Under the pieces are notes generated by a model. The model was given only the letters and a program-made list of their open reading frames with translations. It ran no database searches and was not told the origin of the DNA. The position numbers and the translations under genes are program-made. Shown one piece after another: positions 1 through 64,000 of a DNA stretch of 64,000 nucleotides. This DNA is from Actinomadura fibrosa. Lineage in GTDB: Bacteria; Actinomycetota; Actinomycetes; Streptosporangiales; Streptosporangiaceae. The stretch spans positions 1 to 64,000 of the forward strand of contig NZ_CAACUY010000024.1 in assembly GCF_900659615.1 (NCBI RefSeq), read 5' to 3'. The first letter of the stretch is position 1; each line of letters begins with the position of its first letter.

Positions 1-322
1 TGGCGGCAGGCTGGGCGGCGGGCTGGGCCGGCGCCTTCGGCGGCGTCACCGGCTGCCGGCCCGGTGTCGGCGGAGCGGCCGCGGTGCCGTTCGCGGCCTT
101 GCCGGCCGCGCCTTCGGTGGCCTGGGGCGCCCCGGGGGACGCGGGGGTCACGGACGCGGGCCGGGTGCCCGGCTCGTAGTCCGAGAAGAAGTTCCACCAG
201 GCTTCGTCAACCGAGTTCGGGTCCTCGAGGTACTTCTGGTACAGCTCGTCGACCAGCCACTCGTTGGCACCGAAGTCTGTGATCTTTGGGTCGGCACTTG
301 TTTGCGACGACTCTGTCGACAC
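1..322 (-). CDS. kgd: Multifunctional 2-oxoglutarate decarboxylase/dehydrogenase (Kgd/OdhA), N-terminal fragment
   Basis: This is the first ~107 residues of the actinobacterial E1o/E2o fusion that feeds 2-oxoglutarate into the TCA cycle as succinyl-CoA or succinate semialdehyde. Residues about 16-40 read FGANEWLVDELYQKYLEDP and then WWNFFSDYEPG, the conserved N-terminal segment of this family. An Ala/Pro/Gly-rich linker follows and is cut by the window edge, so the catalytic domains lie outside. The GTG at 322 gives the expected short lead (VSTESSQTS) before the conserved segment, with an AAGAGGG-like ribosome site about 12 bases upstream. It lies downstream of the AIM24 gene on the same strand, separated by a hairpin and a repeat, so it probably has its own promoter. 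Confidence 0.9.
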   Translation of the reverse strand, partial: MSTESSQTSADPKITDFGANEWLVDELYQKYLEDPNSVDEAWWNFFSDYEPGTRPASVTPASPGAPQATEGAAGKAANGTAAAPPTPGRQPVTPPKAPAQPAAQPAA

Positions 323-427
323 GGCGGAGATCGCCCTCTTCCGCAGCTCGCAATGAGTTATTAGACCCACCAAGGTTACAAGGTCCGCCTACTGACTTGT
401 CCCGTGAGCTCGCACTGCGGGGTCGGC

Positions 428-453
428 GGGCGCCTGTAACGGCACAGGCGCCC
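428..453. terminator. Perfect 10-bp hairpin downstream of the AIM24 gene
   Basis: GGGCGCCTGT and ACAGGCGCCC form a perfect 10-bp stem around a 6-base loop, with no U-tract. It lies between the end of the AIM24 gene and the start of kgd, both leftward. A strong stem without a U-run is common at actinobacterial transcript ends, so I read it as a terminator for the AIM24 transcript. Confidence 0.55.
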
Positions 454-539
454 GACAGGAGACATCGGGTCCGAAGCCACCGCGAGAACCGACCCGGGGG
501 CCGCCGGGCCGAACCTCAGGTGACGGAGAGCGAAACGTT

Positions 540-679
540 GCGATCGCGTGCGAAGCCAGGTTCGAGCTTGCGAGAACCTGATCGCGCAGCGAGCCCCTGG
601 GCGAGCCGGAGCGATGCCAGCGATCGCCGCAATGCCCGTTGAAGGAGGCCCGCCAGGGCCGACGCCAAGGGCGTTGCAG
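540..679 (-). repeat. Dispersed structured intergenic repeat, copy A
   Basis: The 88-bp core (540-627) is bounded on both sides by the palindrome GCGATCGC and contains the stem CAGGTTC/GAACCTG. About 50 further bases on the right (628-679) also match the other copies. On the minus strand it closely matches the 87-bp cores at 17854-17940 and 18003-18089. As with those copies, it sits directly after a gene (AIM24, ending at 685) and in the same orientation as that gene's transcription. It carries no coding capacity I would defend. Together with the 428-453 hairpin it fills the gene-free stretch 323-684. Confidence 0.8.
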
Positions 680-684
680 AAAAC

Positions 685-1356
685 TCAGTGCGTGTGGGGG
701 GCGACGGTCGGGCCCTCCGAGGCCTGGACGAGGACGAAGCCCTGGCCCTGGTAGGCGAGCTGCATGGCCTCGCCGCTGCCGCGGCCGATGAGGGCGGAGG
801 CCTTGAAGGTGCGGTTGACGCCGACCTGGAGGCTGGTGCTCCACGCGACGGCGGACTGGCCGTCGGCGAAGGTCGGGGCGCGGCCGCAGTCCAGCATGAC
901 GGGGGTGCCGTGGGTGGTGAGGGCGACCCAGCCGGTGCCGTGCAGGGTGGTGTTGAACAGGCCGCCCGCGGCGATGCCGGCGCCCTGGACGCGCTGGATG
1001 TCGGACTGGAGGTGCGAGTCGTAGGCGAGGATGTTCTTGCCGTTGACCGTGATGCCCTCGTTCTCCAGGTAGAAGAGGTGGATGTCGTCGGCGTCGTTGG
1101 CGACGAACAGCAGGCCCTGGCCCTTGACGCGCATCAGGGGCACGCCCTCGCCGGTGACGGCCTTCTTGATGAACTTGCCGATGCCGCCGGCGCCCTCGTA
1201 GTCGAACTCCATCTGGCCCTGGAAGGCGACCATGGAGCCCTGCCGCGCGAGGACGTCCCCGTTGAGGTGGACGCGGAGCATCTTCGAGTTCTGGAGGGCG
1301 AAGTGCCCGGGGAGCTGCTGCCCCTGGTCGATGTTGCCGAAGAACTGGCTGCGCAT
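685..1356 (-). CDS. AIM24 family protein
   Basis: A 223-residue protein of the AIM24/TerD-associated beta-sandwich family, named for mitochondrial Aim24 and of unclear biochemical role in bacteria. The sequence runs FGNIDQGQQLPGHFALQNSK, then LRVHLNGDVLARQGSMVAFQG, and a Gly-rich middle (GAGGIGKFIKKAVTGEG), all typical of the family; the length fits a single domain. I chose the ATG at 1356 (MRSQFFGN) because it abuts the conserved fold; an in-frame codon at 1410 would add 18 unconserved residues. There is no signal peptide or membrane segment. It is divergent from the kinase gene on its right. Repeat copy A begins 6 bases after its stop. Confidence 0.85.
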   Translation of the reverse strand: MRSQFFGNIDQGQQLPGHFALQNSKMLRVHLNGDVLARQGSMVAFQGQMEFDYEGAGGIGKFIKKAVTGEGVPLMRVKGQGLLFVANDADDIHLFYLENEGITVNGKNILAYDSHLQSDIQRVQGAGIAAGGLFNTTLHGTGWVALTTHGTPVMLDCGRAPTFADGQSAVAWSTSLQVGVNRTFKASALIGRGSGEAMQLAYQGQGFVLVQASEGPTVAPHTH

Positions 1357-1487
1357 GGTCGGATGGCCTCTCGTTGCCGTCGTGGGGATCTTCTGGAGAT
1401 CCGCCAGCATAACGACGGGATGCGCTCGGCTTTGAACTTCTCGGACGTTGGGGCAATCCGGAGGGGCCGGCCGGACGAATCAGGGGC

Positions 1488-2615
1488 GTGATCCTCGACG
1501 GAGCGCCCGGCCTTCCCGGCGCGGGCGAGAGCGCCGGCATGGGCGCGGACATGGGCCTGGGCATGGGCGCGGGCAGGGTGGTCGCCGGGCGGTACCGGCT
1601 GCTCGAAGAGGTCGGCCGCGGCGGCATGGGCGTGGTGTGGCGGGCCCGCGACGGCGTCCTCGATCGCGAGGTCGCGGTCAAGGAGGTCGTGGTCCCGCCG
1701 GGGCTGGACGAGGCGGGGCGCGAGGCGCTGCCGCGGCGGGCCGTCCGGGAGGCCAGGTCGGCGGCGCGGCTGTCCCATCCGGGGGTGGTGACGGTCTTCG
1801 ACGTGGTGGAGGAGGACGGGCGGCCCTGGGTGGTGATGGAGCTCGTCCAGGCCCGTTCGCTCCAGGAGGTGATCAGGCGGGAGGGGCCGCTGGCGCCGGA
1901 CCGGGCCGCGCGGATCGGGCGGCAGGTCGTGGCGGCGCTCGGGGCGGCGCACGCGGCGGGCATCCTGCATCGGGACGTGAAGCCGGGGAACGTGCTGATC
2001 GCCCGGGGGGACCGGGCGGTGCTGACCGACTTCGGCATCGCGGTGATCGAGGGGGACGCGAGCCTCACGCAGACGGGGGCGCTGCTCGGGTCGCCCGCCT
2101 ACATCGCGCCGGAGCGCGTCCGGGGCGAGCCCGCGCAGCCCGCGTCGGACCTGTGGGCGCTGGGGGCGACGCTGTACGCGGCGGTGACGGGCCGTCCGCC
2201 GTTCCAGCGGGACGATCCGGCGGCGGTGTTCGGTGCCGTGCTGACGACCGAGGCGACCATTCCGCCGTACGCGGACCCGCTCCGCCCGGTGCTGGAGGGG
2301 CTGCTCGACAAGGACCCGCGCCGCCGCCTGCCGGCGGACGTCGCGGAGGCGCTCCTGCTCGCGCTCGGGGGCGGCGAGCAGGGGCGGGACGGCGGCAGGG
2401 CCGTCACAGGGGACGCGGGTCCGGCGGTGACGCGCGCGGAGGCCGTGGTCGCCGGGCCCACGTCCGTCCTGGAGAGCGTGGTCGAAGGGACTCGGGGCGG
2501 CGGGCCGGAGGCGGGCGAGGAGGAGGTCTTCTGGCGGATCGGAGGCGTCCTCGCCTACTCCGGCATCGCGCTCCTGGTGCTGGGTGTCCTGCTGGTGGTG
2601 CTCAGCCTGCGCTGA
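1488..2615 (+). CDS. Membrane-anchored serine/threonine protein kinase (Hanks type)
   Basis: A 375-residue kinase. The domain spans residues about 35-290: Gly-rich loop GRGGMGVV (43-50), the ATP lysine in VAVKEV (K65), catalytic loop HRDVKPGN (D163), DFG at 181-183, APE near 207-209 and DLWALG at 221-226. A disordered Gly/Ala stretch follows, then one C-terminal membrane helix (about 350-372) with almost nothing outside. It therefore lacks the PASTA or propeller sensor of PknB-type receptors and probably senses through a partner. The GTG at 1488 has AGGGG almost touching it; downstream ATGs at 1539 or 1551 are alternative starts, as the first 30 residues are low complexity. The 3' end overlaps the convergent next gene by 14 bp. 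Confidence 0.88.
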   Translation: MILDGAPGLPGAGESAGMGADMGLGMGAGRVVAGRYRLLEEVGRGGMGVVWRARDGVLDREVAVKEVVVPPGLDEAGREALPRRAVREARSAARLSHPGVVTVFDVVEEDGRPWVVMELVQARSLQEVIRREGPLAPDRAARIGRQVVAALGAAHAAGILHRDVKPGNVLIARGDRAVLTDFGIAVIEGDASLTQTGALLGSPAYIAPERVRGEPAQPASDLWALGATLYAAVTGRPPFQRDDPAAVFGAVLTTEATIPPYADPLRPVLEGLLDKDPRRRLPADVAEALLLALGGGEQGRDGGRAVTGDAGPAVTRAEAVVAGPTSVLESVVEGTRGGGPEAGEEEVFWRIGGVLAYSGIALLVLGVLLVVLSLR

Positions 2616-3540
2616 GGTTCTCGCGGCCGTGCGGGGCGGTCCAGTCGATGAGCGGGCCCTTGGGGACGATCCCGGTGGGGTTGATGTTGGGGTGCGTCCC
2701 GTAGTAGTGGCGCTTGATGTGGTCGAAGTTCGTCGTCTCGCCGAACGCGGGGATGGAGTACAGGTCGCGGGCGTAGCCCCACAGGTTCGGGTAGTCGGTG
2801 AGGCGCCGCAGGTTGCACTTGAAGTGGGAGTAGTAGACGGCGTCGAAGCGCGCGAGGGTGGGGTAGAGGCGGACGTCGGCCTCGGTCAGGGCGTCCCCGA
2901 GCAGGTAGCGGCGGGTGGACAGCCGCTCCTCCAGCTGGTCGAGGGTCGCGAAGAGGGCGTCGAAGGCCTCCTCGTAGGCCTCCTGGGAGGTGGCGAAGCC
3001 GGCCTTGTAGACCCCGTTGTTGACGGTGGAGTAGACGAGGTCGTTGAGCTCGTCGATCTCGGGGCGGAGCGCCTCGGGGTAGAGGTCGGGTGCGCCGGGC
3101 CGGTGGAGGGCCGTGAACTCGGTCTCCATGGTCGTCGTGATCGCGGGGTAGTCGTTGGTGACGAGGCGCCCGTTCACGGTGTCCCAGACGCACGGGACGG
3201 TGTAGCGGCCGTCGAACGAGGGGTCGCTGGCGAGGTACAGCTCGGACAGAAAGACGGCCTTGGTCACCGGGTCGTGGTCGGGGAACCGCCAGCCGCGCTC
3301 GTCCCGGATGGGGTCGACGACGCCGACGCCGATGGCGTCCTCCAGGCCGAGGAGCCGCCGGACGATCAGGGTGCGGTGGGCCCACGGGCAGGCGTAGGAC
3401 ACGAAGAGCCGGTAGCGGCCGGGCTCGGCGGGGTAGCCGCTGCGGCCGTCGGCCGTGATCAGGTCCGTGAACCGGTTGCCCTGCCGCACGAAGCGGCCTC
3501 GGGCGAACTCCTGCGCGGTCATCCCGTTAGGGGTCGTCAT
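2602..3540 (-). CDS. Xi-class glutathione S-transferase / thiol-dependent hydroquinone reductase
   Basis: A 312-residue member of the ECM4/YqjG (Xi) family, which reductively removes thiols from thiolated hydroquinones. The nucleophilic cysteine is in SYACPWAHRT (C51); then comes the TVPCVWD strand, and the all-alpha C-terminal domain carries the family pattern YKAGFATSQEAYEEAF and YPNLWGYARDLY. Actinomycetes make mycothiol rather than glutathione, so the physiological thiol is probably mycothiol (inference from family and lineage). The start has a strong GGGGAGGAA site. It is divergent from the DedA gene, with 187 bases of promoter space between them. Confidence 0.88.
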   Translation of the reverse strand: MTTPNGMTAQEFARGRFVRQGNRFTDLITADGRSGYPAEPGRYRLFVSYACPWAHRTLIVRRLLGLEDAIGVGVVDPIRDERGWRFPDHDPVTKAVFLSELYLASDPSFDGRYTVPCVWDTVNGRLVTNDYPAITTTMETEFTALHRPGAPDLYPEALRPEIDELNDLVYSTVNNGVYKAGFATSQEAYEEAFDALFATLDQLEERLSTRRYLLGDALTEADVRLYPTLARFDAVYYSHFKCNLRRLTDYPNLWGYARDLYSIPAFGETTNFDHIKRHYYGTHPNINPTGIVPKGPLIDWTAPHGRENLSAG

Positions 3541-3727
3541 GCCGGTTCCTCCCCGGGTCGTCCTTTCGGTCCCCCGGATGTCCTACCCGCGAGGGATCCT
3601 CCTATCGGAACCTCGCGGCTACGATAACCGTCGGTGGCTTGGTAGCAGACGAGCGCACCTGGCGCCCGTGGCGTGCAGGAGGTCCTCCGAGGCGGCGGAC
3701 CCGATGGGACGAGGTGGCGGGGGACCC

Positions 3728-4405
3728 ATGCTGGAGAACTTCAACGCGCTGGTGGACGGGCTGCCACCCTCCCTGATCTACCTGCTGATCGCCGCGCTGG
3801 TCTTCGCGGAGGCGGCGCTGTTCTTCGGCTTCGTCTTCCCGGGCGAGACGGCGATCGTGGTCGGCGGCGTGCTGGCGAGCCAGGGGACGCTGTCGCTGCC
3901 GCTGCTGCTGGTCATCTCGGTGGTGGCGGCCGTCGCCGGCGACTCGGTCGGATACGAGATCGGGCGCAAGTACGGGACGCGGCTGCTGGAGACCCGGGCG
4001 ATGAGCAAGCACCGGGCCAAGGTCGCCACGGCGCAGGACCTGATCCGCCGCCGGGGCGCGTTCGCGGTGTTCATCGGGCGGTTCACCGCGCTGCTGCGGG
4101 CGCTGATGCCCGCCCTCGTCGGCAGCTCGCGGCTGCCGTATCCGAAGTTCCTGGTGTTCAACGTGATCGGCGGCGTGGCGTGGGTGTGCACGTTCACGCT
4201 CGGCGGCTACTTCGCGGGCGAGGCGTTCGACCACGCGGCCAAGATCGCCGGACGGGGCCTCGCGATCGGGCTCGCCGTGGCCGCCGTGGTCGCGATCATC
4301 GTCTGGAGCGTCCGCAAGCACCGCCGGGAGGCCGTCGAGGAGGCCGAGGCGGAGAGCGAGGCGGAGGGCGAGGCGGCCCGCGCGCTGGAGCAGACGAGCC
4401 CCTGA
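3728..4405 (+). CDS. DedA family integral membrane protein
   Basis: A 225-residue DedA/SNARE-associated (VTT) membrane protein. Visible family features are FGFVFPGETAIVVGG near residue 35, the re-entrant and helix segments around it, and the motif GRFTALLRALMPALVG with conserved Arg residues near 115-130. These are followed by YPKFLVFNVIGGVAWV and a final helix before a Glu-rich cytoplasmic tail. DedA proteins act in membrane homeostasis, with undecaprenyl-phosphate or phospholipid flipping shown for some relatives. I chose ATG 3728, behind GGTGGCGGGGGA; an in-frame ATG at 3704 would add eight Gly-rich residues. Confidence 0.85.
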   Translation: MLENFNALVDGLPPSLIYLLIAALVFAEAALFFGFVFPGETAIVVGGVLASQGTLSLPLLLVISVVAAVAGDSVGYEIGRKYGTRLLETRAMSKHRAKVATAQDLIRRRGAFAVFIGRFTALLRALMPALVGSSRLPYPKFLVFNVIGGVAWVCTFTLGGYFAGEAFDHAAKIAGRGLAIGLAVAAVVAIIVWSVRKHRREAVEEAEAESEAEGEAARALEQTSP

Positions 4406-4438
4406 CGCGGGGGAGTGTTCCCGCTGGAGGACGTCGGG

Positions 4439-5521
4439 CTAGAGGACGTCGAGGGGGTCGGCGTCCATGCGGCCGGTGATGAGCGGCAGGTCCAGGTAGG
4501 TCCGGATGCCGGGCTCGGCGGCGCAGACCACCGGGATCGAGTTGAGCGCGTGCGCCGCGGCGGCGGAGATCGCGTCCGACACCCACTCCTCGTCGGTGGT
4601 CAGCGTGAGCGAGGGCCTGCCGTGGACGCGGACGGCGTAGCCGGGGCGGCCCCACTCGGGGGTCTGCCGGGCGTCCGCCTTGTGGATGACCTCGAAGGTG
4701 ATCACCGGGCGGCCGCCGGCGAGCCCGCTGAACGTCCAGCGCGCCGCCGCGACCGTGCCGCGGGGGATGAGGCCCGCGGCGGTCTCGAAGTCGGCGCCGG
4801 CGAGCCGGTGGTCGACGTCCACGTCGATCTCGTCGAGGTCGACGCGGAGGCCCGCCGCGATCAGGTGGAGGCTCTCGGAGAACAGCGCGCGCATCGCCGT
4901 GCGGGACGGCCGCAGCGACCGCAGGAACTCCTCCTCGGCCTTGCCGAAGCCGATCATGCGGTGGACCATCCGCCAGGACGGGTGCCGGGCGAAGTCCAGG
5001 CACTGCCGCGCGTACACGTGGGTGATGCGCCGGGAGAGGCGGGACAGCACGAGCGGCATGACGTCGGCCATGAACCCGCCGTTGAAGCCGCTCCCGTGCA
5101 CGGTCGCGCCGCCCCGCTTGCACGCCTGCTCCAGCTCCGTCGCGAGGTGGGGGCCGTGTGCGTACGGGTAGACGAGCCCGTTCATGCAGATGAGGTTCTT
5201 GCCGGACGCGAGCAGGGCGCAGATCGTGTCGAGGTCGGCGAACGGGTCGCCGGCCCGTCCGGGGGAGTAGACGACGCAGTCCGCCTCCAGGGCGAGGATC
5301 TCGTCGAGCTCGCGGGTGGCGAGGATCCCGGCCGGGGGGCGGCCCGCGAGGACGGCGGCGTCCGCGCCGGCCTTCTCGGCGCTGTGCACCCAGACGCCGG
5401 CCAGTTCGAGGTTCGGATGGTCGAGCACGCCGCGGATCACGCTGCGTCCGAGGGCTCCCGTCGCCCACTGCACGACGCGGTACGGGCGCGGGGTCGGCGG
5501 GGCGGCGTCGGCCGGGCTCAT
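4439..5521 (-). CDS. NAD(P)-dependent amine/amino-acid dehydrogenase-like protein (DapB-fold)
   Basis: A 360-residue protein related to 2,4-diaminopentanoate dehydrogenase and dihydrodipicolinate reductase-like oxidoreductases. It has an N-terminal Rossmann motif (VVQWATGALGRSVIRGV, residues about 16-32), then LAGVWVHSAEKAG, and a long C-terminal substrate domain. Actinobacteria carry many paralogs, often among lipid or steroid genes, with unassigned substrates. The start at 5521 has a GGAGGA site. It is convergent with the DedA gene (33-bp gap) and shares a 343-bp promoter region with the SDR gene. Confidence 0.75.
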   Translation of the reverse strand: MSPADAAPPTPRPYRVVQWATGALGRSVIRGVLDHPNLELAGVWVHSAEKAGADAAVLAGRPPAGILATRELDEILALEADCVVYSPGRAGDPFADLDTICALLASGKNLICMNGLVYPYAHGPHLATELEQACKRGGATVHGSGFNGGFMADVMPLVLSRLSRRITHVYARQCLDFARHPSWRMVHRMIGFGKAEEEFLRSLRPSRTAMRALFSESLHLIAAGLRVDLDEIDVDVDHRLAGADFETAAGLIPRGTVAAARWTFSGLAGGRPVITFEVIHKADARQTPEWGRPGYAVRVHGRPSLTLTTDEEWVSDAISAAAAHALNSIPVVCAAEPGIRTYLDLPLITGRMDADPLDVL

Positions 5522-5693
5522 CGAAGCGGTTCCTCCGTGCTCCTCGCGGCCGGGGTGGCGGGTGGGGCCGCGGTGGTCCGGTGCCGTCCGTGGGGTGAGG
5601 GCGGTGTGGGCGGTCTGGTGGGGGCGGGGTGGTGTGGCCGCGATGGGTGAGGAGACTACGCGGAAAGTCCGGCGAAATGGGGCATTCGTGGCA

Positions 5694-5707
5694 ACTTTCC
5701 GGAAAGT
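5694..5707. promoter_or_regulatory. 14-bp palindrome ACTTTCCGGAAAGT
   Basis: A perfect palindrome in the divergent intergenic region 5522-5864, with an extra GGAAAGTCC half-site at 5662-5670, about 32 bases upstream. The pairing of a full site and a half-site suggests a transcription factor operator. The cognate regulator is not in the window. Confidence 0.45.
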
Positions 5708-5794
5708 CCCCGGGCCCCGGGACGGGCGGCGGGTGCGGCCGGGGCGCGGCGCGGGAAGGATCTGAGGGGGCCGCGGCCGAGTGGGATTCGGTTT

Positions 5795-5806
5795 AGTGGT
5801 ACCACT
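5795..5806. promoter_or_regulatory. 12-bp palindrome AGTGGTACCACT upstream of the SDR gene
   Basis: A perfect palindrome 59 bp before the SDR start. It is followed by GGGTAA...GATTACC (GGTAA/TTACC arms), a second weaker inverted repeat at about 5807-5829. The position fits an operator for the SDR/enoyl-CoA hydratase operon. Beyond this and the 5694 palindrome, I see no gene in 5522-5864. Confidence 0.45.
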
Positions 5807-5864
5807 GGGTAACCCCCGGGTGATTACCTAGGGGGCGTAGTCGGTGCGATGTGAGGAGACAGGG

Positions 5865-6767
5865 ATGTCGGAACTGCGCTACGACGGCCGGGTCGCGGTC
5901 GTGACCGGAGCGGGCCACGGCCTCGGCCGCCAGCACGCGCTGGAGCTCGCCGCCCGCGGCGCGAAGGTCGTGGTGAACGACCTCGGCGGCGACCGGTCCG
6001 GTGTCGGCGCCTCCGCCGGCCCGGCCCAGGAGGTCGTCGACGAGATCAAGAAGAACGGCGGCGAGGCCGTCGCGAACCCCGACAACGTCGCCACCCCCGA
6101 GGGCGCGCAGGCGATCGTCAAGACCGCGCTCGACACGTTCGGCAAGGTCGACATCGTCATCAACAACGCCGGCATCCTGCGCGACAAGTCGTTCAAGAAC
6201 ATGAGCCCGGAGGAGTTCGACTCCGTCATCGCCGTCCACCTGCGCGGCTCGTTCCTCGTCTCCAGCGCCGCCTGGCCGCACCTGCGCGAGCAGGGCTACG
6301 GCCGCATCGTCAACACCTCGTCCCCGGCGGGCCTGTTCGGCAACTTCGGGCAGGCGAACTACGCGACCGCGAAGATGGGCCTGGTCGGGTTCACCAAGAC
6401 CCTCGCCCACGAGGGCGCCAAGTACAACATCAAGGCCAACGCGATCGCCCCGGTCGCCTGGACGCGGATGACCGAGGACCTGCTGCCCGCCGACTTCAAG
6501 GACGCGCTCGGCGTCGAGCAGGTCACCCCGCTCGTCGCCTACCTGGTGCACGACAGCAACCAGGACTCGGGCGAGGTCTTCACGGTCGGCGGCGGCCGGA
6601 TCGCCAAGATCTTCGTGGCGGAGGGCCCCGGCTACGGCCAGAAGGGGACGCTCTCGGTCGAGGACGTCCGGGACAACTGGGCCGCGATCAGCGCCGCCGA
6701 GCCGCTCACCGTGTTCGAGAACGTGGGCGAGCAGATGGGGCCGCTGATCCAGCAGCTCACGAGCTGA
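5865..6767 (+). CDS. SDR family 3-hydroxyacyl-CoA dehydrogenase-like oxidoreductase
   Basis: A 300-residue short-chain dehydrogenase resembling the dehydrogenase unit of peroxisomal multifunctional enzyme type 2. It has the TGAGHGLGRQHA cofactor loop (about 15-26), VVVNDLGGDR, NNAG, the catalytic Ser in NTSSPAGLFG and YATAK (Tyr/Lys) about 13 residues on. The extended C-terminus (VGGGRIAKIFVAEGPGY) is the hallmark of this (3R)-hydroxyacyl-CoA subgroup, longer than FabG. The likely reaction is oxidation of a 3-hydroxyacyl-CoA. ATG 5865 follows GAGGAG. The enoyl-CoA hydratase begins 4 bp after its stop, so the two probably act in one beta-oxidation step pair. Confidence 0.85.
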   Translation: MSELRYDGRVAVVTGAGHGLGRQHALELAARGAKVVVNDLGGDRSGVGASAGPAQEVVDEIKKNGGEAVANPDNVATPEGAQAIVKTALDTFGKVDIVINNAGILRDKSFKNMSPEEFDSVIAVHLRGSFLVSSAAWPHLREQGYGRIVNTSSPAGLFGNFGQANYATAKMGLVGFTKTLAHEGAKYNIKANAIAPVAWTRMTEDLLPADFKDALGVEQVTPLVAYLVHDSNQDSGEVFTVGGGRIAKIFVAEGPGYGQKGTLSVEDVRDNWAAISAAEPLTVFENVGEQMGPLIQQLTS

Positions 6768-6771
6768 GCCG

Positions 6772-7569
6772 TTGTCCGGGCTGAAGCTCGACCGGCGGGA
6801 CGGGGTGCTCACCGTCACCCTGTCCCGGCCGGAGCGGCTGAACGCCGTGGACGCGGCCGTGACCGAGGAGATGCTCGACGTCCTCAACGAGCTGATGCGC
6901 GACACCGCGACGCGGGTGCTCGTGCTCACCGGCGAGGGCCGCGGGTTCTGCTCGGGCATGGACATCCAGGGCGGCGACCCGGGCGGCGACCGGGACGAGG
7001 GCCGCGTCCAGCGGCTCCACCGGGGCATCGCCCGCGGCGGCGAGGTGACCGCGCGGCTGCGGGAGATCCCGCAGCCGGTGATCGCGGCGCTGCACGGCCC
7101 GGTCGCGGGCATGGGCGTCTCCTGGGCGCTGGCCTGCGACCTGCGGGTCGCCGACCCCACCACCCGCTTCGTGGTGCCGTTCGTGGACCTCGGCCTGTCG
7201 GCCGGGGACTGCGGGCTCTCCTGGCTGCTGCCCCGGCTCGTCGGGCCCGCCAGGGCCGCGGAGATCTGCTACCGGGCGCAGCGGCTGGACGTGGAGCGGG
7301 CCGAGGCGCTCGGCCTGGTCACCGAGGTCGTCGCCGAGGGGAGGGATCTGGAGGGCGCGCACGCGCTCGCCGACGAACTGCTCACCAAGTCGCCCTACGG
7401 GCTGCGCCGCACCAAGGAGCTGCTCAACTCGGCTCTGGACGCGCCGGGGCTGCGTCAGCAGCTCGCGGCGGAGACGGCGGTGCAGGCGCTGGCCTTCTTC
7501 AGCGAGGACCTCGCCGAGGGCATGACCGCGACGCTGGAGCGGCGGCGCCCGGCCTTCCGGAACCGCTGA
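6772..7569 (+). CDS. Enoyl-CoA hydratase/isomerase family protein
   Basis: A 265-residue crotonase. Residues near 53-66 (GEGRGFCSGMDIQGG) match the first oxyanion-hole motif with Asp in the GxD position. LHGPVAGMGVSWALACDLRVAD (about 104-125) gives the second oxyanion Gly. The usual second glutamate region reads VDLGLSAGDCGLSWLLPRLVG, with Asp/Cys where hydratases carry Glu, so isomerase or another crotonase activity is possible. The start is a TTG 4 bp after the SDR stop with no strong ribosome site, which suggests translational coupling. Confidence 0.85.
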   Translation: MSGLKLDRRDGVLTVTLSRPERLNAVDAAVTEEMLDVLNELMRDTATRVLVLTGEGRGFCSGMDIQGGDPGGDRDEGRVQRLHRGIARGGEVTARLREIPQPVIAALHGPVAGMGVSWALACDLRVADPTTRFVVPFVDLGLSAGDCGLSWLLPRLVGPARAAEICYRAQRLDVERAEALGLVTEVVAEGRDLEGAHALADELLTKSPYGLRRTKELLNSALDAPGLRQQLAAETAVQALAFFSEDLAEGMTATLERRRPAFRNR

Positions 7570-7614
7570 CCGCCGGCGGCGGATCGCCGATCCCCGCCGA
7601 GCCCTCTCCCGGGC

Positions 7615-8460
7615 TCAGTCCGCCAGGGCCCGGGAGAGGGCTTCGACGTACCGGAGGGCCGCCACCCTGGCGAGGGCCGGGTGCGGGCCCAGCGGGGCCG
7701 AGTATCCGGCGCCGATCGAGGCCGCCGCGGCCGCCACGCGGTGCCACTCCGGCTCCGGGCCGATCAGGTGCGGCGCGACCGCGACCGACGCGGCCCCGGA
7801 GACGCGCAGCTGCTCGGCGGCCGCGCGGAAGGACGCCTCGTCGTTGAGCGAGGCGGTGAAGACCGGCGCGGCGAGCCGGGAGGCGAGGAGCACGCTCGTG
7901 ACCTCCGCCTGCCGGACGGCGACCGCGTCCCCCGGCGTGGCCACGATGAAGCCGGACGCGGCGGTCACCATGGTCATCATCCGGATCCGGTCGGCGCGGG
8001 CGAGGCCGGCGTCGGCCAGCCGGTCGTGCAGCGCCTCGGCGATCAGCGGGTGCGGGCCGAGCGGCTCCGCCGCGACCGCGGGCACCGGGGCCGCCGCCAC
8101 GGCGTCGCGGACGGCCGCGTCCAGCGCGGGGTCGGGTCCGGTGGACAGCGGGACGACCACCGCCGCCGGCTCGTCCGGCCGCTCCTGGCGCAGCCCGGCG
8201 AGGACCGCGTGCAGGCTCGCCTCGGGGCCCTCCAGGTGGCCGACGTGGGCGGGCTGGCCGGTGTGCTCGATCTCGACCAGCCGCGCCAGTTCGGCCGCGA
8301 TCTCCGTGCCGGCCTGCCGGGCGGGGCCGGGTACGGCCAGCACCAGCGTGGGAGAGCCGGGGGGAAGCAGGAAGGATTCGTCGCCGCGATGGCGCCCGCC
8401 GCGGGGTGTGCGGCGGCGTCGCGACGGAAGTGCCTCGGATGCCTGGCTTTCGGGACTCAC
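7615..8460 (-). CDS. CbiX/sirohydrochlorin chelatase-like protein
   Basis: A 281-residue protein with the two-lobed CbiX/chelatase fold. SPTLVLAVPGPARQAGTEIA opens the first lobe and VVVPLSTGPDPALDAAV follows. The second lobe contains FIVATPGDAVAV and VFTASLNDEASF, then VAVAPHLIGPEPE and a C-terminal GPHPALARVAALRYVEAL. The metal-binding His that opens lobe one in true chelatases (SHGS-like) is not visible here, where VPGP stands, while GPHPLI and APHLI histidines remain. Metal insertion into a tetrapyrrole is therefore uncertain. I chose GTG 8460 (VSPESQ), since codons further upstream encode only low-complexity sequence. Confidence 0.65.
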   Translation of the reverse strand: MSPESQASEALPSRRRRTPRGGRHRGDESFLLPPGSPTLVLAVPGPARQAGTEIAAELARLVEIEHTGQPAHVGHLEGPEASLHAVLAGLRQERPDEPAAVVVPLSTGPDPALDAAVRDAVAAAPVPAVAAEPLGPHPLIAEALHDRLADAGLARADRIRMMTMVTAASGFIVATPGDAVAVRQAEVTSVLLASRLAAPVFTASLNDEASFRAAAEQLRVSGAASVAVAPHLIGPEPEWHRVAAAAASIGAGYSAPLGPHPALARVAALRYVEALSRALAD

Positions 8461-8867
8461 GGCGGGAATCGTAACGCCCCCGGGGCCGGGTGTCGGCCTC
8501 CCGCCCTGGCCGGACTGGCCGCGCGGCGCGCCGGGCGCGCCCTCGTGCCCGCCCCTGTCGGTGCCTGTAAAGATCGTCGATCTCCTTTCCGTGTCGTGCC
8601 GGTGACCGGTCCCCCGTGCGCTCGGCCGGAGGCCGGTGCCTCCGCCGGCGACGGGCGGAGTGGAGCAGAGCAGCAGAGTATGGCGCATTCCACTTCCCCG
8701 AACAGGGGGAATGGTCTAAGTTGTCCGGATTTGCCGTTATCTCATTGCGGTTCGTTCGCCGTCCCGGCGGCGTGTCCGCCCTCCGGTTTCCGCCCCCCGG
8801 CCTTCCGGGCGCGCGAGTCCGCGCACCGTGGTACGGATCCCGGCTCTCGATCGATCAAATAACGGCA
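8461..8867. other. Gene-free region upstream of the first conservon
   Basis: I see no convincing gene here. It must hold the promoters for the leftward CbiX-like gene and the rightward conservon. A short inverted repeat TTCCCC/GGGGAA lies near 8695-8712, in a locally less GC-rich stretch (about 8690-8760), the likeliest place for promoter elements. Confidence 0.4.
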
Positions 8868-8897
8868 ATGCGTGCGAAAGGCGCCAAAGGGGTTGCG

Positions 8898-8963
8898 GTG
8901 CCGACAGAGACCGCCTTTATGATCGCAGGCACCCTGAGCGCCGCACCGTCCGAGGTCCCATGA
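8898..8963 (+). CDS. Short leader reading frame overlapping the first conservon kinase
   Basis: A 21-residue frame (VPTETAFMIAGTLSAAPSEV and P) starts at a GTG five bases after AAAGGGG. Its TGA overlaps the kinase ATG as ATGA (8960-8963). The same frame is open from an ATG at 8868 but without a ribosome site there. The sequence has no recognisable domain. The second conservon kinase is preceded by a similar overlapping frame, so a coupling or leader role is plausible; peptide function is unproven. Confidence 0.35.
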   Translation: MPTETAFMIAGTLSAAPSEVP

Positions 8964-11827
8964 CATCCCCTGAAGCCGGCCGCACGCGGTCGACCCGCAC
9001 GCGGTCGATCCGAACCAAGGTCGCCGCGCTCCTGCTCGTGCCCCTGCTGTCGCTGATCGTCCTGTGGGGCTACGCCGCGAACGTCACCGGCCGCGAGGCG
9101 CTCGCCCAGCGGCGCTACCACACGCTCGACCGGCAGTTCGCGCCGAGCGGCCAGGGCGTCCTCGTCGAGCTCGGCAAGGAGCGGCTCGCGTCCGCGACGT
9201 TCCTCAGCGCGTCCCGCGCCGCCGCGCCCGCGACGCCGCCCGAGCTGAAGGCCCAGCGCGCCCGCCTCGACGCCGCCGTCGCGTACTTCCGCCGCCAGGC
9301 CACCTCGGACGTCGCGCGCGGCGCCACCAACGCCGAGATGGAGCGGCGCGTCTCCGACGTCCTCGACGCGCTCGGCGGGCTCGCGCAGATCCGCCGGTTC
9401 GTGGACGCCCGCTCGATCGACCGGCTGACCGCCATCAACGACTACAGCTCCATCGTCGACGACATGCACCGGCTCTACGACCGGCTCATCGTCATCGACG
9501 ACTCCGAGCTGTACAACTGGACGCTGTCCACCCGCGCCGCCGGCCGCGCGATGGAGCTGATGCAGCGCGAGAACGCGCTCATCGCCGGCGTGCTCGTCGG
9601 CCACGGGCGGATGACCCCCGCCGAGCACCGCATGTTCGTGGAGATGCTCGGCGAGCAGCGCTGGCAGTGGGGCAAGCAGCGCTCCCTCCTCGACCCGCGC
9701 GTCTACGAGACCGGCACCCGGCAGGTGTTCGAGTCCAAGCAGTACTCCGACTACAAGGCGATGGAGGACCGCATCGCCGACCGCACCCGCGGGCCGCTGC
9801 CCATCCGGGCGGCGGAGTGGCAGGCGACGGCCCAGCCGCTCGTCCTGTCCGTCAACGCGATGGTGCTCGCCAACTCCAAGCGCGCCGGCGAGCACGCCGA
9901 CGACCTCGGCCGCGACGCCTACGTCCGGCTCGGCGCCGTCGCCGGGCTCGGACTGCTCGCCATCGTCGTGTCGGTGCTGATGTCGCTGCGGTTCGGCCGC
10001 GGCTTCGTCCGCGAGCTCGTCGGGCTGCGCGGCTCCGCCGAGGAGCTCGCCGACCGGCGGCTGCCCGACGTCGTCGGCCGGCTGCGCCGCAACGAGACCG
10101 TGGACGTCGACGCCGAGGCGCCCCCGCTGCGCCGCGGCCGCACCACCGAGGTCGCGCGGCTCGCCGACGCGTTCGCCAAGGTGCAGCGCACCGCCGTCGA
10201 CGCCGCCGTCGGCCAGGCCGAGCTGCGCGCCGGCGTCAGCCGCATCTTCCTCAACATCGCCCGCCGCAACCAGTCGCTGCTGCACCGCCAGCTCACCATG
10301 CTGGACGCGCTGGAGAGCCGCGCCGAGGCCGACGACCTGGAGGACCTCTTCCGGATCGACCACCTCACCACCCGCATGCGGCGGCACGCCGAGAGCCTCA
10401 TCATCCTGTCCGGCGCCACGCCGGGACGCGGCTGGCGGCGGCCCGTCCGCATCGTCGACGTGCTGCGCGCCGCGATCGCCGAGATCGAGGACTACACCCG
10501 CGCGACCGTCCTCACCCAGTCCGAGGACGGCCTCGTCGGCGCCGCCGTCACCGACGTCGTCCACCTGCTCGCCGAGCTGCTGGAGAACGCCGCCTCCTTC
10601 TCCCCGCCCAACACCGAGGTGCGGGTCATGGCCGACCGCGTCGGCACCGGCTTCGCCATCGAGATCGAGGACCGCGGCCTCGGCGTCAAGCCCGAGCTGC
10701 TCGCCGAGGCCAACCGGCGGCTCGCCGAGCCCCCGGAGTTCGACCTCGTCGACACCGACCAGCTCGGCCTGTTCGTCGTCGCGCGGCTCGCCGCCCGGCA
10801 CGACATCGACGTCTCGCTGCAACGCTCCCCGTACGGCGGCGTGACCGCGATCGTGCTGCTGCCGCACGAGCTGGTCGTGCCCGCCGAGCGGATGGCGGAC
10901 GGCCCGGAGCCGCCGGACGGCGACGGCGCGGACGGCCCCGACCTGGACGGCGCCGTGAACGCGCTCGGCGCGGGCGCCGCGCAGAACGCGCCGAAGGCGA
11001 TCGAGGCGGGCGCCGCGCGGAGCGCGCACGGCGCCGGCCCTCGCGGATCGGGCGAGCACAGGGCGACCGGCGCGGTGGGCGCCGAGCCGTTCATGGGACA
11101 GCAGCCGCCGACGGAAACGCGCACCGACGCGAACACCGACGTGAGCACTGGCCTGAGCACGGACGTGAACGCCGTCGCGGGCGGAGGCGAAGCCGCGGGC
11201 GCGGGCTCGGAGGCGCGTGCGGAGACGGTGGTGCCGCTGCGCGAAGGCACGCTGACCGGCCGGTTCGCGACCCCCGCGGCGGACGAGCACGAGTGGCGGC
11301 GGCACGGCCCGCACAGCGTCGCCCCGGCCGGACAGGCACCGTCCGCGCCCGGCGGCGGCGCAGGCCCGTGGGGGACGCCCGACGACGGCCCGCCCCCGCC
11401 GCCCGTCCGGTTCGGGGACGCCACCGCCATGCCGCGCCGCCCGTCCGTGAACCCTTGGTCCGACGACGCGGCGGAACCGGACGACCCCTTCGCGGACCAA
11501 TCGACCGGAACCGGACCCGGCGCGGGAGAACGGACCGCGGCGGAGGCTCCCGGGGAGGCGGCCGGAGGCGGTACCGTCGGCGGCGACCCTGGGAAGGGGC
11601 CCGCCCAGGAAAGCGCCGGGACGTACGCGGGACTGCCGCGCCGCGTGCGCCAGGAGAACCTGGCGCCGCAGCTCCGGAAGGCCTCCGCGCCGCCCCCGGC
11701 GGCCGGCGGCGGCACGTCCTCGGGCGTCGCCCGGTCGCCGGAGGAGGCGCGGTCGCTGATCGCGTCGATCCAGCAGGGATGGCGGCGCGGGCTCGCGTCG
11801 GATGTGGGGGATGAGGGAACGCGATGA
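8960..11827 (+). CDS. cvnA: Conservon sensor histidine kinase-like protein CvnA, first cluster
   Basis: A 955-residue nitrate/nitrite-sensing-domain (NIT) kinase. A first membrane helix (about 22-40) is followed by the extracellular NIT domain, a second helix (about 321-345), a HAMP-like linker, and a dimerisation region with NIARRNQSLLHRQLTMLDAL. The ATP-binding domain has an N-box ELLENAASFSPP near 538, DRGLGV, and GLFVVARLAARHDI near 602. A long disordered tail ends in SPEEARSLIASIQQGWRRG, conserved in CvnA proteins. CvnA proteins lack a classical phospho-acceptor H-box and response regulator and instead work with CvnB-D at the membrane. ATG 8960 has GAGG 5 bases upstream. It overlaps cvnB by 4 bp. 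Confidence 0.92.
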   Translation: MTSPEAGRTRSTRTRSIRTKVAALLLVPLLSLIVLWGYAANVTGREALAQRRYHTLDRQFAPSGQGVLVELGKERLASATFLSASRAAAPATPPELKAQRARLDAAVAYFRRQATSDVARGATNAEMERRVSDVLDALGGLAQIRRFVDARSIDRLTAINDYSSIVDDMHRLYDRLIVIDDSELYNWTLSTRAAGRAMELMQRENALIAGVLVGHGRMTPAEHRMFVEMLGEQRWQWGKQRSLLDPRVYETGTRQVFESKQYSDYKAMEDRIADRTRGPLPIRAAEWQATAQPLVLSVNAMVLANSKRAGEHADDLGRDAYVRLGAVAGLGLLAIVVSVLMSLRFGRGFVRELVGLRGSAEELADRRLPDVVGRLRRNETVDVDAEAPPLRRGRTTEVARLADAFAKVQRTAVDAAVGQAELRAGVSRIFLNIARRNQSLLHRQLTMLDALESRAEADDLEDLFRIDHLTTRMRRHAESLIILSGATPGRGWRRPVRIVDVLRAAIAEIEDYTRATVLTQSEDGLVGAAVTDVVHLLAELLENAASFSPPNTEVRVMADRVGTGFAIEIEDRGLGVKPELLAEANRRLAEPPEFDLVDTDQLGLFVVARLAARHDIDVSLQRSPYGGVTAIVLLPHELVVPAERMADGPEPPDGDGADGPDLDGAVNALGAGAAQNAPKAIEAGAARSAHGAGPRGSGEHRATGAVGAEPFMGQQPPTETRTDANTDVSTGLSTDVNAVAGGGEAAGAGSEARAETVVPLREGTLTGRFATPAADEHEWRRHGPHSVAPAGQAPSAPGGGAGPWGTPDDGPPPPPVRFGDATAMPRRPSVNPWSDDAAEPDDPFADQSTGTGPGAGERTAAEAPGEAAGGGTVGGDPGKGPAQESAGTYAGLPRRVRQENLAPQLRKASAPPPAAGGGTSSGVARSPEEARSLIASIQQGWRRGLASDVGDEGTR

Positions 11828-12303
11828 TGCACAACACCGCGAGCGGCGAGCTGAACTGGCTGCTCAACGACTTCGCCGAGCGGGTCACGACCGTGCGGCA
11901 GGCGGTGATCCTGTCGCGTGACGGGCTCGCCGTCGCCGCCACCAGCGAGCTCGGCCGCGAGGACGCCGAGCACCTGTCGGCGCTCGCGTCCGGCGTGCAG
12001 AGCCTCGCGCGCGGCGCCGGCCGCCACTTCGCGGGCGGCAACGTCCGCCAGACCATCATCGAGATGGACGCGCTGCTGCTGTTCGTCACCGCCGCCGGCG
12101 ACGGCACCTGCCTCGCCGTGCTCGCCGAGGCCGAGGCCGACGCCGGGCTCGTCGCCTACGAGATGGCCGTGCTCGTCAAGCGCGTCGGCCAGCACCTCCA
12201 GGCCGGGCCGCGGTTCGGCGCCGACGAGCGCGTCCAGGGCGCCCCCGGCGGCGGCTTCGGCGGGTTCGGGGGCGCCGGGGGAGCCGCCCCGCGGGGACTC
12301 TGA
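11824..12303 (+). CDS. cvnB: Roadblock/LC7 protein CvnB, first cluster
   Basis: A 159-residue Roadblock/LC7-domain protein, the conservon component thought to regulate the small GTPase CvnD. It opens with ELNWLLNDFAERV, continues AVILSRDGLAVAATSELGRE, and has the mid-domain FAGGNVRQTIIEMDALLLFV and LVAYEMAVLVKRVGQHL, all diagnostic. A Gly-rich tail (GGGFGGFGGAGGAA) follows the domain. It starts at an ATGA overlap with cvnA and ends 3 bp before cvnC, a tightly coupled order. Confidence 0.93.
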   Translation: MMHNTASGELNWLLNDFAERVTTVRQAVILSRDGLAVAATSELGREDAEHLSALASGVQSLARGAGRHFAGGNVRQTIIEMDALLLFVTAAGDGTCLAVLAEAEADAGLVAYEMAVLVKRVGQHLQAGPRFGADERVQGAPGGGFGGFGGAGGAAPRGL

Positions 12304-12306
12304 CGG

Positions 12307-12684
12307 ATGTCCCCCTCGCCGGAGCGGTGGCTGGACCGGGACGCGGGCCCGGTCGTCCGCCCGTACGCCATGACCCGGGGCCGCACCCGCCCGCGCGGCG
12401 CCGGCTTCGAGCTCATCGCGGTGGTGAAGGCCACCGGGGAGCAGCCGGGCGACCGGCTGCGCTACAGCCCGGAGCACCTGCGGATCCTGCGCGGCTGCGA
12501 GCGCCCCGTCCCGGTGGTCGACCTCGTCGCCGACGTCGCGCTGCCGCTCGGCGTCGTCCGGGTGCTGCTCGGCGACCTCCGCGACGAGGGCCTGATCACG
12601 GTGCTGCCCGCCGCCGAGCCCGCGGGCGACCGGCCCGGTCCGGGCGTCCTGAGGGAGGTGCTGAGTGGCCTTCGCGCCCTCTGA
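12307..12684 (+). CDS. cvnC: DUF742 protein CvnC, first cluster
   Basis: A 125-residue DUF742 protein, the third conserved member of conservons. Diagnostic parts are GPVVRPYAMTRGRT (residues about 14-27), the segment ending LRGCERPVPVVDLVADVALP, then LGVVRVLLGDLRDEGLI, which looks like a winged-helix turn. Its exact role is unknown; in Streptomyces it belongs to a membrane-associated GTPase-coupled complex. Its 3' end overlaps cvnD by 20 bp. Confidence 0.92.
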   Translation: MSPSPERWLDRDAGPVVRPYAMTRGRTRPRGAGFELIAVVKATGEQPGDRLRYSPEHLRILRGCERPVPVVDLVADVALPLGVVRVLLGDLRDEGLITVLPAAEPAGDRPGPGVLREVLSGLRAL

Positions 12685-13294
12685 CCCGGCGGCCGCGCCC
12701 GCCCTGGTCACCACGAAGATCCTCATCGCCGGCGGGTTCGGCGTCGGCAAGACCACCATGGTCGGCTCGGTCAGCGAGATCCGGCCGCTGCACACCGAGG
12801 AGCCGCTCACCGACCGCGGCGTCCACGTCGACGACACCTCCGGTGTGCAGGCCAAGACGACCACCACCGTCGCCATGGACTTCGGCCGCATCACGCTGTC
12901 GGACCACCTCCTCCTCTACCTGTTCGGCACCCCCGGCCAGGACCGCTTCTGGTTCATGTGGGACGAGCTCGCCGCCGGCGCGATCGGCGCCGTCGTGCTC
13001 GCCGACACCCGGCGGCTCACCGGCTCGTTCCCCGCCATCGACTACTTCGAGCGGCGCGGCCTGCCGTTCGTCGTGGCCGTCAACTGCTTCGACGGCGCCG
13101 ACCGGCACCGCCCCGAGGACATCGCGATCGCGCTCGACCTCGATCCCGGCGTCCCCGTGCTGCTGTGCGACGTCCGGCGCCGCGAGTCGTCCAAGGAGGT
13201 CCTGGTCGCGCTGATCGAACACGTCCTGAGCTGGACGGACCCGGCGGCGCAGCCCGCCGCCCCCGCCGGCGGCGGCGCCGTCCCCACCGGCTGA
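12665..13294 (+). CDS. cvnD: Ras-like ATP/GTP-binding protein CvnD, first cluster
   Basis: A 209-residue small GTPase of the conservon family. The P-loop is GGFGVGKTT (about 22-30), the switch region contains AKTTTTVAMDFGRI, the G3 motif is FGTPGQDRFWFMWDEL and the G4-like motif is NCFDG. This resembles the bacterial Rup/MglA-type Ras superfamily, with GQ in place of the usual DxxG Gly. It starts at a GTG inside the cvnC 3' end. About 85 bp separate its stop from the leader frame of the second conservon. Confidence 0.93.
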   Translation: MAFAPSDPAAAPALVTTKILIAGGFGVGKTTMVGSVSEIRPLHTEEPLTDRGVHVDDTSGVQAKTTTTVAMDFGRITLSDHLLLYLFGTPGQDRFWFMWDELAAGAIGAVVLADTRRLTGSFPAIDYFERRGLPFVVAVNCFDGADRHRPEDIAIALDLDPGVPVLLCDVRRRESSKEVLVALIEHVLSWTDPAAQPAAPAGGGAVPTG

Positions 13295-13379
13295 CGCGCC
13301 GGACTCGGGCGTCCGCGAACCCGCGACGTAGTAGGCTCCCCCAGACCCCCGTACACCTCGCATCGGGAGGTTCCCCCGC

Positions 13380-13436
13380 ATGTCTCGCCCCCGACCGCCG
13401 AAGGCCGCCTCCATGAGCACGGTCCGCGAGCCGTGA
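13380..13436 (+). CDS. Short leader reading frame overlapping the second conservon kinase
   Basis: An 18-residue frame starts at ATG 13380, nine bases after a strong GGGAGG (13365-13370). It encodes MSRPRPPKAASMSTVREP and ends in a TGA that overlaps the kinase GTG as GTGA (13433-13436). The kinase GTG lacks a good site of its own, so ribosomes probably reach it by finishing this frame. It may be a translational coupling leader. No homology is recognisable. Confidence 0.45.
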   Translation: MSRPRPPKAASMSTVREP

Positions 13437-16345
13437 CCGTCCCCCGCTTCTCCTCCATCCGGTCGAGGATCACGCTGCTGGTCCTCGTGCCGCTGCTCGC
13501 GCTCGCCTCGCTGTGGGTGTTCACCACGAGCATCACCTACGGCGACGCGCACCAGCTCATGCAGGCCCGCGAGTTCCAGCGCAAGTCGGTGCTGCCCACC
13601 CAGCGGCTCATCGACGCGCTGCAGAAGGAGCGCCGCCTGTCGGTCGCCGAGCTCGGCGGCGCCCGGCCCGCGGCCGAGGGCGCGATGCGGACGCAGCGGC
13701 AGGCGACCGACCGGGCCGCCGAGGAGGTCCGGCGCGGGGCACGGGACGGGGGCCTGCGCGGCGCGATCCTGCCGCAGGTCGTCCGGCGCATCGACGCGCT
13801 CGTCGCGCGGCTCGGGACGCTGGAGGCGGTCCGCCGCGGCGTCGACGAGCGCGTCACCGACCGCGGCCGCGCGCTCCAGGAGTACAGCGCGCTGATCGAC
13901 GCGGGCTTCGCGATCTACAACGCGACCACGCCCGGCAACGGGGCCGTCACCGCGGACGCCCGCACGCTCACCGCCGTCGGCCGCGCCCGCGAGTTCCTCA
14001 CCCGCGAGGACGCCCTGCTGACCGGCGCGCTCGCGGCCGGGCACCTCGGCGCCGCCGAGCGCGGCCAGTTCGCGCAGCTCGTCGGCGCCCAGCGGATGCT
14101 GTACGCCGACACCGTCCCGAACCTCCCGGCCGCCGCGCGCGGCCGCTACCAGGTCCTCGCGAACTCGCCGCAGTTCGCGCAGCTCCGCGAGCTGGAGGAC
14201 GAGGTCATCCGCGGCGGCGACCAGACCGTCACCCCCAGGACCCGGACGACGAACCGCACCGGCACCCAGGCGGGCGCGGGCACGCAGGCCGGCGCCGGGA
14301 ACACTCGCGCGGCCCGCACCGCGCCGCCCGTCGACCCGTCCGCCTGGCGGACGGCCGCCGACACCGCCAACAGCCGCCTGTACGACTTCGAGAACGGCGT
14401 CCTCGACGACATCACCGGGCACGCCCAGGGCATCGCCGTCGGCGTCGTCCTGCGGCTCGCCATGGCGGGCGGCCTCGGCCTCCTCGCCGTCGTGCTGTCC
14501 ACGCTCATCGCCGTGCGCGTCGCGCGGCGGCTGCTGCGCGAGTGCCGCACCCTCGCCGGCGGCGTCGTCGAGTTCACCCAGCAGCGGCTGCCGCGGCTCG
14601 CCGAGCAGGTCCGCGCCGGGAAGCCCGCCGACCCCGAGCCGCTGCCCGATCAGGAGTACCGGATCAGCGAGATCCGGCAGATCGCCGACTCCTTCGACCG
14701 CGCCCGGCAGGCGGTCCTCGCCGCCGCCGCGGGCGAGGTCGCCGCCCGGCGCGGCATCAGCGAGGTCTTCGTCAACCTCGCCCGCCGCAACCAGGCGCTG
14801 CTGCACCGCCAGCTCAGCCTGCTCGACACGATGGAGCGCCGCACCGAGGACCCCGCCGAGCTGTCGGACCTGTTCCGCCTGGACCACCTCGCCACCCGCA
14901 TGCGCCGGCACGCCGAGGGCCTCGTCATCCTCGCCGGCAAGAGCGCCGGGCGCGGCTGGCGGCGCCCCGTCCCGCTCGTGGACGTGGTCCGCGGCGCGGT
15001 CGCCGAGGTCGAGGACTACCCCCGCGTCCGCGTCCAGCCGCTCCCGCGCGTCTCCCTGCTCGGCTCCGCCGTCGCCGACGTCATCCACCTGCTCGCCGAG
15101 GTCGTCGAGAACGCCACCACGTTCTCGCCGCCGCAGTCGCCGGTGCGCGTCACCGGCCACCCGGTCGCCAACGGCTTCGCGATCGAGGTCGAGGACCGCG
15201 GCCTCGGCATGACCGAGGAGGCGCTGCGCGCCGCCAACGCCCGGCTCGCCGAACCGCCGGAGTTCGACCCGTCCGACAGCGCGCAGCTCGGCCTGTTCGT
15301 CGTCGGCCGCCTCGCCCAGCGGCACGACATCAAGGTCACGCTCCGCCCGTCCCCCTACGGCGGCACCACCGCGATCGCGCTGATCCCCGGCACGCTCATC
15401 GTGGAGAGCGCCGAACCGGACACCGCCGCCCGCCGCGCCACGGGACCGCTTCAGACCCTGACCCCGCCCCCGGCCGCGGCGCTGCCCGCGTCCGCCGCCA
15501 CGTCCGCGTCGGCGTCGGCGTCGGCGGAGACGGGCGGCTTCGTCCGGCTGGTCGCCGAAGCGGAACCGCCCAGGCTGGCCGACCCCGGACCGCCCCGCGA
15601 ACTCGGCCCCGCCGGCACCGACCGCGCCGGAACCTCGTCCGCTGAGACGCCGCGCACGGGCACCCCGTCCGCCGGCACCGGATTCGCCCGGCCCGAGTCG
15701 ACCGGCTCCACGCCTACGGGTCCCAGGTTCGCGTCCAGCGGACCTGAGTCGACCGGCTCTGTGCCGGCGCGTCCCGGGTTCGCGTTGGGCGCTCCCGCGT
15801 CCGCTGGTCCCACAGCCGGTTCCGGTCCCGCGTCCGGCGGGACGCCGAGCGGAGGCGCGCGGCGCTTCGACGCGCAGCCCGTCCAGCCGCCCGCGCCGTC
15901 CCGGAGCGCGGAGCCCGCCGAGCCGGCGCCCCCGCCCGCGGACGGCGAACTGCCCAAGCGCAGGCGCCAGACGCACCTGGCACCCCAGCTCAAGGAACGC
16001 GTCGACGCCCACCTCGCCGCCGAGGGACGGCCCGTCGCCGCGGACTCCCCGGCGGCGCCGTCCCCGCACGACACCGCCGAAACGCCCGCGCCGGCGCGCC
16101 GGACCGGCGGCCACCGCCGCCCCGCCCCCGAGGCGTCCGGCACGATGCCGCTCGGCGCCCCCGTGCCCGCCGGCACCGACGGGACCGCTCCACACGACGA
16201 GCCGGAGGCGGACGGCGCCCGTTCGCCCGAGGAACTGCGATCGAAACTGTCCGCCATGCAGCGTGGCTGGCAGCGCGGCCGGCACGAGGCGGCCGAGGCC
16301 GAGGCCGGCCGGAACCGAGGCGACCAGGAGGACGACACCCCATGA
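13433..16345 (+). CDS. cvnA: Conservon sensor histidine kinase-like protein CvnA, second cluster
   Basis: A 970-residue paralog of the first CvnA: N-terminal helix (about 12-30), NIT-type extracellular region, a second helix (about 340-362) and a dimerisation segment with NLARRNQALLHRQLSLLDTM. The ATPase domain has the N-box EVVENATTFSPPQ near 556 and GLFVVGRLAQRHDI, and the Pro/Ala-rich tail ends in SPEELRSKLSAMQRGWQRG. The extracellular domains of the two paralogs have diverged far more than their kinase cores, suggesting different signals. The GTG start lies within the GTGA overlap with the short upstream frame. It overlaps cvnB by 4 bp. Confidence 0.92.
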   Translation: MTVPRFSSIRSRITLLVLVPLLALASLWVFTTSITYGDAHQLMQAREFQRKSVLPTQRLIDALQKERRLSVAELGGARPAAEGAMRTQRQATDRAAEEVRRGARDGGLRGAILPQVVRRIDALVARLGTLEAVRRGVDERVTDRGRALQEYSALIDAGFAIYNATTPGNGAVTADARTLTAVGRAREFLTREDALLTGALAAGHLGAAERGQFAQLVGAQRMLYADTVPNLPAAARGRYQVLANSPQFAQLRELEDEVIRGGDQTVTPRTRTTNRTGTQAGAGTQAGAGNTRAARTAPPVDPSAWRTAADTANSRLYDFENGVLDDITGHAQGIAVGVVLRLAMAGGLGLLAVVLSTLIAVRVARRLLRECRTLAGGVVEFTQQRLPRLAEQVRAGKPADPEPLPDQEYRISEIRQIADSFDRARQAVLAAAAGEVAARRGISEVFVNLARRNQALLHRQLSLLDTMERRTEDPAELSDLFRLDHLATRMRRHAEGLVILAGKSAGRGWRRPVPLVDVVRGAVAEVEDYPRVRVQPLPRVSLLGSAVADVIHLLAEVVENATTFSPPQSPVRVTGHPVANGFAIEVEDRGLGMTEEALRAANARLAEPPEFDPSDSAQLGLFVVGRLAQRHDIKVTLRPSPYGGTTAIALIPGTLIVESAEPDTAARRATGPLQTLTPPPAAALPASAATSASASASAETGGFVRLVAEAEPPRLADPGPPRELGPAGTDRAGTSSAETPRTGTPSAGTGFARPESTGSTPTGPRFASSGPESTGSVPARPGFALGAPASAGPTAGSGPASGGTPSGGARRFDAQPVQPPAPSRSAEPAEPAPPPADGELPKRRRQTHLAPQLKERVDAHLAAEGRPVAADSPAAPSPHDTAETPAPARRTGGHRRPAPEASGTMPLGAPVPAGTDGTAPHDEPEADGARSPEELRSKLSAMQRGWQRGRHEAAEAEAGRNRGDQEDDTP

Positions 16346-16788
16346 CAGATGCCCAGCACTCCGGAACGGAGGCCCCGGGCGGAACCGGCGGTGAACTGAA
16401 CTGGCTGCTCGACAGCCTGGTGCAGCGGGTCGCCCCCGTGCAGAACGCGGTGGTCCTGTCGAGCGACGGCCTGCGCATGGCCGCCTCCCGCGGACTCGCC
16501 CGCGAGGAGTCCGACCACCTCTCGGCGGTGGCCGCCAGCTTCCAGAGCCTCGCGCGCGGCGCCGGAGAGTCCTTCGGCGGCGGACCCGTCCGGCAGACCA
16601 TCGTCGAGATGGAGTCGTCGTTCCTGTTCGTCACCGCCGCCGGCCGCGGCGCGTGCCTCGCCGTCCTCGCCGACGCCGACGCCGACCTCGGCATCATCGC
16701 CTACGAGATGGCGATGCTCGTCACCCGCGTCGGCCAGCACCTGTCCGCCGGCCCCCGGGTCGCCGCGTCCGAACCGGGCGGCGTCTGA
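16342..16788 (+). CDS. cvnB: Roadblock/LC7 protein CvnB, second cluster
   Basis: A 148-residue Roadblock/LC7 protein. After an 18-residue variable lead come ELNWLLDSLVQRV, AVVLSSDGLRMAASRGLARE, FGGGPVRQTIVEMESSFLFV and IIAYEMAMLVTRVGQHL. It matches the first-cluster CvnB through the domain but lacks its Gly-rich tail. ATGA overlap with cvnA; cvnC begins 2 bp after its stop. Confidence 0.93.
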   Translation: MTDAQHSGTEAPGGTGGELNWLLDSLVQRVAPVQNAVVLSSDGLRMAASRGLAREESDHLSAVAASFQSLARGAGESFGGGPVRQTIVEMESSFLFVTAAGRGACLAVLADADADLGIIAYEMAMLVTRVGQHLSAGPRVAASEPGGV

Positions 16789-16789
16789 G

Positions 16790-17230
16790 GTGGACCGCGA
16801 GGACGGGCACGCGCCCCCCGAAGGCGCGAACGGCGCCGGCGGCGCGGGCGGCACGGCCTGGTACGACGACGCGGCCGGACCCGTCGTCCGCCCGTACGCC
16901 CTCACCGGCGGCCGGACGCACTACGACGGCGTCGAGTTCGACCTCGTCGCGCTCATCATCACCGCCGACGCCCCCGGCCCCGACGACGCCCACCCGGGCC
17001 CGCAGTGGGTCCCGGAGCCGGAACATGGCATGATCTTGGAGCTTTGCCGCACCCCGTTGTCGGTTGTCGAGATAGCGTCGGATCTGGAACTTCCCCTCGG
17101 AGTGGTCCGCGTCCTGCTCGGCGACCTTCTCGATCACTCGCTGATCCAGGTCCGACGCCCCGCGCCGGTGGCGCAGTTCCCCAGCGAGCGCGTACTCAAG
17201 GAAGTGATCGATGGAATCCGTGCGCTCTGA
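16790..17230 (+). CDS. cvnC: DUF742 protein CvnC, second cluster
   Basis: A 146-residue DUF742 protein with a GTG start just after the cvnB stop. It shows GPVVRPYALTGGRTHYDG, LCRTPLSVVEIASDLELPLG and VVRVLLGDLLDHSLIQV, collinear with the first-cluster CvnC. Codons near 17025-17100 are noticeably less GC-rich than the rest of the operon, with no disruption of the frame. Its end overlaps cvnD by 20 bp, the same overlap length as in the first cluster. Confidence 0.92.
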   Translation: MDREDGHAPPEGANGAGGAGGTAWYDDAAGPVVRPYALTGGRTHYDGVEFDLVALIITADAPGPDDAHPGPQWVPEPEHGMILELCRTPLSVVEIASDLELPLGVVRVLLGDLLDHSLIQVRRPAPVAQFPSERVLKEVIDGIRAL

Positions 17231-17801
17231 CGCGGCCCCCACGGCGGGCGAGTCCGCGCTGACCGTCAAGATCCTCGTGGCCGGCGGCTTCGGCGTCGGC
17301 AAGACCACCCTGGTGAGCGCGGTCAGCGAGATCCGCCCGCTGCGCACCGAGGAGGCCCTCACCGAGAAGAGCATCGGGATCGACGACACCACCGCCGTCG
17401 CGTCCAAGACGACGACGACCGTGGCGATGGACTTCGGCCGGATCACCCTCCCCAACGGCCTCGTGCTCTTCGTCTTCGGCACCCCCGGCCAGGACCGCTT
17501 CTGGTTCATGTGGGACGAACTGGCCAAGGGCGCGCTCGGCGCCGTCGTCCTCGTCGACACCCGCCGCCTCGCCGACTGCTTCGCGTCCGTGGACTACTTC
17601 GAACGCCGCGGCGTCCCGTTCATCATCGGCGTCAACCGCTTCGACGGCGCCGGCCACCACACCCACGAGCAGGTCCGCGACGCCCTCGACCTGCCCCCCG
17701 AGATCCCCGTCATCACCTGCGACGTCCGCGACCGCGAAGACGCCAAGAGAGTCCTCATCACCCTCGTCGAACACATCATGAGGAGCATGAGTAGGGTTTG
17801 A
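17211..17801 (+). CDS. cvnD: Ras-like ATP/GTP-binding protein CvnD, second cluster
   Basis: A 196-residue conservon GTPase. It has the P-loop GGFGVGKTT (about 25-33), the ASKTTTTVAMDFGRI switch segment, FGTPGQDRFWFMWDEL, and NRFDG in the base-specificity position. It is very close to the first-cluster CvnD in the central region, which argues for duplication of the whole four-gene unit. The operon ends here; two tandem copies of the structured repeat begin about 35 bp after its stop. Confidence 0.93.
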   Translation: MESVRSDAAPTAGESALTVKILVAGGFGVGKTTLVSAVSEIRPLRTEEALTEKSIGIDDTTAVASKTTTTVAMDFGRITLPNGLVLFVFGTPGQDRFWFMWDELAKGALGAVVLVDTRRLADCFASVDYFERRGVPFIIGVNRFDGAGHHTHEQVRDALDLPPEIPVITCDVRDREDAKRVLITLVEHIMRSMSRV

Positions 17802-17830
17802 AGCAGAACCCTCGGCGTCAGGCGCAGAAC

Positions 17831-17940
17831 GCCTTCCTTCAACGGGCTCTGCGGCGATCGCTGCATCGCTTCGGCTCGCCCAGGGGCTCGCTGCGCGATC
17901 AGGTTCTCGCAAGCTCGAACCTGGCTTCGCACGCGATCGC
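17831..17940 (+). repeat. Dispersed structured intergenic repeat, copy B
   Basis: The 87-bp core runs from 17854 to 17940, bounded by GCGATCGC on both sides. Its stem is CAGGTTC (loop TCGCAAGCTC) GAACCTG. A lead of CCTTCCTTCAACGGGC precedes the core and is repeated before copy C. It lies just after cvnD in the direction of transcription. Confidence 0.8.
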
Positions 17941-17952
17941 TGTGTTTATTGC

Positions 17953-18089
17953 GTCGCCCTTGGCGGTCGGCCCTGGCGGGCCTTCCTTCAACGGGCTCTG
18001 CGGCGATCGCTGCATCGCTCCGACTCGCCTGGCGGCTCACTGCGCGATCAGTGCCTCGCAGGCTCGGCACTGGCTTCGCACGCGATCGC
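17953..18089 (+). repeat. Dispersed structured intergenic repeat, copy C
   Basis: A 50-base lead (matching that of copy A) and an 87-bp core at 18003-18089, again bounded by GCGATCGC. The stem is CAGTGCC/GGCACTG with loop TCGCAGGCTC. Compared with copy B the four inner base pairs differ on both arms, so pairing is kept while sequence changes. Copies B and C and the terminator at 18146 fill 17802-18329, where I see no gene. Confidence 0.8.
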
Positions 18090-18145
18090 GGCGTTTAGGT
18101 CGTTGACGGCTGAGGCTCCGACCGGTGTCGGCCAGCTCGCCTTTT

Positions 18146-18178
18146 GACCCCCGTCCCCCTTCCTCTGGGGCGGGGGTC
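18146..18178 (+). terminator. Strong GC-rich terminator hairpin
   Basis: GACCCCCGTCCCC pairs with GGGGCGGGGGTC (one bulged T) around a short loop, followed by TTCGGTTT. It lies after the second conservon and the repeats, 150 bp before the ROK gene, so it probably ends the conservon transcript. Confidence 0.65.
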
Positions 18179-18329
18179 TTCGGTTTGCCCCCGGGGTCTT
18201 TGTCCTGTGAGTGGCGAAAGTTTGATTGATCTGACGGAAAGGTCTTCACATGGCGGCGAAAGACGGTTACGTTCTCGCCAGGAACCCGGCCGGCGGTGGC
18301 TCGGGGTCTCGGCCCGGAGGGACGGCGTG

Positions 18330-19517
18330 ATGCGCATGACGGCTCGTCCGCAGAACGTGCATCAGGCACGGCTGCTGCGGCTGCTGCGCGACGAGGGGCC
18401 GCGCTCGCGGGCGGAGCTCGGGGAGGTCGTCCGGCTGTCGCGCTCGAAGCTGGCCGTGGAGCTGGACCGGCTGGTCGAGCTCGGGCTCGTGGAGGGGGCG
18501 GGGCTGGCGGCGTCGCGCGGGGGGCGGCGGTCGGGGATCGTGCGGCTGTCGCCGCGGCTGCGGTTCGTGGCCTTCGACATCGGGGCCACCTCGATCGACG
18601 TCGCCGTGACCGACGGCGCGCTCGAGGTGCTCGGCCACGTCAGCGAGCCGTGCGACGTCCGGCAGGGCGCGACCGTGGTGCTGGACCGCGCCCTGGACCT
18701 CCTCGGCAAGCTGCGCGACGAGGGGCTGATCCCGCAGGTGCACGGCACCGGCATCGGGGTGCCCGGGCCGGTCAGCTTCCGGGACGGGATGCCGGTCGTG
18801 CCGCCGATCATGCCGGGCTGGGACCGGTTCCCGGTGCGGGACGCGATCGGGCAGGAGCTCGGGTGCCCGGTGCTCGTCGACAACGACGTGAACCTGATGG
18901 CGCTCGGGGAGCTGCACGCCGGGCTCGCGCGGTCCGTGGACGACTTCCTGCTCGTCAAGATCGGCACCGGGATCGGGTGCGGCATCGTGGTGGACGGCGC
19001 GATCTACCGCGGGGTGTCCGGCAGCGCCGGGGACATCGGGCACATCCGCGTCGACGACGACGGGCCGATGTGCGCGTGCGGCAACGCGGGGTGCCTGGAG
19101 GCCTTCTTCGGCGGCGCGGCGCTCGCCCGGGACGCGGAGGCGGCGGCGCGGTCGGGGGCCTCGCCGCAGCTCGCGCAGCTCCTGGAGGCGCACGGGCGGC
19201 TGTCCGGCGAGCATGTGGCCACCGCGGCGGCGGCCGGGGATCCGGCGGCCGTGCAGATCATCCGGGAGGGCGGGCGGCACGTCGGGCAGGTGCTCGCCGG
19301 GCTGGTCAGCTTCTTCAACCCGGGCCTCGTCATCATCGCGGGCGGCGTCGCGGGGCTCGGGCACACGCTGCTCGCCGAGATCCGCAGCGTCGTCTACCGC
19401 CGGTCGGCGCCGCTCGCCACCGGCAACCTCCCGATCGTGCTGTCCGAGCTCGCCGGCGCCGCCGGCGTGGTCGGCGGCGCCCGCCTCATCAGCGACCACG
19501 TCTTCTCGTACTCCTGA
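18330..19517 (+). CDS. ROK family transcriptional repressor
   Basis: A 395-residue ROK regulator. An N-terminal winged helix (about 8-65: QARLLRLLRDEGPRSRAELG then LSRSKLAVELDRLVELGLV) binds DNA. The sugar-kinase-like domain follows: DIGATSIDVAVTDG (phosphate loop), GIGVPGPVSF, DNDVNLMALGE and KIGTGIGCGIV. The ROK zinc motif CACGNAGCLE is present. ATG 18330 has GGAGG nine bases upstream; a GTG one codon earlier is possible. It heads the ABC transporter operon, 15 bp before the ATPase, and most likely represses it until the transported sugar or polyol binds. Confidence 0.88.
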   Translation: MRMTARPQNVHQARLLRLLRDEGPRSRAELGEVVRLSRSKLAVELDRLVELGLVEGAGLAASRGGRRSGIVRLSPRLRFVAFDIGATSIDVAVTDGALEVLGHVSEPCDVRQGATVVLDRALDLLGKLRDEGLIPQVHGTGIGVPGPVSFRDGMPVVPPIMPGWDRFPVRDAIGQELGCPVLVDNDVNLMALGELHAGLARSVDDFLLVKIGTGIGCGIVVDGAIYRGVSGSAGDIGHIRVDDDGPMCACGNAGCLEAFFGGAALARDAEAAARSGASPQLAQLLEAHGRLSGEHVATAAAAGDPAAVQIIREGGRHVGQVLAGLVSFFNPGLVIIAGGVAGLGHTLLAEIRSVVYRRSAPLATGNLPIVLSELAGAAGVVGGARLISDHVFSYS

Positions 19518-19532
19518 CACCGAGGAGGCCCG

Positions 19533-21050
19533 ATGGGCCCGTCCGAACCATCCCCGCTGCTCCGGATGCGGGGGATCGTCAAGCGGTTCCCCGGCGTCCG
19601 GGCCCTGGACGGCGTGGACCTCGACGTCCAGGCCGGTGAGGTGCACTGCCTGCTCGGGCAGAACGGCGCCGGCAAGTCGACGCTCATCAAGGTGCTCGCG
19701 GGCGCCCACCAGCCGGACGCGGGGGAGATCGCGATCGGCGGGGAGCCGGTGCGGTTCGCCGGGCCGACCGCGGCGATGCGGGCGGGCGTCGCGACCATCT
19801 ACCAGGAGCTCGATCTGGTGGACGGCCTGTCGGTGGCGGAGAACATCTTCCTCGGGCACGAGAAGGCGACGCTCGGGTTCACGCGGCGGGGGGACGCGGA
19901 GCGGGCGGCACGGGAGCTGCTCGGGCGGCTCGGGCACGGGGAGATCCCGCCGCGGCGCGAGGCGGGGCGGCTGCCCGCGGCGGGCAAGCAGGTCGTGAGC
20001 ATGGCGCGGGCGCTGTCGCACGACGCGCGGATCATCGTGATGGACGAGCCGTCCGCGGCGCTGGCACATGACGAGGTGGCGAACCTCTTCCGGATCATCC
20101 GGGAGCTGACGGCGGCGGGCGTCGCGGTCGTGTACATCTCGCACCGGCTGGAGGAGATCCGGGAGATCGGCGACCGGGTCACCGTGCTGAAGGACGGCCG
20201 GACCGTCGCGGTCGGGCTGCCGGCGAGCACCCCGACCGACGACATCGTGGCGCTGATGACGGGGCGGGACGTCGAGTACGTGTTCCCGGAGCGGCCGGAG
20301 GCCGGGGACGGTCCGGAGGTGCTGCGGGTGGAGGGGCTCGCGCTGCCCGGCGCGTTCGAGGACGTGTCGTTCTCCGTGCGGGCGGGGGAGATCGTCGGGC
20401 TGGCGGGGCTGGTCGGGTCCGGGCGCTCGGAGATCCTGGAGACGGTCTACGGGGCGCGGCGTCCGGCGCGGGGGCGGGTGCTCGTGGACGGGCGGCCGGT
20501 GCGTCCCGGAGACACCGGCGCGGCCGTCCGGCACGGGATGGGCATGGCGCCGGAGGAGCGCAAGAGCCAGGCGCTGCTGATGAACGAGACGGTCGCCGGG
20601 AACGTGACCGTCGCCGGGATGCGCCGGTACGCGGCGTTCGGCTGGCTGAACCGGCGCCGGGAGCTCGCCGACGTGCGGAGGCAGATCGCCGCGCTGGACA
20701 TCCGGCCGCCCGATCCGCGGCGCCCGGTCGCGACGCTGTCGGGCGGCAACCAGCAGAAGGTCGTCCTCGCCCGGTGGCTGCTGGACGACGCGGACCTGCG
20801 GGTCCTCATCCTGGACGAGCCGACCCGCGGGGTGGACGTCGGGGCGCGCGCCGAGCTGTACGCGGTGATCCGCGAGCTGGCGGGGCGCGGTATCGCGGTG
20901 CTGCTGGTGTCGAGCGAGGTGCCGGAGGTGCTCGGTCTCGCCGACCGGGTCCTCGTCGTCCGGGAGGGCCGCGTCGTGCACTCCGGCGACGCCCGCGCGC
21001 TCGACGAGGGCGCCGTCCTCAACATGATCATGGAAGGGAGTGCGCTGTGA
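19533..21050 (+). CDS. Sugar ABC transporter ATP-binding protein (RbsA/XylG type)
   Basis: A 505-residue double ABC ATPase of the CUT2 class. Domain one has Walker A GQNGAGKST (about 44-52), signature region LPAAGKQVVSMARAL (variant of LSGGQ), Walker B IIVMDEPSAAL and H-loop. Domain two lacks a canonical Walker A (GLVGSGRSEIL) but has LSGGNQQKVVLARWL and ILDEPTRGVDVG, as usual for RbsA. It energises import through the permease encoded next, with which it overlaps by 4 bp (GTGA). Confidence 0.92.
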   Translation: MGPSEPSPLLRMRGIVKRFPGVRALDGVDLDVQAGEVHCLLGQNGAGKSTLIKVLAGAHQPDAGEIAIGGEPVRFAGPTAAMRAGVATIYQELDLVDGLSVAENIFLGHEKATLGFTRRGDAERAARELLGRLGHGEIPPRREAGRLPAAGKQVVSMARALSHDARIIVMDEPSAALAHDEVANLFRIIRELTAAGVAVVYISHRLEEIREIGDRVTVLKDGRTVAVGLPASTPTDDIVALMTGRDVEYVFPERPEAGDGPEVLRVEGLALPGAFEDVSFSVRAGEIVGLAGLVGSGRSEILETVYGARRPARGRVLVDGRPVRPGDTGAAVRHGMGMAPEERKSQALLMNETVAGNVTVAGMRRYAAFGWLNRRRELADVRRQIAALDIRPPDPRRPVATLSGGNQQKVVLARWLLDDADLRVLILDEPTRGVDVGARAELYAVIRELAGRGIAVLLVSSEVPEVLGLADRVLVVREGRVVHSGDARALDEGAVLNMIMEGSAL

Positions 21051-22093
21051 CCGACGCGGGTGTGGGCGAGCGCGAGGGGGCCGGCGTGCCCGTGGCGAAG
21101 GACGCGGCCGGCGGGCCCCGGTGGCGGCTCTGCGGGTCGGACGGCGGGGCGCGCGGCGTCGGCGAGGTGCACCACATCGGGCTGGTCGCGGCGCTGGTGC
21201 TGCTCGCGGTCGTCGGCCTGGTGACCGAGCCGGACAACTTCGCGACGTCCGGGAACATCGTCGGGATCCTCGCGCTCGCCGCGACGATCGGGGTCATCAC
21301 CGTCGGCCAGACGTTCGTGATCATCGGTGGCGGGATCGACCTGTCCGTCGGCGCGGTGATGGCGCTCGCGTCGGTGTGGGCGACGACGGTCGCGACGCAG
21401 TCGTACGGGCCGGGGGTGATGGCGCTGTGCGCGGTCCTCGTCGGGACGGGCGCGGGCGTCCTGTCCGGCCTGCTGATCTCCTACGGGCGGCTCGTGCCGT
21501 TCATCGCCACCCTCGCGATGCTCGTCGCCGCGCGGGGGCTGGCGCAGCGGATGTCTGACCGCAGGACGCAGCTCGTCCGGCCGGAGAACGACGCGATCGA
21601 GAAGCTGTCGACGACGAAGGTGCTCGGGCTGCCGCTGGTCGTCTACATCTTCGCGGCGGTCGCGGTCGCCGGGTGGGTGCTGCTGAACCGCACCACGTTC
21701 GGCCGCCGGACGTTCGCGGTCGGCGGGAACCCGGAGGCCGCGCGGCTCGCCGGCATCGACGTCCGCCGCCACACGCTGCTGCTGTACGCGCTGTCGGGGT
21801 TCTGCTGCGGCATCGCCGCGATCATCATCATGGCGCGCACCACCACGGGCTCCAGCACGCACGGCGACCTGTACGAGCTGGACGCGATCGCCGCCGTCAT
21901 CATCGGCGGCACGCTGCTCACCGGCGGGCGCGGCACCGTCGCCGGGTCGATCCTCGGCGTCCTCGTGTTCACGCTCATCACCAACCTGTTCATCCTCAAC
22001 GGCCTGCAGACCAGCGACCAGCTCATCGCCAAGGGCGTGATCATCGTGATCGCCGTGCTGCTCCAGCGCCGCGGGCTCCGCTCGCCCACCTGA
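21047..22093 (+). CDS. Sugar ABC transporter permease (RbsC type)
   Basis: A 348-residue CUT2 permease. A cytoplasmic lead of about 45 residues precedes eight or so membrane helices. Family motifs include VGQTFVIIGGGIDLSVGAVMAL, FGRRTFAVGGNPEAARLAGI and AVIIGGTLLTGGRGTVAGSI. The GTG at 21047 overlaps the ATPase stop, which fixes the start. It probably forms a homodimer channel with the RbsA-type ATPase and the lipoprotein encoded downstream. Confidence 0.92.
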   Translation: MTDAGVGEREGAGVPVAKDAAGGPRWRLCGSDGGARGVGEVHHIGLVAALVLLAVVGLVTEPDNFATSGNIVGILALAATIGVITVGQTFVIIGGGIDLSVGAVMALASVWATTVATQSYGPGVMALCAVLVGTGAGVLSGLLISYGRLVPFIATLAMLVAARGLAQRMSDRRTQLVRPENDAIEKLSTTKVLGLPLVVYIFAAVAVAGWVLLNRTTFGRRTFAVGGNPEAARLAGIDVRRHTLLLYALSGFCCGIAAIIIMARTTTGSSTHGDLYELDAIAAVIIGGTLLTGGRGTVAGSILGVLVFTLITNLFILNGLQTSDQLIAKGVIIVIAVLLQRRGLRSPT

Positions 22094-22180
22094 CCGGTCC
22101 GTCACACCCCACCCCAGTCCGGCGCCGTGCTTCCGGGGACGCGCGGCGCGGGACGCCCATCCCTTGATCAGGAGCACGTC

Positions 22181-23242
22181 ATGCGGAATTCGAGCCCCCG
22201 TCCCAGCCGCCGCGGAGTCCTGTTCGGCGGCGCCGTGATCGCGGCCGGCACCGTCGCGGCCGCCTGCACGAGCAACGACGAGAAGGACACGAGCCCGGTC
22301 GCGCAGACCGGCGCGGCCGGCGGCGACAACGACAAGCCGGGCAAGCAGGTCACGATCGGGTTCTCCGCGCCCGCCGCCGACCACGGCTGGATCGCGGCGA
22401 TCGCCAAGAACGCGCAGGCGCAGGCGAAGAAGTACTCCGACGTGACGTTCCGGTCGGTCGAGCCGACCAACGACATCAACCAGCAGATCTCCGCCGTCGA
22501 GTCGCTGATCTCGGCGAAGGTCGGCGCGCTGGTGCTGCTGCCGAACGACGGCGAGCAGCTCAACCAGGTCGCCCGCAAGGCGATGGACGCGGGCATCCCG
22601 GTCGTCAACCTCGACCGCGTGTTCCCCGACAAGCTGTCCTACCGGACGTGGATCGGCGGCGACAACTACGGCATGGGCGTCTCCGCCGGGCACTACGTCG
22701 GCAAGCGGCTCAAGCAGAAGGGCGTGTCCAACCCGGTGATCGTCGAGGTCCAGGGGATCGCGACGCTGCCGCTCACGCAGGAGCGCAGCAAGGGGTTCGC
22801 GGACGCGCTGAAGTCCTACGGCTACACCGTCACCGCCAAGCAGGACGCGAAGTTCACCGTCGAGACCGGCAACCAGGTCGCCAGCAACCTGCTCCAGGCC
22901 CACAAGAAGATCGACGCGCTGTGGAACCACGACGACGACCAGGGCGTCGGCGTGCTCGCCGCGATCAAGCAGTCGGGCCGCAAGGAGTTCTTCATGGTCG
23001 GCGGCGCGGGGTCCGCCAACGCGATGCGCGAGATCAAGGCGGGCGGCGGCGTGCTGGAGGCGACCGTCACCTACCCGCCGACGATGGCCGCGTCCGCGGT
23101 GCGCCTCGCGCGGCTCATCGCGCAGGGCAAGGGCATGGCCGACCTCGTGGAGCTCCAGGTGCCGCAGTCGGTGACGCTGGCGTCCGAGACGGTCACCAAG
23201 GACAACGTCGACCGGTACATGCCGCTCGGCTTCGAGTCCTAG
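22181..23242 (+). CDS. Sugar ABC transporter substrate-binding lipoprotein
   Basis: A 353-residue periplasmic-binding-protein-like (type I fold) lipoprotein. The N-terminus SPRPSRRGVLFGGAVIAAG has a twin-arginine motif, and VAAAC is a lipobox with the acylated Cys at about residue 28. The mature part has VTIGFSAPAADHGWIAAI and SAKVGALVLLPNDGEQLNQV, then AGIPVVNLDRVF, typical of the ribose/xylose/inositol group. ATG 22181 follows AGGAGC. The ligand is not decidable; the adjoining Gfo/Idh and TIM-barrel enzymes suggest a polyol or modified sugar. Confidence 0.88.
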   Translation: MRNSSPRPSRRGVLFGGAVIAAGTVAAACTSNDEKDTSPVAQTGAAGGDNDKPGKQVTIGFSAPAADHGWIAAIAKNAQAQAKKYSDVTFRSVEPTNDINQQISAVESLISAKVGALVLLPNDGEQLNQVARKAMDAGIPVVNLDRVFPDKLSYRTWIGGDNYGMGVSAGHYVGKRLKQKGVSNPVIVEVQGIATLPLTQERSKGFADALKSYGYTVTAKQDAKFTVETGNQVASNLLQAHKKIDALWNHDDDQGVGVLAAIKQSGRKEFFMVGGAGSANAMREIKAGGGVLEATVTYPPTMAASAVRLARLIAQGKGMADLVELQVPQSVTLASETVTKDNVDRYMPLGFES

Positions 23243-23316
23243 ACGCGCCGCGACCGCCGCGCGCCCGCGCCGCCCGCCCGGCGCGGGCGGCGCGAGAACA
23301 GAGAGGTGAGGCATAC

Positions 23317-24471
23317 ATGACGACCGTCGGAGTCGGGATGGTCGGGCACGCGTTCATGGGACGCGCCCACTCCCAGGCGTGGCGCAGCGTCGGGCCGTTC
23401 TTCGGCCCGCCGCTGACCCCCGTGATGGCCGCCCTGGCCGGACGATCCGCCGAGCGGGCGGGCGCCGCGGCGCGCGAGCTCGGCTGGGCGTCGGTGGAGA
23501 CCGACTGGAAGGAGCTGCTCCGCCGCGACGACGTCCAGCTCGTCGACATCTGCACGCCGGGCGACGGCCACGCCGAGATCGCCGTGGCCGCGCTCGACGC
23601 CGGCAAGCACGTCCTCTGCGAGAAGCCCCTCGCGAACTCCGTCGCGGAGGCGGAGGCGATGGTCGCGGCGGCCGAGCGGGCCCGCGCGCGCGGCGTCCGC
23701 TCGATGGTCGGGTTCAACTACCGGCGCGTCCCGGCGGTCGCGCTGGCGCGGGACCTGGTCGCGGAGGGGCGGATCGGCGCGGTCCGGCACGTCCGGGCGC
23801 AGTACCTCCAGGACTGGCTGACCGACCCCGAGTCCCCGTTCACCTGGCGGATGGACCGCGACCGTGCCGGGTCCGGCGCGCTGGGCGACATCGGCGCGCA
23901 CATCATCGACACCGCGCAGTTCATCACCGGGCACGCGGTCACCGGAGTGTCGGCGCTGATGGACACGTTCGTGCACGAGCGGCCCATGCCCGGCGGCGGC
24001 ACCGGGCAGGTCACCGTGGACGACGCCGCGCTGTTCATCGGACGGACCGACGGCGGCGCGCTCGCGTCGTTCGAGGCGACCCGCGTCGCGACCGGCCGCA
24101 AGAACGCACTGCGGATCGAGGTCAGCGGCTCGTCCGGCGCCCTCTCCTTCGACCTGGAGTCGCTGAACGAGCTGTGGTTCCACGACGCGACCGAGGACGC
24201 CGCCACCGCGGGCTTCCGCCGGATCGTGGTCACCGAGCCCGTCCACCCGTACGCGGGGCACTGGTGGCCGCCCGGCCACGCCCTCGGGTACGAGCACACC
24301 TTCACCCATCAGATGGCCGACCTGCTCACCGCCATCGCCGACGGCGCCGACCCGAGCCCCTCGTTCGCCGACGGCCTCCAGGTGCAGCGGGTCCTCGACG
24401 CCGTCCAGCGGAGCGCGTCGTCCGGCGGCGGCTGGGCGGCCGTCGAGGGAACCCCCGTAGGGAGCGTGTAG
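23317..24471 (+). CDS. Gfo/Idh/MocA family oxidoreductase
   Basis: A 384-residue NAD(P)-dependent sugar or polyol dehydrogenase. The Rossmann loop is VGMVGHAFMGRAHSQAW (about 6-22), the cofactor strand ends CTPGDGHAEI, and the catalytic Lys lies in CEKPLANS (about 93-100). A second conserved region is GSGALGDIGAHIIDTAQFITG, with the expected Asp and His. ATG 23317 follows GAGAGGTGAG. The isomerase gene begins 3 bp after the stop, so substrate oxidation and isomerisation are probably consecutive steps. Confidence 0.88.
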   Translation: MTTVGVGMVGHAFMGRAHSQAWRSVGPFFGPPLTPVMAALAGRSAERAGAAARELGWASVETDWKELLRRDDVQLVDICTPGDGHAEIAVAALDAGKHVLCEKPLANSVAEAEAMVAAAERARARGVRSMVGFNYRRVPAVALARDLVAEGRIGAVRHVRAQYLQDWLTDPESPFTWRMDRDRAGSGALGDIGAHIIDTAQFITGHAVTGVSALMDTFVHERPMPGGGTGQVTVDDAALFIGRTDGGALASFEATRVATGRKNALRIEVSGSSGALSFDLESLNELWFHDATEDAATAGFRRIVVTEPVHPYAGHWWPPGHALGYEHTFTHQMADLLTAIADGADPSPSFADGLQVQRVLDAVQRSASSGGGWAAVEGTPVGSV

Positions 24472-24474
24472 GAG

Positions 24475-25485
24475 ATGGCACGACCGATCACCCTGTTCAC
24501 CGGCCAGTGGGCGGACCTGCCGTTCGAGGAGGTCTGCCGGCTGGCGTCCGGCTGGGGCTACGACGGCCTGGAGATCGCCTGCTGGGGCGACCACTTCGAG
24601 GTCGACAAGGCCCTCGCGGACGACTCCTACGTCCCGCGCAAGCTGGAGACCCTCGCCAAGCACGACCTGAAGGTGTACGCGATCTCCAACCACCTCGTCG
24701 GGCAGGCCGTCTGCGACCACCCGATCGACGAGCGGCACCAGGCGATCCTGCCGGAGCGGATCTGGGGCGACGGCGAGCCCGAGGGCGTCCGGCGGCGCGC
24801 CGCCGAGGACATCAAGGACACCGCGCGGGCCGCCGCGAAGCTCGGCGTCGACACCGTCATCGGGTTCACCGGATCGTCGATCTGGCACACCGTCGCGATG
24901 TTCCCGCCCGTCCCCGAATCGATGATCGAGCGCGGGTACGCCGACTTCGCCGACCGCTGGAACCCGATCCTCGACGTGTTCGACGAGGCCGGCGTCCGGT
25001 TCGCGCACGAGGTCCACCCGAGCGAGATCGCCTACGACTACTGGACGACCGTCCGGACGCTGGAGGCGATCGGGCACCGGCCCGCGTTCGGGCTGAACTT
25101 CGACCCGTCCCACTTCGTCTGGCAGGAGCTCGACCCGGTCGGCTTCCTGTTCGACTTCCGCGACCGGATCTACCACGTGGACTGCAAGGACACGAAGGTC
25201 CGCACCGGCGACGGGCGCCGCGGCCGGCTCGCGTCCCACCTGCCCTGGGCCGACCTGCGGCGCGGCTGGGACTTCATCTCCACCGGACGCGGCGACGTCC
25301 CCTGGGAGGACTGCTTCCGCGCCCTGAACGCCATCGGCTACGACGGCCCCGTCTCGATCGAGTGGGAGGACGCCGGCATGGACCGCCTCCAGGGCGCCCC
25401 CGAGGCGCTCGCGTTCGTCCGGGCCCTCAACGCGATGGAGCCGCCCACCGCCGCGTTCGACGCCGCCTTCTCCGCGGACTCCTGA
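24475..25485 (+). CDS. Sugar phosphate isomerase/epimerase family protein (AP-endonuclease-2 TIM barrel)
   Basis: A 336-residue TIM-barrel protein of the xylose isomerase-like family. Metal-ligand positions can be seen in [13 protein letters not shown] (Glu), [13 protein letters not shown] (Glu, His), [12 protein letters not shown] (Asp, His), YHVDCKDTK (His, Asp) and the late [10 protein letters not shown] (Glu). Members isomerise or epimerise ketoses, inosose or similar. It ends the ROK-ABC-dehydrogenase operon; a perfect hairpin follows. There is no kinase gene in the operon, so the substrate may be used unphosphorylated or phosphorylated elsewhere. Confidence 0.85.
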
Positions 25486-25517
25486 GGCGACGGAGGCCGG
25501 GACCCGCGGAGAACCCC

Positions 25518-25563
25518 GCGGCGGGCCGCCACCATGAGGCCACGCATGGCGGCGGCCCGCCGC
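25518..25563. terminator. Perfect 13-bp bidirectional terminator hairpin
   Basis: GCGGCGGGCCGCC (25518-25530) pairs perfectly with GGCGGCCCGCCGC (25551-25563). It lies between the convergent isomerase and cupin genes and probably serves both. Confidence 0.7.
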
Positions 25564-25565
25564 GA

Positions 25566-26273
25566 TCAGCCGAGGGCGCGGAAGTCGGCGAAGTCGAAAC
25601 CGGGGGAGACCACGCAGCTCACCAGGACCTCCTCCGCCCCGGCGGGCCGCGCCGCCTGCCAGTGCCCGGCCGGGACGACCGCCTGCGGCACCTGCCCGCC
25701 GCCCAGGTCCCCGCCGAGCACGACCCTCTCCGGCGTCCCGGACGGGCGGTCGCCGTCGCCGCCGAGCAGCAGGTCGAGCGGCCCGCCCCGATGCCACAGC
25801 CACACCTCGGCGGAGCGGACCGCGTGCCAGATCGACTCCTCGCCGGGCGGCAGCAGGAAGTAGATCGCCGTCCCGCTGGCCCGCTCGCCCGGATAGCCCG
25901 GCGGCGCGACCCGCACGTCCGACCGCCACGTCTCCCTGTACCAGCCGCCCTCGGGATGCGGCAGCAGGTCGAGCGCCTCCGCCGTGCCCGGACGGTCGAG
26001 GAACGCGACATGGCGCCCGTCCGGCCCGCGCCGCGCGTACCGCACGCGGGACGCCGTCGTACGGTCGACCACCCCGCGCGGCGGCGCCAGCCCCGGCGAC
26101 GGATCGAACTCCACCGCCACGACCTGCCCTTCCTTGAAGACGTCGTCCGCGATCGCGAGCGCGTCGGCGGCGCCGTGCTCCCCGTCCGGCGCCCACACGG
26201 CCCCGGCGTCCGACAGCACGAACCGGGGCCCGTCCTGCCCCCGCCACCCCTCCAGCGTCATCAGAAGTTGCAC
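25566..26273 (-). CDS. Cupin (DUF985) family protein with an extra N-terminal region
   Basis: A 235-residue protein. The C-terminal ~140 residues are a DUF985/cupin-5 domain: LDLLPHPEGGWYRETWRSDV then TAIYFLLPPGEESIWHAVRSAEVWLWHRG and QAVVPAGHWQAARP, with His residues in metal-ligand positions. The first ~85 residues (LEGWRGQDGPRFVLSDAGAVW, EGQVVAVEFDPSPGL) I do not recognise. The substrate is unknown; some relatives act on sugars. The start is a GTG. It is divergent from the tetracycline-resistance-like GTPase gene. Confidence 0.75.
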   Translation of the reverse strand: MQLLMTLEGWRGQDGPRFVLSDAGAVWAPDGEHGAADALAIADDVFKEGQVVAVEFDPSPGLAPPRGVVDRTTASRVRYARRGPDGRHVAFLDRPGTAEALDLLPHPEGGWYRETWRSDVRVAPPGYPGERASGTAIYFLLPPGEESIWHAVRSAEVWLWHRGGPLDLLLGGDGDRPSGTPERVVLGGDLGGGQVPQAVVPAGHWQAARPAGAEEVLVSCVVSPGFDFADFRALG

Positions 26274-26362
26274 GGGTCCGAGCCTAAGAGAAAACCGTTC
26301 GCGCGCGCGGCGGTACCCCTGGCAGCATGGCGCCCGCCCATCGGTCGATCAGCGGAGGCGAG

Positions 26363-26482
26363 ATGCGCCAGGTCTTCGGAATCTCACAGCGCCCTAACCG
26401 GACGAGAGTTTTCGAGGACCACACCGCCCATGGCCGCACCCGCCACCGCCACCCTCAACCTCGGGATCCTCGCGCACGTTGA
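26363..26482 (+). CDS. Possible upstream reading frame overlapping the ribosomal-protection gene
   Basis: A 39-codon frame begins at ATG 26363, behind a strong AGCGGAGGCG site. It ends at a TGA 53 bp inside the downstream GTPase gene, in another frame. The peptide (MRQVFGISQRPNRTRVFEDH and on) has no recognisable domain. The GTPase gene has only a weak CGAGGA site 11 bases off. Ribosomes translating this frame could therefore affect GTPase expression, as leader peptides do for tetM. It may equally be fortuitous. Confidence 0.3.
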   Translation: MRQVFGISQRPNRTRVFEDHTAHGRTRHRHPQPRDPRAR

Positions 26483-28301
26483 CGCGGGCAAGACGAGCCT
26501 GACCGAACGGCTCCTCTACGACACCGGGGCCATCGACCGGCTCGGCAGCGTCGACGCCGGCGACACCCGCACCGACCGCGGCGAGCTGGAACGCGCGCGC
26601 GGCATCACGATCCGCTCCGCCGTCGCGACGTTCCGCCTCGGCGCGCTGCGCGTCAACCTGATCGACACGCCGGGCCACGCCGACTTCGTCGCCGAGGTCG
26701 AGCGCGCCCTCGGCGTTCTGGACGGCGCCGTCCTCGTCCTGTCGGCCGTCGAAGGCGTCCAGGCCCGGACCCGCGTGCTGATGCGGACGCTCCGCGAGCT
26801 GGAGCTGCCCACCCTCCTGTTCGTCAACAAGATCGACCGCGCGGGCGCGCAGATCGACGGGACGCTCGACGCGGTCCGGCGGCGCCTGTCCTCGCGGATC
26901 GTCCCGCTGAACGACGTCCGCGACCTGGGTAGCGCGGGGGCCCGGACCGCGCCCCGGGCCCCCGGACCGGCCGACGCCGAACTGCTCGCCGACGCCGACG
27001 ACGGCCTGCTCGCCTCACTCGTCGACGGACGCGACCCGGCGCCCTCCGCCGTCCGCGCGGCACTGCGCGCGCAGACCGCCGCCGGGCTCGTCCACCCCCT
27101 CTACTTCGGGTCCGCGCTGACCGGACAGGGCGTCGCCGACCTGCTCGACGGCATCGCGGACCTGCTCCCCGCCGCGCCCGCGACCTCCGGCGACCCCTGC
27201 GGCACGGTCTTCGCGGTCGAACGCACCGCGTCCGGTGAGAAGGTCGCCTACCTGCGGCTCTTCGCCGGTGAGCTGCGCAACCGGCAGCGCGTCACCCTCG
27301 TCGGACGGGACGGCCCCCACGACGGCCGGATCACCGGGCTCGACATCGCCGGAGCCGAACTCGACCCCGCGACGGCAGGCGCGCACCTCACCGCCGGGAA
27401 CATCGCCCGCGTCCACGGCCTCACCGGCGCGCGCGTCGGCGACCGGATCGGGACCCCGCAGCGCGCCGTCCCCGCGTTCGCGCCACCGAGCCTGGAGACG
27501 ATCGCGCGGGCACGGCGCCCCCGCGACTCGGCGCGGCTGCGCGCCGCCCTGCTCGCCTTCGCCGACGAGGACCCGCTGATCCGCGCCCGTCCCGCATCCG
27601 GCGGCGCCACGTCCCTCCTGCTCTACGGAGAGGTGCAGAAGGAGATCATCGGCGCCCGGCTGCTCGCCGAACACGGGGTCGAGGCCGCCTTCGAGAAGAG
27701 CACCACCGTCTACCTGGAACGGCCCGTGGGCGTGGGCGAGGCGGAGGAGGACATGAACTGGCGCCACCGCAGACCCGACTTCTGGGCCACCATCGGCCTC
27801 CGCGTCGAACCCGGTCCACCCGGCTCCGGCATCACCTACCACCGCGAAACCGAGCTCGGCGCCCTCCCGCACGCCTTCGACCGGGCGATAGAGGAGACCG
27901 TCCACCGCACCCTGGAGCGAGGACTCCACGGCTGGCCCGTGACCGACTGCCGAGTCACCCTCACCCGCTCGGGCTTCGCCGGACCGGTCAGCACGGCGAG
28001 CGACTTCCGCGGCCTCACCCCGATCGTCCTCATGCGGGCCTTGGCCACCGCCAAGACTCGGGTCGAAGAACCCCGCCACAGGTTCGAGGCGGAGATCCCC
28101 GCCGACACGCTCGCCCCCGTCCTCGGACGCCTCGCCGCGCTCGGAGCGAGCCAACTTGAGCCAGTTCCGGAAGGCGACACGTGGACACTGCGCGGCGTGA
28201 TCCCCGCCAGCCGCACCCAAGAAGCCGAACAAGCGCTACCAGGCCTGACCCGCGGCGAGGGGGTGTTCATCGCGGTGTCCCCGGCGTCAGTCGACGGTTA
28301 G
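26430..28301 (+). CDS. TetM/OtrA-type ribosomal protection GTPase
   Basis: A 623-residue translational GTPase related to EF-G. The G domain has AHVDAGKTSLTERLLY (G1), RGITIRSAVATF (G2), IDTPGHADFVAEV (G3), FVNKIDRAG (G4) and YFGSAL (G5 region). Domains II-V follow: FRGLTPIVLMRAL, and the GEVQKEIIGARLLAEHGVEA stretch typical of tetracycline ribosomal protection proteins. EF-G itself is about 700 residues and lacks this pattern. It probably removes tetracycline-like drugs from the ribosome; actinomycete homologs may be self-protection or housekeeping genes. It overlaps the convergent oxidoreductase gene by 15 bp. Confidence 0.85.
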   Translation: MAAPATATLNLGILAHVDAGKTSLTERLLYDTGAIDRLGSVDAGDTRTDRGELERARGITIRSAVATFRLGALRVNLIDTPGHADFVAEVERALGVLDGAVLVLSAVEGVQARTRVLMRTLRELELPTLLFVNKIDRAGAQIDGTLDAVRRRLSSRIVPLNDVRDLGSAGARTAPRAPGPADAELLADADDGLLASLVDGRDPAPSAVRAALRAQTAAGLVHPLYFGSALTGQGVADLLDGIADLLPAAPATSGDPCGTVFAVERTASGEKVAYLRLFAGELRNRQRVTLVGRDGPHDGRITGLDIAGAELDPATAGAHLTAGNIARVHGLTGARVGDRIGTPQRAVPAFAPPSLETIARARRPRDSARLRAALLAFADEDPLIRARPASGGATSLLLYGEVQKEIIGARLLAEHGVEAAFEKSTTVYLERPVGVGEAEEDMNWRHRRPDFWATIGLRVEPGPPGSGITYHRETELGALPHAFDRAIEETVHRTLERGLHGWPVTDCRVTLTRSGFAGPVSTASDFRGLTPIVLMRALATAKTRVEEPRHRFEAEIPADTLAPVLGRLAALGASQLEPVPEGDTWTLRGVIPASRTQEAEQALPGLTRGEGVFIAVSPASVDG

Positions 28302-29225
28302 GACGATCTTGCCGGAGACCCGTCCGGTCTCGCCGCGCTCGTGCGCCTTGGCGGCCTCCTCCAGCGGGACGACGGTGTCGATCTCGGCGCGGAGGCGGCC
28401 CGCGTCCGCGAGCGCGGCGAGTTCCGTCATCGCGGCGAAGTCGGGCTCGACGAGCAGCGTCTCCGCGCGCACCCCCGCCGCCGCGGCGTCCACCCCGTCG
28501 AGCCCGCCCGGCCGGATCGAGACGAGGGTCCCGCCGCGCTTCAGCGTCCGCAGCGAGCGCGCGCCGTAGTCGCCGGCCATCGTCTCAAGGACGACGTCCA
28601 CGTCCCGGACGGTCTCGGCGAAGTCGACCTCCCGGTAGTCGACGGGCTCGTCCACCCCGATGCCGCGCAGGAACTCGTGCTTGGGAGCGCTCGCCGTCCC
28701 GATCACGTACGCGCCCCGGGCCTTCGCGATCTGCACGGCGAGGTGGCCGACGCCGCCCGCCGCCGCGTGGACGAGGACCCGCTGCCCCGCGCGCACGTCC
28801 GCCGTGTCCACCAGCGCCTGCCAGGCCGTCAGCCCGACCAGCGGCAGCGCGCCCGCCTGGACGTGGTCGATCGAGGCCGGCTTCCTCACGAACGTCCGGG
28901 ACGGCGCCACCACGTACTCGGCGTGCGACCCGCCGCCGAACGGGTACCGCAGCATCCCGAAGACCTCGTCGCCGGGCTTGTGCAGCGTCACCCCGAACCC
29001 GACCGCCTCCACGACCCCCGACACGTCCCATCCGAGGACGAACGGCGGGTCGCCGAGGAAGCCGTGGCCCGCCCGCTGCTTCCAATCGGTCGGGTTCAGC
29101 CCGGCCGCGCGCACCCGGACGAGCACCTCGGTCGGGCCCGGCTCCGGCTTGTCCGTCTCGATCACCTTGAGCACATCGGGGCCACCGACGACGTCCTGGC
29201 TGACCGCGCGCATACGTTCCGGCAT
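28287..29225 (-). CDS. NADP-dependent quinone oxidoreductase-like zinc-free alcohol dehydrogenase
   Basis: A 312-residue MDR-superfamily oxidoreductase. It has the N-terminal GroES-like domain (RVRAAGLNPTDWKQRAGHG, FVLGWDVSGVVEAVG) and the nucleotide-binding loop AAAGGVGHLAVQIAKARGA near residues 145-162. The zinc-ligand residues of true alcohol dehydrogenases are absent, matching quinone oxidoreductase (QOR) enzymes that reduce quinones or enones with NADPH. A GGAGAAGGAGAGAGC site precedes the start. Nothing nearby indicates a pathway. Confidence 0.85.
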   Translation of the reverse strand: MPERMRAVSQDVVGGPDVLKVIETDKPEPGPTEVLVRVRAAGLNPTDWKQRAGHGFLGDPPFVLGWDVSGVVEAVGFGVTLHKPGDEVFGMLRYPFGGGSHAEYVVAPSRTFVRKPASIDHVQAGALPLVGLTAWQALVDTADVRAGQRVLVHAAAGGVGHLAVQIAKARGAYVIGTASAPKHEFLRGIGVDEPVDYREVDFAETVRDVDVVLETMAGDYGARSLRTLKRGGTLVSIRPGGLDGVDAAAAGVRAETLLVEPDFAAMTELAALADAGRLRAEIDTVVPLEEAAKAHERGETGRVSGKIVLTVD

Positions 29226-29333
29226 CGCTCTCTCCTTCTCCTCATTGCGTGCGGACTCAGCCTGCCGCGCGGTCGAGGCCCCCGATAAGTGGCGAGATTG
29301 CCAATATGCGCAAAGATTCGGCCAGTGCCGGGA

Positions 29334-29918
29334 TCAGTCCATCTCGGACAGGCGCGCCGGGTCGAACGCGATCGGGAACGGCCTGGCCAGCGTCACCGTC
29401 TCCCCGGCGCGAGCCTTCCCCACCACCCGGTAGCCGCCGTCCTCCAGCTCCAGCAAGGTGACGGTGGGACGAGGCTCCAGATCGACGAGCCAGTAGTGCG
29501 GGATCCCCGTGGCCGCGTACTCGTCCACCTTGCGGACCCGGTCGATCTGCTCGTTCACCGTCCTCGGCGTCACGACCTCCGCCACGAGGATCAGGTCGGG
29601 CCCGTAGTAGGTGCGGGTGCGCCGCTCCAGGGCCGCGCGGGCGACGTCCCGTCCGACGGCGAAGACGTCCGGTTTGCGGACGCCCGCCGGAGTGGTCACG
29701 TCCTGTGGAGCGCCCGCCACGTGCACGTCGGCGTCGGCCTGGCGCGCCGCGTCCTTGAGGACGGTCTTCAGCTGCTCGGCGGCGTGATCGTGCCACATGT
29801 CGCCCGGCAGCTCGTGCAGCCAGCCGTCGGCGAGCTCGTACCGCCGTCCCTCCTCGGGCAGCGCGTCCAGGTCGTACAGCGTGTACGGGCCGTGCGCGCG
29901 GCCGAGCGTCCCGCCCAT
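29334..29918 (-). CDS. Uma2 family (PD-(D/E)XK) putative endonuclease
   Basis: A 194-residue Uma2/DUF820 protein. It shows YTLYDLDALPEEGRRYELADG, then RKPDVFAVG, the core LILVAEVVTPRTV with the catalytic-type Glu, RKVDEYAATGIPHYWLVD and a C-terminal beta segment. Family members have a restriction-endonuclease fold and expanded copy numbers in actinomycetes and cyanobacteria, with no settled function. I prefer ATG 29918, behind GAGGGGGG, over 29945. It is divergent from the DUF1707 gene. Confidence 0.8.
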   Translation of the reverse strand: MGGTLGRAHGPYTLYDLDALPEEGRRYELADGWLHELPGDMWHDHAAEQLKTVLKDAARQADADVHVAGAPQDVTTPAGVRKPDVFAVGRDVARAALERRTRTYYGPDLILVAEVVTPRTVNEQIDRVRKVDEYAATGIPHYWLVDLEPRPTVTLLELEDGGYRVVGKARAGETVTLARPFPIAFDPARLSEMD

Positions 29919-30141
29919 GGACCGTCCCCCCTCGCGTCGGCGCACCGGCCGTCGATCCGAATCTAGTGGACGGGTGCCTGGCGCGGCCGGAGGCGAAGAT
30001 CGCGCGTCGGGACGGCCGGATCCGGGCGAACGTCTCGAAAACCGAGCGAAGGCAGGTTAAGATACATCGCGTCCGGCCCTGACCCTCCACCCGCCGGAGT
30101 GATCGGGCTGCGGAGGCCGACCGCCTCGAAGGAGAGATGTG

Positions 30142-30723
30142 ATGAGCGTCGAGCAGCGTCCCCGGACGGCCGACCCCGCCCTGCGCGCCTCGGACCGCGA
30201 CCGCGACGAGACGCTCGTCCTGCTGCACACCGCCTACGCCGAAGGACGGCTGACCGAGGCGGAGCTGGACGAGCGCATCGACCTGGTCCTCGCGTCCCGC
30301 ACCCACCAGGAGCTTTCCCGCGTCTCCGCCGACCTGCCGCCCGCCGGCCCCGCCGCGGAAGCGCCCGCGGGCGCCCGTCCCGGCACGACCGCGGGACGCT
30401 ACCAGATCGCCTACAAGAGCGGCGTCCGGCGCAGCGGCCGCTGGCGGCTCCCCGAGCGGTTCTGGTCCCTGATCTACAAGGGCCACTCCCTGCTCGACCT
30501 GCGCGCCGCCGAGTTGGAAGGCCCGGTGACGCACCTGCGCGTCCTCGCCTACAAGTCCACGGTCGAGATCATCGTGCCGCCCGGTGTCCGCGTGGAGACG
30601 GACGGTGCGGGACTCTCCACCGAGGTCCACGGCGCCCCCGCCGCGGGCGCCCCGGTCGTCCACATCCGGGGTTACGCCTATAAGGGGGAGATCGAGGTGA
30701 AAGATCGGCTTCGCCGGGCCTGA
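30142..30723 (+). CDS. DUF1707 (SHOCT-like) protein with YvqF-like C-terminal region
   Basis: A 193-residue protein. The N-terminal DUF1707 domain (about 12-62) reads LRASDRDRDETLVLLHTAYA, EGRLTEAELDERIDLVLASRTHQEL. The C-terminal part (YKSTVEIIVPPGVRVETDGAG then GAPVVHIRGYAYKGEIEV) resembles the repeated-beta LiaF/YvqF C-terminal domain. Between them lies an unusual basic segment (YQIAYKSGVRRSGRWRLPER) and no membrane helix, so the protein is likely cytoplasmic or peripheral. ATG 30142 follows GGAGAG. A role in envelope-stress signalling is inferred only from family. Confidence 0.75.
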   Translation: MSVEQRPRTADPALRASDRDRDETLVLLHTAYAEGRLTEAELDERIDLVLASRTHQELSRVSADLPPAGPAAEAPAGARPGTTAGRYQIAYKSGVRRSGRWRLPERFWSLIYKGHSLLDLRAAELEGPVTHLRVLAYKSTVEIIVPPGVRVETDGAGLSTEVHGAPAAGAPVVHIRGYAYKGEIEVKDRLRRA

Positions 30724-30862
30724 GGTGATAGAACGCTCCGGAGGCCGGATCGGCCGCCGTTCCCACCGTTGTCCGCACACGGAGTGATGTGGCGCGGTTT
30801 GATGGTGAGCGGTCGCGGAACACGATGGCCCGGCGCGGGCCATGTCCGGAGAAGGAGCGCGT

Positions 30863-33733
30863 GTGACGGCGAGGACCCCTGAGCAGGACGAGGCACGCCT
30901 CCCGGCCGAATCCGAGCCCGCCGACTCCCGCCAGATCCGGCGGCGCCTGACCTTCGGCGTCGCCGGCGACCTCGCCGACCTCCCCGCCACCCTGTCCCCA
31001 TGGCAGCGCGCCTACGAGGCATGGCGCTCCGCCGACCTCCGCTGGCGCCACGGCGCCCCGCCCCGGGAACGCGCCAACCCCGCCCCCGCGGACCACCCCC
31101 GCCCCCGCAACACCGCCCGCGCAACCCCAGACCCAGCCCCCAGCCCGGACCGCCCCGCGAAACAACGCCGCAAGAAGCCCCGCGCCACGAAGACACCCAC
31201 CAACACCACCCCCTCCGCACCACCCGCGGCCAACACGACCCCGGTAGCTGGAGCCCCCGCACCTGGCAACTCGTCCTCCACTAAGCCCACGCCCGCCAAG
31301 GACGCCGCGACAAAACCGCCTACCGCCAAGCCCGCGCCCGCCGAGACCGCCGCCGCGGGACCGTCCGCAGCGAAGTCTGCGCGTGTGGAGTCGTCGACGG
31401 CCAAGCCGTCCGCTGGAGCTCGCGGGCGTGGCAGGTCGTCCACCGCCAAGCCCGCGCCGGTCGAGGACACCGCCGCAAAACCGTCCGGAGCGGCGCCTGC
31501 ACAGGTGGAGCCGACCCGGAGGCCGAAGGTGGGGGGTGTGGAGGTGGTCACGGGGGTCGGGGGGACTCCTGTGGCCGGGGCCGCGCTCAAAGCCGCCGCT
31601 CCCGAGCGGGACAGCGGTGAGAAGGGCGGGCAGAACCGCAGGTTGCAGGCCGGTATCGCCGGGGCGGCGGTGCTCGTGCTCGTTGCCGTCGGGGTGGTGT
31701 TCGCGCTCGGGGGCGAGGAGGCGGAGAAGCCTCGGGTCGCGGGGGCGGTGGCGGCCGATCGGCTGTTCGCCGCGGACCCCGCCGCGAAGACGGACGGGCT
31801 CGTCCAGGATCTGGCGGCCGTGGTCTCGGACGGCACGGCGACCGTCGCGACCGGGACCGAGGGGACGGGTGCCGAGGGGGCGGAGCGGACGGCGTTCCTC
31901 GTGTCCGCGGCCGGGAAGGGCTGGCGGACGGCGCGGGTGCGCGCGGACGACGGTGCCGAGCCGCCCCTCGGGGACCGGCCGCGGCTGCTCGCCGCCGGGG
32001 CCGGGACGTGGGTGGCGCTCGGTGCCGCCGCCGACGGTGCCGTGGTCGTGTGGACGAGCGGCGACGGCGGCACGTGGACGCGGCGGCCTGCTCCGGCGTT
32101 CGGGAAGACCGACAAGGTGAACGCGCTGGCGCGTACCGGGCAGGGTTTCGTGGCGGTTGGCGCGACCGGTGATGGGGCCGTGGTGTGGAGTTCCGCGGAC
32201 GGCCGCGTGTGGCAGCGCGTCTCGGGGCTGCGGGCGCCGGGGGTCACCGGGTTCGACCGGGTCGCGGCGTCCGGGGGTGTGCTCGTGGCGCACGGGACGT
32301 CCGCGCGGAAGGTCACCAAGCGGAAGGGCAAGAGGAAGGTGACGCGCACGGTCCGCGGCGACGGCTTCTGGCGGTCGGCGGACGGTGGGCGGACGTGGTC
32401 GGCGGTGATCGTGCCGCAGCAGCGGGGTTCCTTCGGCGCGACGAAGGGGCTCGCGGTCGGGCCGGGCGGGTTCGCGACGGTGCGTGAGGGGCACCGGACG
32501 ACGGGCCGGAAGAAGCATCGGAAGACGACGCGGTTCGGGGTGCTGTTCACGTCGGCGGACGGGCTCGCCTGGCGTGCCGCCGGGACGTTCGGCGGCGCGG
32601 ACTACCTGTCGGTCGAGCGGTTCGGCGGCGCGGCCGCGGGGCTGGCCGTGCTGGTCCGGGGGGCGAAGGGCCGTTCCGTGCTGCTTGGTGACGGCCGGAC
32701 GTGGCGGCCTGCCGGTGTCGGGAGCCTGGACGGCGTCGAGGTGAGCGGGCTGACGGTCGCCGGTGGCGCGGTCACGCTGGCCGGGCATCGGGACGGTGAC
32801 GCCTTCCTGTCCGGCGTGGACCTGAAGGGTGTCCCCGGCGCCGTGCACGCGGAGCGGACGGTGCGGTCCGTCGCCGCGGGGCAGGGGCGGGCCGTGGCGG
32901 TCGGCAGCACGAACGGCGGCGCGGCCGTGTGGACCGCGGCCGGTGGACGGGCGTGGACGCGGGCCGGGTTCCCCGCGTCCGGCGGCTGGCTGTCCGATGT
33001 CGTGTACGGGGTGCAGGGGTGGCTGGCGGTCGGGCGCACGTCGGGCGCGTCGCCGGGGCCGCTCGCGCTGGCGTCGCAGGACGGGACGGCGTGGCGGAGG
33101 GCGCCGTTCCCGGGCGGTCCCGCGCCGGTCGCGGTGGCGGCGGGGCCCGCGGGCTACGTCGCCGTCGGGACGGGGGCCGCGTGGCGCTCGTCCGATCTCA
33201 AGGGGTGGCGGCGCGCGGACGTCGAGGGCGCCCCGGCGGACGTGGCGGCGACGGCGAAGGGCTACGTCGCGGTCGGCGGGCGCGACAAGGCGCCGGCGGT
33301 GTGGACGTCGCCGGACGGTGTGAAGTGGTCGCCGGTGAAGCTGCCCGCGGGTCTCGCGGAAGGGCCGCTGTCGGAGGTCGCGGCGCGGGGGGACGTGCTC
33401 GTCGCCGTCGGCGCGGGCGCCGCTCCGCTGGTGTCGGCCGACGGCGGTGCGACGTGGGCGCCGCGTCCGCTCGCCGGGGCCGCGTCCCTGACGGCGGTGG
33501 CCGCGACGCCGAGGGGGTTCGCCGTCGCGGCGGCCACCGGTGCGCGGGACGCGGCGGTGTGGGCGTCCGGGGACGGCGCCGCGTGGCGCCGCGTGCCGGT
33601 CTCGGGGCTGGACGGGCCCGGCGACCAGCGCCTCACCGCGATGACGGCACTGGGCGGCGAGGTGCTGGCCGTCGGTACGAGCGCGGACCACCGGGGCGAG
33701 TCGGCGCTGCTGTGGCGCGCGGCCGCTCCGTGA
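30863..33733 (+). CDS. Membrane-anchored Asp-box (BNR) propeller protein
   Basis: A 956-residue protein of three parts. The cytoplasmic N-terminus has a short conserved block (IRRRLTFGVAGDLADLPATL then PWQRAYEAWRSADLRWRHG, about 20-60) and a Pro/Ala/Lys-rich disordered region. One membrane helix lies at about 263-283. The exterior part carries at least ten Asp-box-like repeats of the form VWTSGDGGTWTRR, FWRSADGGRTWS and VWTSPDGVKWSPV, which should form one or two beta-propellers. Catalytic sialidase residues are not recognisable, so a binding or sensing role is more likely. GTG 30863 follows AAGGAG; an ATG 21 bases upstream is an alternative. Confidence 0.7.
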   Translation: MTARTPEQDEARLPAESEPADSRQIRRRLTFGVAGDLADLPATLSPWQRAYEAWRSADLRWRHGAPPRERANPAPADHPRPRNTARATPDPAPSPDRPAKQRRKKPRATKTPTNTTPSAPPAANTTPVAGAPAPGNSSSTKPTPAKDAATKPPTAKPAPAETAAAGPSAAKSARVESSTAKPSAGARGRGRSSTAKPAPVEDTAAKPSGAAPAQVEPTRRPKVGGVEVVTGVGGTPVAGAALKAAAPERDSGEKGGQNRRLQAGIAGAAVLVLVAVGVVFALGGEEAEKPRVAGAVAADRLFAADPAAKTDGLVQDLAAVVSDGTATVATGTEGTGAEGAERTAFLVSAAGKGWRTARVRADDGAEPPLGDRPRLLAAGAGTWVALGAAADGAVVVWTSGDGGTWTRRPAPAFGKTDKVNALARTGQGFVAVGATGDGAVVWSSADGRVWQRVSGLRAPGVTGFDRVAASGGVLVAHGTSARKVTKRKGKRKVTRTVRGDGFWRSADGGRTWSAVIVPQQRGSFGATKGLAVGPGGFATVREGHRTTGRKKHRKTTRFGVLFTSADGLAWRAAGTFGGADYLSVERFGGAAAGLAVLVRGAKGRSVLLGDGRTWRPAGVGSLDGVEVSGLTVAGGAVTLAGHRDGDAFLSGVDLKGVPGAVHAERTVRSVAAGQGRAVAVGSTNGGAAVWTAAGGRAWTRAGFPASGGWLSDVVYGVQGWLAVGRTSGASPGPLALASQDGTAWRRAPFPGGPAPVAVAAGPAGYVAVGTGAAWRSSDLKGWRRADVEGAPADVAATAKGYVAVGGRDKAPAVWTSPDGVKWSPVKLPAGLAEGPLSEVAARGDVLVAVGAGAAPLVSADGGATWAPRPLAGAASLTAVAATPRGFAVAAATGARDAAVWASGDGAAWRRVPVSGLDGPGDQRLTAMTALGGEVLAVGTSADHRGESALLWRAAAP

Positions 33734-33760
33734 CCGCTCAGGCGAGGGCGGGGTCTCCGG

Positions 33761-33841
33761 TCAGCCGTTGCAGCCGCAGGAGCATCCCTTGGCGCAGGAG
33801 CATCCGCTGCCGTGTCCGCAACTGCATCCTTTTTTCGTCAT
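33761..33841 (-). CDS. 26-residue cysteine-rich metallothionein-like peptide
   Basis: A small complete frame of ATG plus 25 codons with seven Cys and one His. After MTKKG the spacing is CxC, five residues, CxC, three residues, then CxCxC, all separated by Gly/Ser (CSCGHGSGCSC, GCSCGC). Such clustered CxC pairs are typical of metal-thiolate peptides, and chance production in this GC-rich DNA is unlikely, though the codons (AAA AAA, AGT, GGA) are atypical here. The ribosome site is poor. It lies between the propeller gene and a hairpin that ends the upstream small membrane gene. Metal binding is inferred from composition only. Confidence 0.55.
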   Translation of the reverse strand: MTKKGCSCGHGSGCSCAKGCSCGCNG

Positions 33842-33927
33842 GAGCGGAAAGTAGCCTCGGCCGCACTCTGTGGTCTATGGCCGCGGCGGGACGAGGACCT
33901 GTCGCCGGGGGCGGGATGAGATGGCAG

Positions 33928-33961
33928 CGGGCCGTTCCGCGGCGGGGGAGGGAACGGCCCG
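33928..33961 (-). terminator. Hairpin after the small membrane protein gene
   Basis: GGGCCGTTCC (33929-33938) pairs with GGAACGGCCC (33951-33960), extended by one C-G pair. It lies 34 bases after the stop of the leftward small membrane gene and upstream of the Cys-rich peptide, so it probably terminates the former. Confidence 0.6.
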
Positions 33962-33994
33962 TGCCTGGGTTTCGGTCAGGGTCGAAGCAGGGGG

Positions 33995-34180
33995 TCAGGT
34001 GTGGATGTGCAGGTCCACGCCGAGGAGGACGAGGAACCAGAGGAAGATGGCCAGCAGCGCGCTGGCGACCTGCCGTACGAGGGTCGCGTTGATGTAGCCG
34101 CGGTCCCACGCGATGAACACGCCGATGATGATGTAGATCAGGCCGACCAGGCTGATGCCCGGCCGATATCGGTACGCCAT
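33995..34180 (-). CDS. Small two-helix membrane protein
   Basis: A 61-residue protein: RYRPGISLVGLIYIIIGVFI (first helix), WDRGYINATLVRQ as a loop, then ALLAIFLWFLVLLGVDLHIH (second helix). The ATG at 34180 has a strong GGGAGGAG site, which settles the start. Similar small membrane proteins are common and uncharacterised in actinobacteria. A terminator hairpin follows at 33928-33961. Confidence 0.75.
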   Translation of the reverse strand: MAYRYRPGISLVGLIYIIIGVFIAWDRGYINATLVRQVASALLAIFLWFLVLLGVDLHIHT

Positions 34181-34377
34181 TGGGGCGTCTCCTCCCGGTT
34201 CGTGGTGTGACGATCGACCGTTGCCCCGGGCACGCGCGGCAAAACACCGGAGGTATTCGGGGCCGCTCCATGACGATCTTTTCGGCGCTTCCCAAATACG
34301 GTGCCGTGTCTGGGTCCGGTGGTCGTTCGCGGGGACGCCACAGGCGTCACACGTGCCCCGCGTCCTGCGGGAACGGG

Positions 34378-36309
34378 CTACTTGCCGGAGAGGCCGATGC
34401 GGACGACGGTGGGGTCGCGGTCGCCCGCGCGGTCGGCGAACTCGGCGTTGCGGTGCACGATGTCGTAGTCGTGGACGCGGCGGCGCAGCGACGGGCTGAG
34501 CAGGATGTGGTCGAGGGCCTGCGCGTTGCCGCCGGTGACCGCCGTGTACCGGTCGGCGGGCGGCACCGACGCCGGGAGGTCGGCGAGGCCGCCGGCCTGC
34601 GCCAGCGTGCGGACGGGTATGGAGGTCTCGGTGTCGCCCAGGTCGCCCGCCACGATGACGTCCGCGTTGCGGTCGACGGCCCGGACCGACTTGACGAAGC
34701 CCGCGACGACCTTGGCCTGCGCGTCGCGCCGCCACTGGCCGGGCCGGGACGGCGGCTGGAAGCGCCCGAAGACGGGCTGGTCGTCGCCGGTCTGCCCGAA
34801 CCACTGGTTGGCGACCACGATGACGCGGCGGCCGTGCCAGGTGATCTCGCCGGCGAGGGGCTTGCGGGCGGCGCTCCAGACGGCGTCGCCCGGCGCGATC
34901 CGGCCGGGGCTGCGCGACAGCCCGGCGCCGCCGCCCAGCCGGACGGCGCGGACCGGCGTGGCGGCCGGGTCGGGACGCGCGGCGGGCGGGTCGTCCGGCG
35001 GCGGGTCCTGCTCGGCGGGGCGGTCCACGAACGCGAGCCCGCGGTCGGTGCGGAACAGGAACCCGGTCCGGGTGTTGGCGCCGTGCTCGCCGCCGTCGGC
35101 GTTGTCGCGGGGCTGCACCGAGCGCCAGTCGTAGTCGGGGCCGCCCGCGGCGCTGATCGCGGTGATCAGCTCGGCGACGGTCTGGTCGGCGGCGACGGTG
35201 CCGTCGTCCTCGGGGCCGCTGTTGTCCTCCACACCGCTGACCGCGATGAGGTCGGGCGACTTCAGGCCGATGACGACGTCCTGGGCGAGGGCGCCGAACC
35301 GCTCGGCGGGCGCGTCGGGGTCGAGCCCGCCGAGCGTGAGGGTGGCGACGGCGAGCTCGCCCGGCTTCGCCGCGCGGGTGGTCTCGCGGGGCGGCCCGCC
35401 GGGGGTGTGCCGGGGCGTGGCGGTGAGCAGCAGCTTGAAGTCGCCGTAGGCGTAGTCGAGGACGCCGTCGTTCGCGCCGGGCAGCCGGTCGCCCACGTTC
35501 GCCGCGGGCAGCGGCGCGAGCGCGTCGTCCAGGATGATCCGCTCGGGGTTGGGGTCGCCGTCGCGGAGCAGGATGCCGCCGCGCCGGGTCCGCTGGGTCG
35601 CACCGGCGCCGTTCGCGGGCAGCACGGGCAGCTCGCCGTAGCGGGACGGGCCGGCCGCGACGGCGTCCCGGACCCGCACCCGCATCCCTTCGAGCGACTC
35701 GTAGAAGTCGAGCCCGTTGCGCCGGGGGTCGAAGCCGCCGCCCTTCTCGACGTCGCCGGGCGCCGCGCGGACGACGCTGCCGGGGGCCCTGCGGCCGCCG
35801 GGCCCGAGGACGACCGGGGCGGGCTGCGCGGCGCCGTGCGCGTCGACGGCGGTGGCGGTGGCGTCGATCTCCGTGCGGGTGAGCCCGGCGGACGCGGCGC
35901 CGCCGGGCCGGAACTCGCTGACCGTGCCGTCCACGCGGACCGCGTCGCCCACGGCGGCGGACGGGCGCGTCCGGGTGAAGACGAACACGCCCTCGGACGT
36001 CGCCGGGTCGCTGTCGGGGTGCGGGTCCTGCATCCAGAAGCCGTTGGCGGTCAGGGCCGTGACGACGCCGGGCACTCCGGCGACCCGGGAGCCGCGCAGC
36101 CGCGACACGTGCCCGGCGCCCTGGACGTCGTGGATGCGGTACCCGCGCGCGGCGGCGTGCGCCGCGCCGGCGGGGACGGCGGCCAGGGGGACGGCGAGGA
36201 TCGCCGCGACGACGATCGAACGGGCCGCCGTGGGACGGCGGAGCCGCCCCGTTCCACCTGCCTGCACCACCGCGCTCCCTGCCACCTCGTGGTCCGGTCC
36301 GACACGCAA
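34378..36309 (-). CDS. Secreted endonuclease/exonuclease/phosphatase-fold protein with degenerate active site
   Basis: A 643-residue secreted protein. A signal peptide ends at about AGAAHAAARG (near residue 53). An OB-like region (GVVTALTANGFWMQDPHPD) precedes an ExeM-type EEP domain (ADVIVAGDLGDTETS, NAQALDHILLSPSLRRR). The residues that normally do catalysis look replaced: NHxxS reads NQWFG, GDxNA reads GDLGD, and SDHxP reads AGDRDP. The Glu-bearing VSGVEDNSG segment is kept. Nuclease activity may be lost or altered. The start is uncertain: 36309 gives a long lead, and a GTG about 13 codons in would leave a more usual signal peptide. Confidence 0.75.
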   Translation of the reverse strand: MRVGPDHEVAGSAVVQAGGTGRLRRPTAARSIVVAAILAVPLAAVPAGAAHAAARGYRIHDVQGAGHVSRLRGSRVAGVPGVVTALTANGFWMQDPHPDSDPATSEGVFVFTRTRPSAAVGDAVRVDGTVSEFRPGGAASAGLTRTEIDATATAVDAHGAAQPAPVVLGPGGRRAPGSVVRAAPGDVEKGGGFDPRRNGLDFYESLEGMRVRVRDAVAAGPSRYGELPVLPANGAGATQRTRRGGILLRDGDPNPERIILDDALAPLPAANVGDRLPGANDGVLDYAYGDFKLLLTATPRHTPGGPPRETTRAAKPGELAVATLTLGGLDPDAPAERFGALAQDVVIGLKSPDLIAVSGVEDNSGPEDDGTVAADQTVAELITAISAAGGPDYDWRSVQPRDNADGGEHGANTRTGFLFRTDRGLAFVDRPAEQDPPPDDPPAARPDPAATPVRAVRLGGGAGLSRSPGRIAPGDAVWSAARKPLAGEITWHGRRVIVVANQWFGQTGDDQPVFGRFQPPSRPGQWRRDAQAKVVAGFVKSVRAVDRNADVIVAGDLGDTETSIPVRTLAQAGGLADLPASVPPADRYTAVTGGNAQALDHILLSPSLRRRVHDYDIVHRNAEFADRAGDRDPTVVRIGLSGK

Positions 36310-36358
36310 AAGGATGGCATGCGCGGCGGACCGGTGCCCGGCGGTGCGGCTTTTTTCA

Positions 36359-36401
36359 GGCCCGACCGGTACGAACGCCGCAGCGCCGTACCGGACGGGC
36401 C
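36359..36401 (-). terminator. Long hairpin between the alcohol dehydrogenase and nuclease-fold genes
   Basis: GGCCCG-A-CCGGTACG pairs with CGTACCGG-A-CGGGCC, 14 pairs with one A/A mismatch. Both flanking genes run leftward, so it probably terminates the ferredoxin-dehydrogenase transcript before the nuclease-fold gene. A T-run lies on the wrong side for intrinsic termination of leftward transcripts. Confidence 0.55.
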
Positions 36402-36435
36402 GGCGCGGGCGGAACCGCCCTCAGTCGAGCCGCTC

Positions 36436-38782
<2,347 letters not shown>

Positions 38783-38867
38783 GCACGGCCCGCGCGCGAG
38801 CCCGCCCGCGGGCCCGCCCGCGGGCCCAGGCGCGGGCCCAGGCGCGGGCCGACGGGCGGGAACGGAC

Positions 38868-40058
38868 CTAGGAGCGCGTGCGGACGGGGTCGGCGCTCCG
38901 GACGAGCCCGCAGCCGCATGCCAGCGGGTCGGACGCCGCGGACGGGCCGAGCGGCCGCCCGGCGATCTCCTTGAAGATGCGGGCGCCGGGGGAGGCGCCC
39001 TCCAGCGCGTCCGCGGCGAGGACGACCGCCGCGGCCGTGTAGGTGGAGCGGTCGCCGGGGAAGTGCCGCTCGTTCTCGAACTGCCAGCCCGTCCAGTACG
39101 AGCCGTCCTCGTGCCGCAGGTGCTGGATCGTGGTGAACAGCTCCAGCGCCCGGTCGCGGTCGCCCGCCGCGTCCAGCGCCATGACGAGCTCGCAGCTCTC
39201 GGCGGCGGTCACCCACGGCTGGTCGGACACGCAGCGGCAGCCGAGGCCCGGGACGACGAACGCGTCCCAGCCCTCCGCGATGCGCCGCGCGGCGTCCGCG
39301 CCGCGGACGGGCCCGCCGAGCACCGGGTAGTACCAGTCCATCGACCAGCGGCTCTTGTCGGCGAACGCCTCGGGGTGGGCGGCGACGACGTGGCCGAGCT
39401 GGTCGGCGGCGAGCTCCCAGCCGGGCTGCGGCTCGCCGAGGTGCTCGGCGAGCGCGACCGCGCACCGCAGCGACTGGTAGATCGACGAGCAGCCGGTCAG
39501 CAGCGCGTGGTCGGACGGCGCGCCGTCCTCGTGCCGGATCCAGATGATCTCGCCGCGGCGGGTCTGGAGGCCGAGCGTGAAGTCGATCGCGCGGCGGACC
39601 GAGGGCCACATGCGGCGGGCGAAGTCCTCGTCGCCGGTCATCAGCAGCTCGTGCCAGACGCCGACCGCGACGTAGGCGGCGTGGTTGGACTCGCCGCCGG
39701 GCTCGGTGACCTCGCCCAGCACCCACTTGGCGGGCCACGACCCGTCCGGGCGCTGGACGCCGCGGAGCCACTCGTAGGCGCGCCGGGACTCCTCGCGGAG
39801 CCCCGCGACGGTGAGGGCCATCGCGGCCTCGACGTGGTTCCAGGCGTCCACGTGGCCGGGGACGCCCGCCGTGGGGGAGAACCAGGGGATCGCTCCGGAC
39901 TCCTCCTGCTGGGCCGCGATGCTCCGCGCGGTGGCGACGACGTCGTCCGCCGTCAGGACGCCGGGGACCGCCGGGACCGCGGGCGCGGCCGGAGCCCCGG
40001 TCCCGTCCTCCCCGTCACCGGCGTCCCCGCCGCGGCCGACCTCCCGGTCAGACCGCAT
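38868..40058 (-). CDS. Alpha/alpha-toroid protein of the prenyltransferase/squalene-oxidase repeat superfamily
   Basis: A 396-residue protein with repeated helical motifs such as LRGVQRPDGSWPAKWVLGEV, GGESNHAAYVAVGVWHELLM and LRHEDGSYWTGWQFENE, plus RRMWPSVRRAIDFTLGLQ. The DGSW-type repeats mark the toroid fold shared by terpene cyclases, prenyltransferases and glycoside hydrolases. There is no DxDD cyclase motif, so cyclase activity is not indicated; a glycoside hydrolase-like or binding role is possible. It overlaps the upstream methyltransferase by 11 bp and is the last gene of the leftward glycosyltransferase unit. Confidence 0.65.
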   Translation of the reverse strand: MRSDREVGRGGDAGDGEDGTGAPAAPAVPAVPGVLTADDVVATARSIAAQQEESGAIPWFSPTAGVPGHVDAWNHVEAAMALTVAGLREESRRAYEWLRGVQRPDGSWPAKWVLGEVTEPGGESNHAAYVAVGVWHELLMTGDEDFARRMWPSVRRAIDFTLGLQTRRGEIIWIRHEDGAPSDHALLTGCSSIYQSLRCAVALAEHLGEPQPGWELAADQLGHVVAAHPEAFADKSRWSMDWYYPVLGGPVRGADAARRIAEGWDAFVVPGLGCRCVSDQPWVTAAESCELVMALDAAGDRDRALELFTTIQHLRHEDGSYWTGWQFENERHFPGDRSTYTAAAVVLAADALEGASPGARIFKEIAGRPLGPSAASDPLACGCGLVRSADPVRTRS

Positions 40059-40806
40059 CCGCCGTCTCCTTGGCCGGTGCCGCGGGCGTGCCCGGCGCGG
40101 AGGGCTTGGCGAAGTACACGACGACGCTCTTGCCGATCAGCGGGTTCAGCGCGCGCTCGGCGAGCCGGGTGGCGAGCGGCCGCTTCATGATGTCCCAGAC
40201 GAGGAGCTGGTGGTAGGCCTTCGCGAGGGGGTTGGCGTCGTTGTCGACGCCGACGGCGCACTTGATCCACCAGTAGGGGGCGTGCAGGCCGTGCGCGTGG
40301 TGGTGGCCGCCGACGACGAAGCCGATCGACTTCAGCTTGGCCTCCAGCTCCGCGCGGGTGTAGATCCGCACGTGCCCGCCGGGGGCGGTGTGGTAGTCCT
40401 CCGACAGCGCCCAGCAGACCCGCTCGGGCAGCCAGCTCGGCACGGTGACGGCGAGCCGCCCGCCGGGCTTCAGCACGCGCAGCAGCTCGCGCATGGCGCG
40501 CATGTCGTCGGGGATGTGCTCCAGCACCTCGGACGCGACGACCGCGTCGAAGTGGTCGTCGGGAAACGGCAGGTCGAGCGCGTCACCCTGCACGGTCTCG
40601 GCGGTCGCGCCGGCGGGCACCTCGCCCTCCAGCCGCATCGCCCCGAACATCGTCTCGACGCCCTTGAGCTCCTCGGGGTCGAGGTCGAAGGCCACGACGT
40701 TCGCACCCCGCCGGTACAGCTCGAAGGCGTGCCGTCCGGCACCGCATCCCATGTCGAGGACGCGGTCTCCGGGGGTGATGGGGAACCGCTGGAAATCCAC
40801 GGTCAG
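40048..40806 (-). CDS. Class I SAM-dependent methyltransferase (Methyltransf_11 type)
   Basis: About 252 residues. The SAM loop is RVLDMGCGAGRHAFELYRRG, then NVVAFDLDPEEL (Asp binds ribose) and GDALDLPFPDDHFDAVVASE with VLEHIPDD. A C-terminal extension (HGLHAPYWWIKCAVGVDNDA) is unusual and may bind the acceptor. The start is uncertain: GGAAGGAG is followed by two CTG codons, of which the second (40806) gives LLTVDF-type homologous starts; a GTG at 40800 or a GTG at 40854 without a ribosome site are alternatives. It lies between the GT4 gene and the toroid gene. Confidence 0.8.
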   Translation of the reverse strand: MTVDFQRFPITPGDRVLDMGCGAGRHAFELYRRGANVVAFDLDPEELKGVETMFGAMRLEGEVPAGATAETVQGDALDLPFPDDHFDAVVASEVLEHIPDDMRAMRELLRVLKPGGRLAVTVPSWLPERVCWALSEDYHTAPGGHVRIYTRAELEAKLKSIGFVVGGHHHAHGLHAPYWWIKCAVGVDNDANPLAKAYHQLLVWDIMKRPLATRLAERALNPLIGKSVVVYFAKPSAPGTPAAPAKETADAV

Positions 40807-40860
40807 CAGGGTCGTGCTCCTTCCGTGCGGGGACGCTCGGGGGCGAGCTCCCACGTGGGT

Positions 40861-42147
40861 CTATCGCCTCGGCGCTGCGGCGAGTCGCCGGTAGTTCTGC
40901 TCGGTGATGGCGGCGCGGTAGTGCTCGACGGTGGCGCGGGCGACGGCCGGCCACGCGAACCGCTGCTGGACGCGGGCGAGGCCGGCGGCGCCGACCCGCT
41001 CGCGCTCGGCGGCGGAGTCGTGCAGCCGGCGCAGCGTGCTGGCCAGCTCCTCGACGTCGCCGGGCTCGACGAGGATCCCGGCGTCGCCGACGACCTCGGG
41101 GAGCGCGCCGGCGCGGCTCGCGACGAGCGGCGTCCCGGACGCCATGTGCTCGACGGCGGGCAGGGAGAAGCCCTCGTAGCGGGACGGCACGACGGCGATC
41201 TCCGCGGAGGCCAGCAGCTCGCCCAGCTCGTCGTCGCTGATCCCGCCGGCGAAGCGGACGCGCTCGCCGAGGGCCAGGTCCTTGACCAGCTTCTCGGTCG
41301 GGCCGTCCTTGCGCGGCCGGCTCACGACGATCACGTGCACGTCCCGCTCGGTGGCGATCTTCGCGACCGAGCGCAGCAGCACGTCCACGCCCTTGATCGG
41401 CGCGTCGGCGCTGGCCATCGCGACGATCCGGCCGGGGACGCGCTCGCCGCGCGGGTGGAAGACGCGGGTGTCGACGCCGAGCGGCAGGATCTCGATGTCG
41501 CGGGGGTCGACCTTGAAGTCCTTGACGATGTCGACCTTGGACGACTCCGACACGGTCAGCACGGGGCCGATCCGCCGGGAGACCTGCGACTGCATGGCGA
41601 CGAACCCGTACCAGCGGCGCTTGCCGAGCTTCTGCTTCAGCCCGCGCGCCGCCTCCAGCTCGATCCGCCGGTCGACGCTGATCGGGTGGTGGATGCTCGT
41701 GACGAGCGGCAGCCCGAGCCGGGTGATGCCGAGGTTGCCGAGGCCGAGGACCTGGTTGTCGTGCACGACGTCGAAGTCGCCGCGCCGGGCCCGCAGCGCC
41801 CGCAGCACGCGCAGGCTGAAGGTGAGCGGCTCGGGGAAGCCGCCCGTCTTCATGTGCGCGAACTCCAGGACGTCGATCCAGTCGCGGAACTCGCTCAGCG
41901 CCGGGGTGCGGAACGGGTCCTCGTCCCGGTACAGGTCCAGGCTCGGGATCTTGGTGAGGGTGATCTCCTCACGGTCCAGGTCGGGGTACGGCTGGCCGGA
42001 GAGGACCTCCACCGTGTGCCCGAGGTCGATCAGCTCCCGGCTCAGGTGCCGGAGGTAGACCCCCTGGCCCCCGCAGTGCGGCTTGCTCCGGTACGAGAGC
42101 AGGGCCACGCGCAGGGGACCGTCCGACGGTTCGCCTGCCTCACCCAC
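40861..42147 (-). CDS. GT4 family glycosyltransferase
   Basis: A 428-residue GT-B glycosyltransferase. The N-terminal domain has VALLSYRSKPHCGGQGVYLR and VHDNQVLGLG. The C-terminal domain has ILPLGVDTRVFHPR, then RIVAMASADAPIKGVDVLLR, and the family E(x7)E motif within VPSRYEGFSLPAVEHMASG. It transfers a sugar from a nucleotide donor to an unknown acceptor in the cytoplasm. Only 28 bp separate it from the P450 gene upstream, so it may be cotranscribed with the steroid-type P450s; an internal promoter in that P450's 3' end is also possible. Confidence 0.88.
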   Translation of the reverse strand: MGEAGEPSDGPLRVALLSYRSKPHCGGQGVYLRHLSRELIDLGHTVEVLSGQPYPDLDREEITLTKIPSLDLYRDEDPFRTPALSEFRDWIDVLEFAHMKTGGFPEPLTFSLRVLRALRARRGDFDVVHDNQVLGLGNLGITRLGLPLVTSIHHPISVDRRIELEAARGLKQKLGKRRWYGFVAMQSQVSRRIGPVLTVSESSKVDIVKDFKVDPRDIEILPLGVDTRVFHPRGERVPGRIVAMASADAPIKGVDVLLRSVAKIATERDVHVIVVSRPRKDGPTEKLVKDLALGERVRFAGGISDDELGELLASAEIAVVPSRYEGFSLPAVEHMASGTPLVASRAGALPEVVGDAGILVEPGDVEELASTLRRLHDSAAERERVGAAGLARVQQRFAWPAVARATVEHYRAAITEQNYRRLAAAPRR

Positions 42148-42175
42148 GCCTATCCCTGCCCACGCACCACTCCCG

Positions 42176-43408
42176 TCAGTCGAGGGACGCCGGCCGCACG
42201 CGCACCGGCATCTCCTTTATGCCGTTGATGAAACTAGACCTTAGCCTCCGCACGTTACCGGAGAGTTCAATATTGGGCATGGCGTCCAAAAGTGTTTCGA
42301 AAAGCACACTGAGCTCAAGCCGGGCGAGGTGGGCACCGAGGCAGAAGTGGGGCCCTCCGCCGCCGAACCCCAGGTGGGGGTTCGGGTCCCGCCCCACGTC
42401 GAAGACGCCGGGGTCGGGGAACACCGCGGCGTCCCGGTTGGCGGAGGCGTAGAACACCACGACCTTGTCGCCCGCGGCGATCTTGCGGCCGCCGAGCTCG
42501 ACGTCCCGGACGGCGGTCCGGCGGAACAGGTTGACGGGCGTCACCCAGCGGACGATCTCGTCCGCCGCGGTCCGGACGAGGCTCCGGTCCGCGCGCAGCC
42601 GCGCCCACTGGCCGGGGTGCTCCAGCAGCGCGAGCATGCCCCCGGACGCGGCGTTGCGGGTCGTCTCGTTGCCCGCGACCGACAGCAGCATCACGAACAG
42701 CTCGAACTCGTCGCCGGACAGGACCTCGCCGCCCGCGTCCGGCTGGAGCAGCTTCGTGACGATGTCGTCGCGCGGGTTCTCCCGCCGGGACTCGGCCAGG
42801 ACGTTCGCGTAGGCGTACAGCTCCACCGCCGCCTGCCTGCCGTCCTCCGGGCCGCCCTGGAACTCCGGGTCGTCCGCGCCGATCAGCGTGTTCGACCAGG
42901 TGAAGATCTTCTCGCGGTCCTCGGGCGGGGCGCCGAGCAGCTCGCAGATCACGTACAGCGGCAGCGGCGCCGCGAGGTCGCGGACGAAGTCGGCCTCGTC
43001 CCCGCGGCGCAGGGTGTCCTCGACCAGCGCCCGGCAGATCTCCCTGATGTGCTGCTCCAGCGCGCCGATGGCGCGCGGCGTGAACCCCCGGTTGACGATG
43101 CTCCGCTTCCGCGAGTGGTCCGGCGGGTCCTGGTTGAGCATCATCATCCGCTGCAGGACGAGGTTCTCCTCCTCCGGCTCGTCGAACAGCGCGAGCCGCT
43201 CGTAGGAGGAGAAGACCTCGGGGTGCCGGGACACGCGCACGACGTCCTCGTGCCGGGTGACCGCCCAGAACGGCGGGTTGCCGCGGCTCGGGTCGCCGTG
43301 GTGCCGGTGCACCGGATCGTGCTCGCGCAGCCACGCGAACTGCTCGTGGGGGATCCCGCCGCTCTCGTACACACCGGGGTCGACCAGGTCGATGTGGGGG
43401 GTGGTCAT
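42176..43408 (-). CDS. Cytochrome P450 (CYP124/125/142-like group)
   Basis: A 410-residue soluble P450. The I-helix reads LLSVAGNETTRNA, the K-helix ExxR lies in AADEIVRWVTPVN (EIVR), and the heme loop is FGGGGPHFCLGAHLARLE with Cys near 355. The pattern is close to mycobacterial CYP124/CYP125, which hydroxylate terminal methyl groups of sterol or branched lipid chains. The last ~40 codons are much richer in A/T than the rest. A GAGGAGG site precedes the ATG. It lies 41 bp after a second, closely similar P450, suggesting duplication. Confidence 0.85.
   Translation of the reverse strand: MTTPHIDLVDPGVYESGGIPHEQFAWLREHDPVHRHHGDPSRGNPPFWAVTRHEDVVRVSRHPEVFSSYERLALFDEPEEENLVLQRMMMLNQDPPDHSRKRSIVNRGFTPRAIGALEQHIREICRALVEDTLRRGDEADFVRDLAAPLPLYVICELLGAPPEDREKIFTWSNTLIGADDPEFQGGPEDGRQAAVELYAYANVLAESRRENPRDDIVTKLLQPDAGGEVLSGDEFELFVMLLSVAGNETTRNAASGGMLALLEHPGQWARLRADRSLVRTAADEIVRWVTPVNLFRRTAVRDVELGGRKIAAGDKVVVFYASANRDAAVFPDPGVFDVGRDPNPHLGFGGGGPHFCLGAHLARLELSVLFETLLDAMPNIELSGNVRRLRSSFINGIKEMPVRVRPASLD
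42215..42325 (-). promoter_or_regulatory. AT-richer patch inside the P450 3' end, possible internal promoter
   Basis: About 110 bases of coding DNA fall near 50% GC in a 72% GC setting. On the leftward strand TTGAAC (42265-42270) is followed about 17 bases on by AGGCTA/CTAAGG. That places a promoter about 70-120 bp before the GT4 gene. Amino-acid conservation here is normal, so the base shift may reflect an overlapping regulatory signal. Confidence 0.3.
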
Positions 43409-43449
43409 CGCCGCGCGCCTCCTCAGGGCGGGGTCACCTCAGGGTGGGG

Positions 43450-44727
43450 TCACCTCCGTGAGGGCGTGAAGCGGACGGGCAGCTCCTTCACGCCGTTCAC
43501 GAAGTTGGACCGCAGCCGGCGGGCCTCGCCGGCCGGGCCGATGTCGGGCATCCGGTCCAGGATGGTCTCGAAGACGATCTTCAGGTTCATCCGGGCGAGA
43601 TGGGTGCCCAGGCAGAAGTGCGGGCCGCCGCCGCCGAACCCGATGTGCGGGTTCGGGTCGCGGCCCACGTCGAACCGGAACGGGTCCGCGAACACCCGCT
43701 CGTCCCGGTTGGCCGAGCCGTAGAACAGCACGACCTTGTCGCCCGCCTTGATCCGCTTGCCGCCGAGCTCGACGTCGCGGACGGCCGTCCGGCGGAACTG
43801 GTTCAGCGGGCTCACCCAGCGGACGATCTCCTCGACCGCCGTCGGCAGCAGGCTCCGGTCCTCCTGGAGCCGGCGCCACTGGTCGGGGTGCTCGAAGAAC
43901 GCCTGCATGCCGCCCGCCGTCGCCGTGCGGGTGGTCTCGTTCCCGGCGATCGACAGCATGATCACGAAGAGCTGGAACTCCTCCTCGCTGATCCGCGACC
44001 CGTCCGCGTCGGGCTGGAGGAGCTTGGTGACGATGTCGTCGCGCGGCGTGGACTCCCGCTCGCGCGCCAGCTCGCCCGCCCAGCCGGCGAACTCGGCGGC
44101 GTAGAGCTGCGACTCCGTCCGGTCGCCGATGTAGTCGGGGTCGTTGAACGCGACCAGCTTGTTGGACCAGTGGAAGATCTTCTCCCGGTCCTCCAGCGGC
44201 GCGCCGAGCAGCTCGCAGATCGTGTAGAGCGGCAGCGGCGCGGCGAAGTACTCGACGAAGTCGCACTCGCCGAGCGGCGCGGCCTCGTCGATCAGCCGGT
44301 CGCAGATCTCCCTGATGTGGTCCTGCAACCTGCCGATCATCCGGGGCGTGAACCCCTTGTTCACCATGCTGCGCAGTCTGGTGTGGTCCGGCGGGTCCTG
44401 GAAGAGCATCATCTGCCCGTACAGCGCGATCTCGTCGTCCGCGAACTCCTCGAACATCGCCGTCCGCGTGTGCGAGGAGAACAGGTCGGGACGCCGCGAG
44501 GCGCGCACCACGTCCTCGTGCCGCGTGACGGCCCAGAACCCGGGGACGCCGTCGTTGGGGTCCGGGTGCCAGTGGACGGGGTCGTTGTCGCGGAGCCAGG
44601 TGAACTGCTCGTGGGGGATCCCGCCGCGCTCGTAGACGCCGGGGTCGATGATGTCGATCTCGGGAGCGGCGCTGCTCCGGGGGGACTCGGTGGCGAGGTC
44701 GGAGGCGGAGCGGGGCTCAGGAGCCAT
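43450..44727 (-). CDS. Cytochrome P450 (CYP124/125/142-like group)
   Basis: A 425-residue P450 paralogous to the one downstream: both begin IDxxDPGVYExGGIPHEQF. The I-helix is LSIAGNETTRTA, ExxR lies in VEEIVRWVSPLN, and the heme loop is FGGGGPHFCLGTHLARMN with Cys near 370. The first ~30 residues are variable. I chose ATG 44727 behind AAGGA. Its upstream region carries a perfect KstR-like box and an adjoining 18-bp palindrome, so it is the probable head of the leftward unit P450-P450-GT4-methyltransferase-toroid. A terminal hydroxylase of sterol or lipid chains is the best guess. Confidence 0.85.
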   Translation of the reverse strand: MAPEPRSASDLATESPRSSAAPEIDIIDPGVYERGGIPHEQFTWLRDNDPVHWHPDPNDGVPGFWAVTRHEDVVRASRRPDLFSSHTRTAMFEEFADDEIALYGQMMLFQDPPDHTRLRSMVNKGFTPRMIGRLQDHIREICDRLIDEAAPLGECDFVEYFAAPLPLYTICELLGAPLEDREKIFHWSNKLVAFNDPDYIGDRTESQLYAAEFAGWAGELARERESTPRDDIVTKLLQPDADGSRISEEEFQLFVIMLSIAGNETTRTATAGGMQAFFEHPDQWRRLQEDRSLLPTAVEEIVRWVSPLNQFRRTAVRDVELGGKRIKAGDKVVLFYGSANRDERVFADPFRFDVGRDPNPHIGFGGGGPHFCLGTHLARMNLKIVFETILDRMPDIGPAGEARRLRSNFVNGVKELPVRFTPSRR

Positions 44728-44884
44728 CAGTGGGAGTTCCTTCGTGCCGGAGGTGGAACGGCAGTGCCGGGCCAGGGGACGGGTTCGCGCCGAGGCGGCC
44801 CCGCGTCGCGCCACGCGGAACCCGGTCACCGGCGGTGCACGCCGGCGCACGGAAAAGTGACTGAGCGCTTGCTTGGTTCTCATC

Positions 44885-44898
44885 TAGAACGAGTTCTA
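44885..44898. promoter_or_regulatory. KstR-like operator TAGAACGAGTTCTA
   Basis: It matches TnnAACnnGTTnnA, with perfect outer arms around the central GA. Read leftward, TTGATG and TAGAAC, 17 bp apart, form a plausible -35/-10 pair whose -10 overlaps this box, fitting repression of the P450 pair. Confidence 0.7.
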
Positions 44899-44900
44899 AC

Positions 44901-44918
44901 ATGAGACTGGAGTCTCAT
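44901..44918. promoter_or_regulatory. 18-bp palindrome ATGAGACTGGAGTCTCAT
   Basis: Perfect 8-bp arms, 2 bp beyond the KstR-like box. It shares 24 of 29 bases (44901-44929) with a block upstream of the CYP125 gene at 48656. It is probably the site of a second regulator common to both promoters. I know of no assigned protein for it. Confidence 0.6.
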
Positions 44919-45008
44919 CAAGGGTCTAGACGCGTGAGTGACGCGGATCGCACCGCGCCGGGGCCACCGCCCGGGGCGACCGTCCGGGGCCGCCCGGCGG
45001 GACGGGGG

Positions 45009-46001
45009 TCAGCGCAGCGTGTAGCGGAGGGGGTCCGCCGTGCCGGCGCGGCGGGCCACGCCGCGGTTCTCCAGGACGCGCAGGTGCGCGGCGGCCTCGC
45101 CCGCGGCCATGCGGCGGGCCTGGAGCGGCATCTCCTCCCAGGGGTGCCGCCAGGTGAGGCCCGCGGTCAGCTCCCACAGCGTGACCGGGCGCGAGGACAG
45201 CAGGGCCGTCATCTCCGCCAGCCGCTCCTCGTGGTGGTCGATGATCTCGCGGACGCGGCCCGTCAGGCCGGTGAACCGGTACTGGTGGGCGGGCAGGACC
45301 TCGTCCGCGTCCATGCCGGAGATCTTGCCCAGCGAGCCGAGGAAGTCGCCGAGCGGGTCCACGGCCGGCAGGTCGTAGGGGTACAGGCCGATGTGCGGCG
45401 TGATCCGCGGCAGCACGTGGTCGCCGGTGAAGATCCGGTCGCCCTCCTCCAGGTGGAGGCAGATGTGGCCGGGGGAGTGGCCGGGCGTCCAGACGACGCG
45501 GAGCCTGCGGCCCGGCAGGTCCACGAGGTCGCCGTCGGCCAGCTCCCGGTCGGGCGCGGCGGGCGGGTCGACCCGCTCGCGCGCGCCGGGCGCCCGCAGC
45601 TCCGCCTCGTCCGCGCCGGCGCGGCGGAGGGCGGCGGTCTCGATCGCGCCGTGCGTGCCCTCCGCCACCACCGAGCGGAACATCCGGACGATCTCGGCGT
45701 CCGCGTGGTGCATCCCGATCCACGCGCCGGACGCCTCGCGGACCCGTCCCGCCAGGCCAGCGTGGTCGGGGTGGAAGTGGGTGACCACCACGCCGTGCAC
45801 GTCGGCGACGTCCAGTCCGAAACCGGCCAGGCCGTCGCGGAGCGCGGCCCAGGCGTCCTCGTGCTCCCAGCCCGCGTCGATCAGGACGGGGCCGCGCGGG
45901 CTCTCCAGGGCGTACACCAGCGTGTACGCGAGCGGGTTGCCCGGGATCGGGACCGGAACGCTCCACAGGCCATCGCCGAGATCCTCGGGTTCGGGCTGCA
46001 C
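45009..46001 (-). CDS. MBL-fold metallo-hydrolase with C-terminal winged helix
   Basis: A 330-residue metallo-beta-lactamase-fold hydrolase. The metal motif is VVVTHFHPDHAGLAG (HxHxDH), with later ligands in TPGHSPGHIC, IFTGDHVLP and LPAHQYRF. The last ~70 residues (ALLSSRPVTLWELTAGLTW, AEAAAHLRVLENRG) look like a winged helix common in LACTB2-like proteins. Members hydrolyse thioesters or phosphoesters. Its place beside the thiolase and P450 genes suggests acyl-CoA thioester hydrolysis, but no substrate is shown. It lies 60 bp after the thiolase on the same strand. Confidence 0.8.
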   Translation of the reverse strand: MQPEPEDLGDGLWSVPVPIPGNPLAYTLVYALESPRGPVLIDAGWEHEDAWAALRDGLAGFGLDVADVHGVVVTHFHPDHAGLAGRVREASGAWIGMHHADAEIVRMFRSVVAEGTHGAIETAALRRAGADEAELRAPGARERVDPPAAPDRELADGDLVDLPGRRLRVVWTPGHSPGHICLHLEEGDRIFTGDHVLPRITPHIGLYPYDLPAVDPLGDFLGSLGKISGMDADEVLPAHQYRFTGLTGRVREIIDHHEERLAEMTALLSSRPVTLWELTAGLTWRHPWEEMPLQARRMAAGEAAAHLRVLENRGVARRAGTADPLRYTLR

Positions 46002-46061
46002 GGGACCGCCTTTCGCGCCTGACGGCAGTTCGCGGGTGTCGGCTCGGGGACCTCCCCGAGG

Positions 46062-47300
<1,239 letters not shown>

Positions 47301-47335
47301 CTTTCGCGCGGTAGAGGGCACCGGGGATCGGGCCG

Positions 47336-48580
47336 TCAGGCGTAGCGGACCCGGAGCTCCTTCACCCCGTTCAGCCAGGCCGAGCGGAGCCGCCGCGGCT
47401 CCCCGACCCGGGTGATCCCGGGCATCTGGTCGGCGATCGCGTCGAACATCAGCCCGATCTCCATCCGCGCCAGGCTCGCGCCGAGGCAGTAGTGCGCCCC
47501 CGTCCCGCCGAACCCGAGGTGCGGGTTCGGCGACCGCGTGATGTCGAACGACGCGGGGTCCTCGAAGACCTCCTCGTCGAAGTTCGCCGACGAGTAGTAC
47601 ATCGCCACCCGGTCGCCCGCCCGGATCTCCACGCCGCCCAGCTCGGTGTCGCGGACGGCCGTCCGCTGGAACGCCGTCACGGGCGTCGCCCACCGGACGA
47701 TCTCGTCCGCGGCCGTCGCCGGACGCTCGACCTTGTACAGCTCCCACTGCTCCGGATGGTCGAGCAGCGCCACCATCCCGTGCGTGATCGCGTTGCGGGT
47801 CGTCTCGTTCCCGGCGACCGACAGCAGGATCATGAAGTAGCCGAACTCGTCGTCGCTCAGGCCCCGCCCGTCCACGTCCGCCTGGACGAGCCGCGTGACG
47901 ATGTCGTGGGCCGGGCAGCGCCGCCGCCGCTCGGCGAGGCCCATCGAGTAGCCGATGATCTCCGCGGCGGCGCAGGCCGGATTGGCATCGTACTCCGGGT
48001 CGTCGTAGCCCAGCATCTGGTTCGACCACGCGAACAGCCGGCCGCGGTCCCGCTGCGGCACGCCCATCAGCTCCGCGATCGCCTGGAGCGGCAGCTCCGC
48101 GGCGATCTCCGAGACGAAGTCGCCCTCGCCGCCCCGGCGCAGCGCGTCCGCCACGATCCGCTCCGCCCGCTCCCGGAGCGCGTCCCGCAGCCCCCTGACC
48201 ACCCGCGGCGTGAACCCCCGCGAGACGATCTGGCGGAGCTTCGCGTGCTGCGGCGCGTCCATGTGCAGCAGGAGGTTCTCGCGCTGGACGTCCAGCTCGT
48301 CGCGCCCGAAGCTCTCGTTGAACCGGATCACCGCGCCGTTCGCGCCCGCGGAGTACAGCTCGCCGTCGCGCGAGATCTCCTTGATGTGCGCGTGCTTGCT
48401 GACCACCCAGAAGCCGTCGTCGTCGAAGCCCGTCCGCCCGCGCGGCTGCGCGTTCCACCACGGGCGGGCCGTCCGGCGCAGCGCCGCGAACTCGGCCAGC
48501 GGCACCCGCTCGGCCATCAGGTCGGGGGAGGAGAAGTCGAAGCCCTCGGGAACGGCGGTCTCCGGCACGGTCGCGGTCAT
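47336..48580 (-). CDS. cyp125: Cytochrome P450 CYP125, steroid C26/C27-monooxygenase
   Basis: A 414-residue P450 with strong resemblance to mycobacterial CYP125, which oxidises the terminal methyl of cholesterol or cholestenone. CYP125-type sequence includes PEGFDFSSPDLMAERVPLAE, HMDAPQHAKLRQIVSRGFTP, AGNETTRNAITHGMVALLDH and VRWATPVTAFQRTAVRDTEL. The heme loop is FGGTGAHYCLGASLARME with Cys near 364. I chose ATG 48580, with GGAGGG upstream. Its promoter region has a KstR-like box overlapping a TTGCCG/TACGGT promoter, plus further palindromes. Electrons probably come from the ferredoxin at 37652. Confidence 0.92.
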   Translation of the reverse strand: MTATVPETAVPEGFDFSSPDLMAERVPLAEFAALRRTARPWWNAQPRGRTGFDDDGFWVVSKHAHIKEISRDGELYSAGANGAVIRFNESFGRDELDVQRENLLLHMDAPQHAKLRQIVSRGFTPRVVRGLRDALRERAERIVADALRRGGEGDFVSEIAAELPLQAIAELMGVPQRDRGRLFAWSNQMLGYDDPEYDANPACAAAEIIGYSMGLAERRRRCPAHDIVTRLVQADVDGRGLSDDEFGYFMILLSVAGNETTRNAITHGMVALLDHPEQWELYKVERPATAADEIVRWATPVTAFQRTAVRDTELGGVEIRAGDRVAMYYSSANFDEEVFEDPASFDITRSPNPHLGFGGTGAHYCLGASLARMEIGLMFDAIADQMPGITRVGEPRRLRSAWLNGVKELRVRYA

Positions 48581-48623
48581 GGGCGTGGTCCCTCCGATGG
48601 CGCAACGGACATCGCGCTCACCG

Positions 48624-48637
48624 TAGAACCCGTTCCA
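48624..48637. promoter_or_regulatory. KstR-like operator TAGAACCCGTTCCA at the CYP125 promoter
   Basis: It matches TnnAACnnGTTnnA, 44 bp before the CYP125 start. Read leftward it overlaps the spacer and -10 of TTGCCG-N18-TACGGT. Confidence 0.7.
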
Positions 48638-48655
48638 GCGGCACGGCAAGAGAAA

Positions 48656-48673
48656 ATGAGACTCAAGTCTAAT
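48656..48673. promoter_or_regulatory. 18-bp near-palindrome ATGAGACTCAAGTCTAAT
   Basis: The second copy of the block seen at 44901-44918, again on the gene-distal side of a KstR-like box. The similarity continues to the right into CAAGAGTCTTG. Confidence 0.6.
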
Positions 48674-48681
48674 CAAGAGTC

Positions 48682-48701
48682 TTGGCCAAGCGCTTGGTCA
48701 A
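48682..48701. promoter_or_regulatory. 20-bp palindrome TTGGCCAAGCGCTTGGTCAA, KstR2-like
   Basis: The inner part GCCAAGCGCTTGGT fits the KstR2 consensus AnCAAGnnCTTGnT at all fixed positions but the first. One mismatched pair interrupts the 20-bp palindrome. KstR2 controls steroid ring degradation in mycobacteria. Confidence 0.5.
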
Positions 48702-48760
48702 TTATGTGTGGTCCAGATGCACTTCCACGTGGTGAAATTCGAGATGCTTGCCCCTGCAAC

Positions 48761-48806
48761 ATGACCAATGGTCATCTCAAGAGCTATGGCCGGTGACATT
48801 GGTCAC
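48761..48806. promoter_or_regulatory. Paired inverted repeats ATGACCAATGGTCAT and GTGACATTGGTCAC
   Basis: The first (48761-48775) is a perfect 6-bp-arm palindrome with an AAT centre. The second (48793-48806) is a related GTGA/TCAC palindrome 32 bp along. Both share the core TGAC..ATTGGTCA in one or other orientation, suggesting one regulator binding twice. Confidence 0.45.
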
Positions 48807-48825
48807 GCTCAGACTCGGGTTTAGC

Positions 48826-48839
48826 TAGAACGCGTTCTA
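48826..48839. promoter_or_regulatory. KstR-like operator TAGAACGCGTTCTA
   Basis: A perfect palindrome (16 bp with the outer C/G at 48825 and 48840) matching TnnAACnnGTTnnA, 97 bp before the rightward membrane protein gene. It is the best-formed box of the series. The gene-free region 48581-48935 is filled by these operator-like elements. Confidence 0.7.
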
Positions 48840-48935
48840 GGGACGCGTTCGCGCGGGGAGTATCCACCGGATTCGGCGAGATGTCGCCTTGGTCCACTAA
48901 TCTGGGGCACCCTCCCCCGCCCGGAGAGTGCCGAG

Positions 48936-50024
48936 ATGCCGTCAGACGCCGACGAACCCGTGTTCGACGAAGAGTTCATCAGGGGCGCCGCGTTCACCGA
49001 GCCGTCCGCGCAGGAGCGGTCGCGCCCGCCGGGACGGCTGCGCCGGATGCGGGACCGCCGCGCCCTGCGCCGTTCCGGTCCGAGCGGCCGAGCCGGTCGC
49101 CGGGGCCTCGGCGGTCGCGGTCCGCTGGGCCGCCGGCGGCGGCGCGAGCGCCGGGAGCCGACCCACCGCAGGGCCGTCCTCCAGGTGATCGCCGGAGTGG
49201 CCGTGCTGCTGATGATCTCCACGGGGCTGTGGTGGTGGAACCGGCCCGCGCCGCGCGACGAAGCCGACGGATCGGTCATCATCGAGCAGGGCGTTCCGGA
49301 CGGCGGGAACCCGGGCGGCGCCGCCCCGGGAGCGCACGGCGATCCGTTCGCGGGCTCCCCGGCGGCGTCCTACGCGGACGGCGAGGCGGGCATCCAGATG
49401 CCCGATCCGAAGGCGGCGAACGGCCTCTCGGAGGCGGACCTCGCGCTCGCGTACGTGCGCGTCCGCAAGCTGATCGTCGCCGCGAACCTGGACCCCGCCA
49501 CCGTCTACGAGCGCAAGCCCGACGCGTTCCGGAGGCTGCTCGACCCCGCGCAGCGCCGGACCTTCGACCGCGACCTCGACGAGAAGGGCGAGCACAACAG
49601 CCGGACCTGGCTGACGAGCTTCGCCGCGGGCACCGCCGAGCGGGCCGTCCCGACGGTCAAGGTGCACGGGACCGTCACCGCGGCCAAGGCCCGCGACCAG
49701 GGCAGGCCCGGCGTGAAGGTGACCGCCGACCACCTGTTCGTCTACGCGGTCCAGCGGCCGGGCCGTCCGGAGACGGCGATGCGCGAGGTCGTGCGCCGCG
49801 CCATCGAGGTGTTCGTCTACCGCGAGGGCGGCGAGGTGAAGCTGTGGCTCACCCGCACGGACAGCTCCTCCGCGCCGTCCGCGTGCGACATGGGCGACGG
49901 CTTCGTCCACCCGCGGTACCGGGACGACCGGGGCGGCGCGCCGGGCGGCGAGTCGCACGACCCGTACGACCAGTCGAAGCCGATCCAGGAGGACCCCGAG
50001 TGCGGGCAGGTCACGCGCGTCTGA
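48936..50024 (+). CDS. Single-pass membrane protein of unknown function
   Basis: A 362-residue protein I do not recognise. An Arg-rich cytoplasmic N-terminus (GRLRRMRDRRALRRSG and later RRRRRERREPTHRR, residues about 30-78) precedes one membrane helix (VIAGVAVLLMISTGLWWW, about 82-100). The exterior domain of about 250 residues contains LSEADLALAYVRVRKLIVAA, LDPAQRRTFDRDLDEKGEHN and a C-terminal Cys pair (SACDMGDG, DPECGQV) that may form a disulfide. A KstR-like box lies 97 bp upstream, so coregulation with steroid genes is possible. ATG 48936 follows GGAGAGTGCCGAG. Confidence 0.6.
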   Translation: MPSDADEPVFDEEFIRGAAFTEPSAQERSRPPGRLRRMRDRRALRRSGPSGRAGRRGLGGRGPLGRRRRRERREPTHRRAVLQVIAGVAVLLMISTGLWWWNRPAPRDEADGSVIIEQGVPDGGNPGGAAPGAHGDPFAGSPAASYADGEAGIQMPDPKAANGLSEADLALAYVRVRKLIVAANLDPATVYERKPDAFRRLLDPAQRRTFDRDLDEKGEHNSRTWLTSFAAGTAERAVPTVKVHGTVTAAKARDQGRPGVKVTADHLFVYAVQRPGRPETAMREVVRRAIEVFVYREGGEVKLWLTRTDSSSAPSACDMGDGFVHPRYRDDRGGAPGGESHDPYDQSKPIQEDPECGQVTRV

Positions 50025-50044
50025 AGCCCGTCGGCGGCTGAGGC

Positions 50045-51301
50045 TCAGGCGGGATCGAGCACCACCCGCAGCGCGGCGTAGGCCGGGACGAGGACGCGGC
50101 GGGCGGGCCGCCGGGAGACGATCCGGTACGGGCGGCCGGACGCGTGGAGCGTCCGCAGCATCCGCTCGACCTGGGTCCGGGCGACGGCCGCGCCGAGGCA
50201 CAGGTGGCGGCCCCCGCCGAACCAGAGCTGCCGCGTCTCCGGCACGTACGCGCGGCGGACGTCGAACGGCCCGGCGCCGTTGGTGGCGAGGTAGGTGAGC
50301 AGGAGGACCCGCTCGCCGGCGCGGAGCGTCCGGCCGCCGACGGTGGCGTCCCGCGCGACGTGCCGTCCGATCACGGCCGCCGGGGTGGCGACGCGGAGGC
50401 CCTCGCGGACGGCGTTCCCGATGAGCGACGGATCGGCGAGCAGCGCGTCCTGCTGGCCGGTGTCGTGCAGCAGCGCGGCCGTGCGGACGGTCCCGGACGC
50501 GCCCGTCTCGGTGCCCGCGATCACGAGCAGGGTCGCGAGGCCGCGCGCGAGCGGCAGGCCGAGGCCCATCTCCCGGCAGCGGCCGAGCAGGGTCCCCGGC
50601 CCGCCCTCCGCGTAGCCGCGCGGGACGCCCGCGGTGATCTCGTCCACGATCGCGCGGGCCTCGGCGACGGTCTCCGGCGCCAGCTCGGTGGACGCGGTCG
50701 TGCCCATCGCCAGCCCGGCGAGCCGCTCCCCGGCGGCGAAGACGTCCCGGTAGGCGCCGTCCGGCCGGTCGGCGGGCAGCCCGAGCAGGTCGGCGACCAT
50801 CCGTCCGGCGAGGACGCGGGAGGCGTCCGCGACGTCCACGCTCTCCCCGGCGGCGAGGCGCCGCGCCAGCCCGGCGTGGTGCCGGCCCTGGGACCGTTCC
50901 ACCAGCGTGCGGGCGGCGTCCTCGGTGAACAGGTCGCGGGCGCGGGTGCGGATCTCCGCATGCCGCGCGCCCCCGAAGAACTGCGCCATCTCGTCGCCGA
51001 AGAGCTGTGTCCACAAATGGCCGACGCCGCCCTCCCCGTTCATGCCGAAGGCGGCGTGGTCGTTGAGGACGCGGCGCGCCAGCACCGGGTCCGTCACGAC
51101 CCAGCCGAGACGCGGGACGCGCGTGATCGGCCCGGTGTGCCGGGCCGCCTGGAGCAGCGCGTAGAGCCCGCGGTTCCCGGCCCACAGCAGCCGGGCCTCA
51201 TGCCGCGCCGCGTCCGCCGTCGCAGTGGCCGTCTTCGCAGTGGCCGCCGCCGTCGCGTCCGTCTTCGCAGGGGCCGCCGCGCGGGCCGCTTCGCTGGTCA
51301 T
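50045..51301 (-). CDS. Cytochrome P450, divergent from the ketosynthase operon
   Basis: A 418-residue P450 unlike the steroid P450s to its left. An Ala/Thr-rich lead precedes RLLWAGNRGLYALLQAARHT. The I-helix is LLVIAGTETGASGTV, ExxR lies in VREGLRVATPAAV (EGLR), and the heme loop is FGGGRHLCLGAAVARTQ, all complete. It resembles the second P450 in the facing operon in layout (start of the fold, ATHN/TYLATNGAGPFDVRR-type C-terminal segment), suggesting a pair acting on one product. The start could also be a GTG at 51376. It is convergent with the membrane protein gene. Confidence 0.82.
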   Translation of the reverse strand: MTSEAARAAAPAKTDATAAATAKTATATADAARHEARLLWAGNRGLYALLQAARHTGPITRVPRLGWVVTDPVLARRVLNDHAAFGMNGEGGVGHLWTQLFGDEMAQFFGGARHAEIRTRARDLFTEDAARTLVERSQGRHHAGLARRLAAGESVDVADASRVLAGRMVADLLGLPADRPDGAYRDVFAAGERLAGLAMGTTASTELAPETVAEARAIVDEITAGVPRGYAEGGPGTLLGRCREMGLGLPLARGLATLLVIAGTETGASGTVRTAALLHDTGQQDALLADPSLIGNAVREGLRVATPAAVIGRHVARDATVGGRTLRAGERVLLLTYLATNGAGPFDVRRAYVPETRQLWFGGGRHLCLGAAVARTQVERMLRTLHASGRPYRIVSRRPARRVLVPAYAALRVVLDPA

Positions 51302-51358
51302 CCGGCGATTGTGCCCGGGAGAAGACTTCGCACGGTAGGGCGAAGCACCCGAATAGGT

Positions 51359-51376
51359 GTGAGTGGTAGTACTCAC
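51359..51376. promoter_or_regulatory. Inverted repeat GTGAGT-N6-ACTCAC between divergent cluster genes
   Basis: Perfect 6-bp arms in the 261-bp gap between the divergent P450 and the ketosynthase gene. The position suits a shared operator. If the P450 starts at the GTG at 51376, the repeat would overlap its start codon. Confidence 0.4.
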
Positions 51377-51562
51377 GGCCTAACGGGTTACAACGCCCAG
51401 GAGTTGTTCCGTAGGGTTCCCCTGTCCGGGGACGGCCGCTCGCGGGGAGGCTTGATCCGCACGGCGCGGCCGGGCACGGCGGGCACGGGGACCGCCTGCC
51501 GCGCGCCGCGCCGCTCACAGGACGCCGTCCACGCAGGACGAGGAACCGGGGGACCGAAACCC

Positions 51563-52576
51563 ATGAGAGCCCGCATCACCGCCGTCGCGGCGCACCTGCC
51601 CGAGCGGACGGTCGCCAGCGCCGAGGTCGAGGCCCACGTCGCCGCCGCGAGCGCCACCGCGACCGGCGGCTACCGGCCGCACCCGACGATCATCGAGCGG
51701 ATGACGGGCATCCGCTCCCGGCACGTCATGGACGACGGCGAGCAGGCGTCCGACCTGGCCGTCGCCGCGGCCCGCCGCGCCCTCGCCCGGCGCGGGGCGG
51801 AACCGGCCGCCCTCGACCTGCTGATCTTCGGGTCGGCGTCGCAGGACCTCGTGGAGCCCGCCACCGCGCACATCGTCGCCGCCAAGCTCGGCGCGACGTG
51901 CCCGGTCTTCGACGTGAAGAACGCCTGCAACAGTTTCCTGAACGGCCTCCAGATCGCGGACGCGCTGATCCGCACCGGGCAGCACGAGCGCGTCCTCGTA
52001 TGCACCGGCGAGAGCCCGTCCCGCGCGATCCGCTGGAAGGTGCGCGACCGCGCCCAGTTCGCGGACGCGTTCGCCGGCTACACGCTGTCGGACGGCGGCG
52101 CCGCGGCGCTCGTCGAGGCCGCCCCCGACGGCGGGATCTTCTACCGCGACTTCGCGGCCGTCTCCAGCGCCTGGCGCGTCGGGACGCTGCCGGGCGGCGG
52201 ATCCATGCACCCCCGCGACCCCGAGCACACCTACTTCAGCGGCGACGGCCGCCGCCTCAAGGACGCATTCCTCGCCGGCGGCACCGAGATCTTCGACACG
52301 GCGCTCACGAAGACGGGCCTGACCTGGGACGACTTCGCCGTCGTCGCCGTCCACCAGGTGACCGTCCCGTACCTGGAGGTGCTGCGGGCCACGCTCGGCA
52401 TCCCCGCGGACCGGCTCGTCGTCACGCTGCCCGACCACGGCAACGTCGCCTCCGCGAGCCTGCCGCTCCAGCTCGCCACGGCGCTGCGGGAGGGCCGCTG
52501 CCGCGCGGGCGACCGGGTCGCGCTCGTCGGCCTCGCGGGCGGCATCAGCCTCGGCGTCGTCTTCGCCGAGCTGTGA
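51563..52576 (+). CDS. 3-oxoacyl-ACP synthase III / OleA-like condensing enzyme
   Basis: A 337-residue KAS III-fold enzyme. The nucleophile is the Cys in FDVKNACNSFLNGLQIAD (about 119), the His lies in VVAVHQVTVPYLE, and the Asn in LPDHGNVASASLPLQLATAL, so the triad is intact. RMTGIRSRH is a usual KAS III start motif. It could condense an acyl-CoA with malonyl-ACP, or two acyl-CoAs as OleA does. The adjoining OleC-like and OleD-like genes favour the OleA-type reaction (inference). ATG 51563 has only a GGGGGA site. It leads a five-gene operon with four tight junctions. Confidence 0.82.
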   Translation: MRARITAVAAHLPERTVASAEVEAHVAAASATATGGYRPHPTIIERMTGIRSRHVMDDGEQASDLAVAAARRALARRGAEPAALDLLIFGSASQDLVEPATAHIVAAKLGATCPVFDVKNACNSFLNGLQIADALIRTGQHERVLVCTGESPSRAIRWKVRDRAQFADAFAGYTLSDGGAAALVEAAPDGGIFYRDFAAVSSAWRVGTLPGGGSMHPRDPEHTYFSGDGRRLKDAFLAGGTEIFDTALTKTGLTWDDFAVVAVHQVTVPYLEVLRATLGIPADRLVVTLPDHGNVASASLPLQLATALREGRCRAGDRVALVGLAGGISLGVVFAEL

Positions 52577-52590
52577 GGGGAGCCGAGGGC

Positions 52591-53346
52591 ATGCGCCTGT
52601 GGGTGGTCGTCCCCGCCTACGACGAGGAGCGCTCGATCGGCGCGACGCTGCGGCGGCTCGCCGAGCAGACCGACACCGCGTTCACGCTCGTCGTCGTCGA
52701 CAACGGCAGCGCCGACGCGACCGTCAAGATCGTCCGGGAGTTCGCGGAGGAGCGGCGCCCCGGGCCGGACGTGCGGATCGTCCACGAGCCCGAGAAGGGC
52801 ACGGGCGCCGCCGCCGACACCGGCTTCCGGCACGCCATCGCCGCCGGCGCCACCCACATCGCCCGCACCGACGCCGACTGCCTGCCGCACCGCGACTGGG
52901 TCGCCGCCGTGAAGCGCGCCTTCGGCGACGGCCTCGCCATGGTCAGCGGTCCGCTCCGCCCCCGCACGGACGAGTTCCCGCTGAAGTTCTGGGAGCGGCG
53001 GCTGCTGCCCGCCGTCGTGGAGACCGCCGCGCTGTTCGGGCGGTTCCGGCCCGGCAACCAGGACCCGTTCTACCTCGGCCCGTACGTCATGATGCCCGGC
53101 TGCAACGTCGCGATCACCGCGGACCTGTACGAGCGGGCGGGCGGCTTCCCGCGCACCCGCATCGAGGACGTCCACGAGGACCGCGCGCTCGTCAACCGCG
53201 TCCGCTACCTGACCGCCGCCTACGGCCTCCGCAAGGACGTGGTCGTGTACGGGTCGGTCCGGCGCCTCCGCGCGTTCGGCCTGGTCAGGACCCTCGGCTG
53301 GTACGCCGACCACCGCTACCGCCCCGAGGTCGTGGACATCCGATGA
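52591..53346 (+). CDS. GT2 family glycosyltransferase
   Basis: A 251-residue GT-A enzyme: MRLWVVVPAYDEERSIGATL and VVVDNGSADAT at the start, the metal-binding DAD motif in IARTDADCLPHRDW, and IEDVHEDRALVNRV, where ED may act as the catalytic base motif. It lacks the membrane helices of processive GT2 enzymes, so it should be soluble or peripheral. ATG 52591 has GAGGGGAG upstream. Its stop overlaps the P450 start (ATGA), tying it to the cluster: the product may be a glycosylated lipid. Confidence 0.85.
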   Translation: MRLWVVVPAYDEERSIGATLRRLAEQTDTAFTLVVVDNGSADATVKIVREFAEERRPGPDVRIVHEPEKGTGAAADTGFRHAIAAGATHIARTDADCLPHRDWVAAVKRAFGDGLAMVSGPLRPRTDEFPLKFWERRLLPAVVETAALFGRFRPGNQDPFYLGPYVMMPGCNVAITADLYERAGGFPRTRIEDVHEDRALVNRVRYLTAAYGLRKDVVVYGSVRRLRAFGLVRTLGWYADHRYRPEVVDIR

Positions 53347-54515
53347 CGCCGGGCCACTGGGAGCGGCGCCTCTACCTGACCGCGCACCCGTTCGCGTACC
53401 CGCTGCTGCGCGGCGTCGCCCGCCTCGGACCGGTCGTGCGCGTGCCCGGCGTCGGCGTGATCGTGAACGACGCGTCCGCGGCCCGCGAGGTCCTCATGGA
53501 CGGGACGGCCTTCCGCAAGGACGGCCCCGGTTCGCCGGGCGAGCTGTGGACGCCGGTGCTGGGACCGTCCGTCCTGCTGAACATGGAGGGCGACGCGCAC
53601 CGCGCCCTCCGCCGCCGCCTCACCGACCTCTTCACCCCGGCCTACGCGCGGGATCTGTGCGAGCGGGTGCTGTCCGCCCCGCTGGAGCGGCTCGCCGGCC
53701 GCCTCGCGCGCGGCGCGGACGTCGACCTCGTGGACGCGTCCCGGATGATGGCGGGCGCCGTGATCAGCGAGGTCATCGGCCTGGAGACGCGAACGGAGGA
53801 CGCGTTCCGGGACCTGTTCGAGCAGGGCGAGCGGATCGTGTCGATGGTCTCCCTGCGGACGCGGCGGCTGTCCCCGGCCCAGGTGGCGCGGGCCCGCGCC
53901 GTCCTCGACCCGCTCGGCGATACCGCCGCGAAGGCGTACGCGGCGGGCGACCCGTCCACCGTCATGGGACGGATGCGGGCGCTCGGCCTGTCCGAGGACG
54001 AGGCGCGCGGCGCCGCCGGGGCCTTCTTCCTCACCGGCACCGAGACGGTCGCGACGCTGCTGCCCCGGCTGGTCGCGCTGCTCGCCGACTCCGGCTCGCT
54101 CGACCGCGTCGCCGCCGACCCGGACGGCCTGCTCGACCCCGCCGTGGACGAGGCCATGCGCGCCACGACGCCGACCCCCGTCATGCTGCGCAGCGTGCAC
54201 CGCCCCACCACGGTCGGCGGGGTCGCGGTCCGGCCCGGCGACCGCGTGCTGATCGCCACGCACAACTGCTGCCGCGCGCACGGGCCGTTCGACCTCGACC
54301 GCCCGCACCCGCCCGAACTGCGGCGGCTCTGGTTCGGCGCGGGCCCGCACTTCTGCATCGGCTACCCCCTCGCGATGGCGGAGATCCGGCTCATCGCCCG
54401 CACCCTCCTCGCCGCCGCCCCCCTCCGCATCACCCGCCGCACCGCGGCGCGCGGCGTCCTGATCCCGACCTACCGAACCCTGACCATCCGCACCGCACCG
54501 GAGGCGATGGCGTGA
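53343..54515 (+). CDS. Cytochrome P450 in the ketosynthase operon
   Basis: A 390-residue P450. The I-helix is AFFLTGTETVATLL, with TGTET in place of AGxET. ExxR lies in VDEAMRATTPTPV (EAMR) and the heme loop is FGAGPHFCIGYPLAMAE. It begins directly with YLTAHPFAYPLLRGVARLG, so the N-terminus is short. ATGA overlap with the GT2 gene and GTGA overlap with the ligase gene fix both ends. It may oxidise the chain or the condensed product; no ferredoxin lies in this cluster. Confidence 0.85.
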   Translation: MTPGHWERRLYLTAHPFAYPLLRGVARLGPVVRVPGVGVIVNDASAAREVLMDGTAFRKDGPGSPGELWTPVLGPSVLLNMEGDAHRALRRRLTDLFTPAYARDLCERVLSAPLERLAGRLARGADVDLVDASRMMAGAVISEVIGLETRTEDAFRDLFEQGERIVSMVSLRTRRLSPAQVARARAVLDPLGDTAAKAYAAGDPSTVMGRMRALGLSEDEARGAAGAFFLTGTETVATLLPRLVALLADSGSLDRVAADPDGLLDPAVDEAMRATTPTPVMLRSVHRPTTVGGVAVRPGDRVLIATHNCCRAHGPFDLDRPHPPELRRLWFGAGPHFCIGYPLAMAEIRLIARTLLAAAPLRITRRTAARGVLIPTYRTLTIRTAPEAMA

Positions 54516-56029
54516 CGCTCGTCCGGCAGATGCTCGACCAGGCGGCGCGCACGCCCGAGGCGGTCGCGCTCGTCGCGGGCGACGGCGCCGAGCTGACGTA
54601 TGGCGAGCTGCGGCGGCAGGTGCTCGCCGTCCGGCACGGCCTCCTCGACGCGGGCCTCGGCGCGGGCGACGGGGTGCTGTTCTCCGTCCGGCCGTCGCCG
54701 GAGTCGCTCGTCCTCGCCCTCGGAGTCGTGGCGGCGGGCGGCGTCGTCGTGTTCGCCGACCCGGGCGCCGGCCCGGAGATGTTCACCGCGCGGCTCAGGC
54801 TGGCGCGCCCGCGCTGGTCCGCCGCCGAGTCGATCCTGTACGCGGGCAGCCGCCTGCGGCCCGTCCGGGCGTACGCGCGGCGGCGCGGCCTGCTCCTCCC
54901 GAACCTCGCCGACCTGCGCGTTCCCGGCGGGGACCCGCTGCGGCACGTGCACGTCGGCCGGTGGCTGCCCGGCGTCCCGCGCGGCTCCCTCTCCTTCGCG
55001 GACCTGGCCCGCGGCCCCGCCCCCGAGCCCGAGCTCGGCGACGGCGACCCGGACGCGCCCGCCGCCGTGATCTTCACCTCGGGCACGACGGCGGACCCGC
55101 GCGCCGTCGTCCACACGCAGGGATCCCTCGCGGCCGCGCTCGGCCTGTTCCGCGCGCGGATGCCGCTCGGACCCGGCGACGTCGTCCACACCGACCAGCT
55201 GATGCTGGGCCTGCCGACGCTGATCTCGGGGGCCCGCTGGTCGATGCCGCCGCTGGCCTGCCCGCCCGCGGAGTTCGCGCGGCTGCTGCGCGAGCGCGGC
55301 GCCACCCACACCTTCTGCGTGCCCGTCCACCTCGCCGAGATCCTGGACGCCGTCCCGGAGCTGCCCGCGACCCTGCGGTACGTGCTGCTCGGCGCGGCGC
55401 CGGCACCCGCCGGGATCCTGCGCCGCGCGGTCGCCGCCGCCCCGTCCGCCGAGGTCCTGTCGGTGTACGCGATGACCGAGATCGTGCCGGTTGCCGTCGC
55501 GCGGGCCGCCGAGAAGCTGGCGCACACCGCGTCCGGCGCGGGCGGCGACCTGCTCGGCACGCCCCTGCCCGGCGTCACCGCCCGCGCCGCGGACGACGGG
55601 GAGCTCCTGCTGTCCGGCCCCAACCTGTGCTGCGGCTACCTCGGCGCCGACCCGCTCACGGAACTGCCGACCGGCGACCTCGTCCGCCTCGACGCCGGGC
55701 GCCTCGTCCTCGTCGGCCGCAAGAAGGACATGCTGATCCGCGGCAAGTTCAACCTCTACCCGGGCCTGTACGAACCGTCGATCACCGCGCTCCCCGGCGT
55801 GGACGACGCCGCGATCGTCGGCGTGCCCGACCCCGAGACGGGGGACGAGGAGGTCGTCCTCGCCGTCGTGGGCGCGGACGACCTGCCCGCACGCCTCCAC
55901 CGCACCCTGCCGGACGTCATCGACCACGACGCCCTCCCGGACCGCATCGTCGTCCTGCCGGAACTGCCCCGCTCCGGCCGCACCCGCAAACTGGACCGTG
56001 ACCTCCTCCGCGCGGAGGTCACGCGATGA
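54512..56029 (+). CDS. OleC-like AMP-dependent ligase (putative beta-lactone synthetase or acyl-CoA synthetase)
   Basis: A 505-residue ANL-superfamily enzyme. The P-loop is FTSGTTADPRAVVHTQGSLA (about 189-208), motif A5 reads VYAMTEIVPVAVARAAE, then TASGAGGDLLGTPLPGVTA. The C-terminal domain has GDLVRLDAGRLVLVGRKKDM and the catalytic Lys region RSGRTRKLDRDLL. YxxTExxPV with the following TxxGAG is the pattern of OleC beta-lactone synthetases. A plain fatty acyl-CoA ligase remains possible. The GTG overlaps the P450 stop and its own stop overlaps the reductase start (ATGA). Confidence 0.78.
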   Translation: MTLVRQMLDQAARTPEAVALVAGDGAELTYGELRRQVLAVRHGLLDAGLGAGDGVLFSVRPSPESLVLALGVVAAGGVVVFADPGAGPEMFTARLRLARPRWSAAESILYAGSRLRPVRAYARRRGLLLPNLADLRVPGGDPLRHVHVGRWLPGVPRGSLSFADLARGPAPEPELGDGDPDAPAAVIFTSGTTADPRAVVHTQGSLAAALGLFRARMPLGPGDVVHTDQLMLGLPTLISGARWSMPPLACPPAEFARLLRERGATHTFCVPVHLAEILDAVPELPATLRYVLLGAAPAPAGILRRAVAAAPSAEVLSVYAMTEIVPVAVARAAEKLAHTASGAGGDLLGTPLPGVTARAADDGELLLSGPNLCCGYLGADPLTELPTGDLVRLDAGRLVLVGRKKDMLIRGKFNLYPGLYEPSITALPGVDDAAIVGVPDPETGDEEVVLAVVGADDLPARLHRTLPDVIDHDALPDRIVVLPELPRSGRTRKLDRDLLRAEVTR

Positions 56030-56958
56030 GGATCGCGGTCACCGGCGCATCGGGCTTCGTCGGCGGCGCCGTGTGCCGCGCGCTGGCAGCGCAGGGCATC
56101 GCGACATTCGCGACAGGCCGCCGCCCCACCGTCCCCCCGGGCCACCTGGGCGGCGCCGAGTACCGGGCCTGGGACCTCACCGAAGGCCCGATCCCGGACG
56201 CGCCGCCCGTGGACGCCGCCGTCCACTGCGCGGGCAGCGTCACCGACTGGGGACCGGCGGCCACCCTGTTCACCGCGAACCTGATCGGCACCCGCAACGC
56301 CCTCGCGTCCTTCCCGGACGCCCGGTTCGTGCACCTCAGCACGGCGAGCGTGTACGACCCGTCCCGGCCGAGCGTCATGGTCACCGAGGACGAGGCGCCC
56401 GTCCGCCGCTACCTCAACGCCTACGGCGCGTCGAAGGCCGCCGCCGAGCGCGCCGTCCTCGCCGCCCGCCGCGAGACGATCATCCTGCGCCCGCACGCCG
56501 TCTACGGGCCCGGCGACACCACGCTGCTGCCGCGCGTCCTGTCCGCCGTCCGCGGCCCGCTGCTCCCCGCGGTCGGGACGGGCCGCCAACGCGTCAGCCT
56601 CACCTCGGTCGCGAACCTCGTCCAGGCGTGCCTGCTCGCCGCCACCGGACCGGTCGGCACGGGCGTCTTCAACGTCGCGGACGCCTTCCCGGTGACCATC
56701 GACGACGCGTTCCGCGCGATCCTCCGCGAGCGCGGCGTCCGGGCCCGTCCCGTCTACGCGCCGGAACGCCTCGCCCGTCCGCTCGCCGCCGTGGCCGAGG
56801 GCGCGTTCCTGCTGGCCCGCCGCCCGGAACCGCCCCGCGTGACCCGCTACGCGATCAGCCATCTGGCGGTCGAGCGGACGCTCGACATCACCGCCGCGCG
56901 CGAGGTCCTCGGCTACCGCCCGGCCGCGACCGGCTTCACCGGAGCCGCCGCCTGGTGA
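56026..56958 (+). CDS. OleD-like NAD(P)-dependent reductase (3-beta-HSD/epimerase family)
   Basis: A 310-residue extended SDR. The Rossmann loop is MRIAVTGASGFVGGAVCRAL, followed by VDAAVHCAGSVTDWGPAATL and FTANLIGTRNALASF. The catalytic Ser/Thr lies in FVHLSTASVYDPS and YxxxK in NAYGASKAAAERAV, then ILRPHAVYGPGDTT. This layout matches OleD, which reduces the 2-alkyl-3-keto acid made by OleA before OleC closes the beta-lactone. It is the last gene of the operon. Confidence 0.82.
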   Translation: MRIAVTGASGFVGGAVCRALAAQGIATFATGRRPTVPPGHLGGAEYRAWDLTEGPIPDAPPVDAAVHCAGSVTDWGPAATLFTANLIGTRNALASFPDARFVHLSTASVYDPSRPSVMVTEDEAPVRRYLNAYGASKAAAERAVLAARRETIILRPHAVYGPGDTTLLPRVLSAVRGPLLPAVGTGRQRVSLTSVANLVQACLLAATGPVGTGVFNVADAFPVTIDDAFRAILRERGVRARPVYAPERLARPLAAVAEGAFLLARRPEPPRVTRYAISHLAVERTLDITAAREVLGYRPAATGFTGAAAW

Positions 56959-56960
56959 AC

Positions 56961-56979
56961 CGTCAACGCGAGGTTGACG
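56961..56979. promoter_or_regulatory. Operator box 1 CGTCAAC-N5-GTTGACG
   Basis: A perfect 7-bp-arm inverted repeat whose right arm includes TTGACG (56974-56979), the probable -35 hexamer of the Clp-N/HTH gene promoter. Confidence 0.65.
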
Positions 56980-56988
56980 ATCGGAGCC

Positions 56989-57007
56989 CGTCAACCTATG
57001 GTTGACG
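56989..57007. promoter_or_regulatory. Operator box 2 CGTCAAC-N5-GTTGACG overlapping the -10
   Basis: A second perfect copy, 28 bp from the first, ending one base before the start codon. It contains TATGGT (56997-57002), 17 bp after the -35 in box 1, so both promoter elements lie within operators and the transcript would begin at or next to the ATG. Confidence 0.65.
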
Positions 57008-57008
57008 C

Positions 57009-57728
57009 ATGACGGAACCGACGCAGGCGTCGGGTCGGGTAAGGCTGGACGACCTGATCGACGCCATCAAGAAGGTGCACCCCGATCCCCTCGACCAGCT
57101 CGCCGACGCGGTGATCGCCGCCGACCACCTCGGCGAGGTCGCCGACCACCTCATCGGCCACTTCGTCGACCAGGCACGGCGCTCCGGCGCGTCCTGGACG
57201 GAGATCGGCACGAGCATGGGCGTCAGCAAGCAGGCCGCGCAGAAGCGGTTCGTGCCGAAGGGCCAGGCGTCCGACCTCGACCCCAACCAGGGCTTCGCGC
57301 GCTACACGCCGCGGGCGCGCAACGTCGTCACCGCGGCGCAGAACGAGGCACGCGCCGCGCGCAACGACGAGATCCGCCCCGTCCACCTCGTGCTGGGCCT
57401 GCTCAGCGAGCCCGACGCGATCGCCGGGAAGGCCATCGTCGCCCAGGGCGTGACCCTCGACGCCGTCCGCGAGGCCGCCACGGCCGCGCTGCCGCCCGCC
57501 GCCGACCACGTGCCCGACCTGATCCCCTACGGCCCGCAGGCCCGCAAGGCGCTGGAGCTCACCTTCCGCGCCGCCCTGCGCCTCGGCCACAACTACATCG
57601 GCACCGAGCACATCCTGCTCGCCCTGCTGGAGCTCGAAGACGGCACGGGCGTCCTCTCCGGTCTCGGCGTGGCCCCGGAAGCGGCCGAGGCCACCATCGC
57701 CGAGGCCCTCGCCCCCTTCAAGCCCTGA
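57009..57728 (+). CDS. Clp N-terminal-repeat protein with N-terminal HTH region
   Basis: A 239-residue protein. Residues about 40-75 (HFVDQARRSGASWTEIGTSM then GVSKQAAQKRF) form a helix-turn-helix as in actinobacterial ClpA-N-like regulators. The rest holds two Clp-N repeats: YTPRARNVVTAAQNEARAAR with VHLVLGLLSEPD, and YGPQARKALELTFRAALRLG with YIGTEHILLALLEL. There is no AAA+ ATPase. Clp-N repeats bind protease substrates or adaptors, so the protein may sense proteostasis through this domain. The start lacks a ribosome site and has a promoter directly in front, fitting leaderless translation. Autoregulation through the twin boxes is inferred. Confidence 0.8.
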   Translation: MTEPTQASGRVRLDDLIDAIKKVHPDPLDQLADAVIAADHLGEVADHLIGHFVDQARRSGASWTEIGTSMGVSKQAAQKRFVPKGQASDLDPNQGFARYTPRARNVVTAAQNEARAARNDEIRPVHLVLGLLSEPDAIAGKAIVAQGVTLDAVREAATAALPPAADHVPDLIPYGPQARKALELTFRAALRLGHNYIGTEHILLALLELEDGTGVLSGLGVAPEAAEATIAEALAPFKP

Positions 57729-57807
57729 CCGGAATGGCCCGGACCTGACGGAATCTGGCCCGTCCCCGCCTCGCGCCCCCGGGACGGGTCCGGCGATCGT
57801 AGCGGTC

Positions 57808-58458
57808 GTGAACGTGATCGAACTGCGCCGGTACGCCCTGCGCCCCGGCCGCCGGGACGACCTCGTCGAGCTGTTCGAGCGGGAGTTCATCGAGCCGCAG
57901 GAAGCGGCCGGCATGACCCCGCTCGGCCAGTTCCGCGACCTCGACGACCCCGACCGCTTCGTGTGGCTGCGCGGCTTCGACGACATGGAGACGCGCGGCA
58001 AGGCGCTCCCCGCCTTCTACGAGGGCCCGGTCTGGGCCGCCCACCGCGACCAGGCGAACGCCACCATGCTCGACTCCTCGGACGCCCGCCTCCTGCGCCC
58101 TCTCACCGCCCTCCCGGCCCTACCGGAACGCCGCCCGGTAGGCGCCGAGCCGCCGTCCGGCTTCGTCGCGGTGACCCTATGGTCGTTCGGCGCGCACCTA
58201 GCGTCCGCGGAACCCGTGATGCGCAAGGCAGTCATCCCGCAATACGGGCCCGACGCGATCGTCCTGGCCACCCTGGACGCGGAGAACAACTACCCAAGGC
58301 TCCCCATCCGCACAGGCGACGGGCACATAGCCGTAATAACAACCCACCCAGACGAAGCCGCCCACCAGGAATTCCAGACAAGAATCACCCTGCCCCCAGA
58401 CATCCCACCCCCCACGACCCTCCGCCTGGCCCCGACCCCCCGCTCCCTGATCCGCTAA
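57808..58458 (+). CDS. NIPSNAP family protein
   Basis: A 216-residue protein with an N-terminal NIPSNAP dimeric alpha/beta-barrel domain: VIELRRYALRPGRRDDLVEL, FEREFIEPQEAAGM and RFVWLRGFDDMETR, ending near residue 105. A second, weaker repeat of the fold may follow (LWSFGAHLASAEPVM). The family includes mitochondrial and bacterial proteins of unclear catalytic role. The last 150 bases use more A-ending codons (ATA, ACA) than neighbours. The start is a GTG. Confidence 0.75.
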   Translation: MNVIELRRYALRPGRRDDLVELFEREFIEPQEAAGMTPLGQFRDLDDPDRFVWLRGFDDMETRGKALPAFYEGPVWAAHRDQANATMLDSSDARLLRPLTALPALPERRPVGAEPPSGFVAVTLWSFGAHLASAEPVMRKAVIPQYGPDAIVLATLDAENNYPRLPIRTGDGHIAVITTHPDEAAHQEFQTRITLPPDIPPPTTLRLAPTPRSLIR

Positions 58459-58485
58459 ATCGGATCGCTGCGCTGAAGTAAAGAA

Positions 58486-59294
58486 GTGCGAGACCACCTA
58501 CACGGAGCAGACCTGTCCGCCGCGTTCCACACCGACATCGTCCGGCCACTGCTGGCACGACACATGCCGGACCTGCGCTACGCGGCGGCACGACTGGGCT
58601 CAGGCTCGGACGTCCTAGGCCTGGACGACGACATGAGCCGCGACCACGACTGGGGCTGCCGCCTGACCCTGCTGGTGGACGACCCCTCGGCGGTACCGGA
58701 GATCGACCGGCTGCTGGAGCGGGAACTGCCCGTCCGCTACGGGACCCACCCGGTACGGTTCCCCGTCACCTGGGACCCCACGGACACGCACAACGTCCAT
58801 GTCGCCACCGTCGCGGACTTCTGCGTGAGCCGTCTCGGCGTCGGCCCGACCGGGAAACTGACGGCCCTGGACTGGCTGTGCCTGACCGGCCAGAGCGTCC
58901 TGGAGGTGACGGCAGGCCCGGTATTCGAGGACCAGACGACATCGCTCCAGCGAGCCCGTCACACCCTGCGCCACTACCCGCCCGACATCGAACGGTACGT
59001 CCTGGCTGCCTGGTGGCGACGGATCTCCCAGTGGATGCCCCTAGCGGGACGAACCGGAGCACGCGGCGACGAAGCGGGCTCCCGCATCCTGGCCGCCCGC
59101 GCCGCCGAAGACCTCTACCGCCTGGCGTTCACGCTGGCGCAGGAATGGGCGCCGTACGCCAAGTGGCGCGGCCTAGCATCACGCACCCTCCCGTCACCGA
59201 CCCTGAGGTGAAGGCGCTACCACCGAAGGCCGGCTCACAGTGGGTAGACCACACGAACACCCTGATAGACCCGGCCCGCCGAACGTCCCTATGA
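58486..59294 (+). pseudogene. DUF4037 nucleotidyltransferase-like gene, internally deleted and frameshifted
   Basis: The first frame (58486-59211, GTG start) encodes 241 residues of a DUF4037 protein: AAFHTDIVRPLLARHMPDLR, LGSGSDVLGLDDDMSRDHDW (the nucleotidyltransferase-type GS...D/D region), LTALDWLCLTGQSVLEVTAG and APYAKWRGLAS. It then reads into TLPSPTLR and stops. The usual DUF4037 C-terminal end appears in another frame just downstream: EVKALPPKAGSQWVDHTNTL then IDPARRTSL, to a TGA at 59292-59294. Family members run to roughly 330 residues or more, so about 90 residues between the two parts are missing. This looks like a deletion with a frameshift. Confidence 0.65.
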
Positions 59295-59582
59295 ACGGTC
59301 TACGGGGACCTCGGTCACGTAAGGCTCGGCCCAGCCGAGCAGGGCGTCGGTCGATATGGCGATGAGGGCGTGGTTGAGCAAGCTGTCGAACTCGGCCTGG
59401 TCGGTGCAGGCGTTGATGTAGGCGCGAGCGTCGTCCAAGATGTGGACACCGCGGATCTTCAGCACCTCGAGCACATGTTGCGCTGTCGCTTCGGCTCGCA
59501 CCTTCTTCAGTCCCGCCACATAGCCGCGGGCGAAATGTTCGCGGCCGAAAGGGGTGGAGATACTCCGGGGTGACGAGGTCAT
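59289..59582 (-). CDS. Short Rpn-family C-terminal-domain protein, truncated paralog 1
   Basis: A 97-residue protein similar only to the C-terminal ~85 residues of the full-length gene at 60057: STPFGREHFARGYVAG, VLEVLKIRGVHILDDARAYI, NACTDQAEFDSLLNHALIAI. The N-terminal nuclease-like region is absent. The ATG at 59582 has a GGAGGAG site, so it could be translated. It is the most divergent of the three copies. Function unknown; probably a remnant of tandem duplication. Confidence 0.55.
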   Translation of the reverse strand: MTSSPRSISTPFGREHFARGYVAGLKKVRAEATAQHVLEVLKIRGVHILDDARAYINACTDQAEFDSLLNHALIAISTDALLGWAEPYVTEVPVDRS

Positions 59583-59596
59583 GCTCTCCTCCGTGA

Positions 59597-60300
59597 CGTG
59601 CCGGACGGCCGGGGCACACCGGGTGATCCCGTCCGGCGCCATGTGCCGCGGTCAGCGCGGGCGTCCTTGTCCGTGTGGTTGGTGACGTGACAGCGTTGCT
59701 CAGTCGAACAGGTCGTCGGTCGTCGTGGCGGTGAGGGCGCGGTCAAGCAAGGCGTCGAGTTCGGTCTGGTCAGTGCATGCGTTAATGCGGGAACGAACGT
59801 TGCTCGGAACGTGGACGCCGCGGGTGTTCAGCACCCGCAACACCGCTTCCGCCTTGCCTTCCGCCTTGCCTTCGGCTTGGCCGAGGGCGAAGTGTTCGCG
59901 GCCGATGGGGGTGGACGCGATCCAGGTCGGCGAGGTCACGTTGTCCTCCCATGATGCGCCGGACGGCCGGACACACCGGGTGATCCCGTCCGGCGCCATG
60001 TGCCGCGGGTAGCGCGGGCGTCCTTGTCCGTGTGGTTGGTGACGTGACGACGTTGCTCAGTCGAACAGGTCGTCGGTCGTCGTGGCGGTGAGGGCGCGGT
60101 CAAGCAAGGTGTCGAGCTGGGTCTGGTCGGTGCATGCGGTGATCCGGGAGCGGACGTCGCTTGGCACGTGGACGCCGCGGGTGTTCAGCACCCGCAACAC
60201 CGCTTCCGCCTTGCCTTTTGCCTCGCCTTCGGCTTGGCCGCGGGCGCGTTCTTCGCGGCCGAGAGGGGTGGTGGCGGTCCAGGTCGGCATGGTCATGATC
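59597..60300. repeat. Tandem duplication with a 358-bp period
   Basis: Sequence starting at CCGGACGGCC (59601) recurs at 59959, and TCGAACAG (59703) recurs at 60061, both offset by 358 bp. Identity is high from the intergenic ACACCGGGTGATCCCGTCC through the 3' coding half (CAGGTCGTCGGTCGTCGTGG and on). The unit contains the intergenic space plus the 3' end of the Rpn-like gene, so unequal exchange probably created truncated paralog 2. Confidence 0.75.
59700..59939 (-). CDS. Short Rpn-family C-terminal-domain protein, truncated paralog 2
   Basis: A 79-residue protein nearly identical to the C-terminus of the full-length gene: STPIGREHFALGQAEGKAEG, KAEAVLRVLNTRGVHVPSNV, then RSRINACTDQTELDALLDRA and LTATTTDDLFD. 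A GGGAGG site precedes the GTG at 59939. It arose from the 358-bp duplication and lacks the nuclease-like domain. Expression is plausible; a function is not evident. Confidence 0.55.
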   Translation of the reverse strand: MTSPTWIASTPIGREHFALGQAEGKAEGKAEAVLRVLNTRGVHVPSNVRSRINACTDQTELDALLDRALTATTTDDLFD

Positions 60301-60917
60301 TCCTTCATGATGTCCTGGACGGTCGGCTCGGCCGTCCTGAATGCGTGTTCAATGTACTTCGAAGCGTAACCATCCCTCAACGAGTTGAAGCCGAACAGGC
60401 ATGCTTCGGTGACCTCCCGTCGTCGCCCGTGCGTGAGCATCGCGAGTATCGCGAGGTCGGGGTTCTTCGTGGCCTGGTCGGGCTCGGTGATGGGCGGGAC
60501 CTGCTCGGGGCCGATCACGTAGGCCTGGAACTCGTAGCCGGGCAGGCTCGTGGTGAACGGTTCGGCGTACCAAGCGGCCGTGCGCGCCTCGGGGCAGATG
60601 CACAGCACTGTCACCGGGGAGCGGAGGCTCAGCCAGAGGGCGGCCGCGTAGCGGGGCAACTGGGTGCGTTTGGGGTCGCTCTTGAGTTGCTGGATCTCCA
60701 CGATGATGGCGTGTACCGGCGCGTGCGGCGGGCCGAGGGTGACCACGGTGTCGGGGCGCAGGTCGCTGGACGGACGGTCGTTGAAGTCGTTGCTGGCCAC
60801 CTGGACCAGCGTGGTCTCGGGTATGTCGACGCCTTGGAGATCGCGGAGGAGCTCCAGAGCGAACTCTGGGCGGTCGCGGAACATCTGGTTGAGGGTGTCG
60901 TGGCGGGGGGATGGCAT
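60057..60917 (-). CDS. Rpn-like (PD-(D/E)XK) putative nuclease/transposase-associated protein
   Basis: A 286-residue protein of the actinobacterial Rpn/PD-(D/E)XK-like group. The core reads SSDLRPDTVVTLGPPHAPVH then AIIVEIQQLKSDPKRTQLPR, giving D...ExQ/K-type nuclease residues, and RYAAALWLSLRSPVTVLCIC, FEFQAYVIGPEQVPPI. The C-terminus has a charged coiled region (ERARGQAEGEAKGKAEAVL) and a small helical domain. Rpn proteins are linked to recombination and recent work implicates them in phage defence, but this subgroup is uncharacterised. The two shorter genes downstream repeat its C-terminus. ATG 60917 has no strong site. Confidence 0.65.
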   Translation of the reverse strand: MPSPRHDTLNQMFRDRPEFALELLRDLQGVDIPETTLVQVASNDFNDRPSSDLRPDTVVTLGPPHAPVHAIIVEIQQLKSDPKRTQLPRYAAALWLSLRSPVTVLCICPEARTAAWYAEPFTTSLPGYEFQAYVIGPEQVPPITEPDQATKNPDLAILAMLTHGRRREVTEACLFGFNSLRDGYASKYIEHAFRTAEPTVQDIMKEIMTMPTWTATTPLGREERARGQAEGEAKGKAEAVLRVLNTRGVHVPSDVRSRITACTDQTQLDTLLDRALTATTTDDLFD

Positions 60918-60997
60918 GTGCGAAACGTTACTGCATGACTACTCTCCGGTGGGGTGGTTTTCGATTCCTTCGGATGCGAAAGTGCGGCGGGCGGGTC

Positions 60998-62521
60998 TCA
61001 GGTCAGGTGGAGGGCCAGGAAGAAGTCGACGCGGTCTTCGAGGCGTGACAGGTCGCGGCCGGTGAGGTCCTCGATGCGCTGGATGCGGTAGCGGACCGAG
61101 TTGACGTGCAGGTGGAGCTGCTCGGCGCAGCGCGTCCAGGAGCCGGAGTGCTGGAGGAAGGTCTCCAGCGTGCGGATCAGGTCGGCGTTGTGGACGTCGT
61201 CGTAGGTGCGCAGCGGGTCCAGGAGCCGGACCTTGAACATGTGTCGGACGTCGTCCGGGACGCTGGCCAGCAGCAATACGTGGGTGGCGAGTTCGTCGTG
61301 GCGGACGACGCAGACGGGGGCGGTCCGTCCGGCGGCCAGGCGGCGGGCGTAGCGGGCCTCCTCGACGGCGCCGCGGAGTTCGGCGGGGGCGACGACGTCG
61401 CTGACTCCGACGGTGAGGCCGCCTTCGGCGAAGCCCGGGGCCAGCGCATCGAGGGTCCGGCCGATCTCGTCCGCGATGTCGCGGCCGGGGTCGTCGATCT
61501 GGACGAGGGCGATCGCTTCGTCGTCGAGCAGGCCCACGACCGGGCGCGGGACGGGCATGGCCTCAGTGAGGACGGCGCGCAGCTCGCCGGGGCGGAGCGC
61601 GCCGCGTCCGGTGCCTCGGCTGGAGGCGGCCACGGCGACGAAGGCGGCGGAGGTGTCCAGGCCGATCAGTTCGAGGCGCGCGGTGGTCTCGTCGGCGGGG
61701 GCGCCGGTGACCAGCAGGCGCACGAGTTCCTGGGCGAGGCGGCCTTCGGCGCTGAGGCGGTCGTCCAGCCTCGCCCGTTCGAGGGCGACGATCGCGGCCA
61801 GTTCGGTGGTGAGGGCGCGGCGTTCGGGCGGCCATTCGGCGGCGTCGCCTTCGCAGGCGAGGAACCAGTCGGCGACGCGGGACGTGGTGTCCTCGGCGAC
61901 GGGGAAGATGGTGGTCCCGGCGTGCCGGTGGGGCAGGCGCGGGGCGGTGAGGAAGGCGCGGGCGAGCGCGGTTCCGGCGGGTGGCGGTTCGGGGCCGGCG
62001 ACGACGCGTCCGGTGGGGGTCAGGACCCAGCAGCGCATGCCGAGGTCGCGGCCGACGAGGTCGAGGACGGCGGCGAGGCCCGCGCCGGTGCCGTGCCCGG
62101 CGACGAGCCTGCGGTGCCGGTCGAGGACGGCGGTCAGGTCGGCGGCGCGGGCGCCGGACAGGTGCCGGACGACCTCTTCGGTGACGGTCGCGAACGCCAC
62201 GTCCTCGGGGACCTTGAACAGCGGGATGCGGTGCCGCGCGCACGCCTCGACGAGGTCGTCCGGGATGGTGCCGCGCGCGAGGTCCCAGGCGGCGAGGCCG
62301 GACACCCCGGCCTTGGCGAGCGCCCGGACGAACACCTCGGAGTCGGCGGGTCCGGACCGCCAGACGAGGCCCGTGAGGACGAGTTCGCGCCCGCCGAGGT
62401 AGCGGCCGGGGTCGAGCAGGTCGGTGGTGACGACCCACCTGATCACCCGGTCGAGCTCCTCCGCGCCGGTGACGAGCTCCAGCCGCAGTTCGGGCATGTC
62501 GAGCAGCGAACGCAGCTTCAT
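60998..62521 (-). CDS. pucR: PucR family transcriptional regulator of purine catabolism
   Basis: A 507-residue PucR/CdaR-type regulator. The N-terminal PucR ligand domain reads LRSLLDMPELRLELVTGAEE and RYLGGRELVLTGLVWRSG. A central GGDEF-like CdaR region contains VSDVVAPAELRGAVEEARYA. The C-terminal HTH (HTH_30) is LETFLQHSGSWTRCAEQLHL then HVNSVRYRIQRIEDLTGRDL. ATG 62521 (MKLRSL) gives the conserved start; an upstream codon at 62578 adds 19 unconserved residues. It is divergent from the urate degradation genes and should control them. Confidence 0.9.
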   Translation of the reverse strand: MKLRSLLDMPELRLELVTGAEELDRVIRWVVTTDLLDPGRYLGGRELVLTGLVWRSGPADSEVFVRALAKAGVSGLAAWDLARGTIPDDLVEACARHRIPLFKVPEDVAFATVTEEVVRHLSGARAADLTAVLDRHRRLVAGHGTGAGLAAVLDLVGRDLGMRCWVLTPTGRVVAGPEPPPAGTALARAFLTAPRLPHRHAGTTIFPVAEDTTSRVADWFLACEGDAAEWPPERRALTTELAAIVALERARLDDRLSAEGRLAQELVRLLVTGAPADETTARLELIGLDTSAAFVAVAASSRGTGRGALRPGELRAVLTEAMPVPRPVVGLLDDEAIALVQIDDPGRDIADEIGRTLDALAPGFAEGGLTVGVSDVVAPAELRGAVEEARYARRLAAGRTAPVCVVRHDELATHVLLLASVPDDVRHMFKVRLLDPLRTYDDVHNADLIRTLETFLQHSGSWTRCAEQLHLHVNSVRYRIQRIEDLTGRDLSRLEDRVDFFLALHLT

Positions 62522-62646
62522 CGTCCCAGTCTGTCCGGCGCCGGCACCGGTTCGCGCGTCCGGGGAGCCTTGGAGCAACGCACGAAAGGGTGCCGGTGAG
62601 GGGCCTCACAGTTCGGAGATCCTGTGCCTCGACCGCGGCGCGGGTA

Positions 62647-62663
62647 CCTGTATGTACTACAGG
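62647..62663. promoter_or_regulatory. 17-bp palindrome CCTGTATGTACTACAGG
   Basis: Six-base perfect arms (CCTGTA/TACAGG) in the 166-bp PucR/uraD divergent region, 25 bp before the uraD start. The position suits an operator for PucR or another purine regulator. Confidence 0.5.
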
Positions 62664-62687
62664 CGGGGAGGGAGAGGGGGACGCCGG

Positions 62688-63179
62688 GTGCCGACGGACA
62701 GGCTGAACGCCTTGGTCAGCGACGAGGCGCGGGCCGAGCTGCTCGCGTGCTGCGCGTCCGGGCGCTGGGCGGACGCGGTCGTCGCGGGCCGTCCCTACGC
62801 CGACCTGGAGGCGCTGCGGGCGGCCTCGGCGCGGGCGCTGGCCGATCTCGACTGGGCCGATGTGGAGGAGGCGCTCGCCGCGCATCCGCGCATCGGCGAC
62901 CGGGTGCGGGGCGGTGATCGGGAGTCCGGCTGGTCGAGGCGCGAGCAGTCCGGGGTGGACGATGACCTGCGGGACGCGCTGGCCGAGGGCAACCGGGCGT
63001 ACGAGGAGCGCTTCGGGCACGTGTTCCTGATCTGCGCGTCCGGTCTGAGCGGCGCCGCGATGCTGGACGCGCTGCGTGCCAGGCTGGGCAACGACGAGCG
63101 GGCGGAGCGGGCCGTCGTCCGAGGGGAGCTGGCCAAGATCGTCGACCTCAGGCTGGCCAAGCTGGTGGGGGAGATTTGA
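62688..63179 (+). CDS. uraD: 2-oxo-4-hydroxy-4-carboxy-5-ureidoimidazoline (OHCU) decarboxylase
   Basis: A 163-residue OHCU decarboxylase, the third step from urate to S-allantoin. The active-site His lies in LAAHPRIGDR (about 65), with ESGWSRREQSGVDDDLRDAL after it and YEERFGHVFLICASGLSG, all family hallmarks. The GTG at 62688 follows GGGAGGGAGAGGGGG. Its stop overlaps the TTG start of uraH (TTGA). Order uraD-uraH-urate oxidase covers all three steps. Confidence 0.92.
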   Translation: MPTDRLNALVSDEARAELLACCASGRWADAVVAGRPYADLEALRAASARALADLDWADVEEALAAHPRIGDRVRGGDRESGWSRREQSGVDDDLRDALAEGNRAYEERFGHVFLICASGLSGAAMLDALRARLGNDERAERAVVRGELAKIVDLRLAKLVGEI

Positions 63180-63490
63180 GCCTTTCTACGCATGTGTTGG
63201 ATGCCGCCAAAGGATTGCCTGCCACGGGTGTGGCCGTCCGGTTGGACCAGCGGGGGCCGGACGGCGGCTGGACGCTGCTCGCCGAGGCCCGCACCGACGA
63301 GGACGGCCGGATCCGGGAGTGGGGCGTCGTGCCGGAGGCGGGGGTGCACCGGCTGACGTTCGACACGGCGGGGTTGTCGGAGTTCTATCCCGAGGTCACG
63401 GTGGCCTTCACGATCACCGATCCGGAGCGGCACCTGCACGTGCCGCTGCTGATCAGTCCGTTCGCCTACTCGACCTACCGAGGGAGCTAG
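63176..63490 (+). CDS. uraH: 5-hydroxyisourate hydrolase (transthyretin-like)
   Basis: A 104-residue HIU hydrolase. LSTHVLDAAKGLPATGVAVR holds the first catalytic His, and the terminal tetrapeptide YRGS is the family signature that closes the active site. The hydrolase converts 5-hydroxyisourate to OHCU, the substrate of UraD. It starts at a TTG that overlaps the uraD stop, with GTGGGGGAG upstream. The urate oxidase gene begins 5 bp after its stop. Confidence 0.93.
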   Translation: MSLSTHVLDAAKGLPATGVAVRLDQRGPDGGWTLLAEARTDEDGRIREWGVVPEAGVHRLTFDTAGLSEFYPEVTVAFTITDPERHLHVPLLISPFAYSTYRGS

Positions 63491-63495
63491 TGCCG

Positions 63496-64000
63496 ATGGC
63501 CATCGTGCTCGGCCCGAACCGCTACGGGAAGGCGGAGACGCGTGTCGTCCGCGTGAGCAGGGACGGCGGCGTCCACCGTCTCAAGGACCTGAACGTGAGC
63601 GTCTCGCTGTCGGGCGCGATGGAGGACGTCCATCTGACCGGCGACAACGCGGCGGTGCTGCCGACCGACTCGCAGAAGAACACCGTGTTCGCGTTCGCGA
63701 AGAAGTACGGGGTCGGGGCGGTCGAGGAGTTCGGGCTGCTGCTGGCGAGGCACTTCGTGGACTCGCAGCCGACGATCACGCATGCCCGGGTGGAGATCCG
63801 CGAGTACGGGTGGAAGCGGATCTCCGGGCCGCACTCGTTCGTCCGGGACGGCGGCGAGGTCCGGACGGCGCTGGTGCACAGCGACGGCACGGGCGGGGCG
63901 GAGTCGGTCGTGTCCGGCCTCGCGGACCTGGTCGTGCTCAACACGACCGGCAGCGAGTTCCACGGTTTCATCGAGGACGAGTACACGACCCTCGCGCCGA
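63496..64000 (+). CDS. uox: Urate oxidase (factor-independent), N-terminal part
   Basis: The first ~168 residues of a urate oxidase, which turns urate into 5-hydroxyisourate with O2. It reads MAIVLGPNRYGKAETRVVRV, then DNAAVLPTDSQKNTVFAFAK, with the catalytic TDSxKN-type motif (Thr 57 region), and EEFGLLLARHFVDSQPTITH. NTTGSEFHGFIEDEYTTL continues to the window edge. I chose ATG 63496, nine bases after AGGGAG; a GTG two codons earlier is less well placed. It is the last visible gene of the urate operon. Confidence 0.93.
   Translation, partial: MAIVLGPNRYGKAETRVVRVSRDGGVHRLKDLNVSVSLSGAMEDVHLTGDNAAVLPTDSQKNTVFAFAKKYGVGAVEEFGLLLARHFVDSQPTITHARVEIREYGWKRISGPHSFVRDGGEVRTALVHSDGTGGAESVVSGLADLVVLNTTGSEFHGFIEDEYTTLAP

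What the first reader, a model, noticed from the sequence alone, without database searches (positions are those of the whole stretch)
50045..56958. Compact OleA/OleC/OleD-like cluster with a GT2 and two P450s
Five genes run rightward with four tight junctions (14-bp gap, then ATGA, GTGA, ATGA overlaps): KAS III/OleA-like synthase with intact Cys-His-Asn, GT2, P450, OleC-like ANL ligase and OleD-like reductase. A second P450 diverges from a shared promoter. OleA, OleD and OleC make beta-lactones from two acyl chains, and OleB then decarboxylates them to olefins. No alpha/beta hydrolase (OleB) is present, so a beta-lactone or a further oxidised, glycosylated long-chain product could be the end point. 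The family assignments are from motifs; the pathway and product are inference. The combination with a glycosyltransferase and paired P450s is one I do not recognise.
Basis: partly seen in the sequence, partly recalled or inferred. Interest (0 to 1): 0.78.

Follow-up and report, generated by a model that had tools for sequence, protein, structure and literature searches.

The report
OleACD-type lipid cluster with glycosyltransferase, P450s
A tightly packed gene cluster found in many actinomycetes encodes enzymes predicted to join two fatty acids, reduce and activate the product, and likely oxidise it and add a sugar; a like gene set was described in 2020, and the lipid it would make has yet to be isolated.

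Summary
Observation confirmed: five same-strand genes (KAS III-like synthase, GT2, P450, ANL ligase, SDR reductase; 51563-56958) with a 14-bp gap and three 4-bp overlaps, plus a divergent P450 (50045-51301). All 22 same-genus loci fetched and 56 of 80 named actinomycete loci keep the five genes in order. The synthase has the OleA glutamate (E98) that E. coli FabH lacks, in 34 of 34 sequences aligned, window included. The ligase lies in a clade next to OleC and shares its odd A10 motif (21 of 21; OleC 13 of 13; other ligases 0 of 37), but keeps an A8 N-x-Y-P loop that OleC lacks and fails the curated OleC model. No OleB was found in the own genome or in 145 relatives' loci. Prior art: Smith et al. 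2020 (PMC7064751) described OleA-glycosyltransferase-OleC-P450-OleD in Actinoplanes atraurantiacus and proposed a hydroxylated, glycosylated beta-lactone. Added here: its breadth; GT2-ligase fusions and split clusters in Thermomonospora-type genomes; a Nocardia version where the same GT2+ligase pair stands beside a lipstatin-type synthase pair. GT2+ligase looks like the constant core. Beta-lactone or another activated glycolipid: open.

The parts
50045..51301 (-). P450b, divergent cytochrome P450 with intact heme-cysteine loop; optional member
   Evidence: PF00067; motifs FGGGRHLCLG, EGLR, AGTET; in 48 of 80 named loci
51302..51562 (.). 261-bp intergenic region between the divergent P450b and the synthase; shared promoter not shown
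   Evidence: sequence; no sigma-70-like site in 51200-51700
51563..52576 (+). OleA-like KAS III synthase (E98, C122, H264, N294)
   Evidence: PF08545/PF08541; OleA Glu conserved
52591..53346 (+). GT2 glycosyltransferase, DAD and ED motifs, GT-A-like fold in the model
   Evidence: PF00535; alignment A1; model pLDDT 83.6 and PDB fold matches
53343..54515 (+). P450a, cytochrome P450 with intact heme-cysteine loop
   Evidence: PF00067; FGAGPHFCIG, EAMR
54512..56029 (+). ANL (AMP-forming) ligase of a clade next to OleC; OleC-type A10 motif, N-x-Y-P A8 loop
   Evidence: PF00501/PF13193; trees; motif counts
56026..56958 (+). OleD-like SDR reductase
   Evidence: best NCBIfam match NF042422 OleD, 126.1 bits, below its 580-bit cut-off; YGASK, GASGFVG

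Best explanation
This is a conserved actinomycete cluster of an OleA-type synthase, GT2, P450, OleC-sister ligase and OleD-like reductase without OleB, which likely makes a long-chain 2-alkyl-3-hydroxy acid that would be closed to a beta-lactone and is predicted to be hydroxylated and glycosylated. Inferred steps: the synthase condenses two acyl-CoAs without decarboxylation, with E98 as base; the reductase reduces the 3-keto group; the ligase adenylates the carboxylate and lets the 3-hydroxyl displace AMP; P450a (and P450b where present) hydroxylates a chain, and GT2 adds a sugar to that hydroxyl. With no OleB the lactone would not be decarboxylated to an olefin. Shown: gene content, order, intact motifs, the ligase's place next to OleC in the trees made, no OleB-grade match, and the coupling of GT2 to the ligase by adjacency and fusion. 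Inferred: every reaction, the order of steps, the sugar, the chain lengths and the product.
For: OleA glutamate plus Cys-His-Asn in 34 of 34 GT2-type (window included) and 19 of 19 sister-type synthases aligned; E. coli FabH has Phe there. 14 of 19 sister-type loci also encode OleB, OleC and OleD. Window-type ligases are one clade (SH-aLRT 100) joined to OleC (99) apart from 37 other ligases (86); A10 motif P-x3-R-x(2,3)-K-x2-R in 21 of 21 and 13 of 13, 0 of 37 others; window-type with FadD rejected, AU p 0.029. OleD is the reductase's best model. No OleB match in 145 loci; own-genome best 55 bits (74 bits at 28% by BLASTP) against 225-320 bits for diverged OleBs of ole clusters. The same gene kinds were read the same way for Actinoplanes (PMC7064751).
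Against: The ligase keeps an A8 N-x-Y-P loop in 21 of 21 (12 of 37 other ligases, 0 of 13 OleC), so it may still use CoA or another acceptor. It fails the OleC model. Window-type with NRPS-like ligases is not rejected (AU p 0.165). The purified Actinoplanes OleA gave no product with the acyl-CoAs tested, from limited protein (PMC7064751). The synthase clade joined FabH-like rows at 87 (unstarred), and without the long rows that join had support 0. In 12 of 16 named Nocardia loci no reductase was recognised. No product is known.
Confidence: 0.45

Rival explanations
1. The ligase no longer makes a beta-lactone: with GT2 it forms a unit that activates the 2-alkyl-3-hydroxy acid (or its glycoside) and passes the acyl group to a sugar hydroxyl, CoA or another acceptor, giving a mycolate-like glycolipid or a sugar lactone.
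For: GT2 and ligase are one open frame in 4 Thermomonospora-type loci and listed as two-domain proteins P0114, P0119, P0120; they are neighbours in 24 of the 25 Nocardia genomes (of 78 drawn) that have the ligase, where the synthases are of another type. A8 loop kept, OleC model failed. An LCP gene follows the cluster in 11 of 80 named loci.
Against: OleC-type A10 motif and place next to OleC; no further acyltransferase gene was seen in the five-gene set.
Confidence: 0.3
2. An ordinary OleABCD olefin pathway with OleB encoded elsewhere in the genome.
For: Sister-type synthases sit in complete ole clusters in 14 of 19 loci.
Against: No OleB-grade match in the own genome, a draft of 97.54% completeness; none in 145 relatives' loci.
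Confidence: 0.04
3. A FabH-type decarboxylative starter cluster with an acyl-CoA ligase, unrelated to Ole chemistry.
For: The synthase scores slightly higher on the general KAS III model PRK09352 (181.5 bits) than on PRK09258 (170.7), both under cut-off; the synthase clade joined FabH-like rows at 87, unresolved.
Against: OleA glutamate in 34 of 34; ligase next to OleC; no ACP or PKS among the nine proteins scanned.
Confidence: 0.1

Closest known systems
Actinoplanes atraurantiacus OleA-glycosyltransferase-OleC-P450-OleD cluster (Smith et al. 2020, PMC7064751)
   Same: Same five kinds of gene, no oleB; product proposed by its authors: hydroxylated, glycosylated beta-lactone
   Different: Listed there as GT-OleC-P450, here GT-P450-ligase; a second divergent P450 here; sequence orthology not tested (that genome was not reached)
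Nocardiolactone (nlt) and lipstatin (lst) OleACD-type clusters
   Same: OleA-, OleC- and OleD-type enzymes without OleB
   Different: Lipstatin uses a synthase pair LstA/LstB (PMC12141560 passages). Loci L303 and L304, which I take as lst/nlt-like from their gene content, hold OleC-clade ligases. The window has a single synthase with Cys and Glu in one chain
OleABCD long-chain olefin pathway
   Same: Synthase with OleA glutamate, OleC-sister ligase, OleD-like reductase
   Different: No OleB; GT2 and P450 added; ligase outside the OleC clade
GT2-type operon of Nocardia (L233 and relatives)
   Same: GT2 (61-66% identity) next to a ligase of the same clade (43-53%); divergent P450b in 12 of 16 named loci
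   Different: Lst-type synthase pair in 14 of 16 and lst/nlt-type reductase recognised in 4 of 16 named loci, no P450a recognised

Membership tests
OleA thiolase | Glu at XcOleA position 117 plus Cys-His-Asn | tested here: met
   E98, C122, H264, N294; 34 of 34 sequences, window included; E. coli FabH has Phe. Glu117 is from a title in the reference list of PMC7064751; that PDB 3fk5/3row are XcOleA and the spacing to Cys143 are recalled
OleA thiolase | Score over cut-off of PRK09258 (NF006720) | tested here: not met
   170.7 bits against 285; that this model covers OleA is recalled
OleA thiolase | Condenses two acyl-CoAs | not testable with these tools
   needs an enzyme assay
OleC beta-lactone synthetase | Score over cut-off of NF045786 | tested here: not met
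   75.9 bits against 900; actinomycete OleC loci also miss the cut-off, at 306-581 bits
OleC beta-lactone synthetase | Inside the OleC clade | tested here: not met
   separate clade beside OleC
OleC beta-lactone synthetase | OleC-type A10 motif, canonical GK lost | tested here: met
   P-x3-R-x(2,3)-K-x2-R 21 of 21; GK 0 of 21, 31 of 37 in other ligases. The full OleC form P-x-D-x-RHN-x-K is 12 of 13 in OleC, 0 of 21 here
OleD reductase | Score over cut-off of NF042422 | tested here: not met
   best of 12 models, 126.1 bits against 580
OleABCD olefin pathway | OleB in cluster or genome | tested here: not met
OleA-GT-OleC-P450-OleD cluster (Smith et al. 2020) | These five gene kinds together, no oleB | tested here: met
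   against the text read
OleA-GT-OleC-P450-OleD cluster (Smith et al. 2020) | Sequence orthology with the Actinoplanes genes | not tested
   that genome was not reached
P450-derived glycosyltransferase activator (EryCII type) | Over cut-off of TIGR04515, heme cysteine lost (the loss is recalled) | tested here: not met
   82.1 and 56.0 bits against 343; cysteine loop present in both

The most novel reading that the evidence does not exclude
A GT2-plus-ligase unit, fused in Thermomonospora and able to work behind two different OleA-type front ends, has replaced OleC: the ligase is an evolutionary intermediate between CoA ligases and beta-lactone synthetases, and together with GT2 it turns 2-alkyl-3-hydroxy acids into an unseen class of glycosylated lactone or acyl-sugar lipid that is widespread in actinomycetes.
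Probability: 0.25. Interest if true: 0.75.

Novelty: new member of a known kind. Interest (0 to 1): 0.5.

Why it matters
A compact pathway kept in Actinomadura, Streptosporangium, Catellatospora, Pseudonocardia, Nocardia, Streptomyces and others, for which my paper searches gave no characterised product, is a good target for a lipid or beta-lactone with a basic role. The ligase, with an OleC-like A10 and a CoA-ligase-like A8, makes the origin of beta-lactone synthetases testable by enzyme assay, and the fusion tells which two enzymes to assay together.

Tried and rejected
Rejected: an OleB elsewhere in the genome (calibrated). Rejected: EryCII-type helper role for the P450s. Considered and dropped: that the Nocardia GT2 operon is the nocardiolactone cluster. 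N. brasiliensis is not named among the best 120 of 1241 ligase hits (clustered at 90% identity, many unnamed, so suggestive only), and lst/nlt-like loci L303 and L304 carry OleC-clade ligases.

Led nowhere: NCBIfam and PDB matches of the GT2 (weak, many donors) give no donor or acceptor. Promoter scan: nothing. Eight paper searches: only PMC7064751 was seen to bear on this gene set. PMC7606675 is not held. The gene caller was too strict for some loci and is used for context only. Two generic A8 patterns missed E. coli FadD itself and were dropped for the count. A first ligase tree failed on misread strands and was redone, without L327 (stops in my frame). For one search I kept 16 of the 29 own-genome rows (L331, only 19% filled, among those dropped) and added 19 of 20 newly fetched (L361 gave no frame); these 35 are a part of the 111 matches. 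For one search I took 25 of 83 synthase rows out (long rows and near-copies). For one search I chose 33 GT2-type relatives out of the loci held.

Against the reading: GT2-type synthases are not one clade, since the OleB-linked type nests among them (2 changes); the joint clade met FabH-like rows at 87, support 0; 5 of 19 sister-type loci show no ole neighbours; one of 25 Nocardia genomes shows the ligase without GT2 (L276); 6 of 80 named loci lack a recognised synthase of either type (L192, L193, L194, L238, L239, L244) and L232 shows only the second subunit, of which L194 and L244 are explained by a split cluster; a reductase was recognised in 4 of 16 named Nocardia loci. The groups of the AU tests were named after the tree was seen.
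Full report
What is there. The five genes and the divergent P450 are as described, with the families confirmed by Pfam. Contigs of same-genus genomes match named Actinomadura and Spirillospora records in length, so the window is from Actinomadura or close kin.

Conservation. The synthase ortholog is in 22 of 23 same-genus relatives at 80-90% identity; the 23rd (G018) has only a partial 41% match at best. The 22 loci fetched carry all five genes in order, and 12 of the 22 the divergent P450b. At E 1e-45 the synthase matches 48 of 150 genomes of the family and 33 of 394 of the class; these counts include the OleB-linked sister type and the own genome. Nine more distant loci (L136, L137, L139-L144, L146) show GT2 next to the ligase with a P450 behind it, the order listed for Actinoplanes.

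Synthase. Against solved structures the window synthase aligns to 3fk5/3row (XcOleA, as recalled) with the OleA glutamate in place and FDV-NAC-F-NG in common, where the two FabH-type chains shown have Phe. Among 83 KAS III sequences, Glu, Cys, His and Asn are all present in 34 of 34 GT2-type (33 chosen relatives and the window) and 19 of 19 sister-type sequences; five FabH-like ones have F, S, T, I or G at the Glu place. In trees the window type and the OleB-linked type form one clade (99), but its place relative to FabH and classic OleA is unresolved (joined to FabH-like rows at 87; support 0; AU p 0.384 for joining classic OleA). In 14 of 19 sister-type loci OleB, OleC and OleD lie alongside; in L148 a reducing type I PKS precedes them.

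Ligase. Of 71 ligases, the 21 window-type form one clade (100) and the 13 OleC one (99), and the two join (99) apart from 35 of the 111 own-genome matches and E. coli FadD and EntE; a first tree gave 86 for the joint branch. FadD as partner is rejected (p 0.029), NRPS-like ligases are not (p 0.165). Both groups lost the canonical GK of motif A10 (0 of 21 and 0 of 13; present in 31 of 37 others) and share an Arg four residues after its Pro, with the Lys three or four further on. Yet the window type keeps N-x-Y-P in A8 (21 of 21; 12 of 37 others; 0 of 13 OleC). That this loop serves the thioester half-reaction in the superfamily is recalled, not tested.

GT2. Alignment A1 of 17 GT2s has 52 invariant columns, D94 and D96 of the DAD motif and D197 among them. 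The model (pLDDT 83.6) matches many GT-A enzymes (the GT-A label is recalled). Donor and acceptor are unknown.

Fusion and splitting. In four Thermomonospora-type loci (L113-L116) GT2 and ligase are one open frame next to the synthase; T. echinospora and T. umbrina proteins P0114 and P0119 are listed with both domains. The named T. echinospora and A. craniellae second loci show P450b, GT2, P450a and reductase (L244, L194). Both halves of the split cluster are kept, which argues that the genes work together.

Nocardia. 25 of 78 Nocardia genomes drawn have the ligase, with GT2 beside it in 24 of those 25. In L233 the operon reads P450b (divergent), two synthase genes, reductase, GT2, ligase. Over 16 named Nocardia loci the first and second synthase are recognised in 14, P450b in 12, the reductase in 4 and P450a in none. 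The first synthase keeps Glu-Cys-His-Asn and the second only the Glu, 8 of 8 each, like LstB, whose E60 is needed for activity (PMC12141560 passages). Synthase 1 and the reductase of L233 are nearest to L303, an lst/nlt-like locus (59% and 52%), while the ligase is of the window's clade. So the front-end genes differ and GT2 plus ligase stay.

OleB. The best own-genome match to an OleB of an ole cluster is 55 bits over half its length, 74 bits at 28% by BLASTP; OleBs of diverged ole clusters score 225-320 bits. None of 145 fetched loci has a match at 1e-5; some of these are the same genome twice and a few hold only part of the cluster.

Literature. PMC7064751 (sections 10 and 11 and passages read) reports the gene set in Actinoplanes atraurantiacus, activity of its OleA in the p-nitrophenyl ester screen, no product from the little purified protein with the acyl-CoAs tested, and a predicted hydroxylated, glycosylated beta-lactone. 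PMC7413640 (passages) reports 36 nocardiolactone clusters in Nocardia. The eight paper searches named under Tried and rejected showed no characterised product of this gene set.

Verdict. A real, conserved, uncharacterised OleACD-type cluster of a kind described before. Most likely a hydroxylated, glycosylated beta-lactone or close derivative (0.45); the ligase's mosaic motifs and its coupling to GT2 leave a non-beta-lactone glycolipid a serious rival (0.3).

Noticed in passing
L148:59-11658 and 13 more sister-type loci: OleA (41-49% identical to the window's synthase), OleB, OleC and OleD together; in L148 preceded by a 2300-aa reducing type I PKS, a protein family seen in 12 loci: a possible PKS-primed olefin pathway.
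   Followed up: partly
L197-L203, L205, L206, L208, L212: An LCP (LytR-CpsA-Psr) gene follows the reductase in Streptosporangium, Planomonospora and kin, 11 of 80 named loci.
   Followed up: partly
L304:4925-13133: Lipstatin-like set: synthase pair, OleC, reductase and a further long adenylating open frame, in a genome (G342) that also has the GT2-type cluster (L141).
   Followed up: partly
L146:1240-6872: Two GT2 genes flank the ligase in one cluster.
   Followed up: no
window 48936-50024: SCO2583-family-like protein with the SCO2583/SCO2584 N-terminal domain next to the cluster.
   Followed up: no
window 45009-47222: Thiolase and metallo-beta-lactamase-fold genes, also near the cluster in several relatives.
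   Followed up: no
own genome G000:C21: NRPS-rich contig, open frames up to 5707 codons with repeated adenylation domains.
   Followed up: no
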